Shown piece by piece: positions 1 through 48,692 of a stretch of DNA of 48,692 nt (positions are counted from its first letter, which is position 1; each line of letters starts with the position of its first letter). The translations under genes and the position numbers were made by a program. The notes under the pieces were generated by a model that saw only the letters and a list, made by a program, of their open reading frames with translations, ran no database searches and was not told the origin of the DNA. The stretch is from a virus: positions 1 to 48,692 of IMG/VR virus record IMGVR_UViG_3300032299_001628; one strand, written 5' to 3'.

Positions 1-378
1 CAGCAGGAAAAGGACGGCACTGAACTAACTGGGTATAATTTTATTATTAACGTAGAAAAATCTCGATATGTAAGAGAAAAATCTAAGATACCAGTTGAGG
101 TATCCTTTGAGGGTGGTATCTCTAAATGGTCAGGGCTTTTAGATGTTGCATTAGAAAGTGGTTTTGTAACCAAGCCTTCTAACGGTTGGTATTCCCGTAG
201 AGGGGAAACTGATAAGGTAAGAGCTAAAGAGACTTACACTAAAGAGTTTTGGTTACCTATTATTTCCTCTAAAGAATTTCAAACATACATTGAAAAAACT
301 TACCAAATATCAGGTTCTCTTCTTATGAATGAAATAGTAACTGATGATGAGATTTCGGAAGAGTTTGAAAATGCTTAG
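1..378 (+). CDS. uvsX: UvsX recombinase, C-terminal part
   Basis: The reading frame is open from base 1 and ends at TAG 376-378, giving the last 125 residues of a RecA-family strand-exchange protein. UvsX coats ssDNA with gp32/UvsY help and drives recombination-dependent replication. The visible part has the GGISKWSGLLDVALESG segment, a trailing WYSRRG and an acidic tail, as in T4-like UvsX C-termini. The ATPase core lies outside the window. It is followed with overlap by a small unknown gene and then gp41, the order seen in marine T4-like phages as I recall it. Identity rests on this C-terminal similarity plus context. Confidence 0.85.
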   Translation, partial: QQEKDGTELTGYNFIINVEKSRYVREKSKIPVEVSFEGGISKWSGLLDVALESGFVTKPSNGWYSRRGETDKVRAKETYTKEFWLPIISSKEFQTYIEKTYQISGSLLMNEIVTDDEISEEFENA

Positions 379-691
379 AAACGATTTATATCGACCATGG
401 TTTACAGAACCAAATAAAGCCGGAGAAGAGGAATGGGGCTTTGAAATTTTATCCGGAGACTTTTCCGGTATAGTAGTTCAAATAAAAGGTGTAAGTGTAA
501 GTGAGCAAACAGAAGGGGAAGTCGCACTAGATTTTCATGTAATTAATAAGCCTTCTGACATGGAAGAGTCACCTACTGAAGATCCTGCGTTTACCCATGT
601 AATTGAATTAATTATAAACGATATTCTTAGAGAAGCTATAGATAATTATGAACAGTCTGGAAACAACGATACTAAGGAATCTAGTACATAA
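371..691 (+). CDS. conserved small phage protein between uvsX and gp41
   Basis: This gene encodes 106 residues of unknown function. I chose ATG 371, which overlaps the end of uvsX by 8 bases, over the upstream ATG at 344 because the protein from MLRNDLYRPWF onward looks like the real N-terminus. It is acidic, with WGFEILSGDFSGIVVQIKG-type beta strands in the first half and a helix near the C-terminus. It overlaps gp41 by 44 bases, so translation is probably coupled. No catalytic motif or membrane segment is visible. Position alone suggests expression with the replication genes. Confidence 0.75.
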   Translation: MLRNDLYRPWFTEPNKAGEEEWGFEILSGDFSGIVVQIKGVSVSEQTEGEVALDFHVINKPSDMEESPTEDPAFTHVIELIINDILREAIDNYEQSGNNDTKESST

Positions 692-2048
692 TGAAAATTT
701 TATGCGCAAGGTACTGCCTTTTCTCAAGGGAGAGTACTTTGGTGAAGAATGTGAAAAAATATGTTATAATTTAATTGTTAATTTTATAAGCAAATATAAC
801 AAATGCCCAAGCATAGAAGCTTTAGAGATTTCACTTCAAAATTCTAGACTACCAGAAGGTATATTTAAAGAGTCTAGTCAATTACTAAAAAATCTTACAA
901 CTAAAGAAGAGAAAACTAACGAGCAGTGGATAGTTGATGAAACGGAGCGTTTTTGTAAAGACAAAGCAGTTTATAACGCTGTAGTTCATTCTATTAGTAT
1001 TATCGATGGTACTGACAAAACATTAAGCAAAGATCATATTCCTTCATTATTACAGGATGCATTAGGGGTCTGCTTTGATTCTTCCGTGGGTCATGATTAT
1101 TTTGACGACTCTTCTAACCGTTATGATTTCTATCATAGAGTAGAATCCAGAATTCCTTTTGACATTGACTTCTTTAATAAAATTACCCAAGGCGGTTTAC
1201 CTAACAAAACTCTTAATATTGCGCTAGCAGGTACAGGTGTTGGTAAGTCTCTTTTTATGTGTCATGTAGCTTCCTCCTCTCTAGCACAAGGTAAAAACGT
1301 TCTTTATATTACCTTAGAAATGGCAGAAGAAAGAATTGCCGAGAGAATTGATGCAAATTTACTTAACGTTGAGATAGATCAATTAAAGGATCTTTCCAAG
1401 GAAATGTATGATAGTAGGATGAAGAAGTTATCAGGGAAAACACATGGAAAACTAGTAATAAAGGAATATCCTACTGCTTCAGCTCATTCTGGTCATTTTA
1501 AGGCGTTACTTAGTGAATTATACTTGAAGAAACAATTTAGACCTGATATAATATTTGTTGATTATTTGAATATATGTGCTTCTACCAGATTTAAAGCTGG
1601 GGGAAATGTTAATTCCTATACATATGTTAAAGCCATAGCTGAAGAGTTGCGTGGTCTAGCTGTAGAATTTAATTTACCTATTGTGTCAGCCACACAGACA
1701 ACGAGATCTGGTTATTCTAATACTGATGTGGATCTGACCGATACGTCCGAATCTTTCGGTTTACCTGCAACAGCAGACTTTATGTTTGCTCTAATCAGTA
1801 CAGAAGAACTAGAACAACTTAATCAGTTAATGGTAAAACAGTTAAAAAATAGGTATAACGATCCTACATTTCATAAAAGATTTATGGTAGGCATAGATAG
1901 GACCAAAATGAGGTTGTACGATCTTGAGATGTCAGCTCAGAAAGGCTTGGCAGACGCAGGTATTGATTTAGGAGATGATAGTCCAGATAATTTAACGTTT
2001 ACAAATCATTTTAAACCAAAAAAGGACTTTTCAGGTATTAAAGTATAA
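648..2048 (+). CDS. 41: replicative DNA helicase, T4 gp41 / DnaB family
   Basis: This is the hexameric 5'-3' helicase that unwinds the fork and partners with the gp61 primase and the gp59 loader, both in this window. It has 466 residues, close to T4 gp41. The N-terminal domain matches gp41 (KVLPFLKGEYF, VPSIEAL-like segment). Walker A AGTGVGKS is at about residues 194-201 and LEMAEERIAERIDANLL follows. Walker B (IIFVDYL) is near residue 305, followed by SYTYVKAIAEELRGLAVE. The start lies inside the preceding gene with no clear Shine-Dalgarno, consistent with translational coupling. Confidence 0.95.
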   Translation: MNSLETTILRNLVHNENFMRKVLPFLKGEYFGEECEKICYNLIVNFISKYNKCPSIEALEISLQNSRLPEGIFKESSQLLKNLTTKEEKTNEQWIVDETERFCKDKAVYNAVVHSISIIDGTDKTLSKDHIPSLLQDALGVCFDSSVGHDYFDDSSNRYDFYHRVESRIPFDIDFFNKITQGGLPNKTLNIALAGTGVGKSLFMCHVASSSLAQGKNVLYITLEMAEERIAERIDANLLNVEIDQLKDLSKEMYDSRMKKLSGKTHGKLVIKEYPTASAHSGHFKALLSELYLKKQFRPDIIFVDYLNICASTRFKAGGNVNSYTYVKAIAEELRGLAVEFNLPIVSATQTTRSGYSNTDVDLTDTSESFGLPATADFMFALISTEELEQLNQLMVKQLKNRYNDPTFHKRFMVGIDRTKMRLYDLEMSAQKGLADAGIDLGDDSPDNLTFTNHFKPKKDFSGIKV

Positions 2049-2051
2049 ATA
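2044..2051 (+). promoter_or_regulatory. T4-type late promoter motif TATAAATA
   Basis: TATAAATA overlaps the gp41 stop codon and lies 23 bases before the ATG of the metallopeptidase-like gene, which has its own Shine-Dalgarno AAGGAG. It exactly matches the T4 late -10 element, and no -35 is needed for that class. A chance match in AT-rich DNA is possible, but the position is right. Confidence 0.5.
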
Positions 2052-2073
2052 TTAGTACCTAAGGAGAAAGCTT

Positions 2074-2721
2074 ATGTATTTGGCTAGACAAATAGATGAT
2101 ATTCTAGAGTCTAAAAAAGACAAGCTAGTAGGCCGTAACTCCTATTACTACATCATACAAGTTCTTAATAGATCATTTCATAAAATTGAACCGTTTACGT
2201 TTAGGTATGAAACGTTTAAAGACTTCAATCAAGGCGATTATTCTGTTTCCGGTTATTTTGATTCCGAGCACGGTACCAAGTATATTATTTTAAACTTTTC
2301 TAATAACCATAAAACATTTACAATTTGTAGTCAGAGATGGAAAGAGTTTAAATTTACCCTTTCCCAAGTTTGTCAGCACGAATCTATTCACCAACATCAA
2401 TGGCAGCATCGCGATAGTTCAATGTATGAAGTGCTACCTCCGGAATTTAGAAATGCAGAAGAAAAAACCGATATTAACGAAGAAAGAGATTACCTTTCAG
2501 ATTTTGATGAAATAGATGCTTACGCCCACGATATAATTATGGAAATAAAACATTACTACCCTAAAAAATGTCCTTATAGGGTCTTAAAAAGTATGAACCA
2601 CCATAAAAAAATTTGGTCGTATAACTATTACAAAAAGACCTTCAAGGGCACGGAATGGAATGTAATTAAAAATCGACTTTACAAAAAAGCCTATAAATGG
2701 ATACCATACGTAACAGTTTAG
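2074..2721 (+). CDS. putative zinc metallopeptidase-like protein (HExxH)
   Basis: The product has 215 residues. The segment CQHESIHQHQWQHR at about residues 100-113 contains H102-E103-x-x-H106, the zincin zinc-binding motif. It is followed some 50 residues later by an acidic DEIDAYAHDI stretch that could give the third ligand. This layout resembles SprT-like or other short zincins, but I cannot place it in one family. The C-terminus is lysine/tyrosine-rich and may bind nucleic acid. A good Shine-Dalgarno (AAGGAG) and a late-type promoter precede it. The substrate is unknown. Confidence 0.6.
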   Translation: MYLARQIDDILESKKDKLVGRNSYYYIIQVLNRSFHKIEPFTFRYETFKDFNQGDYSVSGYFDSEHGTKYIILNFSNNHKTFTICSQRWKEFKFTLSQVCQHESIHQHQWQHRDSSMYEVLPPEFRNAEEKTDINEERDYLSDFDEIDAYAHDIIMEIKHYYPKKCPYRVLKSMNHHKKIWSYNYYKKTFKGTEWNVIKNRLYKKAYKWIPYVTV

Positions 2722-2728
2722 GAGAGAC

Positions 2729-2881
2729 ATGCCCATCTGGTTAGACATTATATCAATAATTTTACAGTTAGGGGCGTGCTTCGCATGTTTTGTCTGGGGT
2801 AAAGTTTCCGGTATTGCTAATTTAGTAAATACTTTGTTAGAAAAGAAAATTATTAAAGAGTCAGATTTAGACAAAATTTAG
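2729..2881 (+). CDS. small membrane protein, 50 residues
   Basis: This short ORF starts at ATG 2729 with GGAGAG just upstream and ends at TAG 2881. The first 30 residues form one hydrophobic segment (DIISIILQLGACFACFVWG), followed by a short charged tail ending in ESDLDKI. It is probably a single-pass inner-membrane protein. It sits directly after the metallopeptidase-like gene and before a strong promoter, so it likely closes that transcription unit. Function is unknown. The strand, Shine-Dalgarno and spacing support a real gene. Confidence 0.65.
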   Translation: MPIWLDIISIILQLGACFACFVWGKVSGIANLVNTLLEKKIIKESDLDKI

Positions 2882-2886
2882 TAACG

Positions 2887-2921
2887 TAACAGTTGCTTTT
2901 AATTTTGCTTTATTATATAAT
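2887..2921 (+). promoter_or_regulatory. sigma70-like promoter, TAAC-box class
   Basis: TAAC at 2887-2890 is followed by -35 TTGCTT at 2893-2898, a 17-nt spacer and -10 TATAAT at 2916-2921. It drives the gene at 2950, which has Shine-Dalgarno AAAGGA. The TAAC tetramer lies exactly 29 nt upstream of the -10, as in five other promoters of this window. The core alone is close to the sigma70 consensus. Confidence 0.8.
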
Positions 2922-2949
2922 ATTATTAATACATTGAAAGGACTATAGC

Positions 2950-3213
2950 ATGTTTATTACTCAAGCATCATCTCAAGCTCGTGTAAAGAACGACACTGTC
3001 GGATCTAATGGAATGACAGAGCTTTTTAATCTTTACAAAACACAGTCTTTACAGGATTTTCGCCAGTCCTGTGTCAATGTTATTGAAGCATCCACCGGAA
3101 AGCAAGCTACAAAAGACAAGTTTATTTTTGAGCTTGAAACTTACACCTCAAAAGATAAAATGCTTAAGACCACTACCAACTATCTTCTAGCTGGTCAAGG
3201 TCTGGGTGTTTAA
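2950..3213 (+). CDS. unknown early-type protein, 87 residues
   Basis: This small soluble protein has no motif I recognise. It begins MFITQASSQARVKND and ends LAGQGLGV, with a helical middle (ELFNLYKTQSLQDF). It has its own strong promoter (2887-2921) and Shine-Dalgarno AAAGGA, so it is probably made early. The next promoter of the same class starts within its stop-codon region, so it forms a single-gene unit with partial read-through possible. No homologous function can be named. Confidence 0.7.
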   Translation: MFITQASSQARVKNDTVGSNGMTELFNLYKTQSLQDFRQSCVNVIEASTGKQATKDKFIFELETYTSKDKMLKTTTNYLLAGQGLGV

Positions 3214-3245
3214 CAGTGGATTTTTAAATCATTTACCTTTATAAT
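3211..3245 (+). promoter_or_regulatory. TAAC-box promoter, leaderless type
   Basis: TAAC at 3211-3214 overlaps the stop codon of the preceding gene. The -35 TGGATT is at 3217-3222, with a 17-nt spacer and TATAAT at 3240-3245. The next ATG is at 3252, six bases after the -10, so transcription starting at the usual +1 would begin on the A of the start codon. No Shine-Dalgarno is present. Confidence 0.75.
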
Positions 3246-3251
3246 GTTTAT

Positions 3252-3584
3252 ATGAAAACTAATATGTTTACTGTAGGTGGTGTTTCAAAAAGAAACGGTA
3301 CTGTTAAGGTTCGTTTTTGCTCAGATTTTGTTCTAAGAATTAAAAATTTGCAAAAACAAGGCGATACAGATATTAAGCTGATAGAGTTACCCCACCCTAT
3401 GTCTAAAACGGACGTCTGCAAATTTCTTCTCACTTTAGAAGAATTTAAGATATATGAAAAAGATATTATGCGGGTAGCTGGTAAAAAAGCATTTCTTAAC
3501 ACCCCTACTAAGCAAAAAATAACCCCACCGCTAAATGTGGTGGATAATGAGGTTGAAGATATTAAGAAATTAATAACGGCTTAA
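3252..3584 (+). CDS. unknown protein, probably leaderless mRNA
   Basis: The product has 110 residues. The N-terminal half looks beta-rich and basic (TVGGVSKRNGTVKVRF), then helical (MSKTDVCKFLLTLEEFKIYEKD). It ends in an acidic helix. No family recognised. Its ATG coincides with the predicted transcription start of the promoter at 3211-3245, and a perfect 12-bp hairpin terminator follows the stop codon, making this a self-contained single-gene early unit. Confidence 0.75.
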   Translation: MKTNMFTVGGVSKRNGTVKVRFCSDFVLRIKNLQKQGDTDIKLIELPHPMSKTDVCKFLLTLEEFKIYEKDIMRVAGKKAFLNTPTKQKITPPLNVVDNEVEDIKKLITA

Positions 3585-3591
3585 TATCTTC

Positions 3592-3630
3592 TGACAGATA
3601 AGAAAGACCGCCTCTTATCTGTCATATTTT
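3592..3630 (+). terminator. 12-bp hairpin terminator
   Basis: TGACAGATAAGA at 3592-3603 and its exact reverse complement at 3613-3624 enclose a 9-base loop. The sequence that follows is T-rich (TATTTTGTT). It lies 7 bases after the stop codon of the 3252 gene. The stem is perfect, but the T-tract is interrupted. Confidence 0.8.
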
Positions 3631-3659
3631 GTTGGCGGGGCATTTATTATGAGGTAATT

Positions 3660-3908
3660 ATGTCAATTCAATCAAGTGTACTAAAAACTCTGAAGTCAGG
3701 ACGTCAGTTTACGGCAGGTCAGCTAGCTGGTCTTTTCAATACAACTGAGTCAACCGTATCTGCTCGTATTTCCGAGCTCCGCGCAAAAGGTTACTCCATT
3801 TATAGTAATACTGCTAAAAATGGAAAGACGGCCTATCGTCTGGGAACTCCTTCCCGTCGTATGGTTGCACTAGCTTTTGCGCAAGCTGGTTCAGAAGTAT
3901 TTCAATAA
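3660..3908 (+). CDS. small helix-turn-helix / winged-helix protein
   Basis: The product has 82 residues. Residues 5-60 fit a winged helix: VLKTLKSGRQFTAGQLAG, then a turn and recognition helix (TTESTVSARISELRAKG), then a beta hairpin wing (YSIYSNTAKNGKTAYRLG). This suggests sequence-specific DNA binding, perhaps control of phage transcription. It is bracketed by terminators at 3592-3630 and 3924-3950, so it is a monocistron. The Shine-Dalgarno is weak (GAGGTAATT). I saw no clear -35/-10 upstream. Confidence 0.75.
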   Translation: MSIQSSVLKTLKSGRQFTAGQLAGLFNTTESTVSARISELRAKGYSIYSNTAKNGKTAYRLGTPSRRMVALAFAQAGSEVFQ

Positions 3909-3923
3909 TTGCAGGTGTAAAGG

Positions 3924-3950
3924 AAAAACCCCCGTTTAGGGGGTTTTTTT
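3924..3950 (+). terminator. rho-independent terminator
   Basis: AAAAACCCCC, loop GTTTA, GGGGGTTTTT, with the T run continuing to 3950. This is a classic strong intrinsic terminator just after the winged-helix gene and just before the late block. Confidence 0.95.
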
Positions 3951-3953
3951 ATG

Positions 3954-3961
3954 GATAAATA
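3954..3961 (+). promoter_or_regulatory. late promoter motif GATAAATA
   Basis: GATAAATA follows the terminator immediately and lies 29 bases before the ATG of the nuclease-like gene at 3991. It fits the NATAAATA late -10 of T4-like phages and would open the long block of virion-type genes that follows. Confidence 0.55.
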
Positions 3962-3990
3962 AATAACCCGATAAACTTTTAAAAAAAACT

Positions 3991-4713
3991 ATGTCCGCAA
4001 CATCCGATGCATTCGAGCGTAAAGTAGCAGACGGAATTAACAAAATTCCTGGTTATAAGGCTGAACGACCCTCAGTAGGTACTGAGTACTCTGATGTTTT
4101 GATTACTAAGGGTAGAGACAAATATTGGTTAGAAGTTAAAATGAACCATACCGATAATCTTTCTAACCCTAGAGTTTTTTATGATAATAATAGATGGCAA
4201 ACAACTTATGCGACACCCGCAGCAAAAGCTACTGTTGAAGTTCTTAATTCTTCATCACAAGCAAAAGCTTTTTTAGCCGCTATTTCAAAATTTTCTGGTA
4301 TACCTCTTAGAAATTTAAAAATACCTACTACAAAGTCAGGATTAAAGCAACCTGGAGCGGTACCCCTTGACACAATGAAAAAATATTTCGACCAACCCAA
4401 TGTTAACCGTTACATTGCAAATAAAGAAAATTATGATCTAGGAAAGCTAGTTACAGAACATTATACTGTAGGTAAAGCACAACCGGCCTATTATATGCAG
4501 GCAGCAGATGATTTTTACTTAATTACAAATTTAAACCCCCTTAAACTACCTAACGATATTTCTTTGTTAAAAGGTACAGGGGATTTAAAAGTTAGAGTCT
4601 CAACTAGATCGGAATTTTACGAAGTACAAGCCGAAATAAAAATTAAAACTATGCCTACTAGCGCATACAGTGTGCTTGAAGGTACAAAAAAAAAGAACCC
4701 GTTTGTTAGATGA
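3991..4713 (+). CDS. PD-(D/E)XK nuclease-like protein
   Basis: The product has 240 residues. The N-terminal third has the layout of the PD-(D/E)XK fold: an acidic helix FERKVADGIN near residue 9, then VGTEYSDVLITKG with D35, then a strand WLEVKM with E48 and K50. These are candidate metal-binding and catalytic residues. The rest shows no known domain. Substrate and role (DNA processing, recombination or injected nuclease) are not shown. It opens the 4-16 kb block and overlaps the next gene by 4 bases, so it may work with the ligase-like protein downstream. Restriction-type folds diverge strongly, so this is fold-level evidence only. Confidence 0.6.
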   Translation: MSATSDAFERKVADGINKIPGYKAERPSVGTEYSDVLITKGRDKYWLEVKMNHTDNLSNPRVFYDNNRWQTTYATPAAKATVEVLNSSSQAKAFLAAISKFSGIPLRNLKIPTTKSGLKQPGAVPLDTMKKYFDQPNVNRYIANKENYDLGKLVTEHYTVGKAQPAYYMQAADDFYLITNLNPLKLPNDISLLKGTGDLKVRVSTRSEFYEVQAEIKIKTMPTSAYSVLEGTKKKNPFVR

Positions 4714-5876
4714 TACATTTTAAAAACTATCTATTAGAAGCTTCTAATGAAGAAAAGCTTACTCATTTAGAGCACGCAGAAGATCACCCCATTAATGCCG
4801 GTAACGAAGGTTTTAAGCATGCTTTTAATACGTTGCATGGGGTACACGAGGCCTTACAGGGTAAAAAATCTAAGGTAAGCATTTCCACCAAGTATGATGG
4901 ATCACCATCCATTGTATTTGGTCATCATCCAGATACAGGTCGTTTTTTTGTTGCTTCTAAATCCGCATTTAATGTAAATCCTAAGTTAAACTACACAGAA
5001 GCCGATGTAGAAAAAAATCACGGTCATGCCCCAGGCCTAGTTTCAAAATTAAAAGAAGCTCTACATCACTTACCTAAAGTTACACCTAATCGCGGTGTTT
5101 ATCAAGGTGACTTTATGTACAGTAAAAAAGATAACGATGTTGAAGCTAAAGGTGACAGCTACCACTTTAAACCTAACACGATTACCTATTCTACAAAAAA
5201 GGGTTCAGATCAAGGGGAAAAGATAAAAAATTCAAAGATAGGTGTAGCTGTTCATACTGCATATCACGGTGGTAATTTACAGACAATGAAAGCAGAATAC
5301 AACGCCGACTTATCTCATTTTAATAAGCACCCTGACGTACATATTATTTCACCAAAGTACGATAGTAAAAATGCCCACTATACACCTCAGGCACAGAAAA
5401 AATTTACTGAAGAGATGCAAAAAGCCGTTAGTGCCCATAACAAATTAGAAAACTATAATCATGTATCTGGACATATCGACCATTTAAAAACTTACATTAA
5501 CTCTACGGTACGAGAAGGAACAACCCCCGACGTAGAAGGTTACAAGAAGTACATTCAGGGGGTATACAAAAAGAAAGCTGATGCTCTTAAATCAGAAGCC
5601 GGAAAACAACGCCAGGCAAATTTAGGCAATGAACATCAGCAACATATTATGGCCAATAAGCAACAATTTCAACATACATTTAACGTTCATAAGCATTTAC
5701 AGGCTGCTAAAAACGTACTTGTTAACGCTTTAGCCTCACATCAGGATTTTCATCATACGATAGGGGGACAGCAAGTTAAGCCTGAAGGTCATGTTGCTGT
5801 AATTAATAATCGACCTACTAAACTTGTGGATAGATCTGAATTTAGTCGTCAAAATTTTCTTTCAAGACCAAGATAG
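4710..5876 (+). CDS. ligase-like nucleotidyltransferase with capsid-targeting-like leader
   Basis: The product has 388 residues. The motif STKYDGSPSIVFG (K61-Y-D63-G64) fits motif I (KxDG) of the covalent nucleotidyltransferases: DNA/RNA ligases and capping enzymes. VYQGDFMYS (near 130), an ITYSTK stretch and a KIGVAVHT stretch could be motifs III, IIIa and IV. It resembles the phage family I know as DUF6267. The N-terminus MIHFKNYLLEAS resembles the T4 internal-protein leader with an LxE cleavage site, so the protein may be packaged in the head. The substrate is unknown; it could seal nicked DNA or RNA. Confidence 0.6.
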   Translation: MIHFKNYLLEASNEEKLTHLEHAEDHPINAGNEGFKHAFNTLHGVHEALQGKKSKVSISTKYDGSPSIVFGHHPDTGRFFVASKSAFNVNPKLNYTEADVEKNHGHAPGLVSKLKEALHHLPKVTPNRGVYQGDFMYSKKDNDVEAKGDSYHFKPNTITYSTKKGSDQGEKIKNSKIGVAVHTAYHGGNLQTMKAEYNADLSHFNKHPDVHIISPKYDSKNAHYTPQAQKKFTEEMQKAVSAHNKLENYNHVSGHIDHLKTYINSTVREGTTPDVEGYKKYIQGVYKKKADALKSEAGKQRQANLGNEHQQHIMANKQQFQHTFNVHKHLQAAKNVLVNALASHQDFHHTIGGQQVKPEGHVAVINNRPTKLVDRSEFSRQNFLSRPR

Positions 5877-5937
5877 AAAGATAGAATTTCTTAATCTTCC
5901 AACACATGAATTTTATAGTCAAGGCAACTAAAAATCA

Positions 5938-6633
5938 ATGAAAAGTATTAAAGAAAAGCAGCTTTTGGTAAAATGGGCAAAAGCTCTTAATGAAGAAATC
6001 GATACTCTCATTGTAAAAGAAGTAGAAGAGTACGAGCGTCTTCAGAAAGAGGTAGCTGAATCTTTAAAGCAAAAACCTTTCTTAGAAACCATGCCAAATA
6101 AAACCAAAGAGGTGGTTTTAAAGGAAGAAAAACTAGAAGAAATAAAGCAAGAAGTTACAAAAAAAGCCGATCTTATTTCTCTTGCGGTTAATCAAATTTC
6201 TAAAGACGCTATAAAAGAAGAGTCTTTTCAACAACCCAATCCTCTTTTAGTAGATAAAACCTTTGAAGCCATCCAAAAGAAACTTAAGTTTTTAGAGCAA
6301 GCAATTGGCAAAATTGCAGCAACTGGTCCTGGTAGTGGTGCTGGTGATATACTTAATCTAGATCATCCTGTAAAATTAGTTACCAACAATTACACCATTA
6401 CCAGGAAAGATTATTACGTTGGAGTAAACGCAGCATTTGCTGTTACTATAACTCTTCTCGATGCAATTGGTTTTCCTGGTAGGAAAGTTATTATTAAAGA
6501 TGAATCCGGTAATTGCTCAAACAATCCTATAACGGTCACTGGAAACGTAGACAATGACCCAGGAGGATTTATTTTACAGACGAATAATGGGGGCGTACAA
6601 ATGATTTACAGAGAAGGCTGGAGAATTATATGA
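5938..6633 (+). CDS. probable virion/fibre protein with coiled-coil stem
   Basis: The product has 231 residues. Residues 1-125 are highly charged and helical (Lys/Glu-rich heptads), probably a coiled coil. A GPGSGAGD linker at about 130-138 follows. Residues 140-231 are beta-rich (VTNNYTITRKDYYVGVN, FPGRKVIIKDESGN, IYREGWRII) like tip domains of fibre or whisker proteins in marine myoviruses. It overlaps the next structural gene by 4 bases. The spacing to the previous gene (61 bases) holds nothing I recognise. Role is inferred from architecture. Confidence 0.6.
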   Translation: MKSIKEKQLLVKWAKALNEEIDTLIVKEVEEYERLQKEVAESLKQKPFLETMPNKTKEVVLKEEKLEEIKQEVTKKADLISLAVNQISKDAIKEESFQQPNPLLVDKTFEAIQKKLKFLEQAIGKIAATGPGSGAGDILNLDHPVKLVTNNYTITRKDYYVGVNAAFAVTITLLDAIGFPGRKVIIKDESGNCSNNPITVTGNVDNDPGGFILQTNNGGVQMIYREGWRII

Positions 6634-7910
6634 CATATTTGTTTACCTCAAACAATATTATTACTGGTGAAGTTGAAGTAAAAAATGATTCTGGAAATAC
6701 TATACCTGTAACATTTTCGTCAACCAATTACGATGCCTTTGGACGATTTAGAATTTCAGAGCCTTTCACCTTGTTTGATTCTTCACAACGATATGCGGAT
6801 AACGGAAAATTTGCAACGTCTAATACTTCGACTGCTAGTTTTTCTTTTCAAGCAAACACTGCCAGTATAGATATGACAGTTGACACAACAGCTTCTGCTA
6901 ATGTTTTGAGAGAAAGCTATAGAGTGTTTGCCTATCAACCAGGAAAATCACTACAGATTCTCAATACGTTTGTGATGGCTTCTAGTAAAGCAAATCTTAG
7001 ACAACGAGTAGGTTATTTTAGTACTGAAAATGGTATTTTTCTAGAACAGTCTGATGACGTATATTTTGTCAAACGCTCTAAAGTTACCGGATCTGTTGTA
7101 GACACTAAAATTGCTCAATCTGACTGGACTATAGATCCAATGGATGGAACTGGACCGTCTGGATTGACTTTAAATTTATCTTACCCACAAATTTTTTGGA
7201 TAGATCTTGAATGGTTAGGTGTTGGTACAGTTAGAATGGGATTTATAGTCAATGGTCAATTCATTCATTGCCATTCAATACATCATGCAAATCTTTCAAG
7301 TTCACCGGCTGGTGCTTACATGCAAACTGCAATTTTACCAATAAGACATGAAATAGAAAATACTGGTACAACTGCAAGCTCTTCGACTCTAAAACAAATT
7401 TGTTCTACAGTCATTTCTGAAGGCGGTTATGTATTAGCTGGAAAGATGAGAACTATAGGTATGGCGCCAACTACAGCAGCTAATTATAATCTTGCAACAG
7501 GTAATGTGTTTTATCCAGTTGTAAACATTAGATTAAAGTCAACACATTTAGATGCAATAGTTATTCCAAAAAATATACATTTAGTTGGAACAACTCAAAG
7601 TGATTTTAGATATAAAATTGTAGCTGGAGCAAACGTTAGTGGTGGTACGTGGATTTCTGATGGAGTAGATTCTGCAGTAGAATATAATCTTTCTGCTAAC
7701 GTTATTACTGGTGGAACCGATCTAAGATCATCATATCTAATTTCTACTGGTAGTCAAAGTTTGACGGTTGATCTTGGAGATGGAAATTTTAAATTTCAAC
7801 TGGAAAGAAATAGTTTTACTTCAACGCCATTATACTTCACTTTAGCAGTAACTGCTAAATCCAACAACGATAAAGTGTTGGCGTCTATAGATTGGGAAGA
7901 AATAACTTGA
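6630..7910 (+). CDS. beta-rich virion structural protein
   Basis: The product has 426 residues, rich in Ser/Thr/Asn with alternating beta strands throughout and no enzyme motif. The N-terminal SSTNYDAFGRFRISEPFTLFDS segment is one I associate with structural proteins of T4-like marine phages. It is probably an appendage or decoration protein, working with the coiled-coil protein upstream (ATGA overlap) as stem and head of one structure. No signal peptide or membrane segment is present. Confidence 0.65.
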   Translation: MTYLFTSNNIITGEVEVKNDSGNTIPVTFSSTNYDAFGRFRISEPFTLFDSSQRYADNGKFATSNTSTASFSFQANTASIDMTVDTTASANVLRESYRVFAYQPGKSLQILNTFVMASSKANLRQRVGYFSTENGIFLEQSDDVYFVKRSKVTGSVVDTKIAQSDWTIDPMDGTGPSGLTLNLSYPQIFWIDLEWLGVGTVRMGFIVNGQFIHCHSIHHANLSSSPAGAYMQTAILPIRHEIENTGTTASSSTLKQICSTVISEGGYVLAGKMRTIGMAPTTAANYNLATGNVFYPVVNIRLKSTHLDAIVIPKNIHLVGTTQSDFRYKIVAGANVSGGTWISDGVDSAVEYNLSANVITGGTDLRSSYLISTGSQSLTVDLGDGNFKFQLERNSFTSTPLYFTLAVTAKSNNDKVLASIDWEEIT

Positions 7911-7950
7911 TAACTTTTAAACAGCTTAAAAAAAGTAAAAAGGTAGTATT

Positions 7951-8619
7951 ATGCTAAATTTTAATCAATTTATATTTGAATCTACTAGTAGATGGAATAA
8001 TGACGAGCCAGTTAAATTTGTAAAAAATTTAGAAAGGGTATTAGGGGATGCTGATGAATCCTCTGCTTCTTCAAAAGTCTGGTATAACAAAGACGGATTC
8101 AAGCGCATTGAAGTAAAAGACGAATATATTCTTCACTGTTGCCCAGCCCCACATTATGATTTTGTCTACAGCACAATTGATCTGCATGTTCCTAAAAAGT
8201 TTATTAAGGTACTAGCTGATTCTTCGGAGAGTATATTGCTTGACTTATTAAAGAATGAAGTGACTGCAAGATGCGCCAGCTTGTCAGCTAATGCGGTAAC
8301 TCTTAATTATGTTATGGATGTTGTTGCCGAGCGGGTAGTTGGGGGCAAGGAAGAGTATGAGAGAAGGATTAAAGCGTTATATGATAATAAATTAAGTCCT
8401 GATTTTGATTGGTGGCCAGATTTAACTAAAGAAGTTAAAAAACTTAGAGAAAACTTCATGGATGGTAGAAATCCAGAAGACAAAGGGGATATGGCTAGAC
8501 ATGGTCTAAAAGGTAAAACGATCGCTCAATTAAAAAAGATAAGATCGTCTGATTCTGCTTCTTCTAGAAAGAAACAGCTTGCCCACTGGTTTATAAACAT
8601 GCACTCCAAAAAAAGATAA
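7951..8619 (+). CDS. unknown protein with capsid-targeting-like leader
   Basis: The product has 222 residues. It begins MLNFNQFIFESTSRWN, where the FNQFIFES segment matches the pattern of the T4 internal-protein leader and an IxE cleavage site. The rest is a globular mixed protein with a Cys-Cys-Pro (LHCCPAPHYDF) near residue 55 and a basic C-terminal tail (RKKQLAHWFINMHSKKR). No family recognised. Shine-Dalgarno is AAAAGG. It lies between virion proteins and the cytidylyltransferase-like gene, which carries a similar leader. Confidence 0.6.
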   Translation: MLNFNQFIFESTSRWNNDEPVKFVKNLERVLGDADESSASSKVWYNKDGFKRIEVKDEYILHCCPAPHYDFVYSTIDLHVPKKFIKVLADSSESILLDLLKNEVTARCASLSANAVTLNYVMDVVAERVVGGKEEYERRIKALYDNKLSPDFDWWPDLTKEVKKLRENFMDGRNPEDKGDMARHGLKGKTIAQLKKIRSSDSASSRKKQLAHWFINMHSKKR

Positions 8620-8622
8620 ATA
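8615..8622 (+). promoter_or_regulatory. late promoter motif GATAAATA
   Basis: GATAAATA overlaps the stop codon of the 7951 gene and lies 24 bases before the ATG at 8647. The downstream gene has no visible Shine-Dalgarno. Confidence 0.45.
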
Positions 8623-8646
8623 AACAATTGCAACTATTTTTTACCT

Positions 8647-9960
8647 ATGGCCTATCTTAATTTTTTAGAAGAACAAGAGAATAAAACAGCTGTTTTTACC
8701 TATGGTAGAAATAACCCGCCTACTATTGGCCACGAAAAGCTGTTTGACAAGACGGTAGCTGTAGCAAAAGAGCACGGAACAAAAGCTCACATTTATACGT
8801 CTCACACTCAGGATAGTCGTAAAAATCCATTAACCTCTGAGCATAAGGTGGCATTAATTAAGCATGCCTATCCTGCAGCTCATGTTGCGTCGTCAAATAA
8901 AGAGATGCCCTCAATGCTTCATATTGCCAAGCATTTACATGCTCAAGGACACAAACATCTTGTTATGGTAGCTGGCTCCGATAGAGTGGATGAATATCAT
9001 AAAAAATTACATCAATACAATGGCACACATGAAGGAGCGCTTTATAATTTTAAAACTATAAAAGTTGTGTCTGCCGGTCATAGAGACCCTGACGCAGAAG
9101 GTGCTGAAGGAATATCAGGAACCAAACTACGCTCTCACGCCATCGCAGGAAATAAAGAAAAATTTAAATCTGGCTTAATGTCTAAATTATCCAATCAACA
9201 CAAAGAAGAAGTTTATAATAAAACTAGACAAACACTCAAGGTTAAAGAAATTTTTGATCCTCATTTAAAAATTTCTAAGTACCAATGGGGCGAGAAAGAA
9301 GGTACCGATTATATGAAAAAAATGACCCCTGGTGAAAGTGCACTTACAAAAAATAAAAAAACGAAAGATGTGCGGGAGCAGTATGTAGCCGGTACCATTT
9401 TTAAAATCGGTCAAATGGTAGAATTAAAAAACGGATCTATAGGCTCCATAAAATACCGCGGCTCTAATTATGTTACTGTTACTCTTAAAGAAGGTAAAGA
9501 GGAAAAATGCTGGTTGGAAGACGTGCATGAACTCGATCAGCATACAATAGCTATGCTTGGCTTTACATCATTTAGAAATTTTAATAGAGAAACTAAAATT
9601 CCAGTTCTTTTAATGAATGAAGAGCAGCGCAAAATCCTAGTAGAAGAGAATCAGCAGTTAGAATTTGATGGTATTCAAACTAAAAATTTGGATATGTGTC
9701 CCGGTGCATATAAGCAATTTAAAAAAGATATAGAAACCATTCGTGCTGGCAAGCATTTAGGTGAACCTATCGGACATGACCCAGATGTATTACCAGCTAA
9801 AGGACAACCACCGGAAGCCGCTCTTCGCCCTCAGGAAATAAAACAACCAAGACCTATACAGATGTCCTCTTCTGATGCTTTAAGACAAGTAACTACTGGC
9901 CAGACGCTAAAGCCTGAAAGACTAAGACAGATGCAATTCAGACAATATACAGGGTTATAG
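8647..9960 (+). CDS. cytidylyltransferase-like nucleotidyltransferase, multidomain
   Basis: The product has 437 residues. Residues 14-190 form a HIGH-type nucleotidyltransferase: AVFTYGRNNPPTIGHEKLF (GRNNPPTIGH at 20-29 binds the NTP phosphates), VMVAGSDRVDEY in the middle and GISGTKLRSHAI as the ISSTxIR-like C-terminal motif. Relatives make CDP- or NAD-type products; which one applies here is unknown. Residues 255-300 look like a small beta-barrel (FKIGQMVELKNGSIGSI). The remaining 140 residues are unassigned. The leader MAYLNFLEEQE has the FLE cleavage-like pattern of T4 capsid-packaged proteins, so it may be carried in the head. Confidence 0.7.
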   Translation: MAYLNFLEEQENKTAVFTYGRNNPPTIGHEKLFDKTVAVAKEHGTKAHIYTSHTQDSRKNPLTSEHKVALIKHAYPAAHVASSNKEMPSMLHIAKHLHAQGHKHLVMVAGSDRVDEYHKKLHQYNGTHEGALYNFKTIKVVSAGHRDPDAEGAEGISGTKLRSHAIAGNKEKFKSGLMSKLSNQHKEEVYNKTRQTLKVKEIFDPHLKISKYQWGEKEGTDYMKKMTPGESALTKNKKTKDVREQYVAGTIFKIGQMVELKNGSIGSIKYRGSNYVTVTLKEGKEEKCWLEDVHELDQHTIAMLGFTSFRNFNRETKIPVLLMNEEQRKILVEENQQLEFDGIQTKNLDMCPGAYKQFKKDIETIRAGKHLGEPIGHDPDVLPAKGQPPEAALRPQEIKQPRPIQMSSSDALRQVTTGQTLKPERLRQMQFRQYTGL

Positions 9961-9961
9961 A

Positions 9962-10390
9962 ATGATAGCAGATACATTAAGAAAAGTCATTTCTGATTCC
10001 TACATACTTTATTTTAAAGCTCATACATACCATTGGAATGTTGAAGGTTCAGATTTTCAACAATATCATAGTTTTTTAGGAAATTTTTATGAAGATGTAT
10101 TTAAATCTATTGACTCATTTGCAGAATTAATTCGTACTCTTGATGAATATGCACCAACTTCATTAAACAAGCTTCTATCTACATCTGAAATTCAGGAAGC
10201 GGACGGGGTACCCGATGCTGTAAATATGTTAAGAACAATAAAAAGAGATAACGATATTTTTCTTTCTGTTTTAGTTCAAGCTTATGATGAAGCGGAAAAA
10301 GCAAGTGAGTTTGGAATATCTAATTTTCTACAAGACAGAATACAAGCCCACGAAAAACACGCCTGGATGCTAAGGTCTATTACTAAATGA
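9962..10390 (+). CDS. Dps-like ferritin (DNA-protection protein)
   Basis: The product has 142 residues, about the size of a Dps monomer without its tail. The ferroxidase layout of Dps is intact: H24 in AHTYHWNVEG, then D51 and E55 in IDSFAEL, the same 27- and 31-residue spacings as His51, Asp78 and Glu82 of E. coli Dps. Such proteins form 12-mers that oxidise Fe(II) with peroxide and shield DNA. There is no basic N-terminal DNA-binding tail, but the next gene, overlapping by 4 bases, has a very basic domain. It may protect packaged or injected DNA, or store iron. Confidence 0.8.
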   Translation: MIADTLRKVISDSYILYFKAHTYHWNVEGSDFQQYHSFLGNFYEDVFKSIDSFAELIRTLDEYAPTSLNKLLSTSEIQEADGVPDAVNMLRTIKRDNDIFLSVLVQAYDEAEKASEFGISNFLQDRIQAHEKHAWMLRSITK

Positions 10391-11193
10391 TTACCGATCT
10401 CTATATACAACACGAGCTATTAAAAACAGCTTTAGATGCAACTGATGGGTACTTGGGTGTTGAAAAACAAGCCAAGTCTGCAGGTATGGCAACTAATAAC
10501 TTGCTTCATGACTTTTCATATCATATGACTCGAGCTCATGAAGCCTTACAATCTCTAGGTATACTTGACCAGCATCAAGATTACATGGAACTTCATGTAA
10601 AAGTAATGATGAAACTTCACGGGCACAAAGATGGTATTATATCTGATTTGCCTTATACACATGTACCAAGAGCGGACTTTGGTGAAGTAGATGAATCTAA
10701 AATAACCTCTTTCAATACCTTCTTAAAAGAAGAATCGAAAGAAGAAGAAAACGAAATCTTCCCAGAAGAAGAAATGAACAACTATGTAGAAAATTTACAA
10801 TGGGAAGATATAGTTGATCTTTACGATGATAATGAATTAATAGAAGAGCCCGAAGAAGTAGAAGAAGCTCTATCAGCTGCTGCAAGAATTAAAAAACGCC
10901 AACAATTTTCTAGAACTAAAGGCAGAAGAAATGTGGCCAGGCGTCTAAAATTACACCGTACGTCTGATCTAGAAACCTTAAAAAGAAGAGCATTGGTTGC
11001 AGCTCGTCGTGCGTTATATAAACGTATTTTAAGAGGTCGGGATAAATCTACACTTTCAGCGTCAGAAAAAAATCGGGTTGAGCAACAAGTAGCTAGATTA
11101 AAATATATAAGAAATACTTTGGTGACTAAATTATTACCTAAAATGAGATCAATAGAGCAAAAACGACTATCTAACTACAGACAGAAAAAATGA
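10387..11193 (+). CDS. acidic-basic protein, probable DNA-binding virion component
   Basis: The product has 268 residues in three parts. Residues 1-100 are helical and soluble (LLHDFSYHMTRAHEALQSLG). Residues 105-160 are very acidic. Residues 165-268 are strongly basic and helical (KKRQQFSRTKGRRNVARRL, ARRALYKRILRGRD), likely to bind DNA. At about 105-116 there is ITSFNTFLKEES, which resembles the leader/cleavage motif seen at the N-terminus of nearby proteins; cleavage there would free the C-terminal part. The ATG overlaps the Dps-like gene, suggesting a paired role in condensing or protecting DNA. Function is inferred. Confidence 0.6.
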   Translation: MITDLYIQHELLKTALDATDGYLGVEKQAKSAGMATNNLLHDFSYHMTRAHEALQSLGILDQHQDYMELHVKVMMKLHGHKDGIISDLPYTHVPRADFGEVDESKITSFNTFLKEESKEEENEIFPEEEMNNYVENLQWEDIVDLYDDNELIEEPEEVEEALSAAARIKKRQQFSRTKGRRNVARRLKLHRTSDLETLKRRALVAARRALYKRILRGRDKSTLSASEKNRVEQQVARLKYIRNTLVTKLLPKMRSIEQKRLSNYRQKK

Positions 11194-11552
11194 AAAATTT
11201 TTTACTAATTTGTATGGTAGTATTATTACCGGGGTGCGCAGCAGTAGAAAAAGTACAACAAATCTGGCCAAGAGATCATGATCCAGCTATGGTAAGTAGC
11301 TTTATTACTTTAAGTGTTTATCTTGATAGTGCAAATTGCGCTAAAAAAGAAACGCTTGCAGACGCCAGAAAAGAAGCTGAGTGGTTAAACAGGTACAGTG
11401 AATTTAGAAGCGACCCTCAAAAAGTATCCACAAAAGCTATTGTAGATAATTTAGACAAAGCTATAAATTCAGAAGTAATAGCTTGCCAAAGATGGTTAAA
11501 TCTTACTAAAACTAGAATGAAAATAATAAAAGAGGCTTGGAGCGGAAGATGA
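11190..11552 (+). CDS. small lipoprotein
   Basis: The product has 120 residues with a type II signal peptide: MKNFLLICMVVLLPGC, lipobox LLPGC with the acylated cysteine at residue 16. The mature part is helical with two further cysteines (SANCAKKE and IACQRW) that could form a disulfide in the periplasm. Possible roles are an outer-membrane spanin, superinfection exclusion or envelope modification. It lacks a paired inner-membrane spanin gene next to it, unlike the lipoprotein at 17408. It overlaps genes on both sides by 4 bases. Confidence 0.7.
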   Translation: MKNFLLICMVVLLPGCAAVEKVQQIWPRDHDPAMVSSFITLSVYLDSANCAKKETLADARKEAEWLNRYSEFRSDPQKVSTKAIVDNLDKAINSEVIACQRWLNLTKTRMKIIKEAWSGR

Positions 11553-11782
11553 ATTTAGACGAAATTGTTCAATATGTAAATGAGCAATCCATTAAAGGTG
11601 ATCTTGCTCGCGAGTTGGTTGGAATTATTTCAGATTATCAAGCAGGTACTATTACTGCTTTAGATAAAGAACAGTTAATAAACGAGGTGCTTGCATCTTT
11701 TAAAGCTCACGGTTTAGCGGAAGATGAAATTACTATGCGCTGGGCGGTTTCAGCTGCAAGTATTGCTATTAGTGTAGTATGA
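11549..11782 (+). CDS. small helical protein, 77 residues
   Basis: I start it at ATG 11549 (MNLDEIVQYV), which forms an ATGA overlap with the lipoprotein stop codon, rather than at an upstream alternative start. It is a mostly helical, mildly acidic protein ending in a hydrophobic AVSAASIAISVV tail that could be a weak membrane segment. No family recognised. Coupled translation with both neighbours is likely. Confidence 0.65.
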   Translation: MNLDEIVQYVNEQSIKGDLARELVGIISDYQAGTITALDKEQLINEVLASFKAHGLAEDEITMRWAVSAASIAISVV

Positions 11783-12570
11783 TTGTTGAAAATTTAAGAA
11801 ATTGGTTTAGTAAGTCCCACCCCAAGGGTAACTGGGTAAGAATGAATTCAAAAGGGGATATAGTAGGACCATGTGCAAGAGAGCCAGGGGAAGGTAAACC
11901 AAAATGTCTACCTTTATCAAAAGCTCGCTCTATGTCAAAAGATGAGCGAGCTGCTTCTGTTAGAAGAAAAAGAAGACAGGACCCAGATACAGATAGACCA
12001 GGAACAGGTAATAAACCAATTATGGTAAAAACAGAACAAAGAACATTTTTTAATCTTAGAGAAGGTTTAAGATTAAATGAAAAAAACGAACCCACAAATC
12101 CTGAGTTGTGGTCTAGAGCTAAAGCTTTAGCTAAATCAAAATTTGATGTATACCCTTCTGCTTATGCAAATGGATGGGCCGCAAAATGGTACAAATCTAA
12201 AGGCGGTAGATGGAAAATTGGAGAAGAAGATGAATTTGGTTTTGTAGAAGAAAATTTTGTCTCCATTGGGAACGAATTGTATGAAGATTGGGGTGAGTTA
12301 TCAGAAGAAGATAATGAAGGAAAAAAATTAAATAAGCCGTTCTTGACCCCTGACGGGCCTAAAAAACGAGCTGTTTATGTTCGAAATGATAAAGGTAATG
12401 TTGTAAAAGTAAACTTTGGGGATCCTAACCTCTCCATTAAGAGGGATGATCCTGAAAGAAGACGAAGTTTTAGAGCACGGCATAACTGTGATAACCCAGG
12501 ACCTAAATGGAAAGCTAGGTACTGGAGCTGCAAGTATTGGTCCACAACTCCAGTATCTAAATTAGACTAA
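11779..12570 (+). CDS. head-associated-type basic protein with two small conserved modules
   Basis: The product has 263 residues. Residues 1-80 contain WFSKSHPKGNWVRMNSKG and a Cys-Pro-rich stretch (GPCAREPGEGKPKCLP). Residues 110-145 contain ELWSRAKALAKSKFDVYPS then GWAAKWYKSKGGRWK, a small module I know from many phage and large-virus proteins (DUF5872-like). The C-terminus has RRSFRARHNCDNPGPKWKAR and WSCKYW, a Cys-containing module often attached to phage head proteins. It is probably a virion or DNA-associated protein; no enzyme activity is visible. Confidence 0.6.
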   Translation: MIVENLRNWFSKSHPKGNWVRMNSKGDIVGPCAREPGEGKPKCLPLSKARSMSKDERAASVRRKRRQDPDTDRPGTGNKPIMVKTEQRTFFNLREGLRLNEKNEPTNPELWSRAKALAKSKFDVYPSAYANGWAAKWYKSKGGRWKIGEEDEFGFVEENFVSIGNELYEDWGELSEEDNEGKKLNKPFLTPDGPKKRAVYVRNDKGNVVKVNFGDPNLSIKRDDPERRRSFRARHNCDNPGPKWKARYWSCKYWSTTPVSKLD

Positions 12571-12579
12571 GGAAAAAAA

Positions 12580-13476
12580 ATGAAAGAACTAGAAAAAGCC
12601 GTCCTGGCGGTCATGCTAGGAACCCCACCAATTAATAAAGACGCAGAGCTTGACGAAGCCCTACACCCTAATCAACAAAAACTAGACGTTCACGAACCAG
12701 AAAAAGATGAACTAACAGCTAAAGATTTTGAAAAATTACGAGCTAGCAAGAAAGCTAAAGCTAAGCCAGTAAGTGAGGAGAGCTTAACGGCAGGAAAACG
12801 TTTGATTTCCAAGCATGGAGAAGGTGCCCATACAACAAGAGTATATAAAGATGCAGAGTATAATGAGTATCAAGTACATCATTATAAAGATGGTAAGCAT
12901 ATGGGTGAAGGTCCCGTTTCTTATCATAGCGATAAAGAAGATGCTGAAAGCACAGCAAAAGCTTCTTTAAAACAAATGAAAGAAGAGGTTGACTCTACTC
13001 ACAAAAAAATTCTGAATAAAGCAAAGACCAGCGTACCTAAAGTACCCAAAAGTGAGTACGAACAAAAAGTTGGTAGTTATTTGAAAAAGAAATATTCAGA
13101 AGAAGTTGAACATGAAGATGTAGATTACACTGTAATTGATTACAAATCTTTAGTTATTGAGTTGCCAGAAAATTTAACATTTAAAGATTATATAAACGCT
13201 GCAAAAACATTTACTGAATCTGAAGAAGATGCTATTGTAATAGCAGACCAATTTTTTAAGGAAAATGACAATTCTATAGTTATTGAATCCTATACTAGGT
13301 CTGATATTGAAGACAGAGTAAAAACTTGGCAAAAGGCAGGTCACCGTGTTGGTTTGCCTAAATATACGACCAAGGATGGAAAAATGCACGCAGAGTTTAC
13401 CGTTACCAATAAGGACTCAGGTAAAAAAACTACCTATTCTTTTCACGGTAACACGCGTCACGTTAAACAAGTATAA
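12580..13476 (+). CDS. unknown charged protein, possible prohead-core type
   Basis: The product has 298 residues, with alternating Lys/Glu-rich low-complexity segments (residues 20-65 and 130-175) and two small folded parts: TTRVYKDAEYNEYQVHHYKDG near 85-105 and the C-terminal AEFTVTNKDSGKKTTYSF. NLTFKDYINAAKTF at about 200 resembles the leader motif of nearby proteins but lacks the glutamate. High charge and lack of an enzyme motif fit a scaffold/core or internal protein, by analogy only. A 9-base gap separates it from the previous gene. Confidence 0.55.
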   Translation: MKELEKAVLAVMLGTPPINKDAELDEALHPNQQKLDVHEPEKDELTAKDFEKLRASKKAKAKPVSEESLTAGKRLISKHGEGAHTTRVYKDAEYNEYQVHHYKDGKHMGEGPVSYHSDKEDAESTAKASLKQMKEEVDSTHKKILNKAKTSVPKVPKSEYEQKVGSYLKKKYSEEVEHEDVDYTVIDYKSLVIELPENLTFKDYINAAKTFTESEEDAIVIADQFFKENDNSIVIESYTRSDIEDRVKTWQKAGHRVGLPKYTTKDGKMHAEFTVTNKDSGKKTTYSFHGNTRHVKQV

Positions 13477-13490
13477 CAAGGAGAATTTTA

Positions 13491-14000
13491 ATGTCTTCAT
13501 GGGGAAATTTAGACAACCTTCTTGCCAAAGGTAATGTCACAACCACAAACACCTCTGACCTAGTAACAGGTTTTGGAGGCACTGAATTTTTGTCAAATGT
13601 TGTATCAGGTGATTATGTTACAATTGCTTCAAATAAGTATCAAGTTCAAAATGTAGTTTCCAATACCCAATTGTATCTTACCAACATTAGCGCTACAACA
13701 TCTGCTAACGTTAAAATGTATATCCAAGAGGGTCCAAAATACATTGCTAACGTTTCATTCCCTGCCAATAATTATTCTATTCAGAACATTTATGGTATAG
13801 ACAGGAATGAGATGATGAATGTACGGGCAAACGCAAACGCAACACACACCGGGTGGACGCATTTTCAAACCTATGTAGATGCCTATGGTGCTGTTCGTAT
13901 TAAGTCAGAATCGCTAGTAGCAATGTCTAAAAACTTTAATGCCAACGCTACATCTGATCTACAAACGGATGCTTCTGATAATACGATTTTCCCACAATAA
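13491..14000 (+). CDS. beta-rich virion structural protein
   Basis: The product has 169 residues with Shine-Dalgarno AAGGAG upstream. It starts MSSWGNLDNLLAKGNV and is Thr/Asn/Val-rich with short beta strands and no cysteine or catalytic motif. The composition matches structural proteins of T4-like marine phages, possibly a neck, tail-sheath-associated or fibre component. It precedes another beta-rich protein by 5 bases. Confidence 0.6.
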   Translation: MSSWGNLDNLLAKGNVTTTNTSDLVTGFGGTEFLSNVVSGDYVTIASNKYQVQNVVSNTQLYLTNISATTSANVKMYIQEGPKYIANVSFPANNYSIQNIYGIDRNEMMNVRANANATHTGWTHFQTYVDAYGAVRIKSESLVAMSKNFNANATSDLQTDASDNTIFPQ

Positions 14001-14005
14001 GTTAA

Positions 14006-14452
14006 ATGGCGGATAAAAAAGTTTCTGAATTAGTAGCCGCTACCTCTGCTGGGGGTAGCGATTCCTTATATATTATTCAAAGCAACACAAGTAAAAAAAT
14101 AACTGTTGCAAACTTTTGTGGTAATATGGCAAACGTAAAGGTAACAGGAAATCTTAACCTTGATTCATCAGTACAGCTGTTATCTTCACCGGGTATTTTA
14201 GATGTAAAGAAACAAATTACTCATCTTAATAGCGATGCTTCGGGTGGTGCACTACAATTACCTCTAGGTACTGAAAGTCAGTTAAAAGTACTTGTAATGA
14301 TTGCAACTGCTGGAGGAGCCTATACCGTAGCGTCCAGCAATGTAGCCGGAAACGGTATTATAGTTTTCGATCATGTAGGGGACACAGCTACACTTCTTTG
14401 TACAAATAGTAAATGGTTTGTAATCGGAGGCACTGCTAACGTAACCTATTAA
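14006..14452 (+). CDS. beta-rich virion protein, fibre-tip-like
   Basis: The product has 148 residues. The first part, MADKKVSELVAATSAGGSDSLYI, has the KVSEL-type opening found in phage fibre and tail-associated proteins. The second half (QLPLGTESQLKVLVMIATAGG, ending in FVIGGTANVTY) resembles the terminal beta domain of trimeric fibres. It is probably structural. No Shine-Dalgarno is evident, so it may depend on the preceding gene. Confidence 0.55.
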   Translation: MADKKVSELVAATSAGGSDSLYIIQSNTSKKITVANFCGNMANVKVTGNLNLDSSVQLLSSPGILDVKKQITHLNSDASGGALQLPLGTESQLKVLVMIATAGGAYTVASSNVAGNGIIVFDHVGDTATLLCTNSKWFVIGGTANVTY

Positions 14453-14453
14453 T

Positions 14454-14813
14454 ATGAATTTTGAATTGAACGAAGAAAATTTTTTATTATTTGCAGCTAA
14501 ACATTATGATAATCCCCATTGCAAAGGGGTGTCAGAGTTTAACGACGACCTTAAAAGGTTTAGATATTTAACTCGATTGTTTCGCAAATATAAAGGATCA
14601 GGGGTACTAAAAACTAGACTAATTCTTAATCACCTCGTAGTCATTTGTAATTTGTTTGGAGCTGAGCCAGCTTCTAAGATGTTATTTTTTAAAATTGACA
14701 AAAAGTTCTGGCCTCAATTAAAAACCTTTATGATTTTTTTAAATTATATGCCTCCTGATGAAACTAATATACCTATTGATGAAAAAATTGTTAACACACT
14801 AAGACAGATCTAA
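14454..14813 (+). CDS. conserved T4-like phage protein of unknown function
   Basis: The product has 119 residues, helical and basic: NFLLFAAKHYDNPHCKG, then DDLKRFRYLTRLFRKYKGSG, then LKTRLILNHLVVICNLFG. This sequence style is familiar to me from marine T4-like phages, but no function is assigned. It ends exactly where the next gene starts (1-base overlap). The positive helices may bind nucleic acid or a partner in the virion. Confidence 0.7.
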   Translation: MNFELNEENFLLFAAKHYDNPHCKGVSEFNDDLKRFRYLTRLFRKYKGSGVLKTRLILNHLVVICNLFGAEPASKMLFFKIDKKFWPQLKTFMIFLNYMPPDETNIPIDEKIVNTLRQI

Positions 14814-15355
14814 TGGGACGTTTTGTAGACTCAGTAATAGCTTATCGCATCTTAAGATTGCTAACCACTCCGTTTGAAGAGACGGATGCTTTTCGCCTGG
14901 GTATTATAGATGCAAAAGGGAAAGAGCTTAAAAAAATGCGAGATCTTAATACCGTAGAAGAAAGGGATGCTTACTCTATTCTACATAGAATGGTCTACCG
15001 TATTAAACGTATTATTGAAAAAGTGCCCATTGACAATAAAAAAATTGCGACCTTTGCAGCAGCACTCTCTCTAATTAAAGAACATGCAGAAGATAAATCT
15101 GAACCAATTGATTTAGAGCAAAAATTTCTTTCTAGAATTAATACAGAATTAACAGAAGAAGTAAACTTAGTTGAAGAATATTTAAATAATAGAAAAACGT
15201 TTACTTTTAAACAATTTATGGAAGAAGCTCCTGCCAATAATGCAGGATCACCTGGGGTCGCTGGATTCACACCTGACACGGTAGGAATTCCAGTAAAAGT
15301 TCAAAATAAAAGGAAGAAAATTTTTAAGCAAAGTGAGGTAAAATATGTGGGATAA
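14813..15355 (+). CDS. conserved T4-like phage protein with internal leader-like motif
   Basis: The product has 180 residues. Residues 1-110 are a conserved helical domain (MGRFVDSVIAYRILRLLTTPF, AYSILHRMVYRIKRIIEKVP). Near 128-138 lies FTFKQFMEEAP, the same pattern as the capsid-targeting-like leaders of other proteins here, followed by a Gly/Pro linker and a basic tail. The tail could be a processed or swapped module. Function is unknown; the gene sits in the virion-type block. Confidence 0.65.
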   Translation: MGRFVDSVIAYRILRLLTTPFEETDAFRLGIIDAKGKELKKMRDLNTVEERDAYSILHRMVYRIKRIIEKVPIDNKKIATFAAALSLIKEHAEDKSEPIDLEQKFLSRINTELTEEVNLVEEYLNNRKTFTFKQFMEEAPANNAGSPGVAGFTPDTVGIPVKVQNKRKKIFKQSEVKYVG

Positions 15356-15551
15356 AATTAAAAAATTTTTTGGTAGGAAAGAACCGACTAAAACAAGCAC
15401 TTCAGCTGAATGGCCATTTCCTTTAGATAAAAGACCTTCATTTTCAGATACCGTGAAGGAAGAAATAAAACCTAAACCGGTAACTAAGCCTAAAGCTTCT
15501 AAACCGGCTGTAAAACCCGGGACAAAAAGAAAAAATGGAAGCAACGCATAG
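15345..15551 (+). CDS. short Lys/Pro-rich unknown protein
   Basis: The product has 68 residues: MWDKIKKFFGRKEPTKT, then a Lys/Pro/Ala-rich disordered tail. It overlaps the genes on both sides (11 and 17 bases). The amphipathic N-terminus could touch a membrane. The low complexity makes it hard to judge, but the tight overlaps favour a real gene. Confidence 0.5.
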   Translation: MWDKIKKFFGRKEPTKTSTSAEWPFPLDKRPSFSDTVKEEIKPKPVTKPKASKPAVKPGTKRKNGSNA

Positions 15552-15894
15552 CTTAAACGAAAGAGACGATACCAATTCTAGACTTTCGGTATTAGAGAAT
15601 AACGTGGCTATTGTAACCCATAATGTTGAAAAATTAGAGCATAAAATTGACGTTAACTATGCCACTTTACATTCCCGTATAAGCGATTTACGAGATGATC
15701 TTCGTGCAGATTTTGAGCAAAAAAATGAAAGAGTTATTCAAAAATTAGACGATCATAATCGAACCTCTTCCGATAATAATCGAGCAATACAAGAAAGAAT
15801 TGGCCATATTGAAAGGTGGCGCTGGATGATTATGGGAGCAGCTCTAGTGGTAGGTTACATTATAGCACATATTGAATTTAAAAATCTTTTTTAG
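15535..15894 (+). CDS. coiled-coil protein with C-terminal membrane anchor
   Basis: The product has 119 residues. Residues 10-90 form heptads (RLSVLENNVAIVTHNVEKLE, DLRDDLRADFEQKNERVIQ). A single transmembrane segment (MIMGAALVVGYIIAHIEF) is near the C-terminus, with the short tail KNLF. The layout resembles XhlA-type phage membrane proteins linked to host lysis, but the sequence match is not decisive. It ends the long plus-strand block just before a terminator-like hairpin. Confidence 0.6.
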   Translation: MEATHSLNERDDTNSRLSVLENNVAIVTHNVEKLEHKIDVNYATLHSRISDLRDDLRADFEQKNERVIQKLDDHNRTSSDNNRAIQERIGHIERWRWMIMGAALVVGYIIAHIEFKNLF

Positions 15895-15923
15895 TTGATT
15901 TACTACGTATAAGGTAGTATAAT
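15895..15923 (+). promoter_or_regulatory. sigma70-like promoter for primase
   Basis: -35 TTGATT at 15895-15900, a 17-nt spacer and -10 TATAAT at 15918-15923. The -35 overlaps the stop codon region of the previous gene. Predicted +1 is near 15930, inside the hairpin that follows. There is no TAAC box at the usual position. Confidence 0.75.
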
Positions 15924-15924
15924 T

Positions 15925-15948
15925 AAGGTCTCATCGGAGGCCTTTTTT
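15925..15948 (+). terminator. hairpin with T-tract that also holds the primase Shine-Dalgarno
   Basis: AAGGTCTC (15925-15932), loop ATCG and GAGGCCTT (15937-15944) form an 8-bp stem with one G-T pair, then a T run to 15948. The GGAGG at 15936-15940 is the likely Shine-Dalgarno for the primase (12 bases before ATG 15953). It can end upstream late transcripts. A transcript from the overlapping promoter would lack most of the left arm. Confidence 0.7.
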
Positions 15949-15952
15949 ATTC

Positions 15953-16951
15953 ATGTCTATTTTTTTAGATCAAAAATACCTAATGCTGGTAAGTAACCAG
16001 CTCCCCCGCTTTACAAGAAAAAATGATAATACATTTAATTGCCGGTGTATTATTTGTGGTGACTCTGCTAAAAAAGCAAGCAAAGCTCGTGGCTATTTTT
16101 ACCCGTATAAAAATGATTTAATGTACAAATGTTATAATTGCGATGCTTCAATGTATCTTTCTACTTTTTTAAAACGTTATTTTTTAAATGTATATCAGGA
16201 ATATGCAGTAGAGCGATACAGTGAAGGACATGGTAAGTACGCTAATGTAGAGCCTATTTTAAAAATGGCCGCTCCAGTATTTAAAACCAGTGAAGAGCGA
16301 CTGCTGGATAAGTTATTAGACAGGCTAGATACTTTACCAGAAAACAACGAAGCAGTACAGTTCTGCATAAAAAGAAAAATCCCTAAAAATAAATTTAATC
16401 AGCTTTATTTTATACCAAACGTAAAAAATATAGTGCAACTTAACGATAAGTATAAAGCCAGTATTCTTGGGGAAGAACCTAGATTAGTTCTTCCATTTTA
16501 TAACGAGCATAGTCAGCTAACAGGCGTTACATGTAGAGCGTTGCGGGGTGAGACCTTGCGATATATTACTGTAAAATTAAAAGACGACGAGCCTCTTCTT
16601 TTTGGGTTGCAGGAGGTAGATAAATCAAAACCGGTTTACGTTGTGGAAGGTCCTATAGATAGTTTATTTTTAGATAACTGCATTGCTGCAGCAGGTACAT
16701 CGCTAAACAAAGTAAACAACAAAGATTATATTTTAATATTTGATAATCAGCCCCGTAATATAGAAGTATGCAAAATAATTTTAAAAAATATTGATGCAGG
16801 GTTTAAAGTTGTTATTTGGCCACAGAAAATTACGGCCAAAGATGTTAACGAAATGGTTCTAGAAGGTATTGATGTTTTAAAATTAGTTAAGGATAATGTA
16901 TACCATGGTCTTACAGCAAAAGCAAAGTTTATAGCCTGGAAGCGTTGTTAG
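15953..16951 (+). CDS. 61: DNA primase, T4 gp61 type
   Basis: This primase makes RNA primers for lagging-strand synthesis with the gp41 helicase. It has 332 residues, about the size of T4 gp61. An N-terminal zinc-binding domain has CRCIICGDS and, after ARGYFYPY, CYNCD (C32, C35, C60, C63). A TOPRIM-like centre contains VYVVEGPIDSLFLDN followed by ILIFDNQPRN. It has its own promoter and a hairpin-embedded Shine-Dalgarno, so it may be made at a different time from the virion-type genes upstream. Confidence 0.93.
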   Translation: MSIFLDQKYLMLVSNQLPRFTRKNDNTFNCRCIICGDSAKKASKARGYFYPYKNDLMYKCYNCDASMYLSTFLKRYFLNVYQEYAVERYSEGHGKYANVEPILKMAAPVFKTSEERLLDKLLDRLDTLPENNEAVQFCIKRKIPKNKFNQLYFIPNVKNIVQLNDKYKASILGEEPRLVLPFYNEHSQLTGVTCRALRGETLRYITVKLKDDEPLLFGLQEVDKSKPVYVVEGPIDSLFLDNCIAAAGTSLNKVNNKDYILIFDNQPRNIEVCKIILKNIDAGFKVVIWPQKITAKDVNEMVLEGIDVLKLVKDNVYHGLTAKAKFIAWKRC

Positions 16952-16967
16952 TCAAATGTTAAAAGTG

Positions 16968-16975
16968 AATAAATA
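16968..16975 (+). promoter_or_regulatory. late promoter motif AATAAATA, leaderless spacing
   Basis: AATAAATA lies five bases before ATG 16981 of the inner-membrane spanin. Late transcripts start about six bases after this element in T4, so the mRNA would begin at or next to the start codon. No Shine-Dalgarno is visible. Confidence 0.5.
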
Positions 16976-16980
16976 GAGTT

Positions 16981-17454
16981 ATGCCTTTAAGTTTAATTAT
17001 TCGTTTAATTATAATCCTAGTAATGGTAGCCGCAGTGGGTGGTGGGCTGTGGTACGTGACCAATCTAAAAGCAAACCTTGCCGTTTCTGAAATGAATAAT
17101 AAATTATTAGAAGATGGTATAAAAGATCAGCAATCTTTATTAGAACAGATGAAAGCTGATATTGAGACTATTCAAAAGACGAATGAAGAGTTAGCCAAGC
17201 AAAATGAAAAGCAAAAGCAGGATGTAGATAATCTTGCCAAAAAATTTGATAAAAGAAATTTTGGCGCTCTTGCAGCGCAAAAACCAGAAGTAGTAGAAAA
17301 ATTAGTTAATCGAGGTACGCAAAACGCAATGCGTTGCCTAGAATTAGCATCAGGTGCACCCCTTACCGATAAAGAAAAAGCAGCTAAAACACCCCTAGAG
17401 GCAAACCGTGAATGTCCGTCCCTTATTAATCCTTCTTACAATCCCCCTAATTAG
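16981..17454 (+). CDS. inner-membrane spanin subunit (Rz-like)
   Basis: The product has 157 residues with one N-terminal transmembrane helix (LIIRLIIILVMVAAVGGGLW), a long periplasmic coiled coil (about 45-95, heptads of Leu/Ile/Gln/Lys) and a C-terminal part with two cysteines and Pro-rich end. This is the architecture of Rz-type i-spanins, which link to an outer-membrane lipoprotein and fuse the two membranes at lysis. The next gene starts inside it and encodes a lipoprotein, which is the usual overlapping spanin arrangement. Confidence 0.75.
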   Translation: MPLSLIIRLIIILVMVAAVGGGLWYVTNLKANLAVSEMNNKLLEDGIKDQQSLLEQMKADIETIQKTNEELAKQNEKQKQDVDNLAKKFDKRNFGALAAQKPEVVEKLVNRGTQNAMRCLELASGAPLTDKEKAAKTPLEANRECPSLINPSYNPPN

Positions 17455-17788
17455 TGGTTGTTCTATTTTGAGTGGGCTATTTGGAAAAGATGTTGAACCA
17501 ATAGTCATTCAAAAAAAAGCTAATGAAAGAACAAGACTTAACTTAAGTGAATTACCACCACTTACATCTCGCACACCTACCTGGATTATTGTTACTCCTG
17601 ATAATGTAAATTCGGTTTGGAAAGATCTTAAAGATAAAAACACCGATGTAGTTTTATTTGCTTTAACAGATAATGGGTATGAAGAACTAGCTTTAAATAT
17701 TGCTGAACTAAGAAATTTTATTAATTCACAAAGACAGATTATCATCAAGTACAAGCAGTATTACGAGCCTACAGAAAATAAAAAATAA
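17408..17788 (+). CDS. outer-membrane spanin lipoprotein (Rz1-like)
   Basis: The product has 126 residues, starting at GTG 17408 inside the i-spanin gene with AGAGG about 8 bases upstream. The signal peptide MNVRPLLILLTIPLISGC has lipobox LISGC, with cysteine 18 as the acylated residue. The mature part is longer than lambda Rz1 and contains TRTPTWIIV-like beta strands and a C-terminal helix. Nested position plus lipobox support the o-spanin role. It could also be a general envelope lipoprotein. Confidence 0.7.
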   Translation: MNVRPLLILLTIPLISGCSILSGLFGKDVEPIVIQKKANERTRLNLSELPPLTSRTPTWIIVTPDNVNSVWKDLKDKNTDVVLFALTDNGYEELALNIAELRNFINSQRQIIIKYKQYYEPTENKK

Positions 17789-17803
17789 AATTTTGGAGTA
17801 AAT

Positions 17804-19603
17804 ATGTTACCAGACGTTGTACATGGTATAAAGGTTGACTATTCTCGAGATGAGTTGTTTGATGATTTAGGTCATAAGCGATTAAAAGAAAGCTACATGC
17901 GAGAGGATGAGGAGTCACCCCAGCAACGACTTGCATACGTTTCTAAAGCATTTGGTTCAAACTTAGAACATTCTCAACGGTTGTATGAATATAGTAGTAA
18001 ACATTGGCTCTCATATTCAACACCAATACTTTCATTTGGCCGTTCTAAGCGTGGGTTGCCCATTAGCTGTTTTTTACCTTATCTAGACGACAGTGCTGAG
18101 GGCTTAGTAGACACACTTTCAGAAGTTAATTGGCTATCAATGTTAGGAGGTGGAGTTGGAATCGGTATTGGAATTCGGTCGGCTGATGACAAATCTGTTG
18201 GCGTCATGCCTCATCTTCGTACTTATGATGCTAGTAGTCTGGCTTACCGGCAAGGTCGCACCCGACGTGGCAGTTATGCTGCTTATATTAATATTGATCA
18301 TCCAGATATTGCTATTTTTTTAGAGATGAGAAAACCTACGGGTGACCCTAACATGCGCACCCTTAATTTACATCATGGTATAAACATTACTGATAAATTT
18401 ATGCAAATTGTTGAAAAATGTATGTTAGATTCTCATTTAGATGATTCTTTTCATCTAAGAGACCCACATTCTGGAGAAATAAGAGAAACGGTTTCTGCAA
18501 GACATTTGTGGCAACAAATCTTAGAAATAAGAATGAACACTGGAGAACCCTATCTTCATTTTATAGATACATCTAATCGCTCAATGCCAGAGTTTCAAAA
18601 AAAGCTAGGATTAAAGATCAGGCAGTCCAATCTCTGCTCTGAAATTATTTTACCTACTGATAAAGAAAGAACTGCAGTATGCTGTCTTTCATCCGTAAAC
18701 TTGGAGTACTATAATGAATGGAAAGACGATAAACTTTTTCTCTGTGATTTGGCTGAAATGTTGGATAATGTTTTGCAGTATTTTATTGATAATGCTCCCC
18801 ACCATATCTCTAGGGCTAAGTTTTCTGCTATGCGTGAGCGTTCTATCGGCATTGGTGCCCTTGGATGGCATGCTTACCTCCAACAAAACAACATCCCATG
18901 GGAATCAGCTTTAGCAACATCAGCTAATCATAAAATTTTTAAACACATTCGAGCCCATCTTGATCAAGCAAACATTTATCTTGGTAAACAAAGAGGGGAA
19001 GCACCAGACGCGGAAGGTACAGGTCAGCGGTTCAGTCATATGCTTGCTATCGCCCCTAATGCTAGTTCCTCCATCATCATGGGTAATACGTCCCCTTCCG
19101 TAGAACCGTATCGTGCTAATGCATATCGTCAAGATACATTAAGTGGATCATACTTAAATAAGAACAAATATTTAGATAAAATCCTACAGGAGAAATGCGC
19201 AAATGACCACAAACTTAATTATCAAGAAATCTGGTCAAGTATCATTGCCAATGACGGAAGCGTTCAGCACCTGGACTTCTTGGATGAATGGACGAAAGAT
19301 GTTTACAAAACAAGTATGGAAATTGACCAGCGATGGGTCGTGGACCATGCAGCTAACCGACAGAGTTACATTGATCAAGCTCAATCGATCAACCTCTTCT
19401 TTAGACCGGATGTAAATGTTAAGTACCTTCATGCCGTTCATTTTCAAGCGTGGAAACAAGGATTGAAAACTCTTTACTACTGTCGTTCAGAAAAATTAGC
19501 TAAAGCTGATAAAGTAGCTAGAAAAATTGAGCGGGAAGTTATAAAAGAATTAGATATGAAAGCATTAACGGAAGGTGACGTTTGTTTAGCATGTGAGGGA
19601 TAA
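17804..19603 (+). CDS. nrdA: ribonucleotide reductase large subunit (class I, NrdA)
   Basis: NrdA reduces ribonucleoside diphosphates to deoxy forms for phage DNA synthesis. Active-site residues are all present: C89 (PISCFLPY), N276-C278-E280 (QSNLCSEI), C293 or C294 (AVCCLSSVNLE), the radical-path tyrosines Y558-Y559 (LKTLYYC) and the C-terminal shuttle pair C594/C597 (VCLACEG). At 599 residues it is shorter than T4 NrdA (about 750). The missing part is N-terminal, so no ATP-cone domain is visible and dATP inhibition is probably lost. Shine-Dalgarno GGAG. The small subunit gene is at 20934. Confidence 0.95.
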   Translation: MLPDVVHGIKVDYSRDELFDDLGHKRLKESYMREDEESPQQRLAYVSKAFGSNLEHSQRLYEYSSKHWLSYSTPILSFGRSKRGLPISCFLPYLDDSAEGLVDTLSEVNWLSMLGGGVGIGIGIRSADDKSVGVMPHLRTYDASSLAYRQGRTRRGSYAAYINIDHPDIAIFLEMRKPTGDPNMRTLNLHHGINITDKFMQIVEKCMLDSHLDDSFHLRDPHSGEIRETVSARHLWQQILEIRMNTGEPYLHFIDTSNRSMPEFQKKLGLKIRQSNLCSEIILPTDKERTAVCCLSSVNLEYYNEWKDDKLFLCDLAEMLDNVLQYFIDNAPHHISRAKFSAMRERSIGIGALGWHAYLQQNNIPWESALATSANHKIFKHIRAHLDQANIYLGKQRGEAPDAEGTGQRFSHMLAIAPNASSSIIMGNTSPSVEPYRANAYRQDTLSGSYLNKNKYLDKILQEKCANDHKLNYQEIWSSIIANDGSVQHLDFLDEWTKDVYKTSMEIDQRWVVDHAANRQSYIDQAQSINLFFRPDVNVKYLHAVHFQAWKQGLKTLYYCRSEKLAKADKVARKIEREVIKELDMKALTEGDVCLACEG

Positions 19604-19618
19604 AAAGAAAGATAGTTA

Positions 19619-20230
19619 ATGCAGTTTGTAAGCGATTGCGATGTGTATGATTCTTGCCCTCCCCAGTGGCTGTGGGTCTATGATAAACTCATAGTTGCCC
19701 GTAGACAGGGAGTTTGTGCTGCACCAGCAGGTATACCTGTACCCGCTTCCGGTGAGTATATTATTAGACCGATTACAAATATTCGCATGATGGGTCGAGG
19801 TGCACAAATAGTGTGGATTAATAAAGAAGATAGCAGTATAGTACCTGATGGTTTTTTCTGGTCAGAAATTTTTGAAGGACCTCACTTATCAGTTGATTAT
19901 CACTGGGGTAAGCAGTATTTAACTGTGCAAGGTTTTCGAGACGATCCCTATAAACTTGACCGGTTTTCACGGTGGTGTAAAATAGAAGCAGACATGCCAC
20001 TTCCAGCAATGCTACATGACCTTAAGTACTACCAGGAATGGATTAACGTAGAGTATATTGGTAATCGAGTAATAGAAATACATTTACGTTACAATGATGA
20101 TTTTGCCAATCATCAAGCTGATGAAATTGTACCGGTATGGCGAGGTGATTCAATGATTACACCTTTGGGATATTCTTGGTATCATAGCCCTGCAGGTGAT
20201 AGATTAGGTTTTTGGATTAAAAACAAATAA
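19619..20230 (+). CDS. unknown protein between nrdA and nrdB
   Basis: The product has 203 residues: a soluble, Trp/Tyr-rich mixed protein with segments VYDSCPPQWLWVYDKL, IRPITNIRMMGRGAQIVWI, SVDYHWGKQYLTVQGF and YSWYHSPAGDRLGFWI. I do not recognise the family. The glycine-rich MMGRGAQ and nearby arginine could bind a nucleotide, but no full motif is present. Its place in the reductase cluster suggests a link to nucleotide metabolism, by context only. Confidence 0.65.
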   Translation: MQFVSDCDVYDSCPPQWLWVYDKLIVARRQGVCAAPAGIPVPASGEYIIRPITNIRMMGRGAQIVWINKEDSSIVPDGFFWSEIFEGPHLSVDYHWGKQYLTVQGFRDDPYKLDRFSRWCKIEADMPLPAMLHDLKYYQEWINVEYIGNRVIEIHLRYNDDFANHQADEIVPVWRGDSMITPLGYSWYHSPAGDRLGFWIKNK

Positions 20231-20262
20231 CTAAAAATGAATAAACAATCTGGATAAGAACA

Positions 20263-20934
20263 ATGTATTATTGCCCTATTGCGATTATTGATAATTTTTA
20301 CTCTAACCCTGATGAGTTAATTCAGCTATCTAAAAATTTAAGATATATAGATTTTGATTGCAACGGTTTTTTATCTGGAGAACGTTCCGAGCGCCTTGAT
20401 ACTAAAAATAAAAAAATAAGTGATAAAATAGCAGCTAGAATTTATTCTTTATTTTATGATTTAACTAAAACTAATTTAGAAGCAAAGCAAGATATATTTT
20501 TTTATCGTGAAAAAAATAAATTTACCGACTCTTGGGTATATAAAAATGATCAGATAATTGAAGGATTACTTTTTTTAACTCCTGATCTTCCCCCGGGCCC
20601 AGCAGTAACTATCTATACGTATCCTTTTAAAAATGAAGATAGGTTAAAAGAAATAACCAGTAAAATATCTAATTCGGTAGAAAAAGACGAATTAGATATT
20701 ATTAAAGATGAATATAACAGTTGCTTTATAAAGTCTTTAGATGTAGAATATAAGTTTAACCGCTTTGTATTATTTGAAAGCGGAATGTGGCGAAAAGTAA
20801 GAGGTGAAACTTTAGAAAATGAAAAAGAGTACCTTACGCTTAATTTTATTTCAAACTTCATGTATAACGACCCACCACCATTCATGCGTATGGATACACC
20901 AGCAGAACTAATAAAGGCAAATTTTTATTCCTAA
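20263..20934 (+). CDS. oxygenase-like fold protein with degenerate metal site
   Basis: The product has 223 residues. IIDNFYSNPDELIQLSKNLRY at the start, SGERSERLDT near 45, LLFLTPDLPPGPAVTIYTY near 107-125 and RFVLFESGMWRKVRG near 170 follow the order of motifs in phage 2-oxoglutarate/Fe(II) oxygenase-like proteins (DUF6445 type). The usual HxD metal ligands before the LYLxPD segment appear as WVYKND, so the iron site looks lost. It is either an inactive relative or a different enzyme on the same fold. An internal promoter for nrdB lies near its end. Confidence 0.5.
   Translation: MYYCPIAIIDNFYSNPDELIQLSKNLRYIDFDCNGFLSGERSERLDTKNKKISDKIAARIYSLFYDLTKTNLEAKQDIFFYREKNKFTDSWVYKNDQIIEGLLFLTPDLPPGPAVTIYTYPFKNEDRLKEITSKISNSVEKDELDIIKDEYNSCFIKSLDVEYKFNRFVLFESGMWRKVRGETLENEKEYLTLNFISNFMYNDPPPFMRMDTPAELIKANFYS
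20715..20749 (+). promoter_or_regulatory. TAAC-box promoter inside coding sequence, for nrdB
   Basis: TAAC at 20715-20718, -35 TTGCTT at 20721-20726, a 17-nt spacer and -10 TAGAAT at 20744-20749. The 12 bases TAACAGTTGCTT are identical to the promoter at 2887. It lies inside the 20263 gene, 184 bases before nrdB, and could raise nrdB expression independently of nrdA. Confidence 0.55.
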
Positions 20935-21923
20935 TGACAAAACAAAAACTACTACTCACTGACGAGCGCTCTTATTTTAAACCTTTTCAATACCCCTGGG
21001 CTTATGATGCTTGGCTAAAACACGAACAATCCCACTGGCTCCATACTGAGGTGCCAATGCTTGAAGATGTAAAAGACTGGAAAAAAAAGTTAACCAAGTC
21101 AGAAAAAAAATTTCTCACGCATATTTTTAGGTTTTTCACTCAGGGTGATATTGACGTGGCAGGGGGTTATGTAAAAAACTACTTACCCTACTTCCCACAA
21201 CCTGAAGTTAGAATGATGTTAATGGGCTTTGCAGCAAGAGAAGCCCTTCATATTGCAGCATATTCACATCTTATTGAAACGCTTGGTCTTCCTGAAACCA
21301 TGTATAATGAATTTATGGAATATCATCAGCTAAGAGAAAAACATGAGTATGTTCTTAACATATCTAGTCAAAATTCTACTAAAGAAAATACCGCTACTCA
21401 TATCGCAGTTTTCTCAGCCTTTACGGAAGGTATGCAGCTTTTTTCCTCCTTTATAATGCTGCTTAACTTTCCAAGACATGGGAAAATGAGGGGCATGGGG
21501 CAGATAGTAACATGGTCTATTGTTGATGAGACCATGCATACAGAAAATATGTTAAAGCTTTTTAAAACATACATACATGAAAATCCAGAGATCTGGAATG
21601 ATGGGTTAAAATCAAAAATCTATACTATTGCAGAGAAGATGGTAGAGCTTGAAGATAAGTTTATTGATCTTGCTTTTGAAATGGGTCCAATGGAAAATCT
21701 TTCTATTAGTGATGTAAAGACTTATATTCGTTATATTGCAGATAGAAGACTAATTTCAATGGGTATGAAAGGAATTTTTAAAGTTAAGAAAAATCCCTTA
21801 CCTTGGGTAGAAGAAATGATTAATGCCCCTACCCATACAAACTTCTTTGAAAACCGAGCAACAGATTATGCCAAAGGGGCTCTTTCTGGTACTTGGGACG
21901 ATGTATGGGGTAAAGCAAACTGA
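20934..21923 (+). CDS. nrdB: ribonucleotide reductase small subunit (NrdB)
   Basis: NrdB houses the di-iron centre and tyrosyl radical for NrdA. The product has 329 residues. Ligands and radical residue match E. coli NrdB in spacing: D72, E103 and H106 (AREALHIAAY), radical Y110, E165 (FTEGMQ), E199 and H202 (VDETMH). The 31-residue gap D72-E103 and 34-residue gap E165-E199 equal those in E. coli. It overlaps the previous gene by one base (TAATG) and may also use the internal promoter at 20715. Confidence 0.95.
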   Translation: MTKQKLLLTDERSYFKPFQYPWAYDAWLKHEQSHWLHTEVPMLEDVKDWKKKLTKSEKKFLTHIFRFFTQGDIDVAGGYVKNYLPYFPQPEVRMMLMGFAAREALHIAAYSHLIETLGLPETMYNEFMEYHQLREKHEYVLNISSQNSTKENTATHIAVFSAFTEGMQLFSSFIMLLNFPRHGKMRGMGQIVTWSIVDETMHTENMLKLFKTYIHENPEIWNDGLKSKIYTIAEKMVELEDKFIDLAFEMGPMENLSISDVKTYIRYIADRRLISMGMKGIFKVKKNPLPWVEEMINAPTHTNFFENRATDYAKGALSGTWDDVWGKAN

Positions 21924-21929
21924 GAAAAA

Positions 21930-22610
21930 ATGATTATATCTGATGACATTTACGAAGATCTGCATACCTGGGTAAAAGAGTACATTAACGAGGAATGTAT
22001 CTACCGTGTGCATCCCGACCAACCTCCTTTAAAAGGGAAGGCACCAGGTACGTTTTACCGGTGGCAATTTTACTTACGTAGAGGATTATTTAACCACACT
22101 TTTCTGTCAGCAATTTCACAAATGTTTTTGTATCAAGCTGAAAAGGAATTAGGTAGTTTTGATTTTCAAATATGTGGAATGGAAACAGCTTCTACACCAA
22201 TGCTGGCAGGAATTCCACTTATTGCAAAAGGATATGGGCTAGACATAAATGCTTTTTCAGTAAGAAAAAATAAAAAAGAGTACGGCTTAGAAAATTGGAT
22301 TGAAGGCCGAGTAAATAATAAACCTATTTTAATGATTGACGATCTTTGTAATTCAACTGAATCATTAGCAAAGACCCTAGATGTTCTCATTCAAGAAGGC
22401 CTTACTAGTGTAATTAATCGCGCATTTGCCATAGTAAATAAAACTAATAGAGATAAGAAAGAATTTAACTACGATCACCAGCTTACTAAACAAATAAGTA
22501 TGATGTATCTTTTTTCTCTTGACGACTTTGAATTGCAACTATCTCCTAATCCATCAAATATAATTTTTCATATGTCAACGGAAAGTTTAAAAAAGAGTGA
22601 ATTAACATGA
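21930..22610 (+). CDS. phosphoribosyltransferase-like protein
   Basis: The product has 226 residues. The stretch NNKPILMIDDLCNSTESLAK near 130-150 is the PRPP-binding signature of type I phosphoribosyltransferases (hydrophobic strand, two acidic residues, then a small-residue loop). Upstream, FQICGMETASTPMLAGIPLI matches the GxxxxG/P loop seen in orotate phosphoribosyltransferases (PyrE). It probably works in pyrimidine or nucleobase salvage, which fits its place after nrdB. The base specificity is unknown. The loop has CNSTES instead of the usual TTGxS. Confidence 0.7.
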   Translation: MIISDDIYEDLHTWVKEYINEECIYRVHPDQPPLKGKAPGTFYRWQFYLRRGLFNHTFLSAISQMFLYQAEKELGSFDFQICGMETASTPMLAGIPLIAKGYGLDINAFSVRKNKKEYGLENWIEGRVNNKPILMIDDLCNSTESLAKTLDVLIQEGLTSVINRAFAIVNKTNRDKKEFNYDHQLTKQISMMYLFSLDDFELQLSPNPSNIIFHMSTESLKKSELT

Positions 22611-22861
22611 ACAGGTTGCGATGGGGTGTAAATTTTACTTTATTTTTTTGTTTAGGTTTAATTCACTTAATGCTTCTTTGTACAATTTGGCTAGTAATAA
22701 TGTTAGTAGAGACATTCCGGCATTCTTGGAAATACAAAAGAAAAAGTTTTCATTACAGTAATGTAGTTTTACTACGATCAAACATTAGCGTAAGATTAGA
22801 ACGTGTTACTTTAACACGCTCCCAACAGATACTAAACAAGTTTCTTCAGCGACTGCAATGA
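22607..22861 (+). CDS. small membrane protein
   Basis: The product has 84 residues with one long hydrophobic segment (VNFTLFFCLGLIHLMLLCTI plus LVIMLV) that may cross the membrane once or as a hairpin, followed by a basic tail of 45 residues. It overlaps the previous gene in an ATGA. It lies directly before the desaturase and may be a partner in the membrane. No family recognised. Confidence 0.6.
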   Translation: MNRLRWGVNFTLFFCLGLIHLMLLCTIWLVIMLVETFRHSWKYKRKSFHYSNVVLLRSNISVRLERVTLTRSQQILNKFLQRLQ

Positions 22862-22891
22862 AGAACTCTACAGAAAAAAGGTAATTCCATA

Positions 22892-23644
22892 ATGGTAGAA
22901 TTATTGTATCTTCTAGTAATGACTCATATTACAATTGTCTGTGTTACACTTTATTTACATAGAGGGCAAACTCATAGAGGAATTGAATTTCATCCAGCTT
23001 TGTCGCACATAATGAGATTTTGGCTATGGCTAACAACTGGGATGATTACAAAGCAATGGGTTGCTGTTCATCGTAAACATCATCAATTATGCGAAAAGCC
23101 TGAAGATCCACACTCACCACATGTGTATGGAATTATGCATGTTTTATTTGGAGGGGCATTTTTATATGCTAATGCTACAAAGGATAAAACAATGGTAGAT
23201 CAGTATGGGGTTGGAACCCCGGAAGACTGGATAGAAAAAAAATTATATTCTAGATACCATAAATTAGGATTTACACTACTTCTAATTTTTAATGTTTTAT
23301 TATTTCATGGTTGGGGTATTGTTCTTTGGTTAATTCAAATGGCTTGGATCCCATTTTGGGCGGCGGGGGTAGTCAACGGAATCGGTCATTGGTGGGGATA
23401 TCGTAATACAAATACAAAAGATAAATCTCGTAATATTTCTATTTTGGGTATCATCATCGGTGGTGAAGAATTCCACAACAATCATCACGCCGAACCTGCT
23501 AATCCTAAATTAAGTAGAAAATGGTGGGAGTTTGATATTGGATGGATGTGGTTTAAATTATTTAATAAATTCGGACTAGCATGGGAAAGAAAAGATAGCT
23601 TACAAGAAGATTTTAGAAAAAAACATGAAGCAAAAATTTATTGA
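22892..23644 (+). CDS. membrane fatty-acyl desaturase
   Basis: The product has 250 residues with the three histidine boxes of the acyl-CoA/acyl-lipid desaturase family: H23-RGQT-H28, H60-RK-H63-H64 and H195-NN-H198-H199, plus NGIGHWWG at 162-169. These bind a di-iron centre that inserts a double bond using O2. Hydrophobic segments near 5-20, 38-55, 125-145 and 150-165 place it in the membrane. It would alter host lipid saturation during infection. It is probably host-derived. The exact position of desaturation (delta-9 by similarity) is inferred. Confidence 0.88.
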   Translation: MVELLYLLVMTHITIVCVTLYLHRGQTHRGIEFHPALSHIMRFWLWLTTGMITKQWVAVHRKHHQLCEKPEDPHSPHVYGIMHVLFGGAFLYANATKDKTMVDQYGVGTPEDWIEKKLYSRYHKLGFTLLLIFNVLLFHGWGIVLWLIQMAWIPFWAAGVVNGIGHWWGYRNTNTKDKSRNISILGIIIGGEEFHNNHHAEPANPKLSRKWWEFDIGWMWFKLFNKFGLAWERKDSLQEDFRKKHEAKIY

Positions 23645-24092
23645 TGCACACATGAGGGTAGCTGAAATTTACGCCCAGTTATCTCATGCTATTAGATTAA
23701 AGGTTGGAGCGATAGTAGTAAAAGATAATAGGGTTATTAGTATTGGGTATAACGGTACACCTTCCGGTTGGACAAATGAATGTGAGTATAAGCACTTTAC
23801 ATCACCCGGGCAATATGACGGTTTAGAAGAAGACGGTACCACTTATGTACTTAAAACTAAACCCGAAGTAATTCATGCCGAGGCCAATGCTATTGCAAAA
23901 TTAGCCCGTAACCACGAATCAGGGCTAGGTGCTGATATGTTCATTACACATTCCCCCTGCATTGAATGTGCAAAAATAATTTACACTGCAGGAATAAAAA
24001 AAGTATTTTATAAAAATAATTATAGAGATGAGTCCGGTCTAAATTTTTTAAAACAATGCATGGTAGAGGTACAACAAGTAAATGACAACTAA
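23625..24092 (+). CDS. cd: dCMP deaminase
   Basis: The product has 155 residues and deaminates dCMP to dUMP, feeding dTMP synthesis. Zinc and catalytic motifs are H84-A-E86 (VIHAEANAI) and P111-C112-I-E-C115. The N-terminal RLKVGAIVVKDNRVISIGYN strand and GTPSG turn are typical of the T4 Cd family. The gene overlaps the desaturase end by 20 bases with ATG inside it and may be translated by reinitiation. It belongs with NrdA/NrdB. Confidence 0.93.
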   Translation: MKQKFIDAHMRVAEIYAQLSHAIRLKVGAIVVKDNRVISIGYNGTPSGWTNECEYKHFTSPGQYDGLEEDGTTYVLKTKPEVIHAEANAIAKLARNHESGLGADMFITHSPCIECAKIIYTAGIKKVFYKNNYRDESGLNFLKQCMVEVQQVNDN

Positions 24093-24231
24093 ATACACCT
24101 GCGAAAATTGTGATGCAGACTTTAAAATAAAACACACTATGGACGAAACATATTATGAGGTTAACTTCTGTCCTTTCTGTGGCTCAAGTATAGAAGAGAA
24201 TGAAGATGACGATACAGAATTTGACGAATGA
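24082..24231 (+). CDS. zinc-ribbon miniprotein, 49 residues
   Basis: ATG 24082 starts inside the end of the dCMP deaminase gene. The product has CENC near residue 7-10 and CPFCG near residue 30-34, two CxxC knuckles that can bind one zinc ion, then a very acidic tail (EENEDDDTEFDE). It may be a nucleic-acid- or protein-binding adaptor. It overlaps the start of the GIY-YIG-like gene. Confidence 0.7.
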   Translation: MTTKYTCENCDADFKIKHTMDETYYEVNFCPFCGSSIEENEDDDTEFDE

Positions 24232-24625
24232 ATGGGTTTATAAAGATAAACCTCTTACTGACCCTGGTGATAATTATGGTTTTGTCTACATTATTACAAA
24301 TAATACCAATGGTAGAAAGTATATTGGTAAAAAATTCTTCTACTCTTCTAAACGTAAACAAGTAAACAAAGTTCGTAAAAGATATAAGGCAGAGAGTGAC
24401 TGGAAAGATTACTGGTCATCATCGGAAGAGTTAAAACAAGATATAGAGATATCGGGTAAGGAGAACTTTACACGTGAAATTATACACCTATGTAAATCTA
24501 AGGGTGTTACTAACTATCTAGAAGCAAAAGAACAGTTTCTTCAAAAAGTTTTAGAAAATCGAGATTTATGGTATAATACATGGATAATGGTAAAAGTGAA
24601 TCGATCTCATCTTAATAAACTGTAA
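24200..24625 (+). CDS. GIY-YIG-like endonuclease, SegE-like type
   Basis: The product has 141 residues. GFVYIITNNTNGRKYIGKKFF at about 27-47 is the GIY-YIG pair of strands, with VYI and YIG separated by the usual loop. Downstream DWKDYWSSSEELKQDI and a C-terminal helix with E (YLEAKEQFL) fit the SegE-like phage family. T4 Seg proteins are free-standing homing endonucleases. Whether this one is active or mobile is not shown. The ATG at 24206 is an equally good start. Confidence 0.75.
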   Translation: MKMTIQNLTNEWVYKDKPLTDPGDNYGFVYIITNNTNGRKYIGKKFFYSSKRKQVNKVRKRYKAESDWKDYWSSSEELKQDIEISGKENFTREIIHLCKSKGVTNYLEAKEQFLQKVLENRDLWYNTWIMVKVNRSHLNKL

Positions 24626-25506
24626 TGACTTTTATTTACCTTCTCTTCTCTACCGCTTTCTTCTTATCAACGGTAGCAGCTTACTATTCAATAGTAGGTT
24701 TAGTAGCGATTTTTCCGACAGCTGAAATTCCTATTATGATTATGGGTATTAGCTTAGAGCTTGCCAAGCTAGTATGCGCTTCCTGGCTTTATCGTAACTG
24801 GAAATCTTCTGCTCGATCTATGAAGTATTATTTCCTAGTCGCAGTAGTTACTCTTTCCTTTATTACGTCAATGGGTATATTTGGTTTTTTATCTAAAGCC
24901 CATATTGATCAATCAATTATAGGTGCAGACTCCTTCGTTGAGCTTAGAATAATTGACGACGAAATTAACTCTGAAAAAAGAAGGATGGAAAATGCTCAAC
25001 GATCTCTTAATGCTCTCGATAGACTGGTTGATCAGAGTGATACAGAAGCCGCTATCAAATTACGTAATTCACAAACAGGGGAACGTCGCAGATTGGCTTC
25101 TGAAATTAGTATTGCAAGTTCAACTATTAAGGATCTTAGTCTTAAAGCAAGTCCGCTTAGAAAAGAATCAAAACGAATTGCGGCTGAAGTTGGACCAATC
25201 AAGTATATTGCTGATCTTATCTACGGAGAGTCGTCTGAGAGCACACTTGAAGCAGCTGTCAGAGCGGTAATAATTTTAATTGTTCTTGTCTTCGATCCTT
25301 TGGCTATCATTCTTCTTATTGCTGCTAATAGAGAATTGCAGTTAGCCAAAAAAATTAATAAGTCTAGTAAAATAGATAGAAAAACTAAAAAAATAATTAA
25401 TGATTATACCTACCCACAAGAAGATAAAAATATTACTGTAGAAAAAAATAAAATTTACGAAATACCAACAGACATATTAGATAAGGTCTTTAAACGTAGA
25501 AAGTAA
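24625..25506 (+). CDS. polytopic membrane protein with central coiled coil
   Basis: The product has 293 residues. Four membrane segments are visible: MTFIYLLFSTAFFLSTVAAY, IPIMIMGISLELAKLVCASW, YFLVAVVTLSFITSMGIFGF and, near 225-250, AVIILIVLVFDPLAIILLIA. Between the third and fourth is a 110-residue charged coiled coil (DDEINSEKRRMENAQRSLN). I have seen similar proteins in marine T4-like phages, with no function known. It may be an envelope-modifying or lysis-timing protein. A TAAC promoter follows immediately. Confidence 0.7.
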   Translation: MTFIYLLFSTAFFLSTVAAYYSIVGLVAIFPTAEIPIMIMGISLELAKLVCASWLYRNWKSSARSMKYYFLVAVVTLSFITSMGIFGFLSKAHIDQSIIGADSFVELRIIDDEINSEKRRMENAQRSLNALDRLVDQSDTEAAIKLRNSQTGERRRLASEISIASSTIKDLSLKASPLRKESKRIAAEVGPIKYIADLIYGESSESTLEAAVRAVIILIVLVFDPLAIILLIAANRELQLAKKINKSSKIDRKTKKIINDYTYPQEDKNITVEKNKIYEIPTDILDKVFKRRK

Positions 25507-25538
25507 CTCTTGTTTTTTTGGTTTTAATAGCTTATAAT
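25504..25538 (+). promoter_or_regulatory. TAAC-box promoter, leaderless type
   Basis: TAAC at 25504-25507 (overlapping the previous stop codon), -35 TTGTTT at 25510-25515, a 17-nt spacer and TATAAT at 25533-25538. ATG 25545 lies six bases after the -10, so +1 would be its A. No Shine-Dalgarno. Confidence 0.75.
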
Positions 25539-25544
25539 AATTAT

Positions 25545-25745
25545 ATGAGCTTATTTCAAGTAGATGATACTTATAGTAGATGCTATACTCAGGGCTGGGA
25601 TGCTCGTATGAGCGATATTTACGTTAACCCATACGTCTACGATTTTGATTCAGGGTGTTATGATGCTTGGAAGCATGGATGGGACGATGCTAACATTGAA
25701 ATAGAGGTAGATAATGGACAGGATGAGCGAAGGTCAAGTTTATAA
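25545..25745 (+). CDS. small acidic protein, probably leaderless mRNA
   Basis: The product has 66 residues starting MSLFQVDDTYSRCYTQG. I chose ATG 25545 over the upstream TTG 25518 because the -10 element would lie inside the longer version. The aromatic and acidic sequence has an internal near-repeat: CYTQGWDARMSD and CYDAWKHGWDDAN, suggesting two similar small helices. Function unknown. It overlaps the next gene by 32 bases. Confidence 0.7.
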   Translation: MSLFQVDDTYSRCYTQGWDARMSDIYVNPYVYDFDSGCYDAWKHGWDDANIEIEVDNGQDERRSSL

Positions 25746-26007
25746 AACTCTTAACGAACAGGATAAAAAAATATTTAGAGAATGGCTTAAACATCATTTA
25801 GAGTATGGGCCAACATTAGTTACATTTATTAAAAAAGATGGAACAGTTCGTGAAATGAATTGTACTACTAAATTAGAATTAGTAAAGTTGTATGAGAAAA
25901 AAACTGATAGAAAAATAAATGATGAGGTTTGTTTTGCATTTGATCTTGTAAAACAAGAATGGCGTTCTTTTCGATACGATACAATAACATCTATAAAATT
26001 TTTATAA
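25714..26007 (+). CDS. small SH3-like phage protein (DUF2693-like)
   Basis: The product has 97 residues. The C-terminal two thirds (LVTFIKKDGTVREMNCTTKL, then VCFAFDLVKQEWRSFRYDTI) match the beta-barrel phage family I know as DUF2693, which ends in a conserved WRSF-x-x-x-x-I strand. These are small proteins of unknown function, perhaps nucleic-acid-binding. Translation is probably coupled to the leaderless gene upstream, whose coding sequence contains the start codon. Confidence 0.65.
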   Translation: MDRMSEGQVYKTLNEQDKKIFREWLKHHLEYGPTLVTFIKKDGTVREMNCTTKLELVKLYEKKTDRKINDEVCFAFDLVKQEWRSFRYDTITSIKFL

Positions 26008-26008
26008 A

Positions 26009-27091
26009 ATGAGCAAAATTTTATCTCCTTACGGGTCCGAGCCGGCTGTATTTACTTTTGAAAGCTCGGACTACACCAGCAAGCTAGCTACCGCTTTTAA
26101 CTGGTATAACCAGGAAAAAGAAAAAAAAGATGCTAGGAATTATCTTCGTTCCTATGTTCTTCATCATAACAAACAGTTAGTAAAAGTTTTTGATACCGTA
26201 CCGGATAGTATGATTAAAACTACCTACGGGTGGTTGGCTAGAATGGTAAGCAACGGAACAATTCTTACTAAAAAGGATAATCTTAAATTAGAAGAATACC
26301 TTCAAAATTTATTTTTATATAAAGAAGAAATACCATTTGAAGCGGAAAAACAGGAAAAAGTTTCTAAACCTTCAGTGCGAGACTTTATGCAAGAAAAAGT
26401 AAACGAATATCTTGGTGAGGTTGAAGGTTACATAGATGCTGTTTTAATTGGGCAGGAACCTGTAAATCTATTTGAGGATTTAAAATATCGGCAAATTCCA
26501 CAGCCATATGTTCCGTTTATAGATACTTTTATAAAGTCAAAAGCAGCCGAGTATATTATGGTTTATGAGTCAACTGATGATTTAGTTAAAGAAGGTTACT
26601 CTAATCTAGGTAAACGTAAGATTACTGCATTAATTAAACTAATGGGAGAATGGTTAGAGGACGTAAATCGATATGGTGAGTTTAAAAAGGCCAATCGTAA
26701 ACCTAGAATAAAAAAAGCTAAGTCCCCACTACAGCAGACTTCTAAACTTAAGTTTAAAAAAGAAGATAGTGAACTTAAGATAAAATCAATCTCTCCAACA
26801 GAATTAGTTGGAGCTTCGCAGGTATGGGTATATAATACTAAGTACAAGAAACTATCTGTTTACCGTACTGATTCTGCATCCGGCATACAAGTGAAAGGAT
26901 CTACTCTGCAAAACTACGACCCTGATATGTGCGAACAAAAAGCGCTTCGAAAACCTGAAGTAACTATCCCAGCAGTATTAACTAGCGGAAAAGTTCAGCT
27001 ACGAAAATTATTTACCGATCTTTCAACTAAAGAGTCTAAGGTAAATGGTCGAATAAATGAAGAGTGCGTTCTTTTACGAGCATTTAAATAA
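26009..27091 (+). CDS. conserved phage protein of unknown function, before RNase H
   Basis: The product has 360 residues. The first 225 are helical (FNWYNQEKEKKDARNYLRS, IKTTYGWLARMVSNGTIL), followed by a basic linker near 230-260 (RKPRIKKAKSPLQQTSK) and a beta-rich C-terminal domain (SQVWVYNTKYKKLSVYRT). The layout suggests a nucleic-acid-binding protein. It overlaps RNase H by one base, so a link to replication is plausible. I recognise it only as a hypothetical of T4-like marine phages. Confidence 0.7.
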   Translation: MSKILSPYGSEPAVFTFESSDYTSKLATAFNWYNQEKEKKDARNYLRSYVLHHNKQLVKVFDTVPDSMIKTTYGWLARMVSNGTILTKKDNLKLEEYLQNLFLYKEEIPFEAEKQEKVSKPSVRDFMQEKVNEYLGEVEGYIDAVLIGQEPVNLFEDLKYRQIPQPYVPFIDTFIKSKAAEYIMVYESTDDLVKEGYSNLGKRKITALIKLMGEWLEDVNRYGEFKKANRKPRIKKAKSPLQQTSKLKFKKEDSELKIKSISPTELVGASQVWVYNTKYKKLSVYRTDSASGIQVKGSTLQNYDPDMCEQKALRKPEVTIPAVLTSGKVQLRKLFTDLSTKESKVNGRINEECVLLRAFK

Positions 27092-27975
27092 TGATTATTT
27101 TAGATTATTCTCAGACCATTATTTCTAATTTAATGGCTGAGATAGGGGGCCGTAAGGACGTCGAACTTGATATTAATCTTCTTCGTCATATGGTGCTTAA
27201 CACTATAAGAAGTCATAAGCTAAAATTTCAAGGTGACTACGGTGAGCTGGTTATTGCTTGCGATAATAAAAAATACTGGCGTAAAGAAATATTTCCCTAC
27301 TACAAAGGTAATCGTAAACGGGCAAGGGATGAATCAGGTTATAACTGGAAATTAATTTTTGATTCTATTAATCAAATAAAGGACGAGATAATTAATTTCT
27401 TTCCTTACAGAGTTCTAGAAGTCCAAAGCGCTGAGGCTGATGATATTATTGCTACGCTCTGTAAATGGACACAAGACAATTATGTAGAGGAGGGAAAGAT
27501 ATTTTCTGAGCCTAAGCCGGTCTTAATTATTTCTGGTGATCATGACTTCATACAACTTCAAAAATATAAAAACGTTAAGCAATACTCACCTATTCTGAAA
27601 AAATTTATTAAGACAGATATTATCCCAGAGAAATATGTACTAGAACATATTATCAAAGGAGATAGGGGAGATGGAATACCTAACGTTCTTTCACAGGACG
27701 ACGCCATAGTTTCAGGGGAACGTCAAAGACCGATCTCTTCAAAGAAATTAAAAGAGTGGGTTGAGACCCCATCCAGTATGCCGCAAGATACTACATTTAA
27801 GCGTAATTATGATCGCAATAAATCTTTAATAGATCTAACACAAATACCCGAGCTTTTAGAAAAGGAAATTATAAATACCTTTAATAATTATAAGGTTAAA
27901 GACAGAAGCTTGATACTACCTTTTTTTATTGAAAATAAAATGAAACACTTAATGGAACATTTAGAGGAATTTTAA
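27091..27975 (+). CDS. rnh: RNase H / 5'-3' flap exonuclease, T4 Rnh type
   Basis: This enzyme removes RNA primers and trims 5' ends on the lagging strand with gp32. The product has 294 residues, close to T4 RNase H (305). Acidic metal-binding motifs of the FEN/5'-nuclease family are present: MIILDYSQT at the start, ELVIACDNKKYWRK, FPYYKGNRKR, VQSAEADDIIATL and IISGDHDFIQL, then KGDRGDGIPNVLS as the helix-hairpin-helix entry. All candidate aspartates appear intact. Confidence 0.93.
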   Translation: MIILDYSQTIISNLMAEIGGRKDVELDINLLRHMVLNTIRSHKLKFQGDYGELVIACDNKKYWRKEIFPYYKGNRKRARDESGYNWKLIFDSINQIKDEIINFFPYRVLEVQSAEADDIIATLCKWTQDNYVEEGKIFSEPKPVLIISGDHDFIQLQKYKNVKQYSPILKKFIKTDIIPEKYVLEHIIKGDRGDGIPNVLSQDDAIVSGERQRPISSKKLKEWVETPSSMPQDTTFKRNYDRNKSLIDLTQIPELLEKEIINTFNNYKVKDRSLILPFFIENKMKHLMEHLEEF

Positions 27976-27976
27976 A

Positions 27977-28495
27977 ATGCTTTTATCTGAATATTTTACA
28001 GAATTAGAAAAAATTAAAACACAAGAAGACAAAATTAGTTATTTAAGGTGGGCTCATGAACAAACTAAATCCACTTTAATTCCAGATATTATGAGAATTA
28101 ATTTTGATCATAGAATTAAAATGAATCTTCCTGACGGAGATCCTCCTTATAAAAGACAGGCCGATCGCCCTATGGGGTATGAGCAAACAAATTTAAGAAC
28201 TGAGCTTAAGCGGTTTTATATTTGGATGGACCCTAACATTAATATAAAAAATATTAAAAAAGAATCACTTTTTATAGAGATGTTAGAGGGACTTCATATT
28301 TCTGAGGCAGAAATTTTATTGGCTGCTAAAAGTAGAAAACTTGGTACCTTATACAAATCTATTACAAGAGAGTTAATTGATGCGGCTTACCCAGGTTGTC
28401 TCCCGCCGCCCTCCGAGGTACCTGTAGAGGTAGTAATGGAGGAAAAAAAATTAAAAAAGACAAAAAAAGAATTGGCTTCCTTAGAAAAATCTTAA
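27977..28495 (+). CDS. DUF6433-like phage protein, possible frameshifted longer form
   Basis: The product has 172 residues in the zero frame. SEYFTELEKIKTQEDKISYL, LPDGDPPYKRQ, KKESLFIEMLEGLHISEAE and LYKSITRELIDAAYPGCLP follow the pattern of a helical T4-like phage family I know as DUF6433, of unknown function. After that core the tail is Pro/Lys-rich. Three A-runs near the end include A-AAA-AAG in the correct phase at 28453-28459 with GGAGG ten bases upstream. A -1 shift there would replace the last 11 residues with 59 others. Confidence 0.75.
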   Translation: MLLSEYFTELEKIKTQEDKISYLRWAHEQTKSTLIPDIMRINFDHRIKMNLPDGDPPYKRQADRPMGYEQTNLRTELKRFYIWMDPNINIKNIKKESLFIEMLEGLHISEAEILLAAKSRKLGTLYKSITRELIDAAYPGCLPPPSEVPVEVVMEEKKLKKTKKELASLEKS

Positions 28496-28638
28496 GTCGA
28501 TTCTTTGTAAAAAAAGAGCTAATAGAGCATAACTGGAGTTTTAAATCTGAAGGGCCTCAAAAAGATAAAGTACCGGACATGAGGTGGTATAGTATGATTA
28601 AACGTAACACTAGTAATCAAACTCATTTTAAGTTATAA
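28459..28638 (+). other. candidate -1 frame extension of the DUF6433-like gene
   Basis: In the -1 frame after the slippery site the sequence stays open to 28638 and reads DKKRIGFLRKILSRFF, then KKELIEHNWSFKSEG, then PDMRWYSMIKR. It looks protein-like, with a basic amphipathic helix. It has no ATG or GTG near its start; the only in-frame option is TTG 28396, without a Shine-Dalgarno and giving an odd Pro/Ala/Arg-rich N-terminus. It is read either by programmed frameshift, from the TTG start, or as a gene damaged by an A-run indel. Confidence 0.45.
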
Positions 28639-28639
28639 T
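28605..28639 (+). promoter_or_regulatory. TAAC-box promoter
   Basis: TAAC at 28605-28608 and TATAAT at 28634-28639, exactly 29 nt apart as in the other members, with a weak -35 (TAGTAA at 28611-28616). It drives the gene at 28660, which has Shine-Dalgarno AAAGGAG. Confidence 0.6.
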
Positions 28640-28659
28640 AGATTAAAAGGAGCTATATT

Positions 28660-29004
28660 ATGTTAATTTATTTAAGTACTAAGTCTAAAAAAACTAAAAA
28701 ACAAAAAGAAAAAGATAGAGAAAAATACCTTACCTGGTGTAAAACTCATAAAGTAGCATTGGGTAAAAAGTCCGTGCTTTCCGGTAAAGATAAAAGCCCG
28801 GTGGTAGTAACGAAAAAGTTTATTAGAGAGACTGAATTTATTCCTAGTAAAGATTCCGGCGTTACTGGTGCAGTAATCTGTAATGTTAAAAAAGAGTTTT
28901 ATACTGGTAATAACATGCTAGGGATAGCCTCAATGCATAAGTCTAATTTTGTTCCGGTATTTAAAGAAGATGATGCTGTAGATCTTGCACATATGAGAAG
29001 ATAA
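28660..29004 (+). CDS. unknown basic protein
   Basis: The product has 114 residues with a strong Shine-Dalgarno (AAAGGAG) and its own promoter. The N-terminal third is Lys-rich (STKSKKTKKQKEKDREKY). The rest is a small fold with TGAVICNVKKEFYTGNNMLG. No family recognised. High basic charge suggests nucleic-acid or RNA-polymerase contact, which is a guess. Confidence 0.65.
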   Translation: MLIYLSTKSKKTKKQKEKDREKYLTWCKTHKVALGKKSVLSGKDKSPVVVTKKFIRETEFIPSKDSGVTGAVICNVKKEFYTGNNMLGIASMHKSNFVPVFKEDDAVDLAHMRR

Positions 29005-29012
29005 AGGTACTT

Positions 29013-29291
29013 ATGTCTATTCCCAATGATCCAGAAATTAAAAAAGCTATAAAAAAATGTTTAGAGGAAATTTCCAATAGTATGACTCGTACGGAAGGTG
29101 AGCGAGACTTTATTAAAGAGGCAATTAATAAAATTTGCGAAGAGTATACTATTAATAAAAAAACCTTTAGAAAAATGGCTAGAACTTTTCATAAACGCAA
29201 CTTCTCAAGAGAAGTTCAAGATAACGAAGAGTTTGAAAATATGTATGAAACTATTACAGGTGAGACTAGTTTGTCTAAAATAGATGTATGA
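29013..29291 (+). CDS. dsbA: DsbA-like dsDNA-binding late-transcription protein
   Basis: The product has 92 residues, the size of T4 DsbA (89), which binds late promoter regions. The helical C-terminal part, EAINKICEEYTINKKTFRKM then ARTFHKRNFS and FENMYETI, aligns in pattern with the T4 sequence (basic KxFxRxxxxYHK helix followed by an acidic ELYD-type helix). It is probably a modulator of late transcription together with gp33. Similarity is weak in the first 30 residues. Confidence 0.65.
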   Translation: MSIPNDPEIKKAIKKCLEEISNSMTRTEGERDFIKEAINKICEEYTINKKTFRKMARTFHKRNFSREVQDNEEFENMYETITGETSLSKIDV

Positions 29292-29473
29292 TAGATATTT
29301 ACGTTCTGGAAAAGAAAAATTTAGACAAGATGGGCCGTAACAAAAAGACTGAATTTGTAGGTGTGTTTAAATCTTTAGAAGAGTTAGAAAATAAAAAACA
29401 AAGTATCTTGCAAGAAACAAAAAGAGGCTGTAAAATAGAATTTGACGTACATGTTTCTGAGCGTATATTTTAA
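29288..29473 (+). CDS. small unknown protein, 61 residues
   Basis: ATG overlaps the previous stop codon (ATGA). The sequence MIDIYVLEKKNLDKMGRNKK then VGVFKSLEELENKKQSI and CKIEFDVHVSERIF suggests a small alpha/beta fold. No motif recognised. It is embedded in a run of overlapping small genes from 29013 to 30218. Confidence 0.6.
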   Translation: MIDIYVLEKKNLDKMGRNKKTEFVGVFKSLEELENKKQSILQETKRGCKIEFDVHVSERIF

Positions 29474-29739
29474 TGTCGGCAAAAATACTACAGTTTACCC
29501 CGTTATTAAAAAATAAAGTAGAAAAAATACCACTATACAATGAAGAACAAATAACAGTCTTGTTTATTTGTGTAAATACCTTTTTTGAAGAAAAAACTAA
29601 GTACGGTGCTGACGATATAAGTACAGTTGAACCATCCACCGCGCTCAAGTGTCTTAAAAGCGCTCTTGAAGCTGACATTTTTTCCGATAGATTTAGATCT
29701 ATAGTTCAAGAAATTATTAATAACGCAGTTATAGAATGA
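29473..29739 (+). CDS. small unknown protein, 88 residues
   Basis: It begins MSAKILQFTPLLKNKVEK and is mainly helical (ITVLFICVNTFFEEKTKYG, FRSIVQEIINNAVIE). It overlaps both neighbours by 1-4 bases, so it is part of a coupled string of genes. No function can be given. The hydrophobic centre is too short for a clear membrane helix. Confidence 0.6.
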   Translation: MSAKILQFTPLLKNKVEKIPLYNEEQITVLFICVNTFFEEKTKYGADDISTVEPSTALKCLKSALEADIFSDRFRSIVQEIINNAVIE

Positions 29740-30218
29740 ATATTTTTTATTTAAGTAATGTACCTAAAGAATGTGCCAAGCAACATTGTGATAAGCATGT
29801 TGTAAAAATGATTCTTGAATCTGCACAACTTCTTTCTAATGCCCATCACATGTATGATGGGGATCAAGTAATAAAACCAATATATAAACTTACACATAAA
29901 AATCATCCTTCTGCGCTATGGGTTCGTGCTTCTAAAACCCATTATGACTGGCTTTGGATGCTTCTTAAAGAGCTATGTGCTGAGTATACTTTTCGCTATG
30001 AAAAAATACATAAAGTTGAGCGCGAAGGTTTATTAGAAATTTTAAAAAATTCTCCAAAAAATATTCCAAGGTTAACATGGATATCTGATCCAACTCCAGC
30101 CATGCCAGATGAATATAAAACCTCCAATGCAGTAGAATCATATAGAAATTATTACCGAGGGTCAAAACGGTCCTTTGCTAAATGGACCAAGCGCGAAATT
30201 CCACATTGGTTCTTATAA
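29736..30218 (+). CDS. conserved phage protein with CDKHV motif
   Basis: The product has 160 residues: MNIFYLSNVPKECAKQHCDK, then HVVKMILESAQLLSNAHH, then NHPSALWVRASKTHYDWLW, and a conserved end with NAVESYRNYYRGSKR and KREIPHWFL. Conserved Cys, His, Lys and Arg residues suggest an enzyme or nucleic-acid-binding protein. I have met this family in many phages without an established activity and do not assign one. It overlaps the previous gene by 4 bases. Confidence 0.75.
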   Translation: MNIFYLSNVPKECAKQHCDKHVVKMILESAQLLSNAHHMYDGDQVIKPIYKLTHKNHPSALWVRASKTHYDWLWMLLKELCAEYTFRYEKIHKVEREGLLEILKNSPKNIPRLTWISDPTPAMPDEYKTSNAVESYRNYYRGSKRSFAKWTKREIPHWFL

Positions 30219-30221
30219 ATA
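30214..30221 (+). promoter_or_regulatory. late promoter motif TATAAATA, leaderless spacing
   Basis: TATAAATA overlaps the previous stop codon, and ATG 30227 lies five bases after it, the same spacing as at 16968-16981. There is no Shine-Dalgarno. Confidence 0.55.
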
Positions 30222-30226
30222 AAATT

Positions 30227-30481
30227 ATGCCACGTTATACATTTTTAAACAGTGAAACAAATCAGGTCGAAGAGCATTATTTCGGCATCACTCACTATGA
30301 TGATTTCATTCGTGATAATCCCCATCTTCAACGTTTTCATGAACCAGGTCAAGCAGCAAATCTGGGAGATTCTGTTCGTCTAGGTATTAGAACCCATGAT
30401 AACGGGTTCAGGGAGGTTCTATCGAAAATAGCACAAAATAACTACAAGAGTAATTTATCCAACAAATTATCCAGACGATGA
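30227..30481 (+). CDS. small FmdB-like phage protein without zinc cysteines
   Basis: The product has 84 residues starting MPRYTFLNSETNQVEEHYFG. This opening (MP-x-Y-x-F ... E) is that of FmdB-like/zinc-ribbon regulatory proteins seen in phages, but the CxxC pairs are absent. The second part has HDNGFREVLSKIAQ then NYKSNLSNKLSRR. I chose ATG 30227, since an upstream alternative start would run through the promoter motif. Function unknown. Confidence 0.65.
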   Translation: MPRYTFLNSETNQVEEHYFGITHYDDFIRDNPHLQRFHEPGQAANLGDSVRLGIRTHDNGFREVLSKIAQNNYKSNLSNKLSRR

Positions 30482-30511
30482 CAAACATAAAAACGTTTGT
30501 TGTGTTTTTTA

Positions 30512-30550
30512 AAAAGGGGGACAGTAGCTACTGATTCCCCTTTTGTTTTT
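30512..30550 (+). terminator. long hairpin terminator before phoH
   Basis: AAAAGGGG (30512-30519) pairs with CCCCTTTT (30537-30544), and inside it CAGTAGCTACTG is self-complementary. GTTTTT follows to 30550. A weaker hairpin (ACAAAC at 30481, GTTTGT at 30495, then T run) lies just upstream and could be a tandem terminator. Confidence 0.85.
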
Positions 30551-30562
30551 AAAGAGGAAAAT

Positions 30563-31309
30563 ATGGCGCGAAAAGCATCTTCACTACCGCAGGTTTTTGA
30601 ACAACCTACAGTAACGCTAATTAATAATAAACTAAAAGTAAAAATTGAAGATCTTACGACAATAAGTCCATTAACTGATAACCAAAGGAGATTTTTTGAG
30701 CAATACAAAACATCCATTTTAATGCTTCTGCATGGGGTAGCAGGTACAGGCAAAACTTACATTGCCCTTTATCGAGCATTGGAAGAAGTATTAGATAAGT
30801 CAACAACATATAGCAAAGTGGTAATAGTTCGATCAGCAGTACCCTCTAGAGAAATAGGTTACTTACCTGGAGATGAAAAAGAAAAAACCGAAGTTTATCA
30901 GCAACCTTATGTAGAAATTTGTTCTAATCTCTTTAATAAAAAAGATGCGTATCAAAGATTATTAGAACAAGGCGCCATACAATTTATGATTACGTCATTC
31001 GTACGTGGCATTACACTAGATGATTCTATTATAATAGTAGATGAGTGCCAAAACATGACTGATATGGAAATTAACAGTATAATAACTAGAGTAGGAGACA
31101 GAAGTAAGATAATTTTTTGCGGTGACTTTAGACAGACGGACCTTTATAAAAAACAAGATATGTCAGGTCTGAGAAAATTTATGGTTATTGCTGATATGAT
31201 GCCCTCAATGAAGACCATTGAATTTGAAGTTAATGATATTGTTAGATCCAATTTAGTAAAAGAATACATTATAGCAAGGATGAAATACGAGGAACAATAT
31301 AGCGCATGA
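30563..31309 (+). CDS. phoH: PhoH-like ATPase
   Basis: The product has 248 residues from ATG 30563, which has AGAGG just upstream. Walker A HGVAGTGKT is at about 57-65, VIVRSAVPSREIGYLPGD near 94-110 is the PhoH-specific segment, and Walker B SIIIVDECQNM is near 162. It ends with a VNDIVRSNLVKEYI helix. PhoH proteins are probable RNA-binding or helicase-like ATPases common in marine phages. The exact role is unsettled. No pho box was seen. Confidence 0.9.
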   Translation: MARKASSLPQVFEQPTVTLINNKLKVKIEDLTTISPLTDNQRRFFEQYKTSILMLLHGVAGTGKTYIALYRALEEVLDKSTTYSKVVIVRSAVPSREIGYLPGDEKEKTEVYQQPYVEICSNLFNKKDAYQRLLEQGAIQFMITSFVRGITLDDSIIIVDECQNMTDMEINSIITRVGDRSKIIFCGDFRQTDLYKKQDMSGLRKFMVIADMMPSMKTIEFEVNDIVRSNLVKEYIIARMKYEEQYSA

Positions 31310-32829
31310 ACATTGTTATTGTAGGCGGCGGTACAGCTGGTTGGATCGCCGCCTTAATGATCTCTAAAGTACATACAAATCATACCGTCACTTTAATTGA
31401 ATCATCAAAATTAGGAATAATAGGGGTAGGGGAAAGCACTACAGGCTTACTTACGGGTATTTTATCTAACTCTTATCATAATTTCGGTTGTGACATTCAT
31501 AAGTTTATTCGTCAATGTAATGCTACATTAAAATATGGAATTAAATTTGTTAATTGGTCAGCTAACGGTAATACATTTATAGCCCCTATTGATGGGAGCT
31601 TAACATCGGAGCTAGTTCCAGATTATGCTTTAGCTTATGGGCATTGTTTATTTGATCCAGAAACTCAACATCTTTCAAGTTTTTTAGGTACCTTTATTGA
31701 AGAAGATCTATCTCCTGTAAACAAAGATACCAATAACTTAGAAAATATAAATTTTGCATTTCATATAGATACATATGAGTTTGGTAAATACATTAAAGAG
31801 GTACTTCAAACACAAACTAATTTTAAGTATTTTGATAGTGAGGTAGAAGATATTTTTCTAGACAGTACCGGGGATATTAGTTCAATAAGGCTTTCTAGTA
31901 ATGAGGTAGTAAATGGTGATTTTTTTGTAGATGCTTCCGGTTTTAAAAAAGTTTTAATGTCCAAACTTAATAGTGAATGGGTTGATTATAGCCAAAACCT
32001 TCCGGTAAATTCTGCTATTCCATTTTGGTTAGAGTATGAAGAGGGAGAAACCCCTGACCCCTTTACACAAGCTACTGCCATGGACGCAGGTTGGATGTGG
32101 TGCATTCCTCTTCAAAATAGAAAAGGAATGGGGTATGTTTTTTGTGATAAATTTATAACACCCGAGCAAGCAATACGTGAATTAGAATCTAAACTTGGTA
32201 GAAAAATTGAATCTAGAGGTCTAATTAAATTTGTTTCTGGTAGACAAAAAGATATGTGGAAAAACAATACGGTAGCTATAGGGCTTTGTGCTGCTTTTAC
32301 CGAGCCCTTAGAAGCACAATCCATACATTCCACTATTGTTCAGATACACGATCTGGTGTATGAACGAATAAAAGATACAAAAGAGCAGACCATGAATACC
32401 GGGTCAAAAAATATTTACAATCAGCGTATGTCTATGCTTTATGACGATATAAGAGATTTTCTCGTAATACATTACATGGGTGGAAGAACAGATACACCGT
32501 TTTGGAAATTTATTAGTGAAGGAAGTACTAAAACTGAAAAAGTAATTAATATCTTAGAAACATGTAAATCTAAACTACCTACCTCAAGAGATTTTTTAAA
32601 TTATATTGGTCATCCTGGATGGGGGCTGTGGAGTTATATTTTATGGGGCCTTAATAAATTTCCTGAGGAAATAGTCAAAAAAGAGTTAGAATTCTGCCAA
32701 AAAATACATAATTTTAGTATAGAAGAACTATATATTATTGCTGAGAAAACCATTCAAGCGAAAAAGAATTCTAACTATAAGTATAGTGAATTATTTAACA
32801 AAAACGTATTAGAAAAAATAGGAGTATAA
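31306..32829 (+). CDS. flavin-dependent tryptophan halogenase-like enzyme
   Basis: The product has 507 residues, the usual length for this family. The FAD-binding GGGTAGW is at residues 7-13. The catalytic lysine is likely K76 in NATLKYGIKFVNW. The halogenase signature GWMWCIPL (WxWxIP) is at about 262-269. EPLEAQSIHST near 335-345 fits the substrate/chloride region. Such enzymes chlorinate or brominate tryptophan or related aromatics using FADH2, halide and O2. The substrate is unknown, and a separate flavin reductase (not seen here) would be needed. It overlaps phoH by 4 bases. Confidence 0.85.
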   Translation: MNIVIVGGGTAGWIAALMISKVHTNHTVTLIESSKLGIIGVGESTTGLLTGILSNSYHNFGCDIHKFIRQCNATLKYGIKFVNWSANGNTFIAPIDGSLTSELVPDYALAYGHCLFDPETQHLSSFLGTFIEEDLSPVNKDTNNLENINFAFHIDTYEFGKYIKEVLQTQTNFKYFDSEVEDIFLDSTGDISSIRLSSNEVVNGDFFVDASGFKKVLMSKLNSEWVDYSQNLPVNSAIPFWLEYEEGETPDPFTQATAMDAGWMWCIPLQNRKGMGYVFCDKFITPEQAIRELESKLGRKIESRGLIKFVSGRQKDMWKNNTVAIGLCAAFTEPLEAQSIHSTIVQIHDLVYERIKDTKEQTMNTGSKNIYNQRMSMLYDDIRDFLVIHYMGGRTDTPFWKFISEGSTKTEKVINILETCKSKLPTSRDFLNYIGHPGWGLWSYILWGLNKFPEEIVKKELEFCQKIHNFSIEELYIIAEKTIQAKKNSNYKYSELFNKNVLEKIGV

Positions 32830-32830
32830 A

Positions 32831-33295
32831 ATGCAATTAACCGAAAATTTCTCTTTATCAGAAATGATTAAAAGCGAGACCGCCCTTAGATACGATATGG
32901 ACAACACACCTGGGGAAGCAGAAATTGAAAACTTAAGAGTATTATGTGAAAATATTCTCCAACCCATTCGAAATGCATACGGCCGTGGTATTAAAGTAAA
33001 TTCTGGATTTCGTCATCCAGAAGTAAATGCAAAGGTTGGAGGTTCTAAAACATCCGATCACTGTCGTGGACAAGCAGCTGATATAGAAATTCCTGGTATC
33101 CCGAACGCTGATCTTGCTAAATATATTGCCGATAATTTTTATTTTACACAGGTAATATTAGAATTTTATACCCCCGGTATTCCTGACTCGGGATGGGTAC
33201 ATGTATCTTACGACTCTAAAAACCTTAAATGTCAAACGCTTACAGCAATGAAAGAAAACGGTAAGACTGTTTATAAACCAGGTTTAATTGCTTAA
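32831..33295 (+). CDS. M15-type peptidase (peptidoglycan hydrolase)
   Basis: The product has 154 residues. Zinc-site motifs are VNSGFRHPEVNAKVGG, then SDHCRGQAADIEI (His and Asp ligands) and GWVHVSY (third His), as in the D-Ala-D-Ala carboxypeptidase-like family often used as endolysins. There is no signal peptide, so it needs a holin or works in the virion. It follows the halogenase by one base. Confidence 0.85.
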   Translation: MQLTENFSLSEMIKSETALRYDMDNTPGEAEIENLRVLCENILQPIRNAYGRGIKVNSGFRHPEVNAKVGGSKTSDHCRGQAADIEIPGIPNADLAKYIADNFYFTQVILEFYTPGIPDSGWVHVSYDSKNLKCQTLTAMKENGKTVYKPGLIA

Positions 33296-33951
33296 TGTTT
33301 ACACATATACATCATGATTATCCAAAGTTGGAGCGTACCACAAATAATAACGGGGATAGAATCTACAAAACACCGACGGGTAGAGCCTATCCTTCCGTCA
33401 CATCGGTTACGGGATTGCACACAAAGAAATCAATCATGGAGTGGAGAGAAAGAGTTGGGTCAGAAACCGCCAATAAAATATCCTCCACCGCTGCAAGACG
33501 AGGAACAAGAATCCATACCCTTTGTGAAAGATACTTACAAAACGAACCAACAGGAGATATGTCCTCCCTTGACAGTGTTACTTGGTATGATATCAAACCG
33601 GAACTGGAGCTAATTAATAACATTCATGCTTTAGAAACCCCGCTCTATTCTGATCATTTAGAGGTCGCAGGTACAGTAGACTGTATCGCAGAATACAAGG
33701 GTAAGCTTTCTGTTGTAGATTTCAAAACATCTAGTAAAATTAAACAAAAAGAACACATACAGCATTACTTTATGCAGTGTTCAGCATATGCGGTAGCGTT
33801 TGAAGAAAGAACAAAAATACCAGTAAGTAACCTAGTTATTATTATGGCGGTAGATGATGAAGGAGTGCACGTATTTAAAGAAAAGCGTGATAATTGGATT
33901 GATAAATTTATTTTTTTACGGGATGAATATAGAGAATGGAAGAAACATTAA
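33295..33951 (+). CDS. RecB/Cas4-like PD-(D/E)XK exonuclease
   Basis: The product has 218 residues. H98-like HTLCERYL, then E-V-A-G-T-V-D (HLEVAGTVDCIAEYKG), then LSVVDFKTSSK (D and K of the DxK strand) and QHYFMQCSAYAVAFEE (QxxxY motif) are the hallmarks of the PDDEXK_1/Cas4-like and MGME1-like exonucleases. It probably degrades DNA ends in recombination or host DNA breakdown. Overlaps the peptidase gene by one base. Confidence 0.8.
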   Translation: MFTHIHHDYPKLERTTNNNGDRIYKTPTGRAYPSVTSVTGLHTKKSIMEWRERVGSETANKISSTAARRGTRIHTLCERYLQNEPTGDMSSLDSVTWYDIKPELELINNIHALETPLYSDHLEVAGTVDCIAEYKGKLSVVDFKTSSKIKQKEHIQHYFMQCSAYAVAFEERTKIPVSNLVIIMAVDDEGVHVFKEKRDNWIDKFIFLRDEYREWKKH

Positions 33952-33953
33952 AG

Positions 33954-33988
33954 TAACAGTTGCACGTAACTTCAATTTTTAATATAAT
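33954..33988 (+). promoter_or_regulatory. TAAC-box promoter, leaderless type
   Basis: TAAC at 33954-33957, -35 TTGCAC at 33960-33965, a 17-nt spacer and TATAAT at 33983-33988. ATG 33995 lies six bases after the -10. TAACAGTTGC is shared with the promoters at 2887 and 20715. Confidence 0.8.
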
Positions 33989-33994
33989 TAAATA

Positions 33995-34330
33995 ATGAAC
34001 ATTATAAAAACTTTTCTTTTTATCGCCGCTTGTTTTTTAACCTTGCCAGTTTATTCAGAAGGATTTTTACTTGAACTTCCTGTAGTATGTACAAAGCAAG
34101 TAGATAATGTTTCTAAAGCAGTTGCTTCCCATGGAGAAAAAGCTTTTGCTAAAGGTAAAAGCGATAGGCTTATAAACAATGATACATCCTATAGTAATAG
34201 TTTTGTACTGTTTGTGAACCCAGATACTAAATCATGGACTTTTGTAGAAATTTCAAAAGAAAATATTTTTTGTTTAATTGCAGCAGGTGAAGATTTTCAA
34301 CCAGCAAAGTCACGTAGCAATTATAAATAA
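33995..34330 (+). CDS. secreted small protein, probably leaderless mRNA
   Basis: The product has 111 residues with a type I signal peptide: MNIIKTFLFIAACFLTLPVYS, cleavage likely near residues 21-23. The mature part has two cysteines (VVCTKQVDN and IFCLIAAG) that could form a disulfide and a beta-rich middle (SFVLFVNPDTKSWTFVEI). It is likely periplasmic; function unknown. It is driven by the TAAC promoter at 33954, whose +1 coincides with its ATG. The end of the gene overlaps late-type and sigma70-like elements for the tmRNA. Confidence 0.75.
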   Translation: MNIIKTFLFIAACFLTLPVYSEGFLLELPVVCTKQVDNVSKAVASHGEKAFAKGKSDRLINNDTSYSNSFVLFVNPDTKSWTFVEISKENIFCLIAAGEDFQPAKSRSNYK

Positions 34331-34342
34331 ATATATTATAAT
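34322..34342 (+). promoter_or_regulatory. probable tmRNA promoter elements
   Basis: Two elements lie back to back: the T4-late-type TATAAATA at 34322-34329 and a sigma70-like -10 TATAAT at 34337-34342 with only a poor -35 (TAGCAA near 34315). Either could start the tmRNA precursor near 34336-34350. The sequence does not decide between them. Confidence 0.45.
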
Positions 34343-34349
34343 TTAATAT

Positions 34350-34411
34350 GATCGTATGATGTTGATCGAAAAGTGTTCTGGACGCGGGTTCGACTCCCGC
34401 CTGGTCCACCA
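34350..34411 (+). ncRNA. ssrA: tmRNA acceptor piece (two-piece, permuted)
   Basis: This is the 3' half of a permuted tmRNA, placed upstream of the other half. The T-arm is GCGGG, loop TTCGACT, CCCGC (34384-34400). The acceptor 3' strand CTGGTCC follows, then ACCA with encoded CCA at 34409-34411. CTGGTCC pairs with GGGCCAG at 34492-34498 in seven pairs, with G3-U70, the alanine identity pair. GTTCTG just before the T-arm can pair with CAGGGC in the coding piece as helix P2. The 5' end is approximate. Confidence 0.88.
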
Positions 34412-34431
34412 TAAACAAATTAGGAGTAACT

Positions 34432-34479
34432 ATGTCAGTTGAAGAATATTGGAAATGGATACATGACAACGTTCAATAG
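34432..34479 (+). CDS. 15-codon ORF in the tmRNA intervening segment
   Basis: Between the two tmRNA pieces (34412-34491) lies TAGGAG followed by ATG 34432 and an open frame of 15 codons (MSVEEYWKWIHDNVQ) ending in TAG. The Shine-Dalgarno is strong and well spaced. The peptide would be amphipathic. It may be chance in a processed spacer, a decoy, or a real micropeptide. Confidence 0.35.
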   Translation: MSVEEYWKWIHDNVQ

Positions 34480-34491
34480 TATGTTTATGAT

Positions 34492-34667
34492 GGGCCAGTC
34501 ATGGTTTCGACAGGGCAGTGAGTAAAAAGACAGACGGTCCGTCACCAGATAGACGTTAAAAGTGAAACAAAGTAAACGCAAACGATGAACGTTTTGCTCT
34601 TGCTGCCTAAACAGTAAGATGGGGTTTTCGGCTCTTCCTTATTACCCAAAGAGCCGAAAAATTTTTT
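34492..34667 (+). ncRNA. ssrA: tmRNA coding piece with tag ANDERFALAA
   Basis: It starts GGGCCAGTCATGGTTTCGAC, the tRNA-like 5' half, which pairs with the acceptor piece upstream. The conserved resume region AGTAAACGCAAACGA leads into the tag frame GCA-AAC-GAT-GAA-CGT-TTT-GCT-CTT-GCT-GCC-TAA at 34578-34610, encoding ANDERFALAA, very close to the E. coli tag end (ANDENYALAA). LAA at the C-terminus is the protease degron. The RNA rescues stalled ribosomes. The 3' end is taken at the terminator and is approximate. Confidence 0.9.
34625..34667 (+). terminator. terminator after tmRNA
   Basis: TTTTCGGCTCTT (34625-34636) and AAGAGCCGAAAA (34649-34660) form a perfect 12-bp stem with a 12-base loop, followed by ATTTTTT. 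It ends the tmRNA precursor; the left arm may also belong to a structural helix of the coding piece. Confidence 0.9.
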
Positions 34668-34773
34668 AGTGAGTAAAAACCAGATGCAACACCCGTCAAG
34701 CTTTCTTGACTTTGGATTGCTTTAAGGTAACGAGCTAAATTTGTGCAGTTAAACTTAAACTTTGGAGATTTAT

Positions 34774-34944
34774 ATGAAAATAGCTAAACTTACAGCCGCA
34801 ACCGTAGCAGCCCTTTTTGCATCCGTTGCTTTTGCCCAGCAAGCTCCTGCTGCTAAAAAAGACGATAAAAAGGCTGACGTAAAAAAGGAAGCCCCTGCGG
34901 CCCCAGCAAAGAAGGACGAAAAGAAAGAAGCAGCTAAGAAGTAA
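34774..34944 (+). CDS. secreted Lys/Ala-rich small protein
   Basis: The product has 56 residues from ATG 34774 (Shine-Dalgarno GGAG). The signal peptide MKIAKLTAATVAALFASVAFA ends in an AFA-Q signal peptidase I site. The mature 35 residues are almost only Lys, Ala, Asp, Glu and Pro (for example QQAPAAKKDDKKADVKKEAP). It resembles small exported proteins of bacteria more than phage proteins and looks richer in GC than its neighbours. It may coat or charge the periplasm. Function unknown. The bases from 34668 to 34773 hold no gene. Confidence 0.65.
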   Translation: MKIAKLTAATVAALFASVAFAQQAPAAKKDDKKADVKKEAPAAPAKKDEKKEAAKK

Positions 34945-34960
34945 TTAGTTGTGCAGTTTA

Positions 34961-34981
34961 GGGAGCACTGTAAAAGCTCCC
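34961..34981 (+). other. 6-bp hairpin between genes
   Basis: GGGAGC at 34961-34966 and GCTCCC at 34976-34981 form a stem with a nine-base loop. There is no T-tract, so it may be an mRNA-stabilising hairpin or weak terminator between the secreted protein and the next gene. Confidence 0.5.
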
Positions 34982-35010
34982 ATTACACACACAACACAAG
35001 GAAAATAAAA

Positions 35011-35280
35011 ATGAGTAATATGACACCGTTTGAGATTCGTCTAGAGTTATTAAAAATGGCACGAGAAATGTTAGGTGAAGATTATTATGGTAAGCGTGAA
35101 CAAATTTCTAATGAATATGCAGTAAAATGTGAGATTGCTAAAATCAATGGTGGAGCAATGCCCGATCACCCTGGCTACCCTCCATATCCCTCCGAAGCCG
35201 ATATTATCACTAAAGCGCAAGTTTTAAACGGCTTTGTTTCACAAATTCAACAGGAACAAAAAACTTCTACCAAGAAGTAA
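35011..35280 (+). CDS. conserved small phage protein
   Basis: The product has 89 residues from ATG 35011, which has AAGGA about 10 bases upstream. MTPFEIRLELLKMAREMLGE near the start is a pattern I know from several T4-like marine phages; the end is helical (IITKAQVLNGFVSQIQQEQ). The middle has HPGYPPYPSEAD, a proline turn. Function unknown. The start at 35011 was preferred over an upstream alternative that runs through the hairpin. Confidence 0.75.
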   Translation: MSNMTPFEIRLELLKMAREMLGEDYYGKREQISNEYAVKCEIAKINGGAMPDHPGYPPYPSEADIITKAQVLNGFVSQIQQEQKTSTKK

Positions 35281-35290
35281 TCTAACGACC

Positions 35291-35316
35291 GGGGGATGGC
35301 TTATTGCTGTTCCCCC
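35291..35316 (+). other. GC hairpin before the SleB-like gene
   Basis: GGGGGA at 35291-35296 pairs with TCCCCC at 35311-35316 with a 14-base loop. It lies 15 bases before the ATG and leaves the Shine-Dalgarno AAGGAG free. No T-tract follows, so termination is unlikely. Confidence 0.45.
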
Positions 35317-35331
35317 TAAGAAGGAGTACAA

Positions 35332-35859
35332 ATGGTTACCAACCTAATAAGAATTGGAATAGTTCTACTTACAATAATTTTAATTAGTACTATGTACAAT
35401 TTGAAGGCTGAAGAACTAAAAAGATTAAGTAATGGTAGTTTCTTTTCTTTTTCGGAAAGAGAAAGACAACTAAAATGCTTGACAGATAATATTTACTTTG
35501 AAGCAGGGTATGAATCATTTGAAGGAAAAATAGCGGTTGCTCAAGTTACCGTAAACCGTTCTGAAAATCAAAAATGGCCCTCGGATATATGTGAAGTAGT
35601 TTACCAAAAAAATATAGTTTATTCTAAAGTAATTTGCCAATTTTCTTGGTACTGTGAGATTGGTCCCCGAACCAAAGATATTAATAATAAAGCTTACAAT
35701 GAGTCTTTGATTGCTGCAAAACAAGTTCTTTTAGAAGGTTTTAGACTACCTTCAATTAAACAAGCCTATTACTACCACGCTGACTACGTTCATCCACAAT
35801 GGAAAAAACCTAGAGTTGCTAAAATAGGCAGACATATTTTTTACGGAGAGCCAGGATGA
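35332..35859 (+). CDS. SleB-type cell-wall hydrolase
   Basis: The product has 175 residues. The N-terminal hydrophobic segment (NLIRIGIVLLTIILISTMY) is a signal anchor or signal peptide, so it may be exported by the host Sec system. The catalytic domain has DNIYFEAGYESFEGKIAVAQ, VTVNRSENQKWPSDICEVVY, FSWYC and YYYHADYVHPQWKK, the Hydrolase_2 (SleB) pattern with Glu in the FEAxxEs segment. It is a probable muralytic enzyme for lysis. Shine-Dalgarno AAGGAG. Confidence 0.85.
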   Translation: MVTNLIRIGIVLLTIILISTMYNLKAEELKRLSNGSFFSFSERERQLKCLTDNIYFEAGYESFEGKIAVAQVTVNRSENQKWPSDICEVVYQKNIVYSKVICQFSWYCEIGPRTKDINNKAYNESLIAAKQVLLEGFRLPSIKQAYYYHADYVHPQWKKPRVAKIGRHIFYGEPG

Positions 35860-36170
35860 AAACTGTTCCTAGAGTAAATGTTGACGTAATAAAAGAAAAA
35901 ATACTTTCTTTTAGTAGTTCTTTAAAAGAAGGTACATTAGAATGGTTTTCAATAGTTCTATTACATTGTGCTTTTTTACCCACCTACTTTGCTGTATTTT
36001 CTGGTCTTTCTGATAGACTTCCATCTTTAGATATTGCAGTTATTTTATGGTTAGCCTTATTGCTTTTATTTCTTAAGTCAGTTATAATAAAAGACGTTCT
36101 AAATATAATTACAATCGGGCTAGGTTTTATTTTTCAGATTTTCTTTTTAGGGTTTATTTTCTTTAGATGA
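35856..36170 (+). CDS. polytopic membrane protein, holin candidate
   Basis: The product has 104 residues with three hydrophobic segments: WFSIVLLHCAFLPTYFAVFSG, DIAVILWLALLLLFLKSVI and IITIGLGFIFQIFFLGFIFF. Size, topology and position (overlapping the SleB-type lysin by 4 bases) fit a class I holin. Sequence alone cannot show function. A charged N-terminal 30 residues precede the first segment. Confidence 0.55.
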   Translation: MKTVPRVNVDVIKEKILSFSSSLKEGTLEWFSIVLLHCAFLPTYFAVFSGLSDRLPSLDIAVILWLALLLLFLKSVIIKDVLNIITIGLGFIFQIFFLGFIFFR

Positions 36171-36418
36171 ACGAAATAAGTGATAGTTACTTAATTACAA
36201 AGCGGTTTAGATCGCCGACCGAATTCTCTCTTTACATAGAGGAAAGAGTAGTCAAAGAGCGAATAGGGTATATGGATATTATTATTGATTATTGTCATCA
36301 TAATGATGTAGAAATTGATAGTATATCTAATCTAATTACACCCTCTTTGAAAGAAAAAATTCAGATAGAAGCTGAAGAAGCTAACTTAATGAAACCGAGA
36401 GGTAGGTTACCAGTTTAA
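36167..36418 (+). CDS. 33: late promoter accessory protein, T4 gp33-like
   Basis: gp33 links the sliding clamp to RNA polymerase to activate late transcription. The product has 83 residues (T4: 112). The helical core YMDIIIDYCHHNDVEIDSIS then NLITPSLKEKIQIEAEEANL and MKP aligns in pattern with the T4 gp33 (Y-x8-EEN, then PS-x-IxEKIQxEAxxENLLRP). The C-terminal clamp-binding tail is shorter (RGRLPV). Late NATAAATA promoters in this window would be its targets. It overlaps its neighbours by 1-4 bases. Confidence 0.85.
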   Translation: MNEISDSYLITKRFRSPTEFSLYIEERVVKERIGYMDIIIDYCHHNDVEIDSISNLITPSLKEKIQIEAEEANLMKPRGRLPV

Positions 36419-37026
36419 TGAATATGACGGAGTTTGACGTATACAGGCATTATTTGGCCTTAAAGCTTCATTTTACCACTGATAAGTATGATGTTATAAA
36501 ATTACGCGGTCGCGTAAAAGCTTCTCGCCAGGCGTTTCTTAAACGTAAAGATCTTCTCTCTATTCGAAAAATAGCTATTACATATAATGATAAAGAAATA
36601 GTAGATTTTTTAATTGCTAACTTTGTATCCGGGGACAGATGGGGAGGGATGTTTGATGTTGAAGCAAAAAATCGCTACCTTGATTGGAAACGACGAATAG
36701 AGTCTATTTCCTATACTTTTGAAAAAGAGTTTGACCGTGTAATTATAGAAGGTCAAAAAAAGAATTTACCGCTCGAGGGTTGCTTTATTGCCGAGCATGG
36801 ACAACACCCTCTAATAGTTAAATTATATTTACGAAATGCTGTTTCTATAGAAACTCTTGTAATTTTAAACAAGCTAAATAACTATGTAGAACAGTTAGAT
36901 CAAAGACTTGTTAATGATTTAATCTGGCCAGATCTATCGAGAATTATAAAAAAATACTCGCCTTTTTTAACCATTGACAAAGAAAAATATGAAACCATTA
37001 TTAGAAAAAGAACAGACCATTTCTGA
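36418..37026 (+). CDS. 59: helicase loader, T4 gp59-like
   Basis: gp59 binds forks and gp32 and loads the gp41 helicase. The product has 202 residues (T4: 217). YRHYLALKLHFTTDKYDVIK at about 9-28 matches the T4 YxLYLxIKxHxxxKYDVIK segment, followed by RVKASRQAFLKRKD and, later, LIANFVSGDRWGGM and ETLVILNKLNNYV. The ATG at 36424 is a second possible start. Order gp33-gp59-(small)-gp32 equals that of T4 (33, 59, 32). Confidence 0.92.
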   Translation: MNMTEFDVYRHYLALKLHFTTDKYDVIKLRGRVKASRQAFLKRKDLLSIRKIAITYNDKEIVDFLIANFVSGDRWGGMFDVEAKNRYLDWKRRIESISYTFEKEFDRVIIEGQKKNLPLEGCFIAEHGQHPLIVKLYLRNAVSIETLVILNKLNNYVEQLDQRLVNDLIWPDLSRIIKKYSPFLTIDKEKYETIIRKRTDHF

Positions 37027-37216
37027 CGCCCGAATTGAAAAATTAGAAATGGAAATTGCTATAATGCAGGAGCATATTACTCAAATGGCTGATGTATTAA
37101 AAGAAGTTCAAAAATATGTAATTGCTTTAGCTAAAAATCAGGCCGAAATAACTAAAAGAGTTTCTGGATGGCCTTTTATTCCGGTACCGATGAAAGAGGA
37201 TAATGATAACTACTAA
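36989..37216 (+). CDS. small coiled-coil protein
   Basis: The product has 75 residues from ATG 36989, inside the end of gp59. It is a heptad-rich helix (ISDARIEKLEMEIAIMQEHI, VLKEVQKYVIALAKNQAEIT) with a hydrophobic GWPFIPVPM tail. It probably oligomerises. Placed between gp59 and gp32, it might serve replication. No family known to me. Confidence 0.6.
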   Translation: MKPLLEKEQTISDARIEKLEMEIAIMQEHITQMADVLKEVQKYVIALAKNQAEITKRVSGWPFIPVPMKEDNDNY

Positions 37217-37234
37217 CGAGGGTAGCATTTTTTA

Positions 37235-37420
37235 ATGAAATTTAGAGATAGGGAAATGGATCGAGAAAAAAAGATCCATAGAGTAGTAAAAGGTGCTGAT
37301 AAAAGTAAAAAGCACAAGAAAAGCCTTTATGATTACGTTGAAGAAGATTATTATGAAGACGTAATAGAAGAAGATTACGAGGATTTTGAAGAAGTAGATT
37401 CTAAAAGATTCTCAAAATAA
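37235..37420 (+). CDS. small highly charged protein
   Basis: The product has 61 residues: a basic first half (FRDREMDREKKIHRVVKGAD) and a very acidic Tyr-rich second half (YVEEDYYEDVIEEDYEDF). It is probably disordered, able to bind partners through charge. It precedes the gp32 promoter. No Shine-Dalgarno beyond weak purines. Confidence 0.5.
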   Translation: MKFRDREMDREKKIHRVVKGADKSKKHKKSLYDYVEEDYYEDVIEEDYEDFEEVDSKRFSK

Positions 37421-37422
37421 TA

Positions 37423-37451
37423 TTGAGCTTGCCTATATAATGTGCTATAAT
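37423..37451 (+). promoter_or_regulatory. sigma70-like promoter for gp32
   Basis: -35 TTGAGC at 37423-37428, a 17-nt spacer and -10 TATAAT at 37446-37451, 61 bases before the gp32 ATG. There is no exact TAAC box; TAAT sits one base off its place. The leader (about 37458-37512) is AT-rich and could carry gp32 autoregulation, which I cannot show. Confidence 0.7.
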
Positions 37452-37512
37452 ATGAATTATGTGGACAAATCGCAATATACTTTTTATACAACGCTAATAC
37501 GGAGACATACAT

Positions 37513-38418
37513 ATGCCAATAGATTTTTCATCCCTCAAAAAGAACCGATCTGCTTTTGACAGCCTGAGAAAGGAAGTTGAAAAGATCGCGACACCTGCAG
37601 CACAAGAAACACAAAAAGACGATAGATTCTGGCAACCGGAAGTAGATAAAGCCGGTAACGGATATGCCGTCATTCGGTTTCTACCTGCCCCTAAAGGGGA
37701 AGAATTTCCATGGGTTCGTATTTGGAATCATGGGTTTCAAGGGCCTACAGGTAAGTGGTACATTGAAAACTCTCTTACCACACTAGGCAAGCAAGACCCA
37801 GTTTCAGAATTAAATACCGAGCTTTGGAATTCAGGAACGGAGCAAAATAAAGAAATCGCCCGAAAGCAAAAACGCCGCCTTACCTATATTTCTAACATTT
37901 ACATTGTAAAAGATCCAACCCACCCTGAGAACGAAGGTAAAGTTTATCTATATAAGTTTGGTAAAAAGATCTTTGATAAAATTAAAGACGCAATGCAGCC
38001 TACTTATGAAGATGAGGAGCCAATTAATCCATTTGATTTTTGGAAAGGTGCTAATTTCAAACTTAAAATTCGTAATGTAGAAGGGTATCGTAACTACGAT
38101 AAGTCTGAGTTTGATTCTTCACAGGCACTATCGGATGATGATGGTGAGATGGAAGCTGTTTGGAATAAGCAACACTCGCTGCAAGAGTTTCTCGACCCTA
38201 AGCACTTTAAATCGTATGAAGAACTTAAGGCAAAATTAGAGCAAGTTCTATCAGCGGCTAGTACCTCAGTTACAAAAGCTGAAGATACCATTCTAGAAGA
38301 TGCTCCTAAGGCAGTTAGTAAACCGGTAGCTAAACCTGCTCCTAAGAAGGAATTTGATGTAGATGAGGATGGAGATGAATCTTTGTCTTACTTTACTAAA
38401 CTAGCTAACGAAGACTAA
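37513..38418 (+). CDS. 32: single-stranded DNA-binding protein, T4 gp32-like
   Basis: gp32 coats ssDNA in replication and recombination. The product has 301 residues, matching T4. Features are the basic N-terminal region (SSLKKNRSAFDSLRKEVEK), the OB core with GYAVIRFLPAPKG, WGANFKLK-like FWKGANFKLKIRNVEGYRNY, VKDPTHPENEGKVYLYKFGK and an acidic C-terminal tail. The zinc ligands of T4 gp32 (His64, Cys77, Cys87, Cys90) are not found; that region reads SLTTLGKQDPVSELNTELW. Shine-Dalgarno GGAG. Its end overlaps a convergent gene by 4 bases. Confidence 0.93.
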   Translation: MPIDFSSLKKNRSAFDSLRKEVEKIATPAAQETQKDDRFWQPEVDKAGNGYAVIRFLPAPKGEEFPWVRIWNHGFQGPTGKWYIENSLTTLGKQDPVSELNTELWNSGTEQNKEIARKQKRRLTYISNIYIVKDPTHPENEGKVYLYKFGKKIFDKIKDAMQPTYEDEEPINPFDFWKGANFKLKIRNVEGYRNYDKSEFDSSQALSDDDGEMEAVWNKQHSLQEFLDPKHFKSYEELKAKLEQVLSAASTSVTKAEDTILEDAPKAVSKPVAKPAPKKEFDVDEDGDESLSYFTKLANED

Positions 38419-40448
38419 TAAGCTGCCGTTCTATCAACGTACCTATCTAAAGCAGATCCTCGATGCATAGGTCTTGGGTCTGCTTTTACTGGAACATATG
38501 ACGTGGTATTATTATTACTTACGTTATTAGATACCACCGGTTGAGTAGTAACAGGCTTATTAGACATCTGATCTCTTATTGCAACGTTTTCAGCTGAGCC
38601 TTGAGCAACTTGTTGAGCTAAAGCACTAGATCGATTGCTAGCTGCAAGTTCAGCTTGTTGTGCTTGTTGATTGGATTTGTTGTATTTTTCTAAATCTTCT
38701 AGCTGTCTTCTAGCCATTGGATGCATTTTAGATTTGTCAACTGAGGTAGGAGAGACTACTTCTTGGCTTGCTGCTAATGCGGCTCTATCACGGAGGTCAT
38801 ATGCTGCTGCCGTTTTTTCTTTAGTGGAAGATATATCATTGCCTTTTGAAGTTTTTTCTTTGCCAAATCCAAAAAAGCTAGCTATTCTTTCGCCTATAGT
38901 TTTCTTAGGAGCTTCTTCTTTAACGCTTCTTGCAGGCTTAGTATCTTTTATAAACTGCTCATGTTGAGCCTTTAGACCTTGTTGACCTTGTCTTAAGCTT
39001 CCTGTATCTACGGGCTTGTATTCGCTATCAGAACCCATGCCAGTTACATCCTCACCTGCTTTTTCTTTAGCAGCAATGGCCATATCCATTGTACGAAGTT
39101 TTTCTTGATGTGTTTCAATGGATTGTGGATTTTGTGTTCTTGGTCCTTTGTCAGCTATTTTCTGTCTCATAGCTTTCATCTCATCAACATTCATTTCTTT
39201 ACTAGTGCCGTCTTTGCCTCTGGCTTCGCCTTTTATGTTAGTTTTGGTTTCCATAGCGCCAGCAGCCATCATTTTATCTTTAAACTTATCCAATGCTTTC
39301 TTCTTTACATTTCTTTCAAGGTCTTCCATAAAGACTTTTTTATCACCTTTTTTCTTGCCAGACTTAAAGTCCTCTTCAACTTGTTTTTTACCCTTTTCCA
39401 TTTCGTCTTGCACAAATTTTTGATACTCTTCAAACCCCTTTGGATCATTCTGAGCAAAAGTAGCAAGACTTATAGTTGATGTTTCACCTGCTACAGTAGG
39501 TTTTTGACTATCGGAAGTTTTTTTATTAAGATATTCGGTTTCTTTTTGAATGCGTTTAGCCCGGGCTTCGTTAGTTATGTTACCACCAAACAAACTACCA
39601 ACCTTTTCTATACCTCTTGCAAAACCAGATTCAACCTTTTCACCGAAAGACATTCTTTGAAAGTTGGCTTTATCTTGTTTTTCATCAATCTCTTTTTTTC
39701 CTAAACCTAAAGCACCAAGGCCTGCATCTACAGCGAAAGGAGCTGCTACCATAGCAGCACCTGTAGCAATTGTAGCTCCTCCACCCGCCATGGCACCTTT
39801 AAACCCACCTGCTAATTTTGCACCTATACCCGTCTTACCAGCACTACCTAGCACATCTAATGCTGATCCGCCACCTGCCGCTGATTCAACAACAGGAACT
39901 GGTTTATCTTTAATTTTAGTAACATCATTACCAATTTTACCTATTGCTTCTCCTAAAGGTTCTAAATTAAAATTAAATTTTTGAAATTCTTTTAATTGAA
40001 GTTTTTGATTTTGAAGTTGTTCTTCTTGTAAAAAATTTGCTTTTTCTAAAATAGTATTTGCTTGTTCTGACTGTTTAGTTAAAGTTTCTTCTTTAACTCT
40101 CGGATTTTTACCTGTAAAAGAACTTGCAATTTCATTTCTACGTTCATTAAATCCTTCAAAAAAATTAGAGAATGAATTGGTAGTAGAGCCTTCTTTAACT
40201 GCCTGCTTTTCTGCAGTCGAATTATTAAAGGCTACGCTAGACTTTCCAGTCAAAGATTTTTTTATTTTAACAAGGTTTTCAATCCTAACAAGGGTTTTAT
40301 TTATATCTTCGAGCTGGTTTTCTCTTCTATCATTATCTTTCCCAGCCATTTCCCTATCATATTTTACTTGTAAAGTTTGCAAGCCAAGATCAACCGTAGT
40401 CTTGTTATTAAGACCTTTTAAAAACTCTTTAAAATTCTCGTCTTGCAT
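38415..40448 (-). CDS. 29: tail tape measure protein (gp29-like position)
   Basis: The product has 677 residues, longer than T4 gp29 (590). Residues 1-185 are charged helix and coiled coil, 190-250 an Ala/Gly-rich hydrophobic stretch (KLAGGFKGAMAGGGATIATG, AAMVAAPFAVDAGLGALGLG) typical of tape measures, and 250-677 charged, Lys/Gln-rich and helical. It sets tail length and sits inside the tube. The call rests on this architecture and on the neighbours gp26 and gp54; direct similarity to T4 gp29 is weak. Confidence 0.75.
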   Translation of the reverse strand: MQDENFKEFLKGLNNKTTVDLGLQTLQVKYDREMAGKDNDRRENQLEDINKTLVRIENLVKIKKSLTGKSSVAFNNSTAEKQAVKEGSTTNSFSNFFEGFNERRNEIASSFTGKNPRVKEETLTKQSEQANTILEKANFLQEEQLQNQKLQLKEFQKFNFNLEPLGEAIGKIGNDVTKIKDKPVPVVESAAGGGSALDVLGSAGKTGIGAKLAGGFKGAMAGGGATIATGAAMVAAPFAVDAGLGALGLGKKEIDEKQDKANFQRMSFGEKVESGFARGIEKVGSLFGGNITNEARAKRIQKETEYLNKKTSDSQKPTVAGETSTISLATFAQNDPKGFEEYQKFVQDEMEKGKKQVEEDFKSGKKKGDKKVFMEDLERNVKKKALDKFKDKMMAAGAMETKTNIKGEARGKDGTSKEMNVDEMKAMRQKIADKGPRTQNPQSIETHQEKLRTMDMAIAAKEKAGEDVTGMGSDSEYKPVDTGSLRQGQQGLKAQHEQFIKDTKPARSVKEEAPKKTIGERIASFFGFGKEKTSKGNDISSTKEKTAAAYDLRDRAALAASQEVVSPTSVDKSKMHPMARRQLEDLEKYNKSNQQAQQAELAASNRSSALAQQVAQGSAENVAIRDQMSNKPVTTQPVVSNNVSNNNTTSYVPVKADPRPMHRGSALDRYVDRTAAY

Positions 40449-40459
40449 AATTTTTTACC

Positions 40460-40618
40460 TTACAAAAACTTTGCTGTTTGATTAATCATTTTTAATCTTT
40501 CATTTTCTTGTTTTATATAATCAGATAATAACGTTATGTAAACCTCCCTTTCCCAGGGTATCATATTCTCTAATTCAGTCAAACTATATCTATGATGATG
40601 CATTAGAGAAAAATTCAT
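40460..40618 (-). CDS. 51: gp51-like small tail/baseplate assembly protein
   Basis: A 52-residue ORF on the minus strand fills the gap between gp26 and the tape measure gene. It starts MNFSLMHHHRYSLTELENMI and continues PWEREVYITLLSDYIKQENE. The Y-S-x-x-E-x-x-x-M-x-P-W-E-R-E-x-Y pattern is one I associate with the small protein next to gp26 in T4-like phages, like the baseplate-hub assembly factor gp51. Position fits. Being short, it is easily missed. Confidence 0.65.
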   Translation of the reverse strand: MNFSLMHHHRYSLTELENMIPWEREVYITLLSDYIKQENERLKMINQTAKFL

Positions 40619-40653
40619 AACATAATAATTTTGTAAATTATCCTGAGAAAGGG

Positions 40654-41349
40654 TTAAACGAAAAAATTACTTAGTCCTTGAATTCTTGAAACGTTATGTT
40701 TACCGCATTTAGGACAATCGGCTTCTACGGTGTGTACAATTTTAGGGGCAGTTAGAAAAAATTCTTCTATTTTTTCAAATTGCTCTTTAGTTAAACTATT
40801 AACAAAAACTTCTACATCAGATTTATCATAATCATTAGTATCCCAATAACCGTCTTTATTAAATATACCTTTTATGTTATTAATGACAAGATCAATAACA
40901 AGATCAGGAGTTATAGACGAATATAGATCAATTACATCGTCAAACTTAGGATAGTTCATTTCTACCCCATACTCATCAGTTAACATAATTTTATTAGTAT
41001 GGTCGTTATTTTTTTCTATCTTAACATCTTCGATATTAAAAGAAACTTCAATTTGATTTTCACATTCGCAATTAATTAAAAGGTCCACTTTTTCACTTAT
41101 AGACTTTGCTCTTAAATGTAAAAATATGTACTCAATATCAAAATGTGGAAGGCTATGTACATTTAATTGATTAAAGGTACATACATCTACAACATCCTTT
41201 ACCACTCTGGATATTTCGTCATTATCAAGTTCTGTAATGGATAAGAGTATCTTATGCTCTCTAACTAAAAAAGGTCTATACTTTATTTTTTTACCAGTAG
41301 ATGGTAACGTCAACTCATAAGTAGGTGTTTCTAACTTGGGTAAAGCCAT
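40654..41349 (-). CDS. 26: baseplate hub protein, T4 gp26-like
   Basis: The product has 231 residues (T4: 208). It opens MALPKLETPTYELTLPSTGK, then KKIKYRPFLVREHKILL, the T4 gp26 family start, and ends with a CPKCG knuckle and GLSNFFV; an earlier CEC (INCECENQ) may complete the zinc site. It helps assemble the baseplate hub with gp51 and gp29. Shine-Dalgarno TAGGAGAT precedes the ATG on the minus strand. Confidence 0.85.
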   Translation of the reverse strand: MALPKLETPTYELTLPSTGKKIKYRPFLVREHKILLSITELDNDEISRVVKDVVDVCTFNQLNVHSLPHFDIEYIFLHLRAKSISEKVDLLINCECENQIEVSFNIEDVKIEKNNDHTNKIMLTDEYGVEMNYPKFDDVIDLYSSITPDLVIDLVINNIKGIFNKDGYWDTNDYDKSDVEVFVNSLTKEQFEKIEEFFLTAPKIVHTVEADCPKCGKHNVSRIQGLSNFFV

Positions 41350-41369
41350 AATATCTCCTATATCTTCTG

Positions 41370-42056
41370 TTATGCTGAAGGTGGTAAATCAGACCCTGAA
41401 GTACCTTGTTCTAAATTACCAGTAGACCAATTCCATCGTTGCGTCCCAGGTCTAGAATCAAAGACCGGCAGCTCAGGGGTAATTAAAGAACGTGGTATAT
41501 CAACCGGGGTAGTTTGAGTTTTTGTAATGTCACGCCATTTTCTGTAAGCAAATATAACATTAAGTCTATGAGTTTGATTAGTAGAAGAGTTATTTAACTC
41601 TATTAAATTCATGTTTCTTGGGAAAGCTTCTTCTAAAACTATTTCATAAGTTACATTTTCTTCTTCATCTAGCTGTCTCAAGTTAACAGTACCAACATAT
41701 TCTTCTTGATAGTTTACATAATGAAAATTATCTGGTACAACAGCATGCATCCAATCATCAAAGAATCTTTTAATATTCATGTCTCTTTCAACATGAAAAG
41801 TAACTGGTATACCCTCCCCACCATATTCCGATGTAATAGGCCTTTGATAAGCCGGACCAAATATTTTAAAAGGTTTAACCGAAATGTTAAACAATGGAAA
41901 ACTAGTTTGTTCTACAAAAATACTAGCTAGGATAGAAAAATAATTAGTACCTAGCGCTGGAGGTGGGTTTATAAGAACTTCAAATCGGTTAGTTCTAGCT
42001 AGCCCTCTATTCCTAATTTCAGATTGAAACTTAGATAAGTTAAAATTAGCTGCCAT
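41370..42056 (-). CDS. 54: tail tube initiator, gp54/gp19 family
   Basis: The product has 228 residues. LSKFQSEIRNRGLARTNRFE then VLINPPP at the start, ISVKPFKIFGPAYQRP near 60-75, and GIPVTFHVERDMNIKRFFDD are the motifs of the T4 gp19-like tube fold used by gp19 and gp54. In T4 gp54 starts polymerisation of the tube on the baseplate. The presence of a gp48-like gene at 43119 supports gp54 here rather than the main tube protein. Confidence 0.75.
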   Translation of the reverse strand: MAANFNLSKFQSEIRNRGLARTNRFEVLINPPPALGTNYFSILASIFVEQTSFPLFNISVKPFKIFGPAYQRPITSEYGGEGIPVTFHVERDMNIKRFFDDWMHAVVPDNFHYVNYQEEYVGTVNLRQLDEEENVTYEIVLEEAFPRNMNLIELNNSSTNQTHRLNVIFAYRKWRDITKTQTTPVDIPRSLITPELPVFDSRPGTQRWNWSTGNLEQGTSGSDLPPSA

Positions 42057-42616
42057 TAATATCTTTCTCTTGAGTCTTTCCAGACGGTTGTTTTGTTTAC
42101 ATTAAATCGCTCTAAAGGCAGTAAAGAAGCTGTAATCCAATCAGGGTAATTTATACGTAAAAATCTACTCTGTACCTGATCTGTAAGATAATGTTTTACA
42201 CAAGCTTGTAATGGCTTAAGAACGGAAAAAGATTTAACTATATTCCAAGAAATTTTTATACGTGTAGCTTCATTGATTTTTTCATCAGTAGCAAATTCAT
42301 GTAATGCCCCTAGTATCTTAAATCGCGCACCGTAAGGTATATAATGTAAATTTAAACCGTAAAAACCATTTGCTACTTTTCTAAACGGCAACACTAACGG
42401 GAACATGTCATAATATGGAAGTTGATCTTTAAGTTTAGCTTCATAAAAAAACATATACATATTTCCAGGTAAAACATTATTTACCAGCGCTGGTGTATTA
42501 GACATTAATTTATTTGGATTCAATGCGGCCAGCGATCTTACTTGTGTCTGGTACCATTGAAGAGATCGCCCAGTATCGCTAGCTTGTTGACGAATATTAA
42601 GAAAAGGATTAGCCAT
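42056..42616 (-). CDS. conserved T4-like phage protein next to gp4
   Basis: The product has 186 residues. Segments GNMYMFFYEAKLKDQLPYYD, FPLVLPFRKVANGFYGLNLH and YIPYGARFKILGAL suggest a compact beta-rich protein, and it ends WKDSRERY. I recognise it as conserved in T4-like marine phages but know no function. T4 has gene 2 (DNA end protector) beside gene 4, so a head-completion role is possible from position only. The ATG lies four bases after a CATAAATA element. Confidence 0.65.
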   Translation of the reverse strand: MANPFLNIRQQASDTGRSLQWYQTQVRSLAALNPNKLMSNTPALVNNVLPGNMYMFFYEAKLKDQLPYYDMFPLVLPFRKVANGFYGLNLHYIPYGARFKILGALHEFATDEKINEATRIKISWNIVKSFSVLKPLQACVKHYLTDQVQSRFLRINYPDWITASLLPLERFNVNKTTVWKDSRERY

Positions 42617-42620
42617 CTAA

Positions 42621-42628
42621 TATTTATG
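42621..42628 (-). promoter_or_regulatory. late promoter motif CATAAATA (minus strand)
   Basis: On the minus strand CATAAATA is followed by TTAG and the ATG of the 42056-42616 gene, giving a nearly leaderless mRNA. It lies within the last codons of gp4. Confidence 0.5.
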
Positions 42629-43076
42629 TCGTAGATATACCAAGATCTTTTTCAGTTAAAATTATAAACTTCCAGCCTCTGTCCTCGCAATAACTGTTGG
42701 CTGCTTTCCATTTAGCTTGATTAGTTCCATATTGAAAGACCTCCTCTATAAAATTTTTAGTTTTTCTTTGAGGTATAGGGGGAGGTTGAGTAAAACGTTC
42801 TGGTTTAATTTCTATAAGATATTTGGTAGTCTGCCCATCTTTGTCTTTTACTTTTATATAAAAATCTACAAAATAGCGATGTAATTTGTTATCTATAGGT
42901 GATCGATAAGGAATAATCATAGTTTCAGAACCCCATTCTAACACCGAAGGGTTATTATCGCACCATTTCATAAACTTTAACTCCCAGGAACTACGGTAAA
43001 TTACATCGTTTATCAAGCCTTTATATTTCCTAGGATTGTTTATTCTATATTTTCCTTTGTAAGTTGTCTTGTACAT
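42624..43076 (-). CDS. 4: head completion protein, T4 gp4 (nuclease-like fold)
   Basis: The product has 150 residues as in T4 gp4. Motifs include YKGKYRINNPRKYKGLIND, then IYRSSWELKFMKWCDNN (Glu in helix), RYFVDFYIKVKDKDG (Asp) and TKYLIEIKPE (E-x-K), a PD-(D/E)XK/TnsA-like nuclease arrangement. gp4 closes filled heads for tail joining. It is transcribed away from gp48. Confidence 0.88.
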   Translation of the reverse strand: MYKTTYKGKYRINNPRKYKGLINDVIYRSSWELKFMKWCDNNPSVLEWGSETMIIPYRSPIDNKLHRYFVDFYIKVKDKDGQTTKYLIEIKPERFTQPPPIPQRKTKNFIEEVFQYGTNQAKWKAANSYCEDRGWKFIILTEKDLGISTT

Positions 43077-43080
43077 TTTG

Positions 43081-43088
43081 CCTAAATA
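43081..43088 (+). promoter_or_regulatory. late promoter motif CCTAAATA for gp48
   Basis: CCTAAATA in the 42-base divergent intergenic region, 30 bases before ATG 43119. It is one base off the usual NATAAATA. Confidence 0.45.
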
Positions 43089-43102
43089 TTATAAGATTTA
43101 AC

Positions 43103-43110
43103 TATTTATG
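43103..43110 (-). promoter_or_regulatory. late promoter motif CATAAATA for gp4 (minus strand)
   Basis: CATAAATA on the minus strand, 26 bases before the gp4 ATG at 43076. It faces the plus-strand element at 43081-43088 with 14 bases between them, so the two transcript starts would nearly coincide. Confidence 0.55.
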
Positions 43111-43118
43111 GAAAACCC

Positions 43119-44234
43119 ATGGCTTTAGCGGAAGATATAAATCAAAGAAGTTATAACGAGCAGACTAATCCAGGCCCGGCTAGAAAAGATAATAAATATA
43201 ATATTAATCTTCTTAGGTATCCTTCGGATCTTGGCACTAACGATCTTCAACATTTTATTACCTTTAAAATTAATATACGTGGAAAATCTAAATTTGATCA
43301 AGATAAAGTAATAGGTCAAGTTACACGTGATCCTGATTCTGCTAATTTTACCAACGATCAGCTCGCAACATCTGCAACTACAGTAACACAGATTGGTGCA
43401 GGTGTGCTTGGCTTTGGTATTGCAAAAAATCTGCTATCTAAGTATGTAAAAACCGGTTCTACAGGGAGCTCGGTTGCAAAGAATGTTGGTAGGTCGATCG
43501 TAGATACTGGAGTGGCAGGTGCAGCTGGTTTAGCAACTGGAGTAATAGCAGGAGAGGTTTTAAATGCAAATCAACTTCTAAAGCCAGATACCACTAATAG
43601 AATCTCAGATGTTATTTCTCTTTATGTAGATGGGCCTCCTACGGTACGTTATAACATGAATTACGCTATGAAAGAATTAGGCACGTTAGCAGGTATAGCC
43701 GCCGGCGGTGTTTCTGGGGTATCATCAATTTCCAATCCAATGTCAGAACAAGCAGCCGCGGTGGCATCTCAATTTGCTGCCCTCCCGGGGGCTTTAGGTT
43801 CAACCGATCTTAAATCTTTAATAAGTGCATCTTCTAAAACCGCGCTTAACCCATTTAAAGAAGTACTTTTTGAATCCGTAGACTTTAGAACTTTTCAATT
43901 TAGATATCGGTTTTTTCCTAAATCAAGACAAGAATCCGATACGGTGTTTGATATTATAAAGAAATTTAAGTTTCATATGCACCCTGAGATGTCAAAAGAC
44001 AAATTATTTTTTATTTACCCGGCTGAATTTGTAATTGAATATAACTACTTTGATGGTCCTAATTCATATTTTCATAAACTAAAACCTTGTGCATTAGAAA
44101 ATATGGAAGTTACCTATGGGGGTCAAGAATCATTTTCTAGTTTTAAAGACGGTCATCCTACAGAAATAAACATGTCCCTAACATTCAAAGAGCTGGAAAT
44201 AATTACAAAAGAATCCATTATTCAAGGTTACTAA
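43119..44234 (+). CDS. 48: baseplate tail tube cap, T4 gp48-like
   Basis: The product has 371 residues (T4 gp48: 364). NLLRYPSDLGTNDLQHFITF then INIRGKSKF at 30-60 marks the family start. A hydrophobic Ala/Gly-rich stretch at 85-150 (AGVLGFGIAKNLL, AGAAGLATGVIAG) and the C-terminal FRTFQFRYRFFPKSRQESDT, then FIYPAEFVIEYNYFDG, ending in LTFKELEIITKE, follow gp48/gp54-type tube proteins. It caps the baseplate and nucleates the tube. Confidence 0.85.
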   Translation: MALAEDINQRSYNEQTNPGPARKDNKYNINLLRYPSDLGTNDLQHFITFKINIRGKSKFDQDKVIGQVTRDPDSANFTNDQLATSATTVTQIGAGVLGFGIAKNLLSKYVKTGSTGSSVAKNVGRSIVDTGVAGAAGLATGVIAGEVLNANQLLKPDTTNRISDVISLYVDGPPTVRYNMNYAMKELGTLAGIAAGGVSGVSSISNPMSEQAAAVASQFAALPGALGSTDLKSLISASSKTALNPFKEVLFESVDFRTFQFRYRFFPKSRQESDTVFDIIKKFKFHMHPEMSKDKLFFIYPAEFVIEYNYFDGPNSYFHKLKPCALENMEVTYGGQESFSSFKDGHPTEINMSLTFKELEIITKESIIQGY

Positions 44235-44731
44235 TGTATTTTCAATCCCTACCCACCACTCTTTATACTTTAGACAACCTTAACACGGTGCAGGTTGTTA
44301 AAAATATAATGATAAGATTTATAATTGAGTCTGAGGTAAAAAATAACTTCTCACTTTACGACCAGTATGATGTTAAAGACGGTGAAACTCCAGAAATAGT
44401 AGCTGATATTTTTTACAACGACCCTCAGCTTCACTGGGTTATTCTGCATGTTAATGAAATTTTAGATCCTAGGTTTGGATGGGTACTTTCTACCAATAAT
44501 CTTATTAAATACTGTGAGTCAAAGTATACTAATCTAAATGGTATACACCATTATGAAGATGTAGATGGAAATGAGGTAATGTCTACTACTCCTAGCGCCA
44601 CACCTATATCAAACTTTGTACATGAGGAAAGACTAAACGAGCAAAAACGAAGAATAAAGATTCTAAGAGCCGAATATGTTGGGGCAATTATTCGTGAGTT
44701 TAATAAGAAAGTAACTATTGTAAATGGCTGA
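44234..44731 (+). CDS. 53: baseplate wedge protein, T4 gp53-like
   Basis: The product has 165 residues (T4: 196). SEVKNNFSLYDQYDVKDGET, PEIVADIFYNDPQLHWVIL and NEILDPRFGWVLSTNNLI match the gp53 family, in which a LysM-like small domain and HWVIL helix bind other wedge proteins. It overlaps gp48 by one base and gp27 by 8 bases, so the baseplate genes are translationally coupled. Confidence 0.9.
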   Translation: MYFQSLPTTLYTLDNLNTVQVVKNIMIRFIIESEVKNNFSLYDQYDVKDGETPEIVADIFYNDPQLHWVILHVNEILDPRFGWVLSTNNLIKYCESKYTNLNGIHHYEDVDGNEVMSTTPSATPISNFVHEERLNEQKRRIKILRAEYVGAIIREFNKKVTIVNG

Positions 44732-46085
44732 AGAAAATGGCTTGCAAAAAGCCGGGTCAGTTAATATAAATGATGCGCGGCTTATTACTACCAAAAACAT
44801 AGTTATTGATTTAACTGATTTTATTTCAGAAATTAATATCTATGAAGATATGTTTTCTAGTCACTTATATGGTGACATTCTCATTTCAGATAGTAGAAAT
44901 ATTATTGAATTTGGACCTATTATTGGAGAGGAATATCTAACACTGGAAATTCAAACTCCTTCATTTCCAGCTAAAATTAAAAAAACTTTTCGAGTCTTTA
45001 AAATTTCCAACAGGCAAGTTGTAAGAGAGACCAATACACAAATTTTTGTTCTTCATTTTGCCTCAGTTGAGTTATTTTTTGATATGCTTTTACCTTTATT
45101 TGTAAGTTTTGAAGGTAGAATAAATGAAGTAGCTCTTAATCTTTTTGATGAATATATTGCAACAGCCCGAGACTATGATATATCTGAAGCAAGTGACTCA
45201 GTTAAAGAAGTACCGGCATCTACACCGTTTATTACACTTAATGAGACAGAAAATTCAGTTAAATTTGTTTCCCCGGGTTGGACACCGTTTAAGTGTTTAA
45301 ACTGGCTGGCCTCCAAAGCTATACCAAAAAACGGTATAGCAAAAAATTATTTATTTTTTGAAAGTAATAAAGCTTTCTATTTTGGAAGTGTAGAGCATTT
45401 ATTTAAAGATGCTTATGAAAATAATAATTATATTGGAAAATATTTTTATGGTCCTTCTAATATAAGAAAAAATGAACAAACTAATGTAGATAGAGAATTT
45501 TTTATTACTAAAAATGTAGAAATGGTAGAAAATAATGACGCTATTAAAAACTACACCAATGGATTTTTAGCTAATAGACTAATTACCCTTGATGTGTACA
45601 ATAAAATCTACAAACAATATGATTACGATTATACTCAAGAGTACAAAGGGCAGTACCACACGTCAGGAATAGGTTCAGCCTCGGTGCCAGTATTTACTGA
45701 AGAGGGTATAAGAAACCCGGCTACTAATATTAGTTTTTATCCTATAAACCCTAAACTATATAATAATTTTCCAAATAACATTAGCGAAAAAATAAGCGAA
45801 ATTTATGGAAATCGAAAGTCTAGTTTATTAGATTTGACCAATATTAAATTACATTTAACTGTACCTGGCCGAACGGATATTGAAGTTGGTAATATACTTT
45901 ATTTTTCTTTTCCGCAATTAGGTCCTGTTGATGAAGGTACTACCAGTAGAGAAGATAGACTTTACTCAGGTTTTTATTTAATTACAGCTATTCATCACCG
46001 TATTACTAAAGCAGATCATACTATGGTGATGGAGGTAGTAAAAGACTCTTTAACATTATTACAAGATGCAAAAAATATACAATAA
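44724..46085 (+). CDS. 27: baseplate central hub, gp27-like
   Basis: The product has 453 residues (T4 gp27: 391). It forms the trimeric collar that holds the gp5 spike. Tube-domain strands ITTKNIVIDLTDFISEINIY, YGDILISDSRNIIE and, at the end, LHLTVPGRTDIEVGNILYF, YSGFYLITAIHHRI and MVMEVVKDSL match the late-control-D/gp27 fold. It precedes and overlaps the gp5-like gene by 20 bases, as expected for partner subunits. Confidence 0.8.
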   Translation: MAEENGLQKAGSVNINDARLITTKNIVIDLTDFISEINIYEDMFSSHLYGDILISDSRNIIEFGPIIGEEYLTLEIQTPSFPAKIKKTFRVFKISNRQVVRETNTQIFVLHFASVELFFDMLLPLFVSFEGRINEVALNLFDEYIATARDYDISEASDSVKEVPASTPFITLNETENSVKFVSPGWTPFKCLNWLASKAIPKNGIAKNYLFFESNKAFYFGSVEHLFKDAYENNNYIGKYFYGPSNIRKNEQTNVDREFFITKNVEMVENNDAIKNYTNGFLANRLITLDVYNKIYKQYDYDYTQEYKGQYHTSGIGSASVPVFTEEGIRNPATNISFYPINPKLYNNFPNNISEKISEIYGNRKSSLLDLTNIKLHLTVPGRTDIEVGNILYFSFPQLGPVDEGTTSREDRLYSGFYLITAIHHRITKADHTMVMEVVKDSLTLLQDAKNIQ

Positions 46086-47145
46086 AGACGGCTTCAATTG
46101 GTGGATAGGTGTAGTTGAAGATAGATTAGATCCCGAGCAATTAGGTAGGTGCAGGGTTCGTATTTTTGGATATCATACCGATAGCAAAGAACTACTTCCT
46201 ACGGTCGACTTACCGTGGGCAGTTCCTATACAACCTATTACGTCTGCTGCTACTTCTGGGGTTGGTAGCTCACCACTCGGTCCTTTAGAAGGAACTTGGG
46301 TAATGGGATTCTTTCTTGATGGTGAAGATTGTCAACAACCAGCTATGTTGGGTACCTTTGCTACAAAAGCAGCACCAGAAGGATTTAAGCAGACCGAAGA
46401 TTTGCCTAATAATCGCAATACCAACGATGGAATACTTAAAGATAGTAACGGAGAAGATGTAGTTGATCCTGAAGGTAATCCTGTAAAAGCAGGTGTTCCA
46501 AGTACCCCAGGGTGGAAACTAGGCCAAACATCGGCGGCTAATGAATCTAATAACAACCCAGCTGCTATTAATAACTATAGAACCTCTAACGATCGCGGCG
46601 GTGCATCTTATGGTAAGTATCAATTTGCGTCGTTTTTACCCCCTGTAAAACCTGACGGGACAGCGAGACCATCACCGGTAGGTTCTCCAGTTTTACAGTA
46701 CATAAAGAGTTCTAGATTTAAAAAAGAATTTGAAGGTTTAGAGCCAGCTACTAATGAGTTTGACAATAAATGGAAGCAAGTAGCTGCTGCCCATACTGCT
46801 GAGTTTGATGAAGATCAACATAACTATGTCAAGAGAAAATATTATAATGTTTATATAGCTTCTTGCCAGCGCAAAGGTCTAGACCTTACTATTTACGGCC
46901 CAGGAGTACAAGATTTAGTATGGTCTACAGCAGTTCAGTTTGGACCTGAGGCTACTTATATATTTACCACACCTTTGCAAGGAAAAAGTAACCTATCTGA
47001 TAAGGACGTGGTAAACCTTGTAAGTGAATATAAGATTGCTAATGCCACCACTTTATTTAAATCAAGCGGGACAGCAATTCAAAATTCAGTTAGAAATCGA
47101 TTTGCCAGAGAGCAGACTGACTGCGTAAAACTTTGCACTGCATAA
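46066..47145 (+). CDS. 5: baseplate spike gp5-like with non-T4 muralytic domain
   Basis: The product has 359 residues. Residues 8-110 are the OB-fold of gp5 (FNWWIGVVEDRLDPEQLGRC then VRIFGYHT, WAVPIQPI, LEGTWVMGFFLDGE, CQQPAMLGTF). Residues 150-340 hold a lysozyme-like domain different from T4 lysozyme: ANESNNNPAAINNY then GGASYGKYQFAS, YIKSSRFKKEFEGLEPA, and VQDLVWSTAVQFGPEA. This arrangement is known in spike-linked hydrolases of phages and VgrG-like proteins. The C-terminal beta-needle of T4 gp5 is absent and probably supplied by the next gene. Confidence 0.8.
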   Translation: MQKIYNKDGFNWWIGVVEDRLDPEQLGRCRVRIFGYHTDSKELLPTVDLPWAVPIQPITSAATSGVGSSPLGPLEGTWVMGFFLDGEDCQQPAMLGTFATKAAPEGFKQTEDLPNNRNTNDGILKDSNGEDVVDPEGNPVKAGVPSTPGWKLGQTSAANESNNNPAAINNYRTSNDRGGASYGKYQFASFLPPVKPDGTARPSPVGSPVLQYIKSSRFKKEFEGLEPATNEFDNKWKQVAAAHTAEFDEDQHNYVKRKYYNVYIASCQRKGLDLTIYGPGVQDLVWSTAVQFGPEATYIFTTPLQGKSNLSDKDVVNLVSEYKIANATTLFKSSGTAIQNSVRNRFAREQTDCVKLCTA

Positions 47146-47146
47146 A

Positions 47147-48692
47147 ATGAATATTTTAAGTAATCAAGTTACAGACATAATTCAAGAAGCCTTAATTCAA
47201 CAGGTTAAAAAAACCGGAATTAATGTTCCAGACTCTATTCTTAGAGGTTCTGTTTATAAGGTAATGTCTACCTACTCAGGTGAGGCAACACAAAAAATTA
47301 TCTCTACTTCTTCAAACGATATAAACAATAATGTTTTAATTGGTCCTAAAAGTAATGACCCATTTAATGTAACCACTCAAAATAAAAACAGTACAGATAT
47401 AGCAAACACTTTAAACTTTGGTGTTCAAAATCAAGTAAGTGATGCTCTTACAACAGAGCTACTTTCCCGGCTATCTAACGAACTAAAAAATACTCTACCT
47501 AATAGTCTTTCCAATAAAATTGACTTTGGTGCTTTAAGTGGAATTTTAGCATCTGCAGCAGCACCCCTAGTTCAGCAAAGCGTTTCAACAATAGTTAATA
47601 GTTTTAGTAACTCCATTTTTAGTACCAATAAAAAATCTCAATCTACTTCTCCTGCTAACTTTAATGATTTAATTCAGTCTTTAGGTGCAGGGGCATTTCC
47701 TGCTCTTAATAAAGGTTATTCAACTGGGATTGCTAGCACCTATTTAAGAAAAGCAGGCAACTTTGATATTAAGAATGCTGACAATACAGATAAACTTGCA
47801 GTAGTAAAAACAGGATTTACAGACCCAACCGCTACGTACCCTACAAAAGAATATGCTGGAAAATCTGAAGTTAATAAGCTTGCTAAAGGTGAAATAAACG
47901 GTACTATAGTTCAAATTAAAAATGAAGAGAGAATGTCAGGTGCCAAGCTACCTAATGGAGAAGCCTGGGAACAACCTCTTTCACCTTACCGTGGAACTTA
48001 TCCCTATAATAAAGTAACCAATACCGAATCCGGACATATAATTGAAATTGATGATACGCCCGGAGCCGAGCGTCTGCATATTTACCATAGAACCGGTACC
48101 TTTATTGAGGTAGATTCAAATGGCTCTATTGTTAAGCGTACAAAGGGCTCTTCGTATGAGATAATTGATAGAAATGGAAAGATTGCTATTAATGGCCAGG
48201 CTGATGTTTCAGTTGCCGGTCAATGTAGGGTGTTTGTAGGTAACGATGCACATATTGAAGTAACTGGTAATACAATTTTAAATTGTTTTAATGACATAAC
48301 TGCTCAAGCTGGTGGTAAATTTTTTATGTCTGCCGTAGAAGAATTTAACATTAGCAGCGCCAATGTAAAGATAGAAGCTTATAAAGAAATGCATTTAAAA
48401 GCTAATACAAATCTTAATTTGCACGTTGGTACTAATTTAAACATGCTTTCTAACACCAACATATATTCACAAACCACAAATCTCTATTCTAAAGCAGATA
48501 GTTATTACCATCAAGGTAAAAACCAATGGACCAAGCTTTCAGAAAGTAAGTTTGTACAAACTACGGGCTCAATTCACTTAAAGCATGGGAGCTCGTTTAA
48601 TGCCGATGCCCCTGTTATCTACCTTAATACTAATACTACTCTAAGTTCAGAAGATAGTAAAGATGCAACTATTGCCAAAGCTTCTAACGCCG
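47147..48692 (+). CDS. beta-helical spike/needle protein, 3' end missing
   Basis: The frame is open to the window edge (515 codons). Residues 1-200 are Asn/Ser/Ala-rich. From about 290 the sequence reads like the VgrG/gp5 C-terminal spike: SGHIIEIDDTPGAERLHIYH then TFIEVDSNGSIVKRTKGSSY, followed by repeats such as ITAQAGGKFFMSA, MHLKANTNLNLHVGTNLNML. It probably forms the membrane-piercing needle with gp5, which lacks this part. Whether it is a separate subunit or a fusion product of another kind is not settled by the sequence. Confidence 0.75.
   Translation, partial: MNILSNQVTDIIQEALIQQVKKTGINVPDSILRGSVYKVMSTYSGEATQKIISTSSNDINNNVLIGPKSNDPFNVTTQNKNSTDIANTLNFGVQNQVSDALTTELLSRLSNELKNTLPNSLSNKIDFGALSGILASAAAPLVQQSVSTIVNSFSNSIFSTNKKSQSTSPANFNDLIQSLGAGAFPALNKGYSTGIASTYLRKAGNFDIKNADNTDKLAVVKTGFTDPTATYPTKEYAGKSEVNKLAKGEINGTIVQIKNEERMSGAKLPNGEAWEQPLSPYRGTYPYNKVTNTESGHIIEIDDTPGAERLHIYHRTGTFIEVDSNGSIVKRTKGSSYEIIDRNGKIAINGQADVSVAGQCRVFVGNDAHIEVTGNTILNCFNDITAQAGGKFFMSAVEEFNISSANVKIEAYKEMHLKANTNLNLHVGTNLNMLSNTNIYSQTTNLYSKADSYYHQGKNQWTKLSESKFVQTTGSIHLKHGSSFNADAPVIYLNTNTTLSSEDSKDATIAKASNA

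Follow-up and report, generated by a model that had tools for sequence, protein, structure and literature searches.

The intervening segment of a two-piece phage tmRNA gene as a probable slot for tiny protein genes

Introduction

What does a phage keep between the two halves of a permuted tmRNA gene? Annotation handles tmRNA genes purely as RNA and regards the intervening segment (IVS) that separates the two pieces as waste. One study counts 53 reported two-piece tmRNAs in phage genomes, 50 of them from marine or aquatic phages (PMC9004378). The accessible portion of a large tmRNA survey describes one permuted IVS with a tRNA-Ala gene, another with a repetitive element, and group I introns of tmRNA genes that carry homing-endonuclease genes, with no mention there of a protein gene in an IVS (PMC11915505). 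The question is raised here by a locus in IMG/VR virus record IMGVR_UViG_3300032299_001628, whose 48,692 bases, numbered 5′ to 3′ on one strand, are called the window throughout.

Results

A permuted tmRNA in a T4-like phage

The plus strand at 34350-34668 carries a circularly permuted two-piece tmRNA, identified by both ARAGORN and Rfam. ARAGORN calls a permuted tmRNA (tmRNA*) at 34319-34701 with the tag ANDERFALAA, and the covariance-model search that the initial annotation had proposed as a check of its two-piece tmRNA yields matches to RF04321 (tmRNA_permuted; 34350-34610, 134.6 bits, E 2.5e-26, full-length model) and to RF01850 (beta_tmRNA; 34300-34668, 130.5 bits). In both ARAGORN and Rfam the acceptor half, with T-arm and CCA, lies 5′ of the coding half with the IVS between them, i.e., the order of permuted tmRNAs, and the tag frame has a hydrophobic ALAA-type end followed by a stop; the window RNA is a member of the permuted tmRNA family. 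Its parts, all on the plus strand, are:

34350..34411, +, acceptor piece (ARAGORN, Rfam, pairing in 169 relatives)
34384-34400, +, T-arm, within the acceptor piece
34401-34407, +, 3′ acceptor strand CTGGTCC, within the acceptor piece
34408, +, discriminator A, within the acceptor piece
34409-34411, +, encoded CCA, within the acceptor piece
34492..34668, +, coding piece with 5′ acceptor strand, UUCGAC segment, tag frame and 3′ hairpin (ARAGORN, Rfam)
34492-34498, +, 5′ acceptor strand GGGCCAG, within the coding piece
34578..34610, +, tag reading frame ANDERFALAA plus TAA (ARAGORN; betaproteobacterial tmRNAs with this tag exist)
34625..34667, +, 3′ hairpin TTTTCGGCTCTT/AAGAGCCGAAAA with T-run (sequence; region aligned to the 3′ helices of RF01850), the late tmRNA helix and a probable terminator

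The acceptor helix, the alanine identity pair and the tag had all been read correctly in the initial annotation: CTGGTCC pairs with GGGCCAG at 7/7 positions, the third pair is G-U (G3-U70), and ARAGORN finds the same tag at 34578-34610. For comparison, several hundred viral loci, many with a permuted tmRNA, were gathered by pattern and protein scans and parsed by a pattern looser than the strict TGGTTTCGAC, giving 169 distinct relatives from phages whose IVS measures 20 nt or more. Their acceptor stems have 7/7 pairs versus 5.9 after shuffling of partners among loci, a pairing level somewhat biased upward because extraction demanded at least 6/7 pairs and some scans fixed GGGCC. The two-sided changes are unaffected by this bias: at pairs 4-6 both sides vary with compensation (C-G/G-C/U-A etc.), while pair 3 is G-U in 169/169. 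The initial annotation had made its case depend on the pairing of the halves in homologous phages, and it withstands this test because the relatives pair throughout with such compensated changes. CCA is encoded in 164/169 phage permuted tmRNAs versus 0/20 sampled betaproteobacterial genes.

The assignment to a T4-like phage likewise holds, the window encoding gp32 (best matches 57%, in cyanophages), helicase loader, primase, tail tube and baseplate hub proteins. SmpB was not found in the 48,692-base window, which is a fragment, and the idea that it is carried along with the tmRNA was rejected on this absence. Upstream of the tmRNA lie a gene and two promoter-like elements:

33295..33951, +, exonuclease gene (phrog_298, E 1.2e-68)
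34322..34329, +, T4-type late promoter element TATAAATA, which overlaps the preceding ORF at its end (sequence, enrichment)
34337..34342, +, TATAAT, a sigma70-like -10 box just 5′ of the RNA 5′ end (sequence, enrichment)

Both elements are enriched among 175 distinct phage tmRNA upstream windows, TATAAATA occurring in 14 (0.7 expected) and TATAAT in 30 (9.3 expected), with 20 TATAAT sites at 43-46 nt before GGAC. In related phages the exonuclease gene often lies next to permuted tmRNAs, and loci retrieved with the exonuclease carry tmRNA* downstream. Just 3′ of the tmRNA (34762-34944), a small ORF without a PHROG match has a signal-peptide-like start and then a Lys/Ala/Asp-rich tail (MKIAKLTAATVAALFASVAFAQQAPAAKKDDKKADVKKEAPAAPAKKDEKKEAAKK). 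A tryptophan halogenase-like gene (phrog_2928, E 1.8e-103) occupies 31306-32829 of this T4-like phage.

tmRNA subtype and host

RF01850 is the best subtype model and exceeds its gathering score (130.5 bits, cut-off 84), while the alphaproteobacterial RF01849 gives 52.6 bits from a partial match (40-279 of 355) and the cyano model 41.2. An exact scan for the tag frame in 84,980 species genomes, one genome per species, returned at least 120 loci. Among the matches listed and precisely titled, the carriers are betaproteobacteria only (Burkholderiales, Rhodocyclales and others); the titles listed are Alcaligenaceae, Rhodocyclaceae, Burkholderiaceae etc., or less precisely named Proteobacteria/Gammaproteobacteria MAGs, and no alphaproteobacterium appears by name among the matches listed. 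ARAGORN calls on the listed loci were 78 standard and 25 permuted, a few of them spurious.

The initial annotation had instead inferred an alphaproteobacterial host such as SAR11, whose own tmRNA that of the phage would mirror, from the permuted order, which is typical of Alphaproteobacteria. This inference is not supported: an alphaproteobacterial or SAR11 origin was rejected on the subtype scores and on the tag distribution among the matches listed, and the best named relative of the window RNR is from an Alcaligenes phage (60%), followed by many pelagiphages at about 55%. In its favour, tmRNA type and host can differ: phage Melnitz infects OM43 and yet carries an alphaproteobacterial tmRNA (PMC9004378), so that neither the tag nor the type has to agree with the host. 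A SAR11 host is therefore unlikely, given the betaproteobacterial type of the tmRNA and the distribution of its tag, even though a phage tmRNA may differ in type from that of its host, and a betaproteobacterial host seems the better guess.

A conserved micro-gene in the window IVS

The initial annotation had placed an 80-base segment correctly in length and position but had treated it as a spacer, overlooking a conserved micro-gene within it:

34412..34491, +, intervening segment (IVS), 80 nt (fold centroid; IVS-end pairing in relatives)
34422..34426, +, Shine-Dalgarno AGGAG, 5 nt 5′ of the start codon (sequence)
34432..34479, +, 15-codon micro-gene MSVEEYWKWIHDNVQ with ATG start and stop TAG at 34477-34479 (IVS conservation in loci L459, L502 and L499; family of 35 ORFs)

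The IVS ends are complementary, their arms extending the acceptor stem, and the centroid fold has a closing helix (34410-34417/34482-34489 and 34419-34422/34477-34480; z -2.2 for 34379-34510) with GGAG and AUG in a loop. Across phages, 6.48/7 positions of the IVS ends are paired versus 5.26 with partners shuffled, and at least 6 pairs form in 158/166 relatives.

An ORF this long with GGAG and ATG arises in 0.38% of shuffles of the window IVS, and because such shuffles give a comparable ORF at this rate (about 0.4%), the window ORF rests on its homologues. The encoded peptide is MSVEEYWKWIHDNAQ in the permuted-tmRNA IVSs of both L459 and L502, and MSVEEYWKWIHNNAQ in that of L499. Between the window and L459 there are 6 synonymous and 1 nonsynonymous changes and no indels, with start, stop and frame kept, and pN/pS is 0.047 over the three IVS micro-ORF sequences, a value helped by the search pattern.

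The window ORF also fits exactly a family defined here as M..[ED]YWKWI..N[VA]Q, i.e., 15 codons with a shared core and end and mostly a strong Shine-Dalgarno. A codon scan for EEYWKWI found 31 exact 15-codon ORFs including that of the window, all of which end in N-[VA]-Q-stop, an end that was not in the search pattern; an independent scan for WKWI..N[VA]Q-stop found 35 matches, all the same peptide, with [E/D]Y preceding WKWI. Codons 11-15, which lay outside the first pattern, show mean pairwise differences of 0.051, 0.183 and 0.600 at codon positions 1, 2 and 3, compared with 0.704 over the 15 bases after the stop. Outside both scan patterns pN/pS is 0.63, a weak test because the codons concerned (2-4 and 11-12) are the variable positions of the peptide, so that the codon-position comparison in codons 11-15 is the fairer one. 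Judged from these alignments, the micro-ORF is conserved at the amino-acid level with third codon positions varying, and the family, although its gene is very short, is clearly conserved as protein.

A strong Shine-Dalgarno precedes most of the 35 copies, all of which lie in viral contigs and in varied settings (head, middle or tail of tRNA arrays, or a tmRNA loop): 4 are inside permuted tmRNAs, 16 are separated by 0-17 nt from a tRNA gene on the same strand, 10 are 160-800 nt (within 1 kb) from the nearest tRNA or tmRNA, and 5 have none in view. Every carrier is an uncultivated contig; tblastn against 50,697 phage records found no copy, and blastn and tblastn gave no convincing match in cultured phages. 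Weak matches in Nitrincola, Aeromonas and Listeria were judged to be chance. The possibility that the micropeptide is the start of a longer protein was also dismissed, as the large EEYWKWI proteins that the scan also returned (GHAEEEYWKWICQWAV...) look separate and occur in a different context.

The IVS as a coding position across phages

A census of 108 IVS clusters, from loci not selected for ORFs, shows that 32 are at least 55% filled by a Shine-Dalgarno-led ORF. Shuffles that left both IVS ends intact gave 5.6 ± 2.0 such clusters, full shuffling 1.4 and the reverse complement 4. Since about two-thirds of phage IVSs have no such ORF, the tmRNA does not depend on coding. Each of the nine distinct IVSs that reach 200 nt is filled by a single ORF. 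The IVS of L411 contains a whole thioredoxin (PF00085, E 4e-21) within a 136-bit tmRNA, and that of L385 a PGDYG domain (E 3e-6) within an 86.9-bit tmRNA. Among cultured phages, the L411 thioredoxin has its nearest relatives in ordinary genes of Limnohabitans and Curvibacter phages. Membrane-type peptides of 22-24 residues (MNDNLGSLAIGVVVVLVVFALVLL) were found inside the IVS in 26 loci and once outside a parsed IVS (pN/pS about 0.2 over 11 sequences); their Shine-Dalgarno lies in or beside the closing helix, and their stop is the TGA of a conserved TTATGAT before the coding piece.

These payloads—transmembrane peptides, PGDYG domain, thioredoxin—are mutually unrelated. Mature tmRNAs that are 0.95-0.995 identical have IVSs of 0.3-0.58 identity (e.g., L118/L392/L514 and L076/L411), and because such near-identical RNAs carry different payloads, the IVS behaves as an exchangeable cargo site. 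The median phage IVS is 87 nt long (20-273) versus 26 in sampled betaproteobacteria (3-37 nt). Among 185 genomes of the betaproteobacterial class there were two strong permuted matches (141 and 172 bits), which cannot hold an IVS gene because they span only 191 and 207 nt, and a third past the cut-off at 47.9.

The cultured phages with a permuted tmRNA that were checked have no Shine-Dalgarno-led ORF in the IVS. ARAGORN finds permuted tmRNAs missing from the record annotation in five cultured phages, BUCT-ZZ01, X1, XacN1, PA_L9 and QDWS595 (L122, L527, L529, L530 and L531); several of these are from non-marine hosts, which widens the mostly marine distribution reported.

Discussion

The window locus shares with the betaproteobacterial permuted tmRNA (RF01850/RF04321) its gene order, acceptor and T helices, G3-U70, ANDERFALAA and a closing helix of the IVS ends, and differs from the sampled bacterial genes in that phage IVSs are longer and may code for protein, CCA is encoded and acceptor pairs 4-6 are diversified. 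Like Melnitz and other marine or aquatic phages, it belongs to T4-like myophages with a permuted ssrA; Melnitz, however, has the alphaproteobacterial type and a reported glutamine riboswitch, and no IVS gene is reported in the available part of its description, as opposed to the beta type and IVS ORF of the window (PMC9004378). Genes lying within the portion of a tmRNA gene that is cut away have a parallel in the cases described in PMC11915505, which are however a single tRNA or an endonuclease in a self-splicing intron, in contrast with the small IVS protein genes of many families, exchanged between tmRNAs, found in phages here. Two-piece phage tmRNAs are thus already known, but the coding IVS appears to be new; neither a coding IVS nor the micropeptide was found reported in the openly accessible literature.

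Taken together, the window probably holds a working betaproteobacterial-type two-piece tmRNA gene whose IVS also serves to house a tiny protein gene. A broader reading, to which we give a probability of about 0.5, is that the removed IVS serves phages as a cargo bay in which tiny protein genes can be exchanged; in the window lineage it would carry a micropeptide of 15 residues that elsewhere travels in tRNA arrays of phages. A single transcript would start from TATAAT (34337-34342) and/or the late TATAAATA (34322-34329); RNase P would cut at G34492 and 3′ processing would follow the CCA ending at 34411; the halves would join via the acceptor stem, receive alanine and function together with host SmpB. 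Translation of the IVS, from the precursor or the released fragment, would yield a micropeptide acting in trans, and its synthesis would be coupled to tmRNA maturation through their common precursor. Payloads would probably be exchanged by homologous recombination in the conserved tmRNA halves. From its location, we guess that the micropeptide probably acts on translation or on tRNA-targeting defence. Stp of phage T4, a 26-residue peptide, belongs to the field of tRNA defence; both are very small peptides of T4-type phages, an analogy that concerns only what the micropeptide may do and implies no sequence similarity.

A serious rival to the trans-acting micropeptide, possible although we consider it rather unlikely, is that the micro-ORF acts in cis, its translation (as a leader peptide or nascent-chain pause) controlling how the surrounding tRNA/tmRNA transcript is made or processed or how stable it is, while the peptide itself has no function. 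The 16 of 35 copies at 0-17 nt from a tRNA and the 4 inside a tmRNA agree with such a role, as do the length of exactly 15 codons and the invariant N-[VA]-Q-stop end, and the footprint of a ribosome standing at the stop would extend to the 5′ processing site at 34492. The contexts nevertheless differ, from any part of a tRNA array to a tmRNA loop, with 10 copies 160-800 nt away; the sequence right after the stop is not conserved; and other phages' IVS payloads include ordinary proteins, e.g., thioredoxin. A trans-acting micropeptide would fit these varied contexts best.

Two further explanations touch the coding status of the IVS and the function of the RNA. That the IVS is an ordinary non-coding spacer, its ORF due to chance or a decaying insertion, would agree with the lack of an ORF in most phage and all sampled bacterial IVSs; it deserves almost no credence in view of the synonymous-biased change in the window family and several IVS families, the codon-position pattern, the ORF excess over shuffles and reverse complement, and the recognisable domains in IVSs. 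It is also very unlikely that the phage tmRNA, instead of working as a tmRNA, acts against the host tmRNA-SmpB system as an inhibitor or decoy: the tRNA-like-domain-only tmRNA of phage DS6A is similar to a molecule with demonstrated inhibition of tmRNA (PMC4131195) and the window has no SmpB, but its RNA has a complete tag frame with an ALAA end and a compensated acceptor stem, and the relatives keep G3-U70 (169/169) and encode CCA (164/169).

On the cargo-bay reading, one transcript could be the source of a structured RNA in two pieces and, through the excised piece, of an mRNA as well, a rare arrangement. Gene finders that mask tmRNA would miss IVS genes, because the IVS is repeatedly a protein-coding position, including for a whole thioredoxin, and the micropeptide's tie to tRNA and tmRNA genes offers a direct lead to its role.

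The IVS of L129/L131 (L129 6432-6784) looks tRNA-like by eye (TGATATG...GGTTCGAATCC...CATATCA), although a tRNA gene was called there neither by ARAGORN, run on the IVS set, nor by Rfam. In nine loci (L037, L046, L039, L070, L104, L115, L118, L057 and L011) ARAGORN reads tags of 27-31 aa (e.g., ATADTFDFSAMSFTGNTVRGAANDSRFALAA), versus the usual 10, and several of them share TFDFSAMSFTGN.
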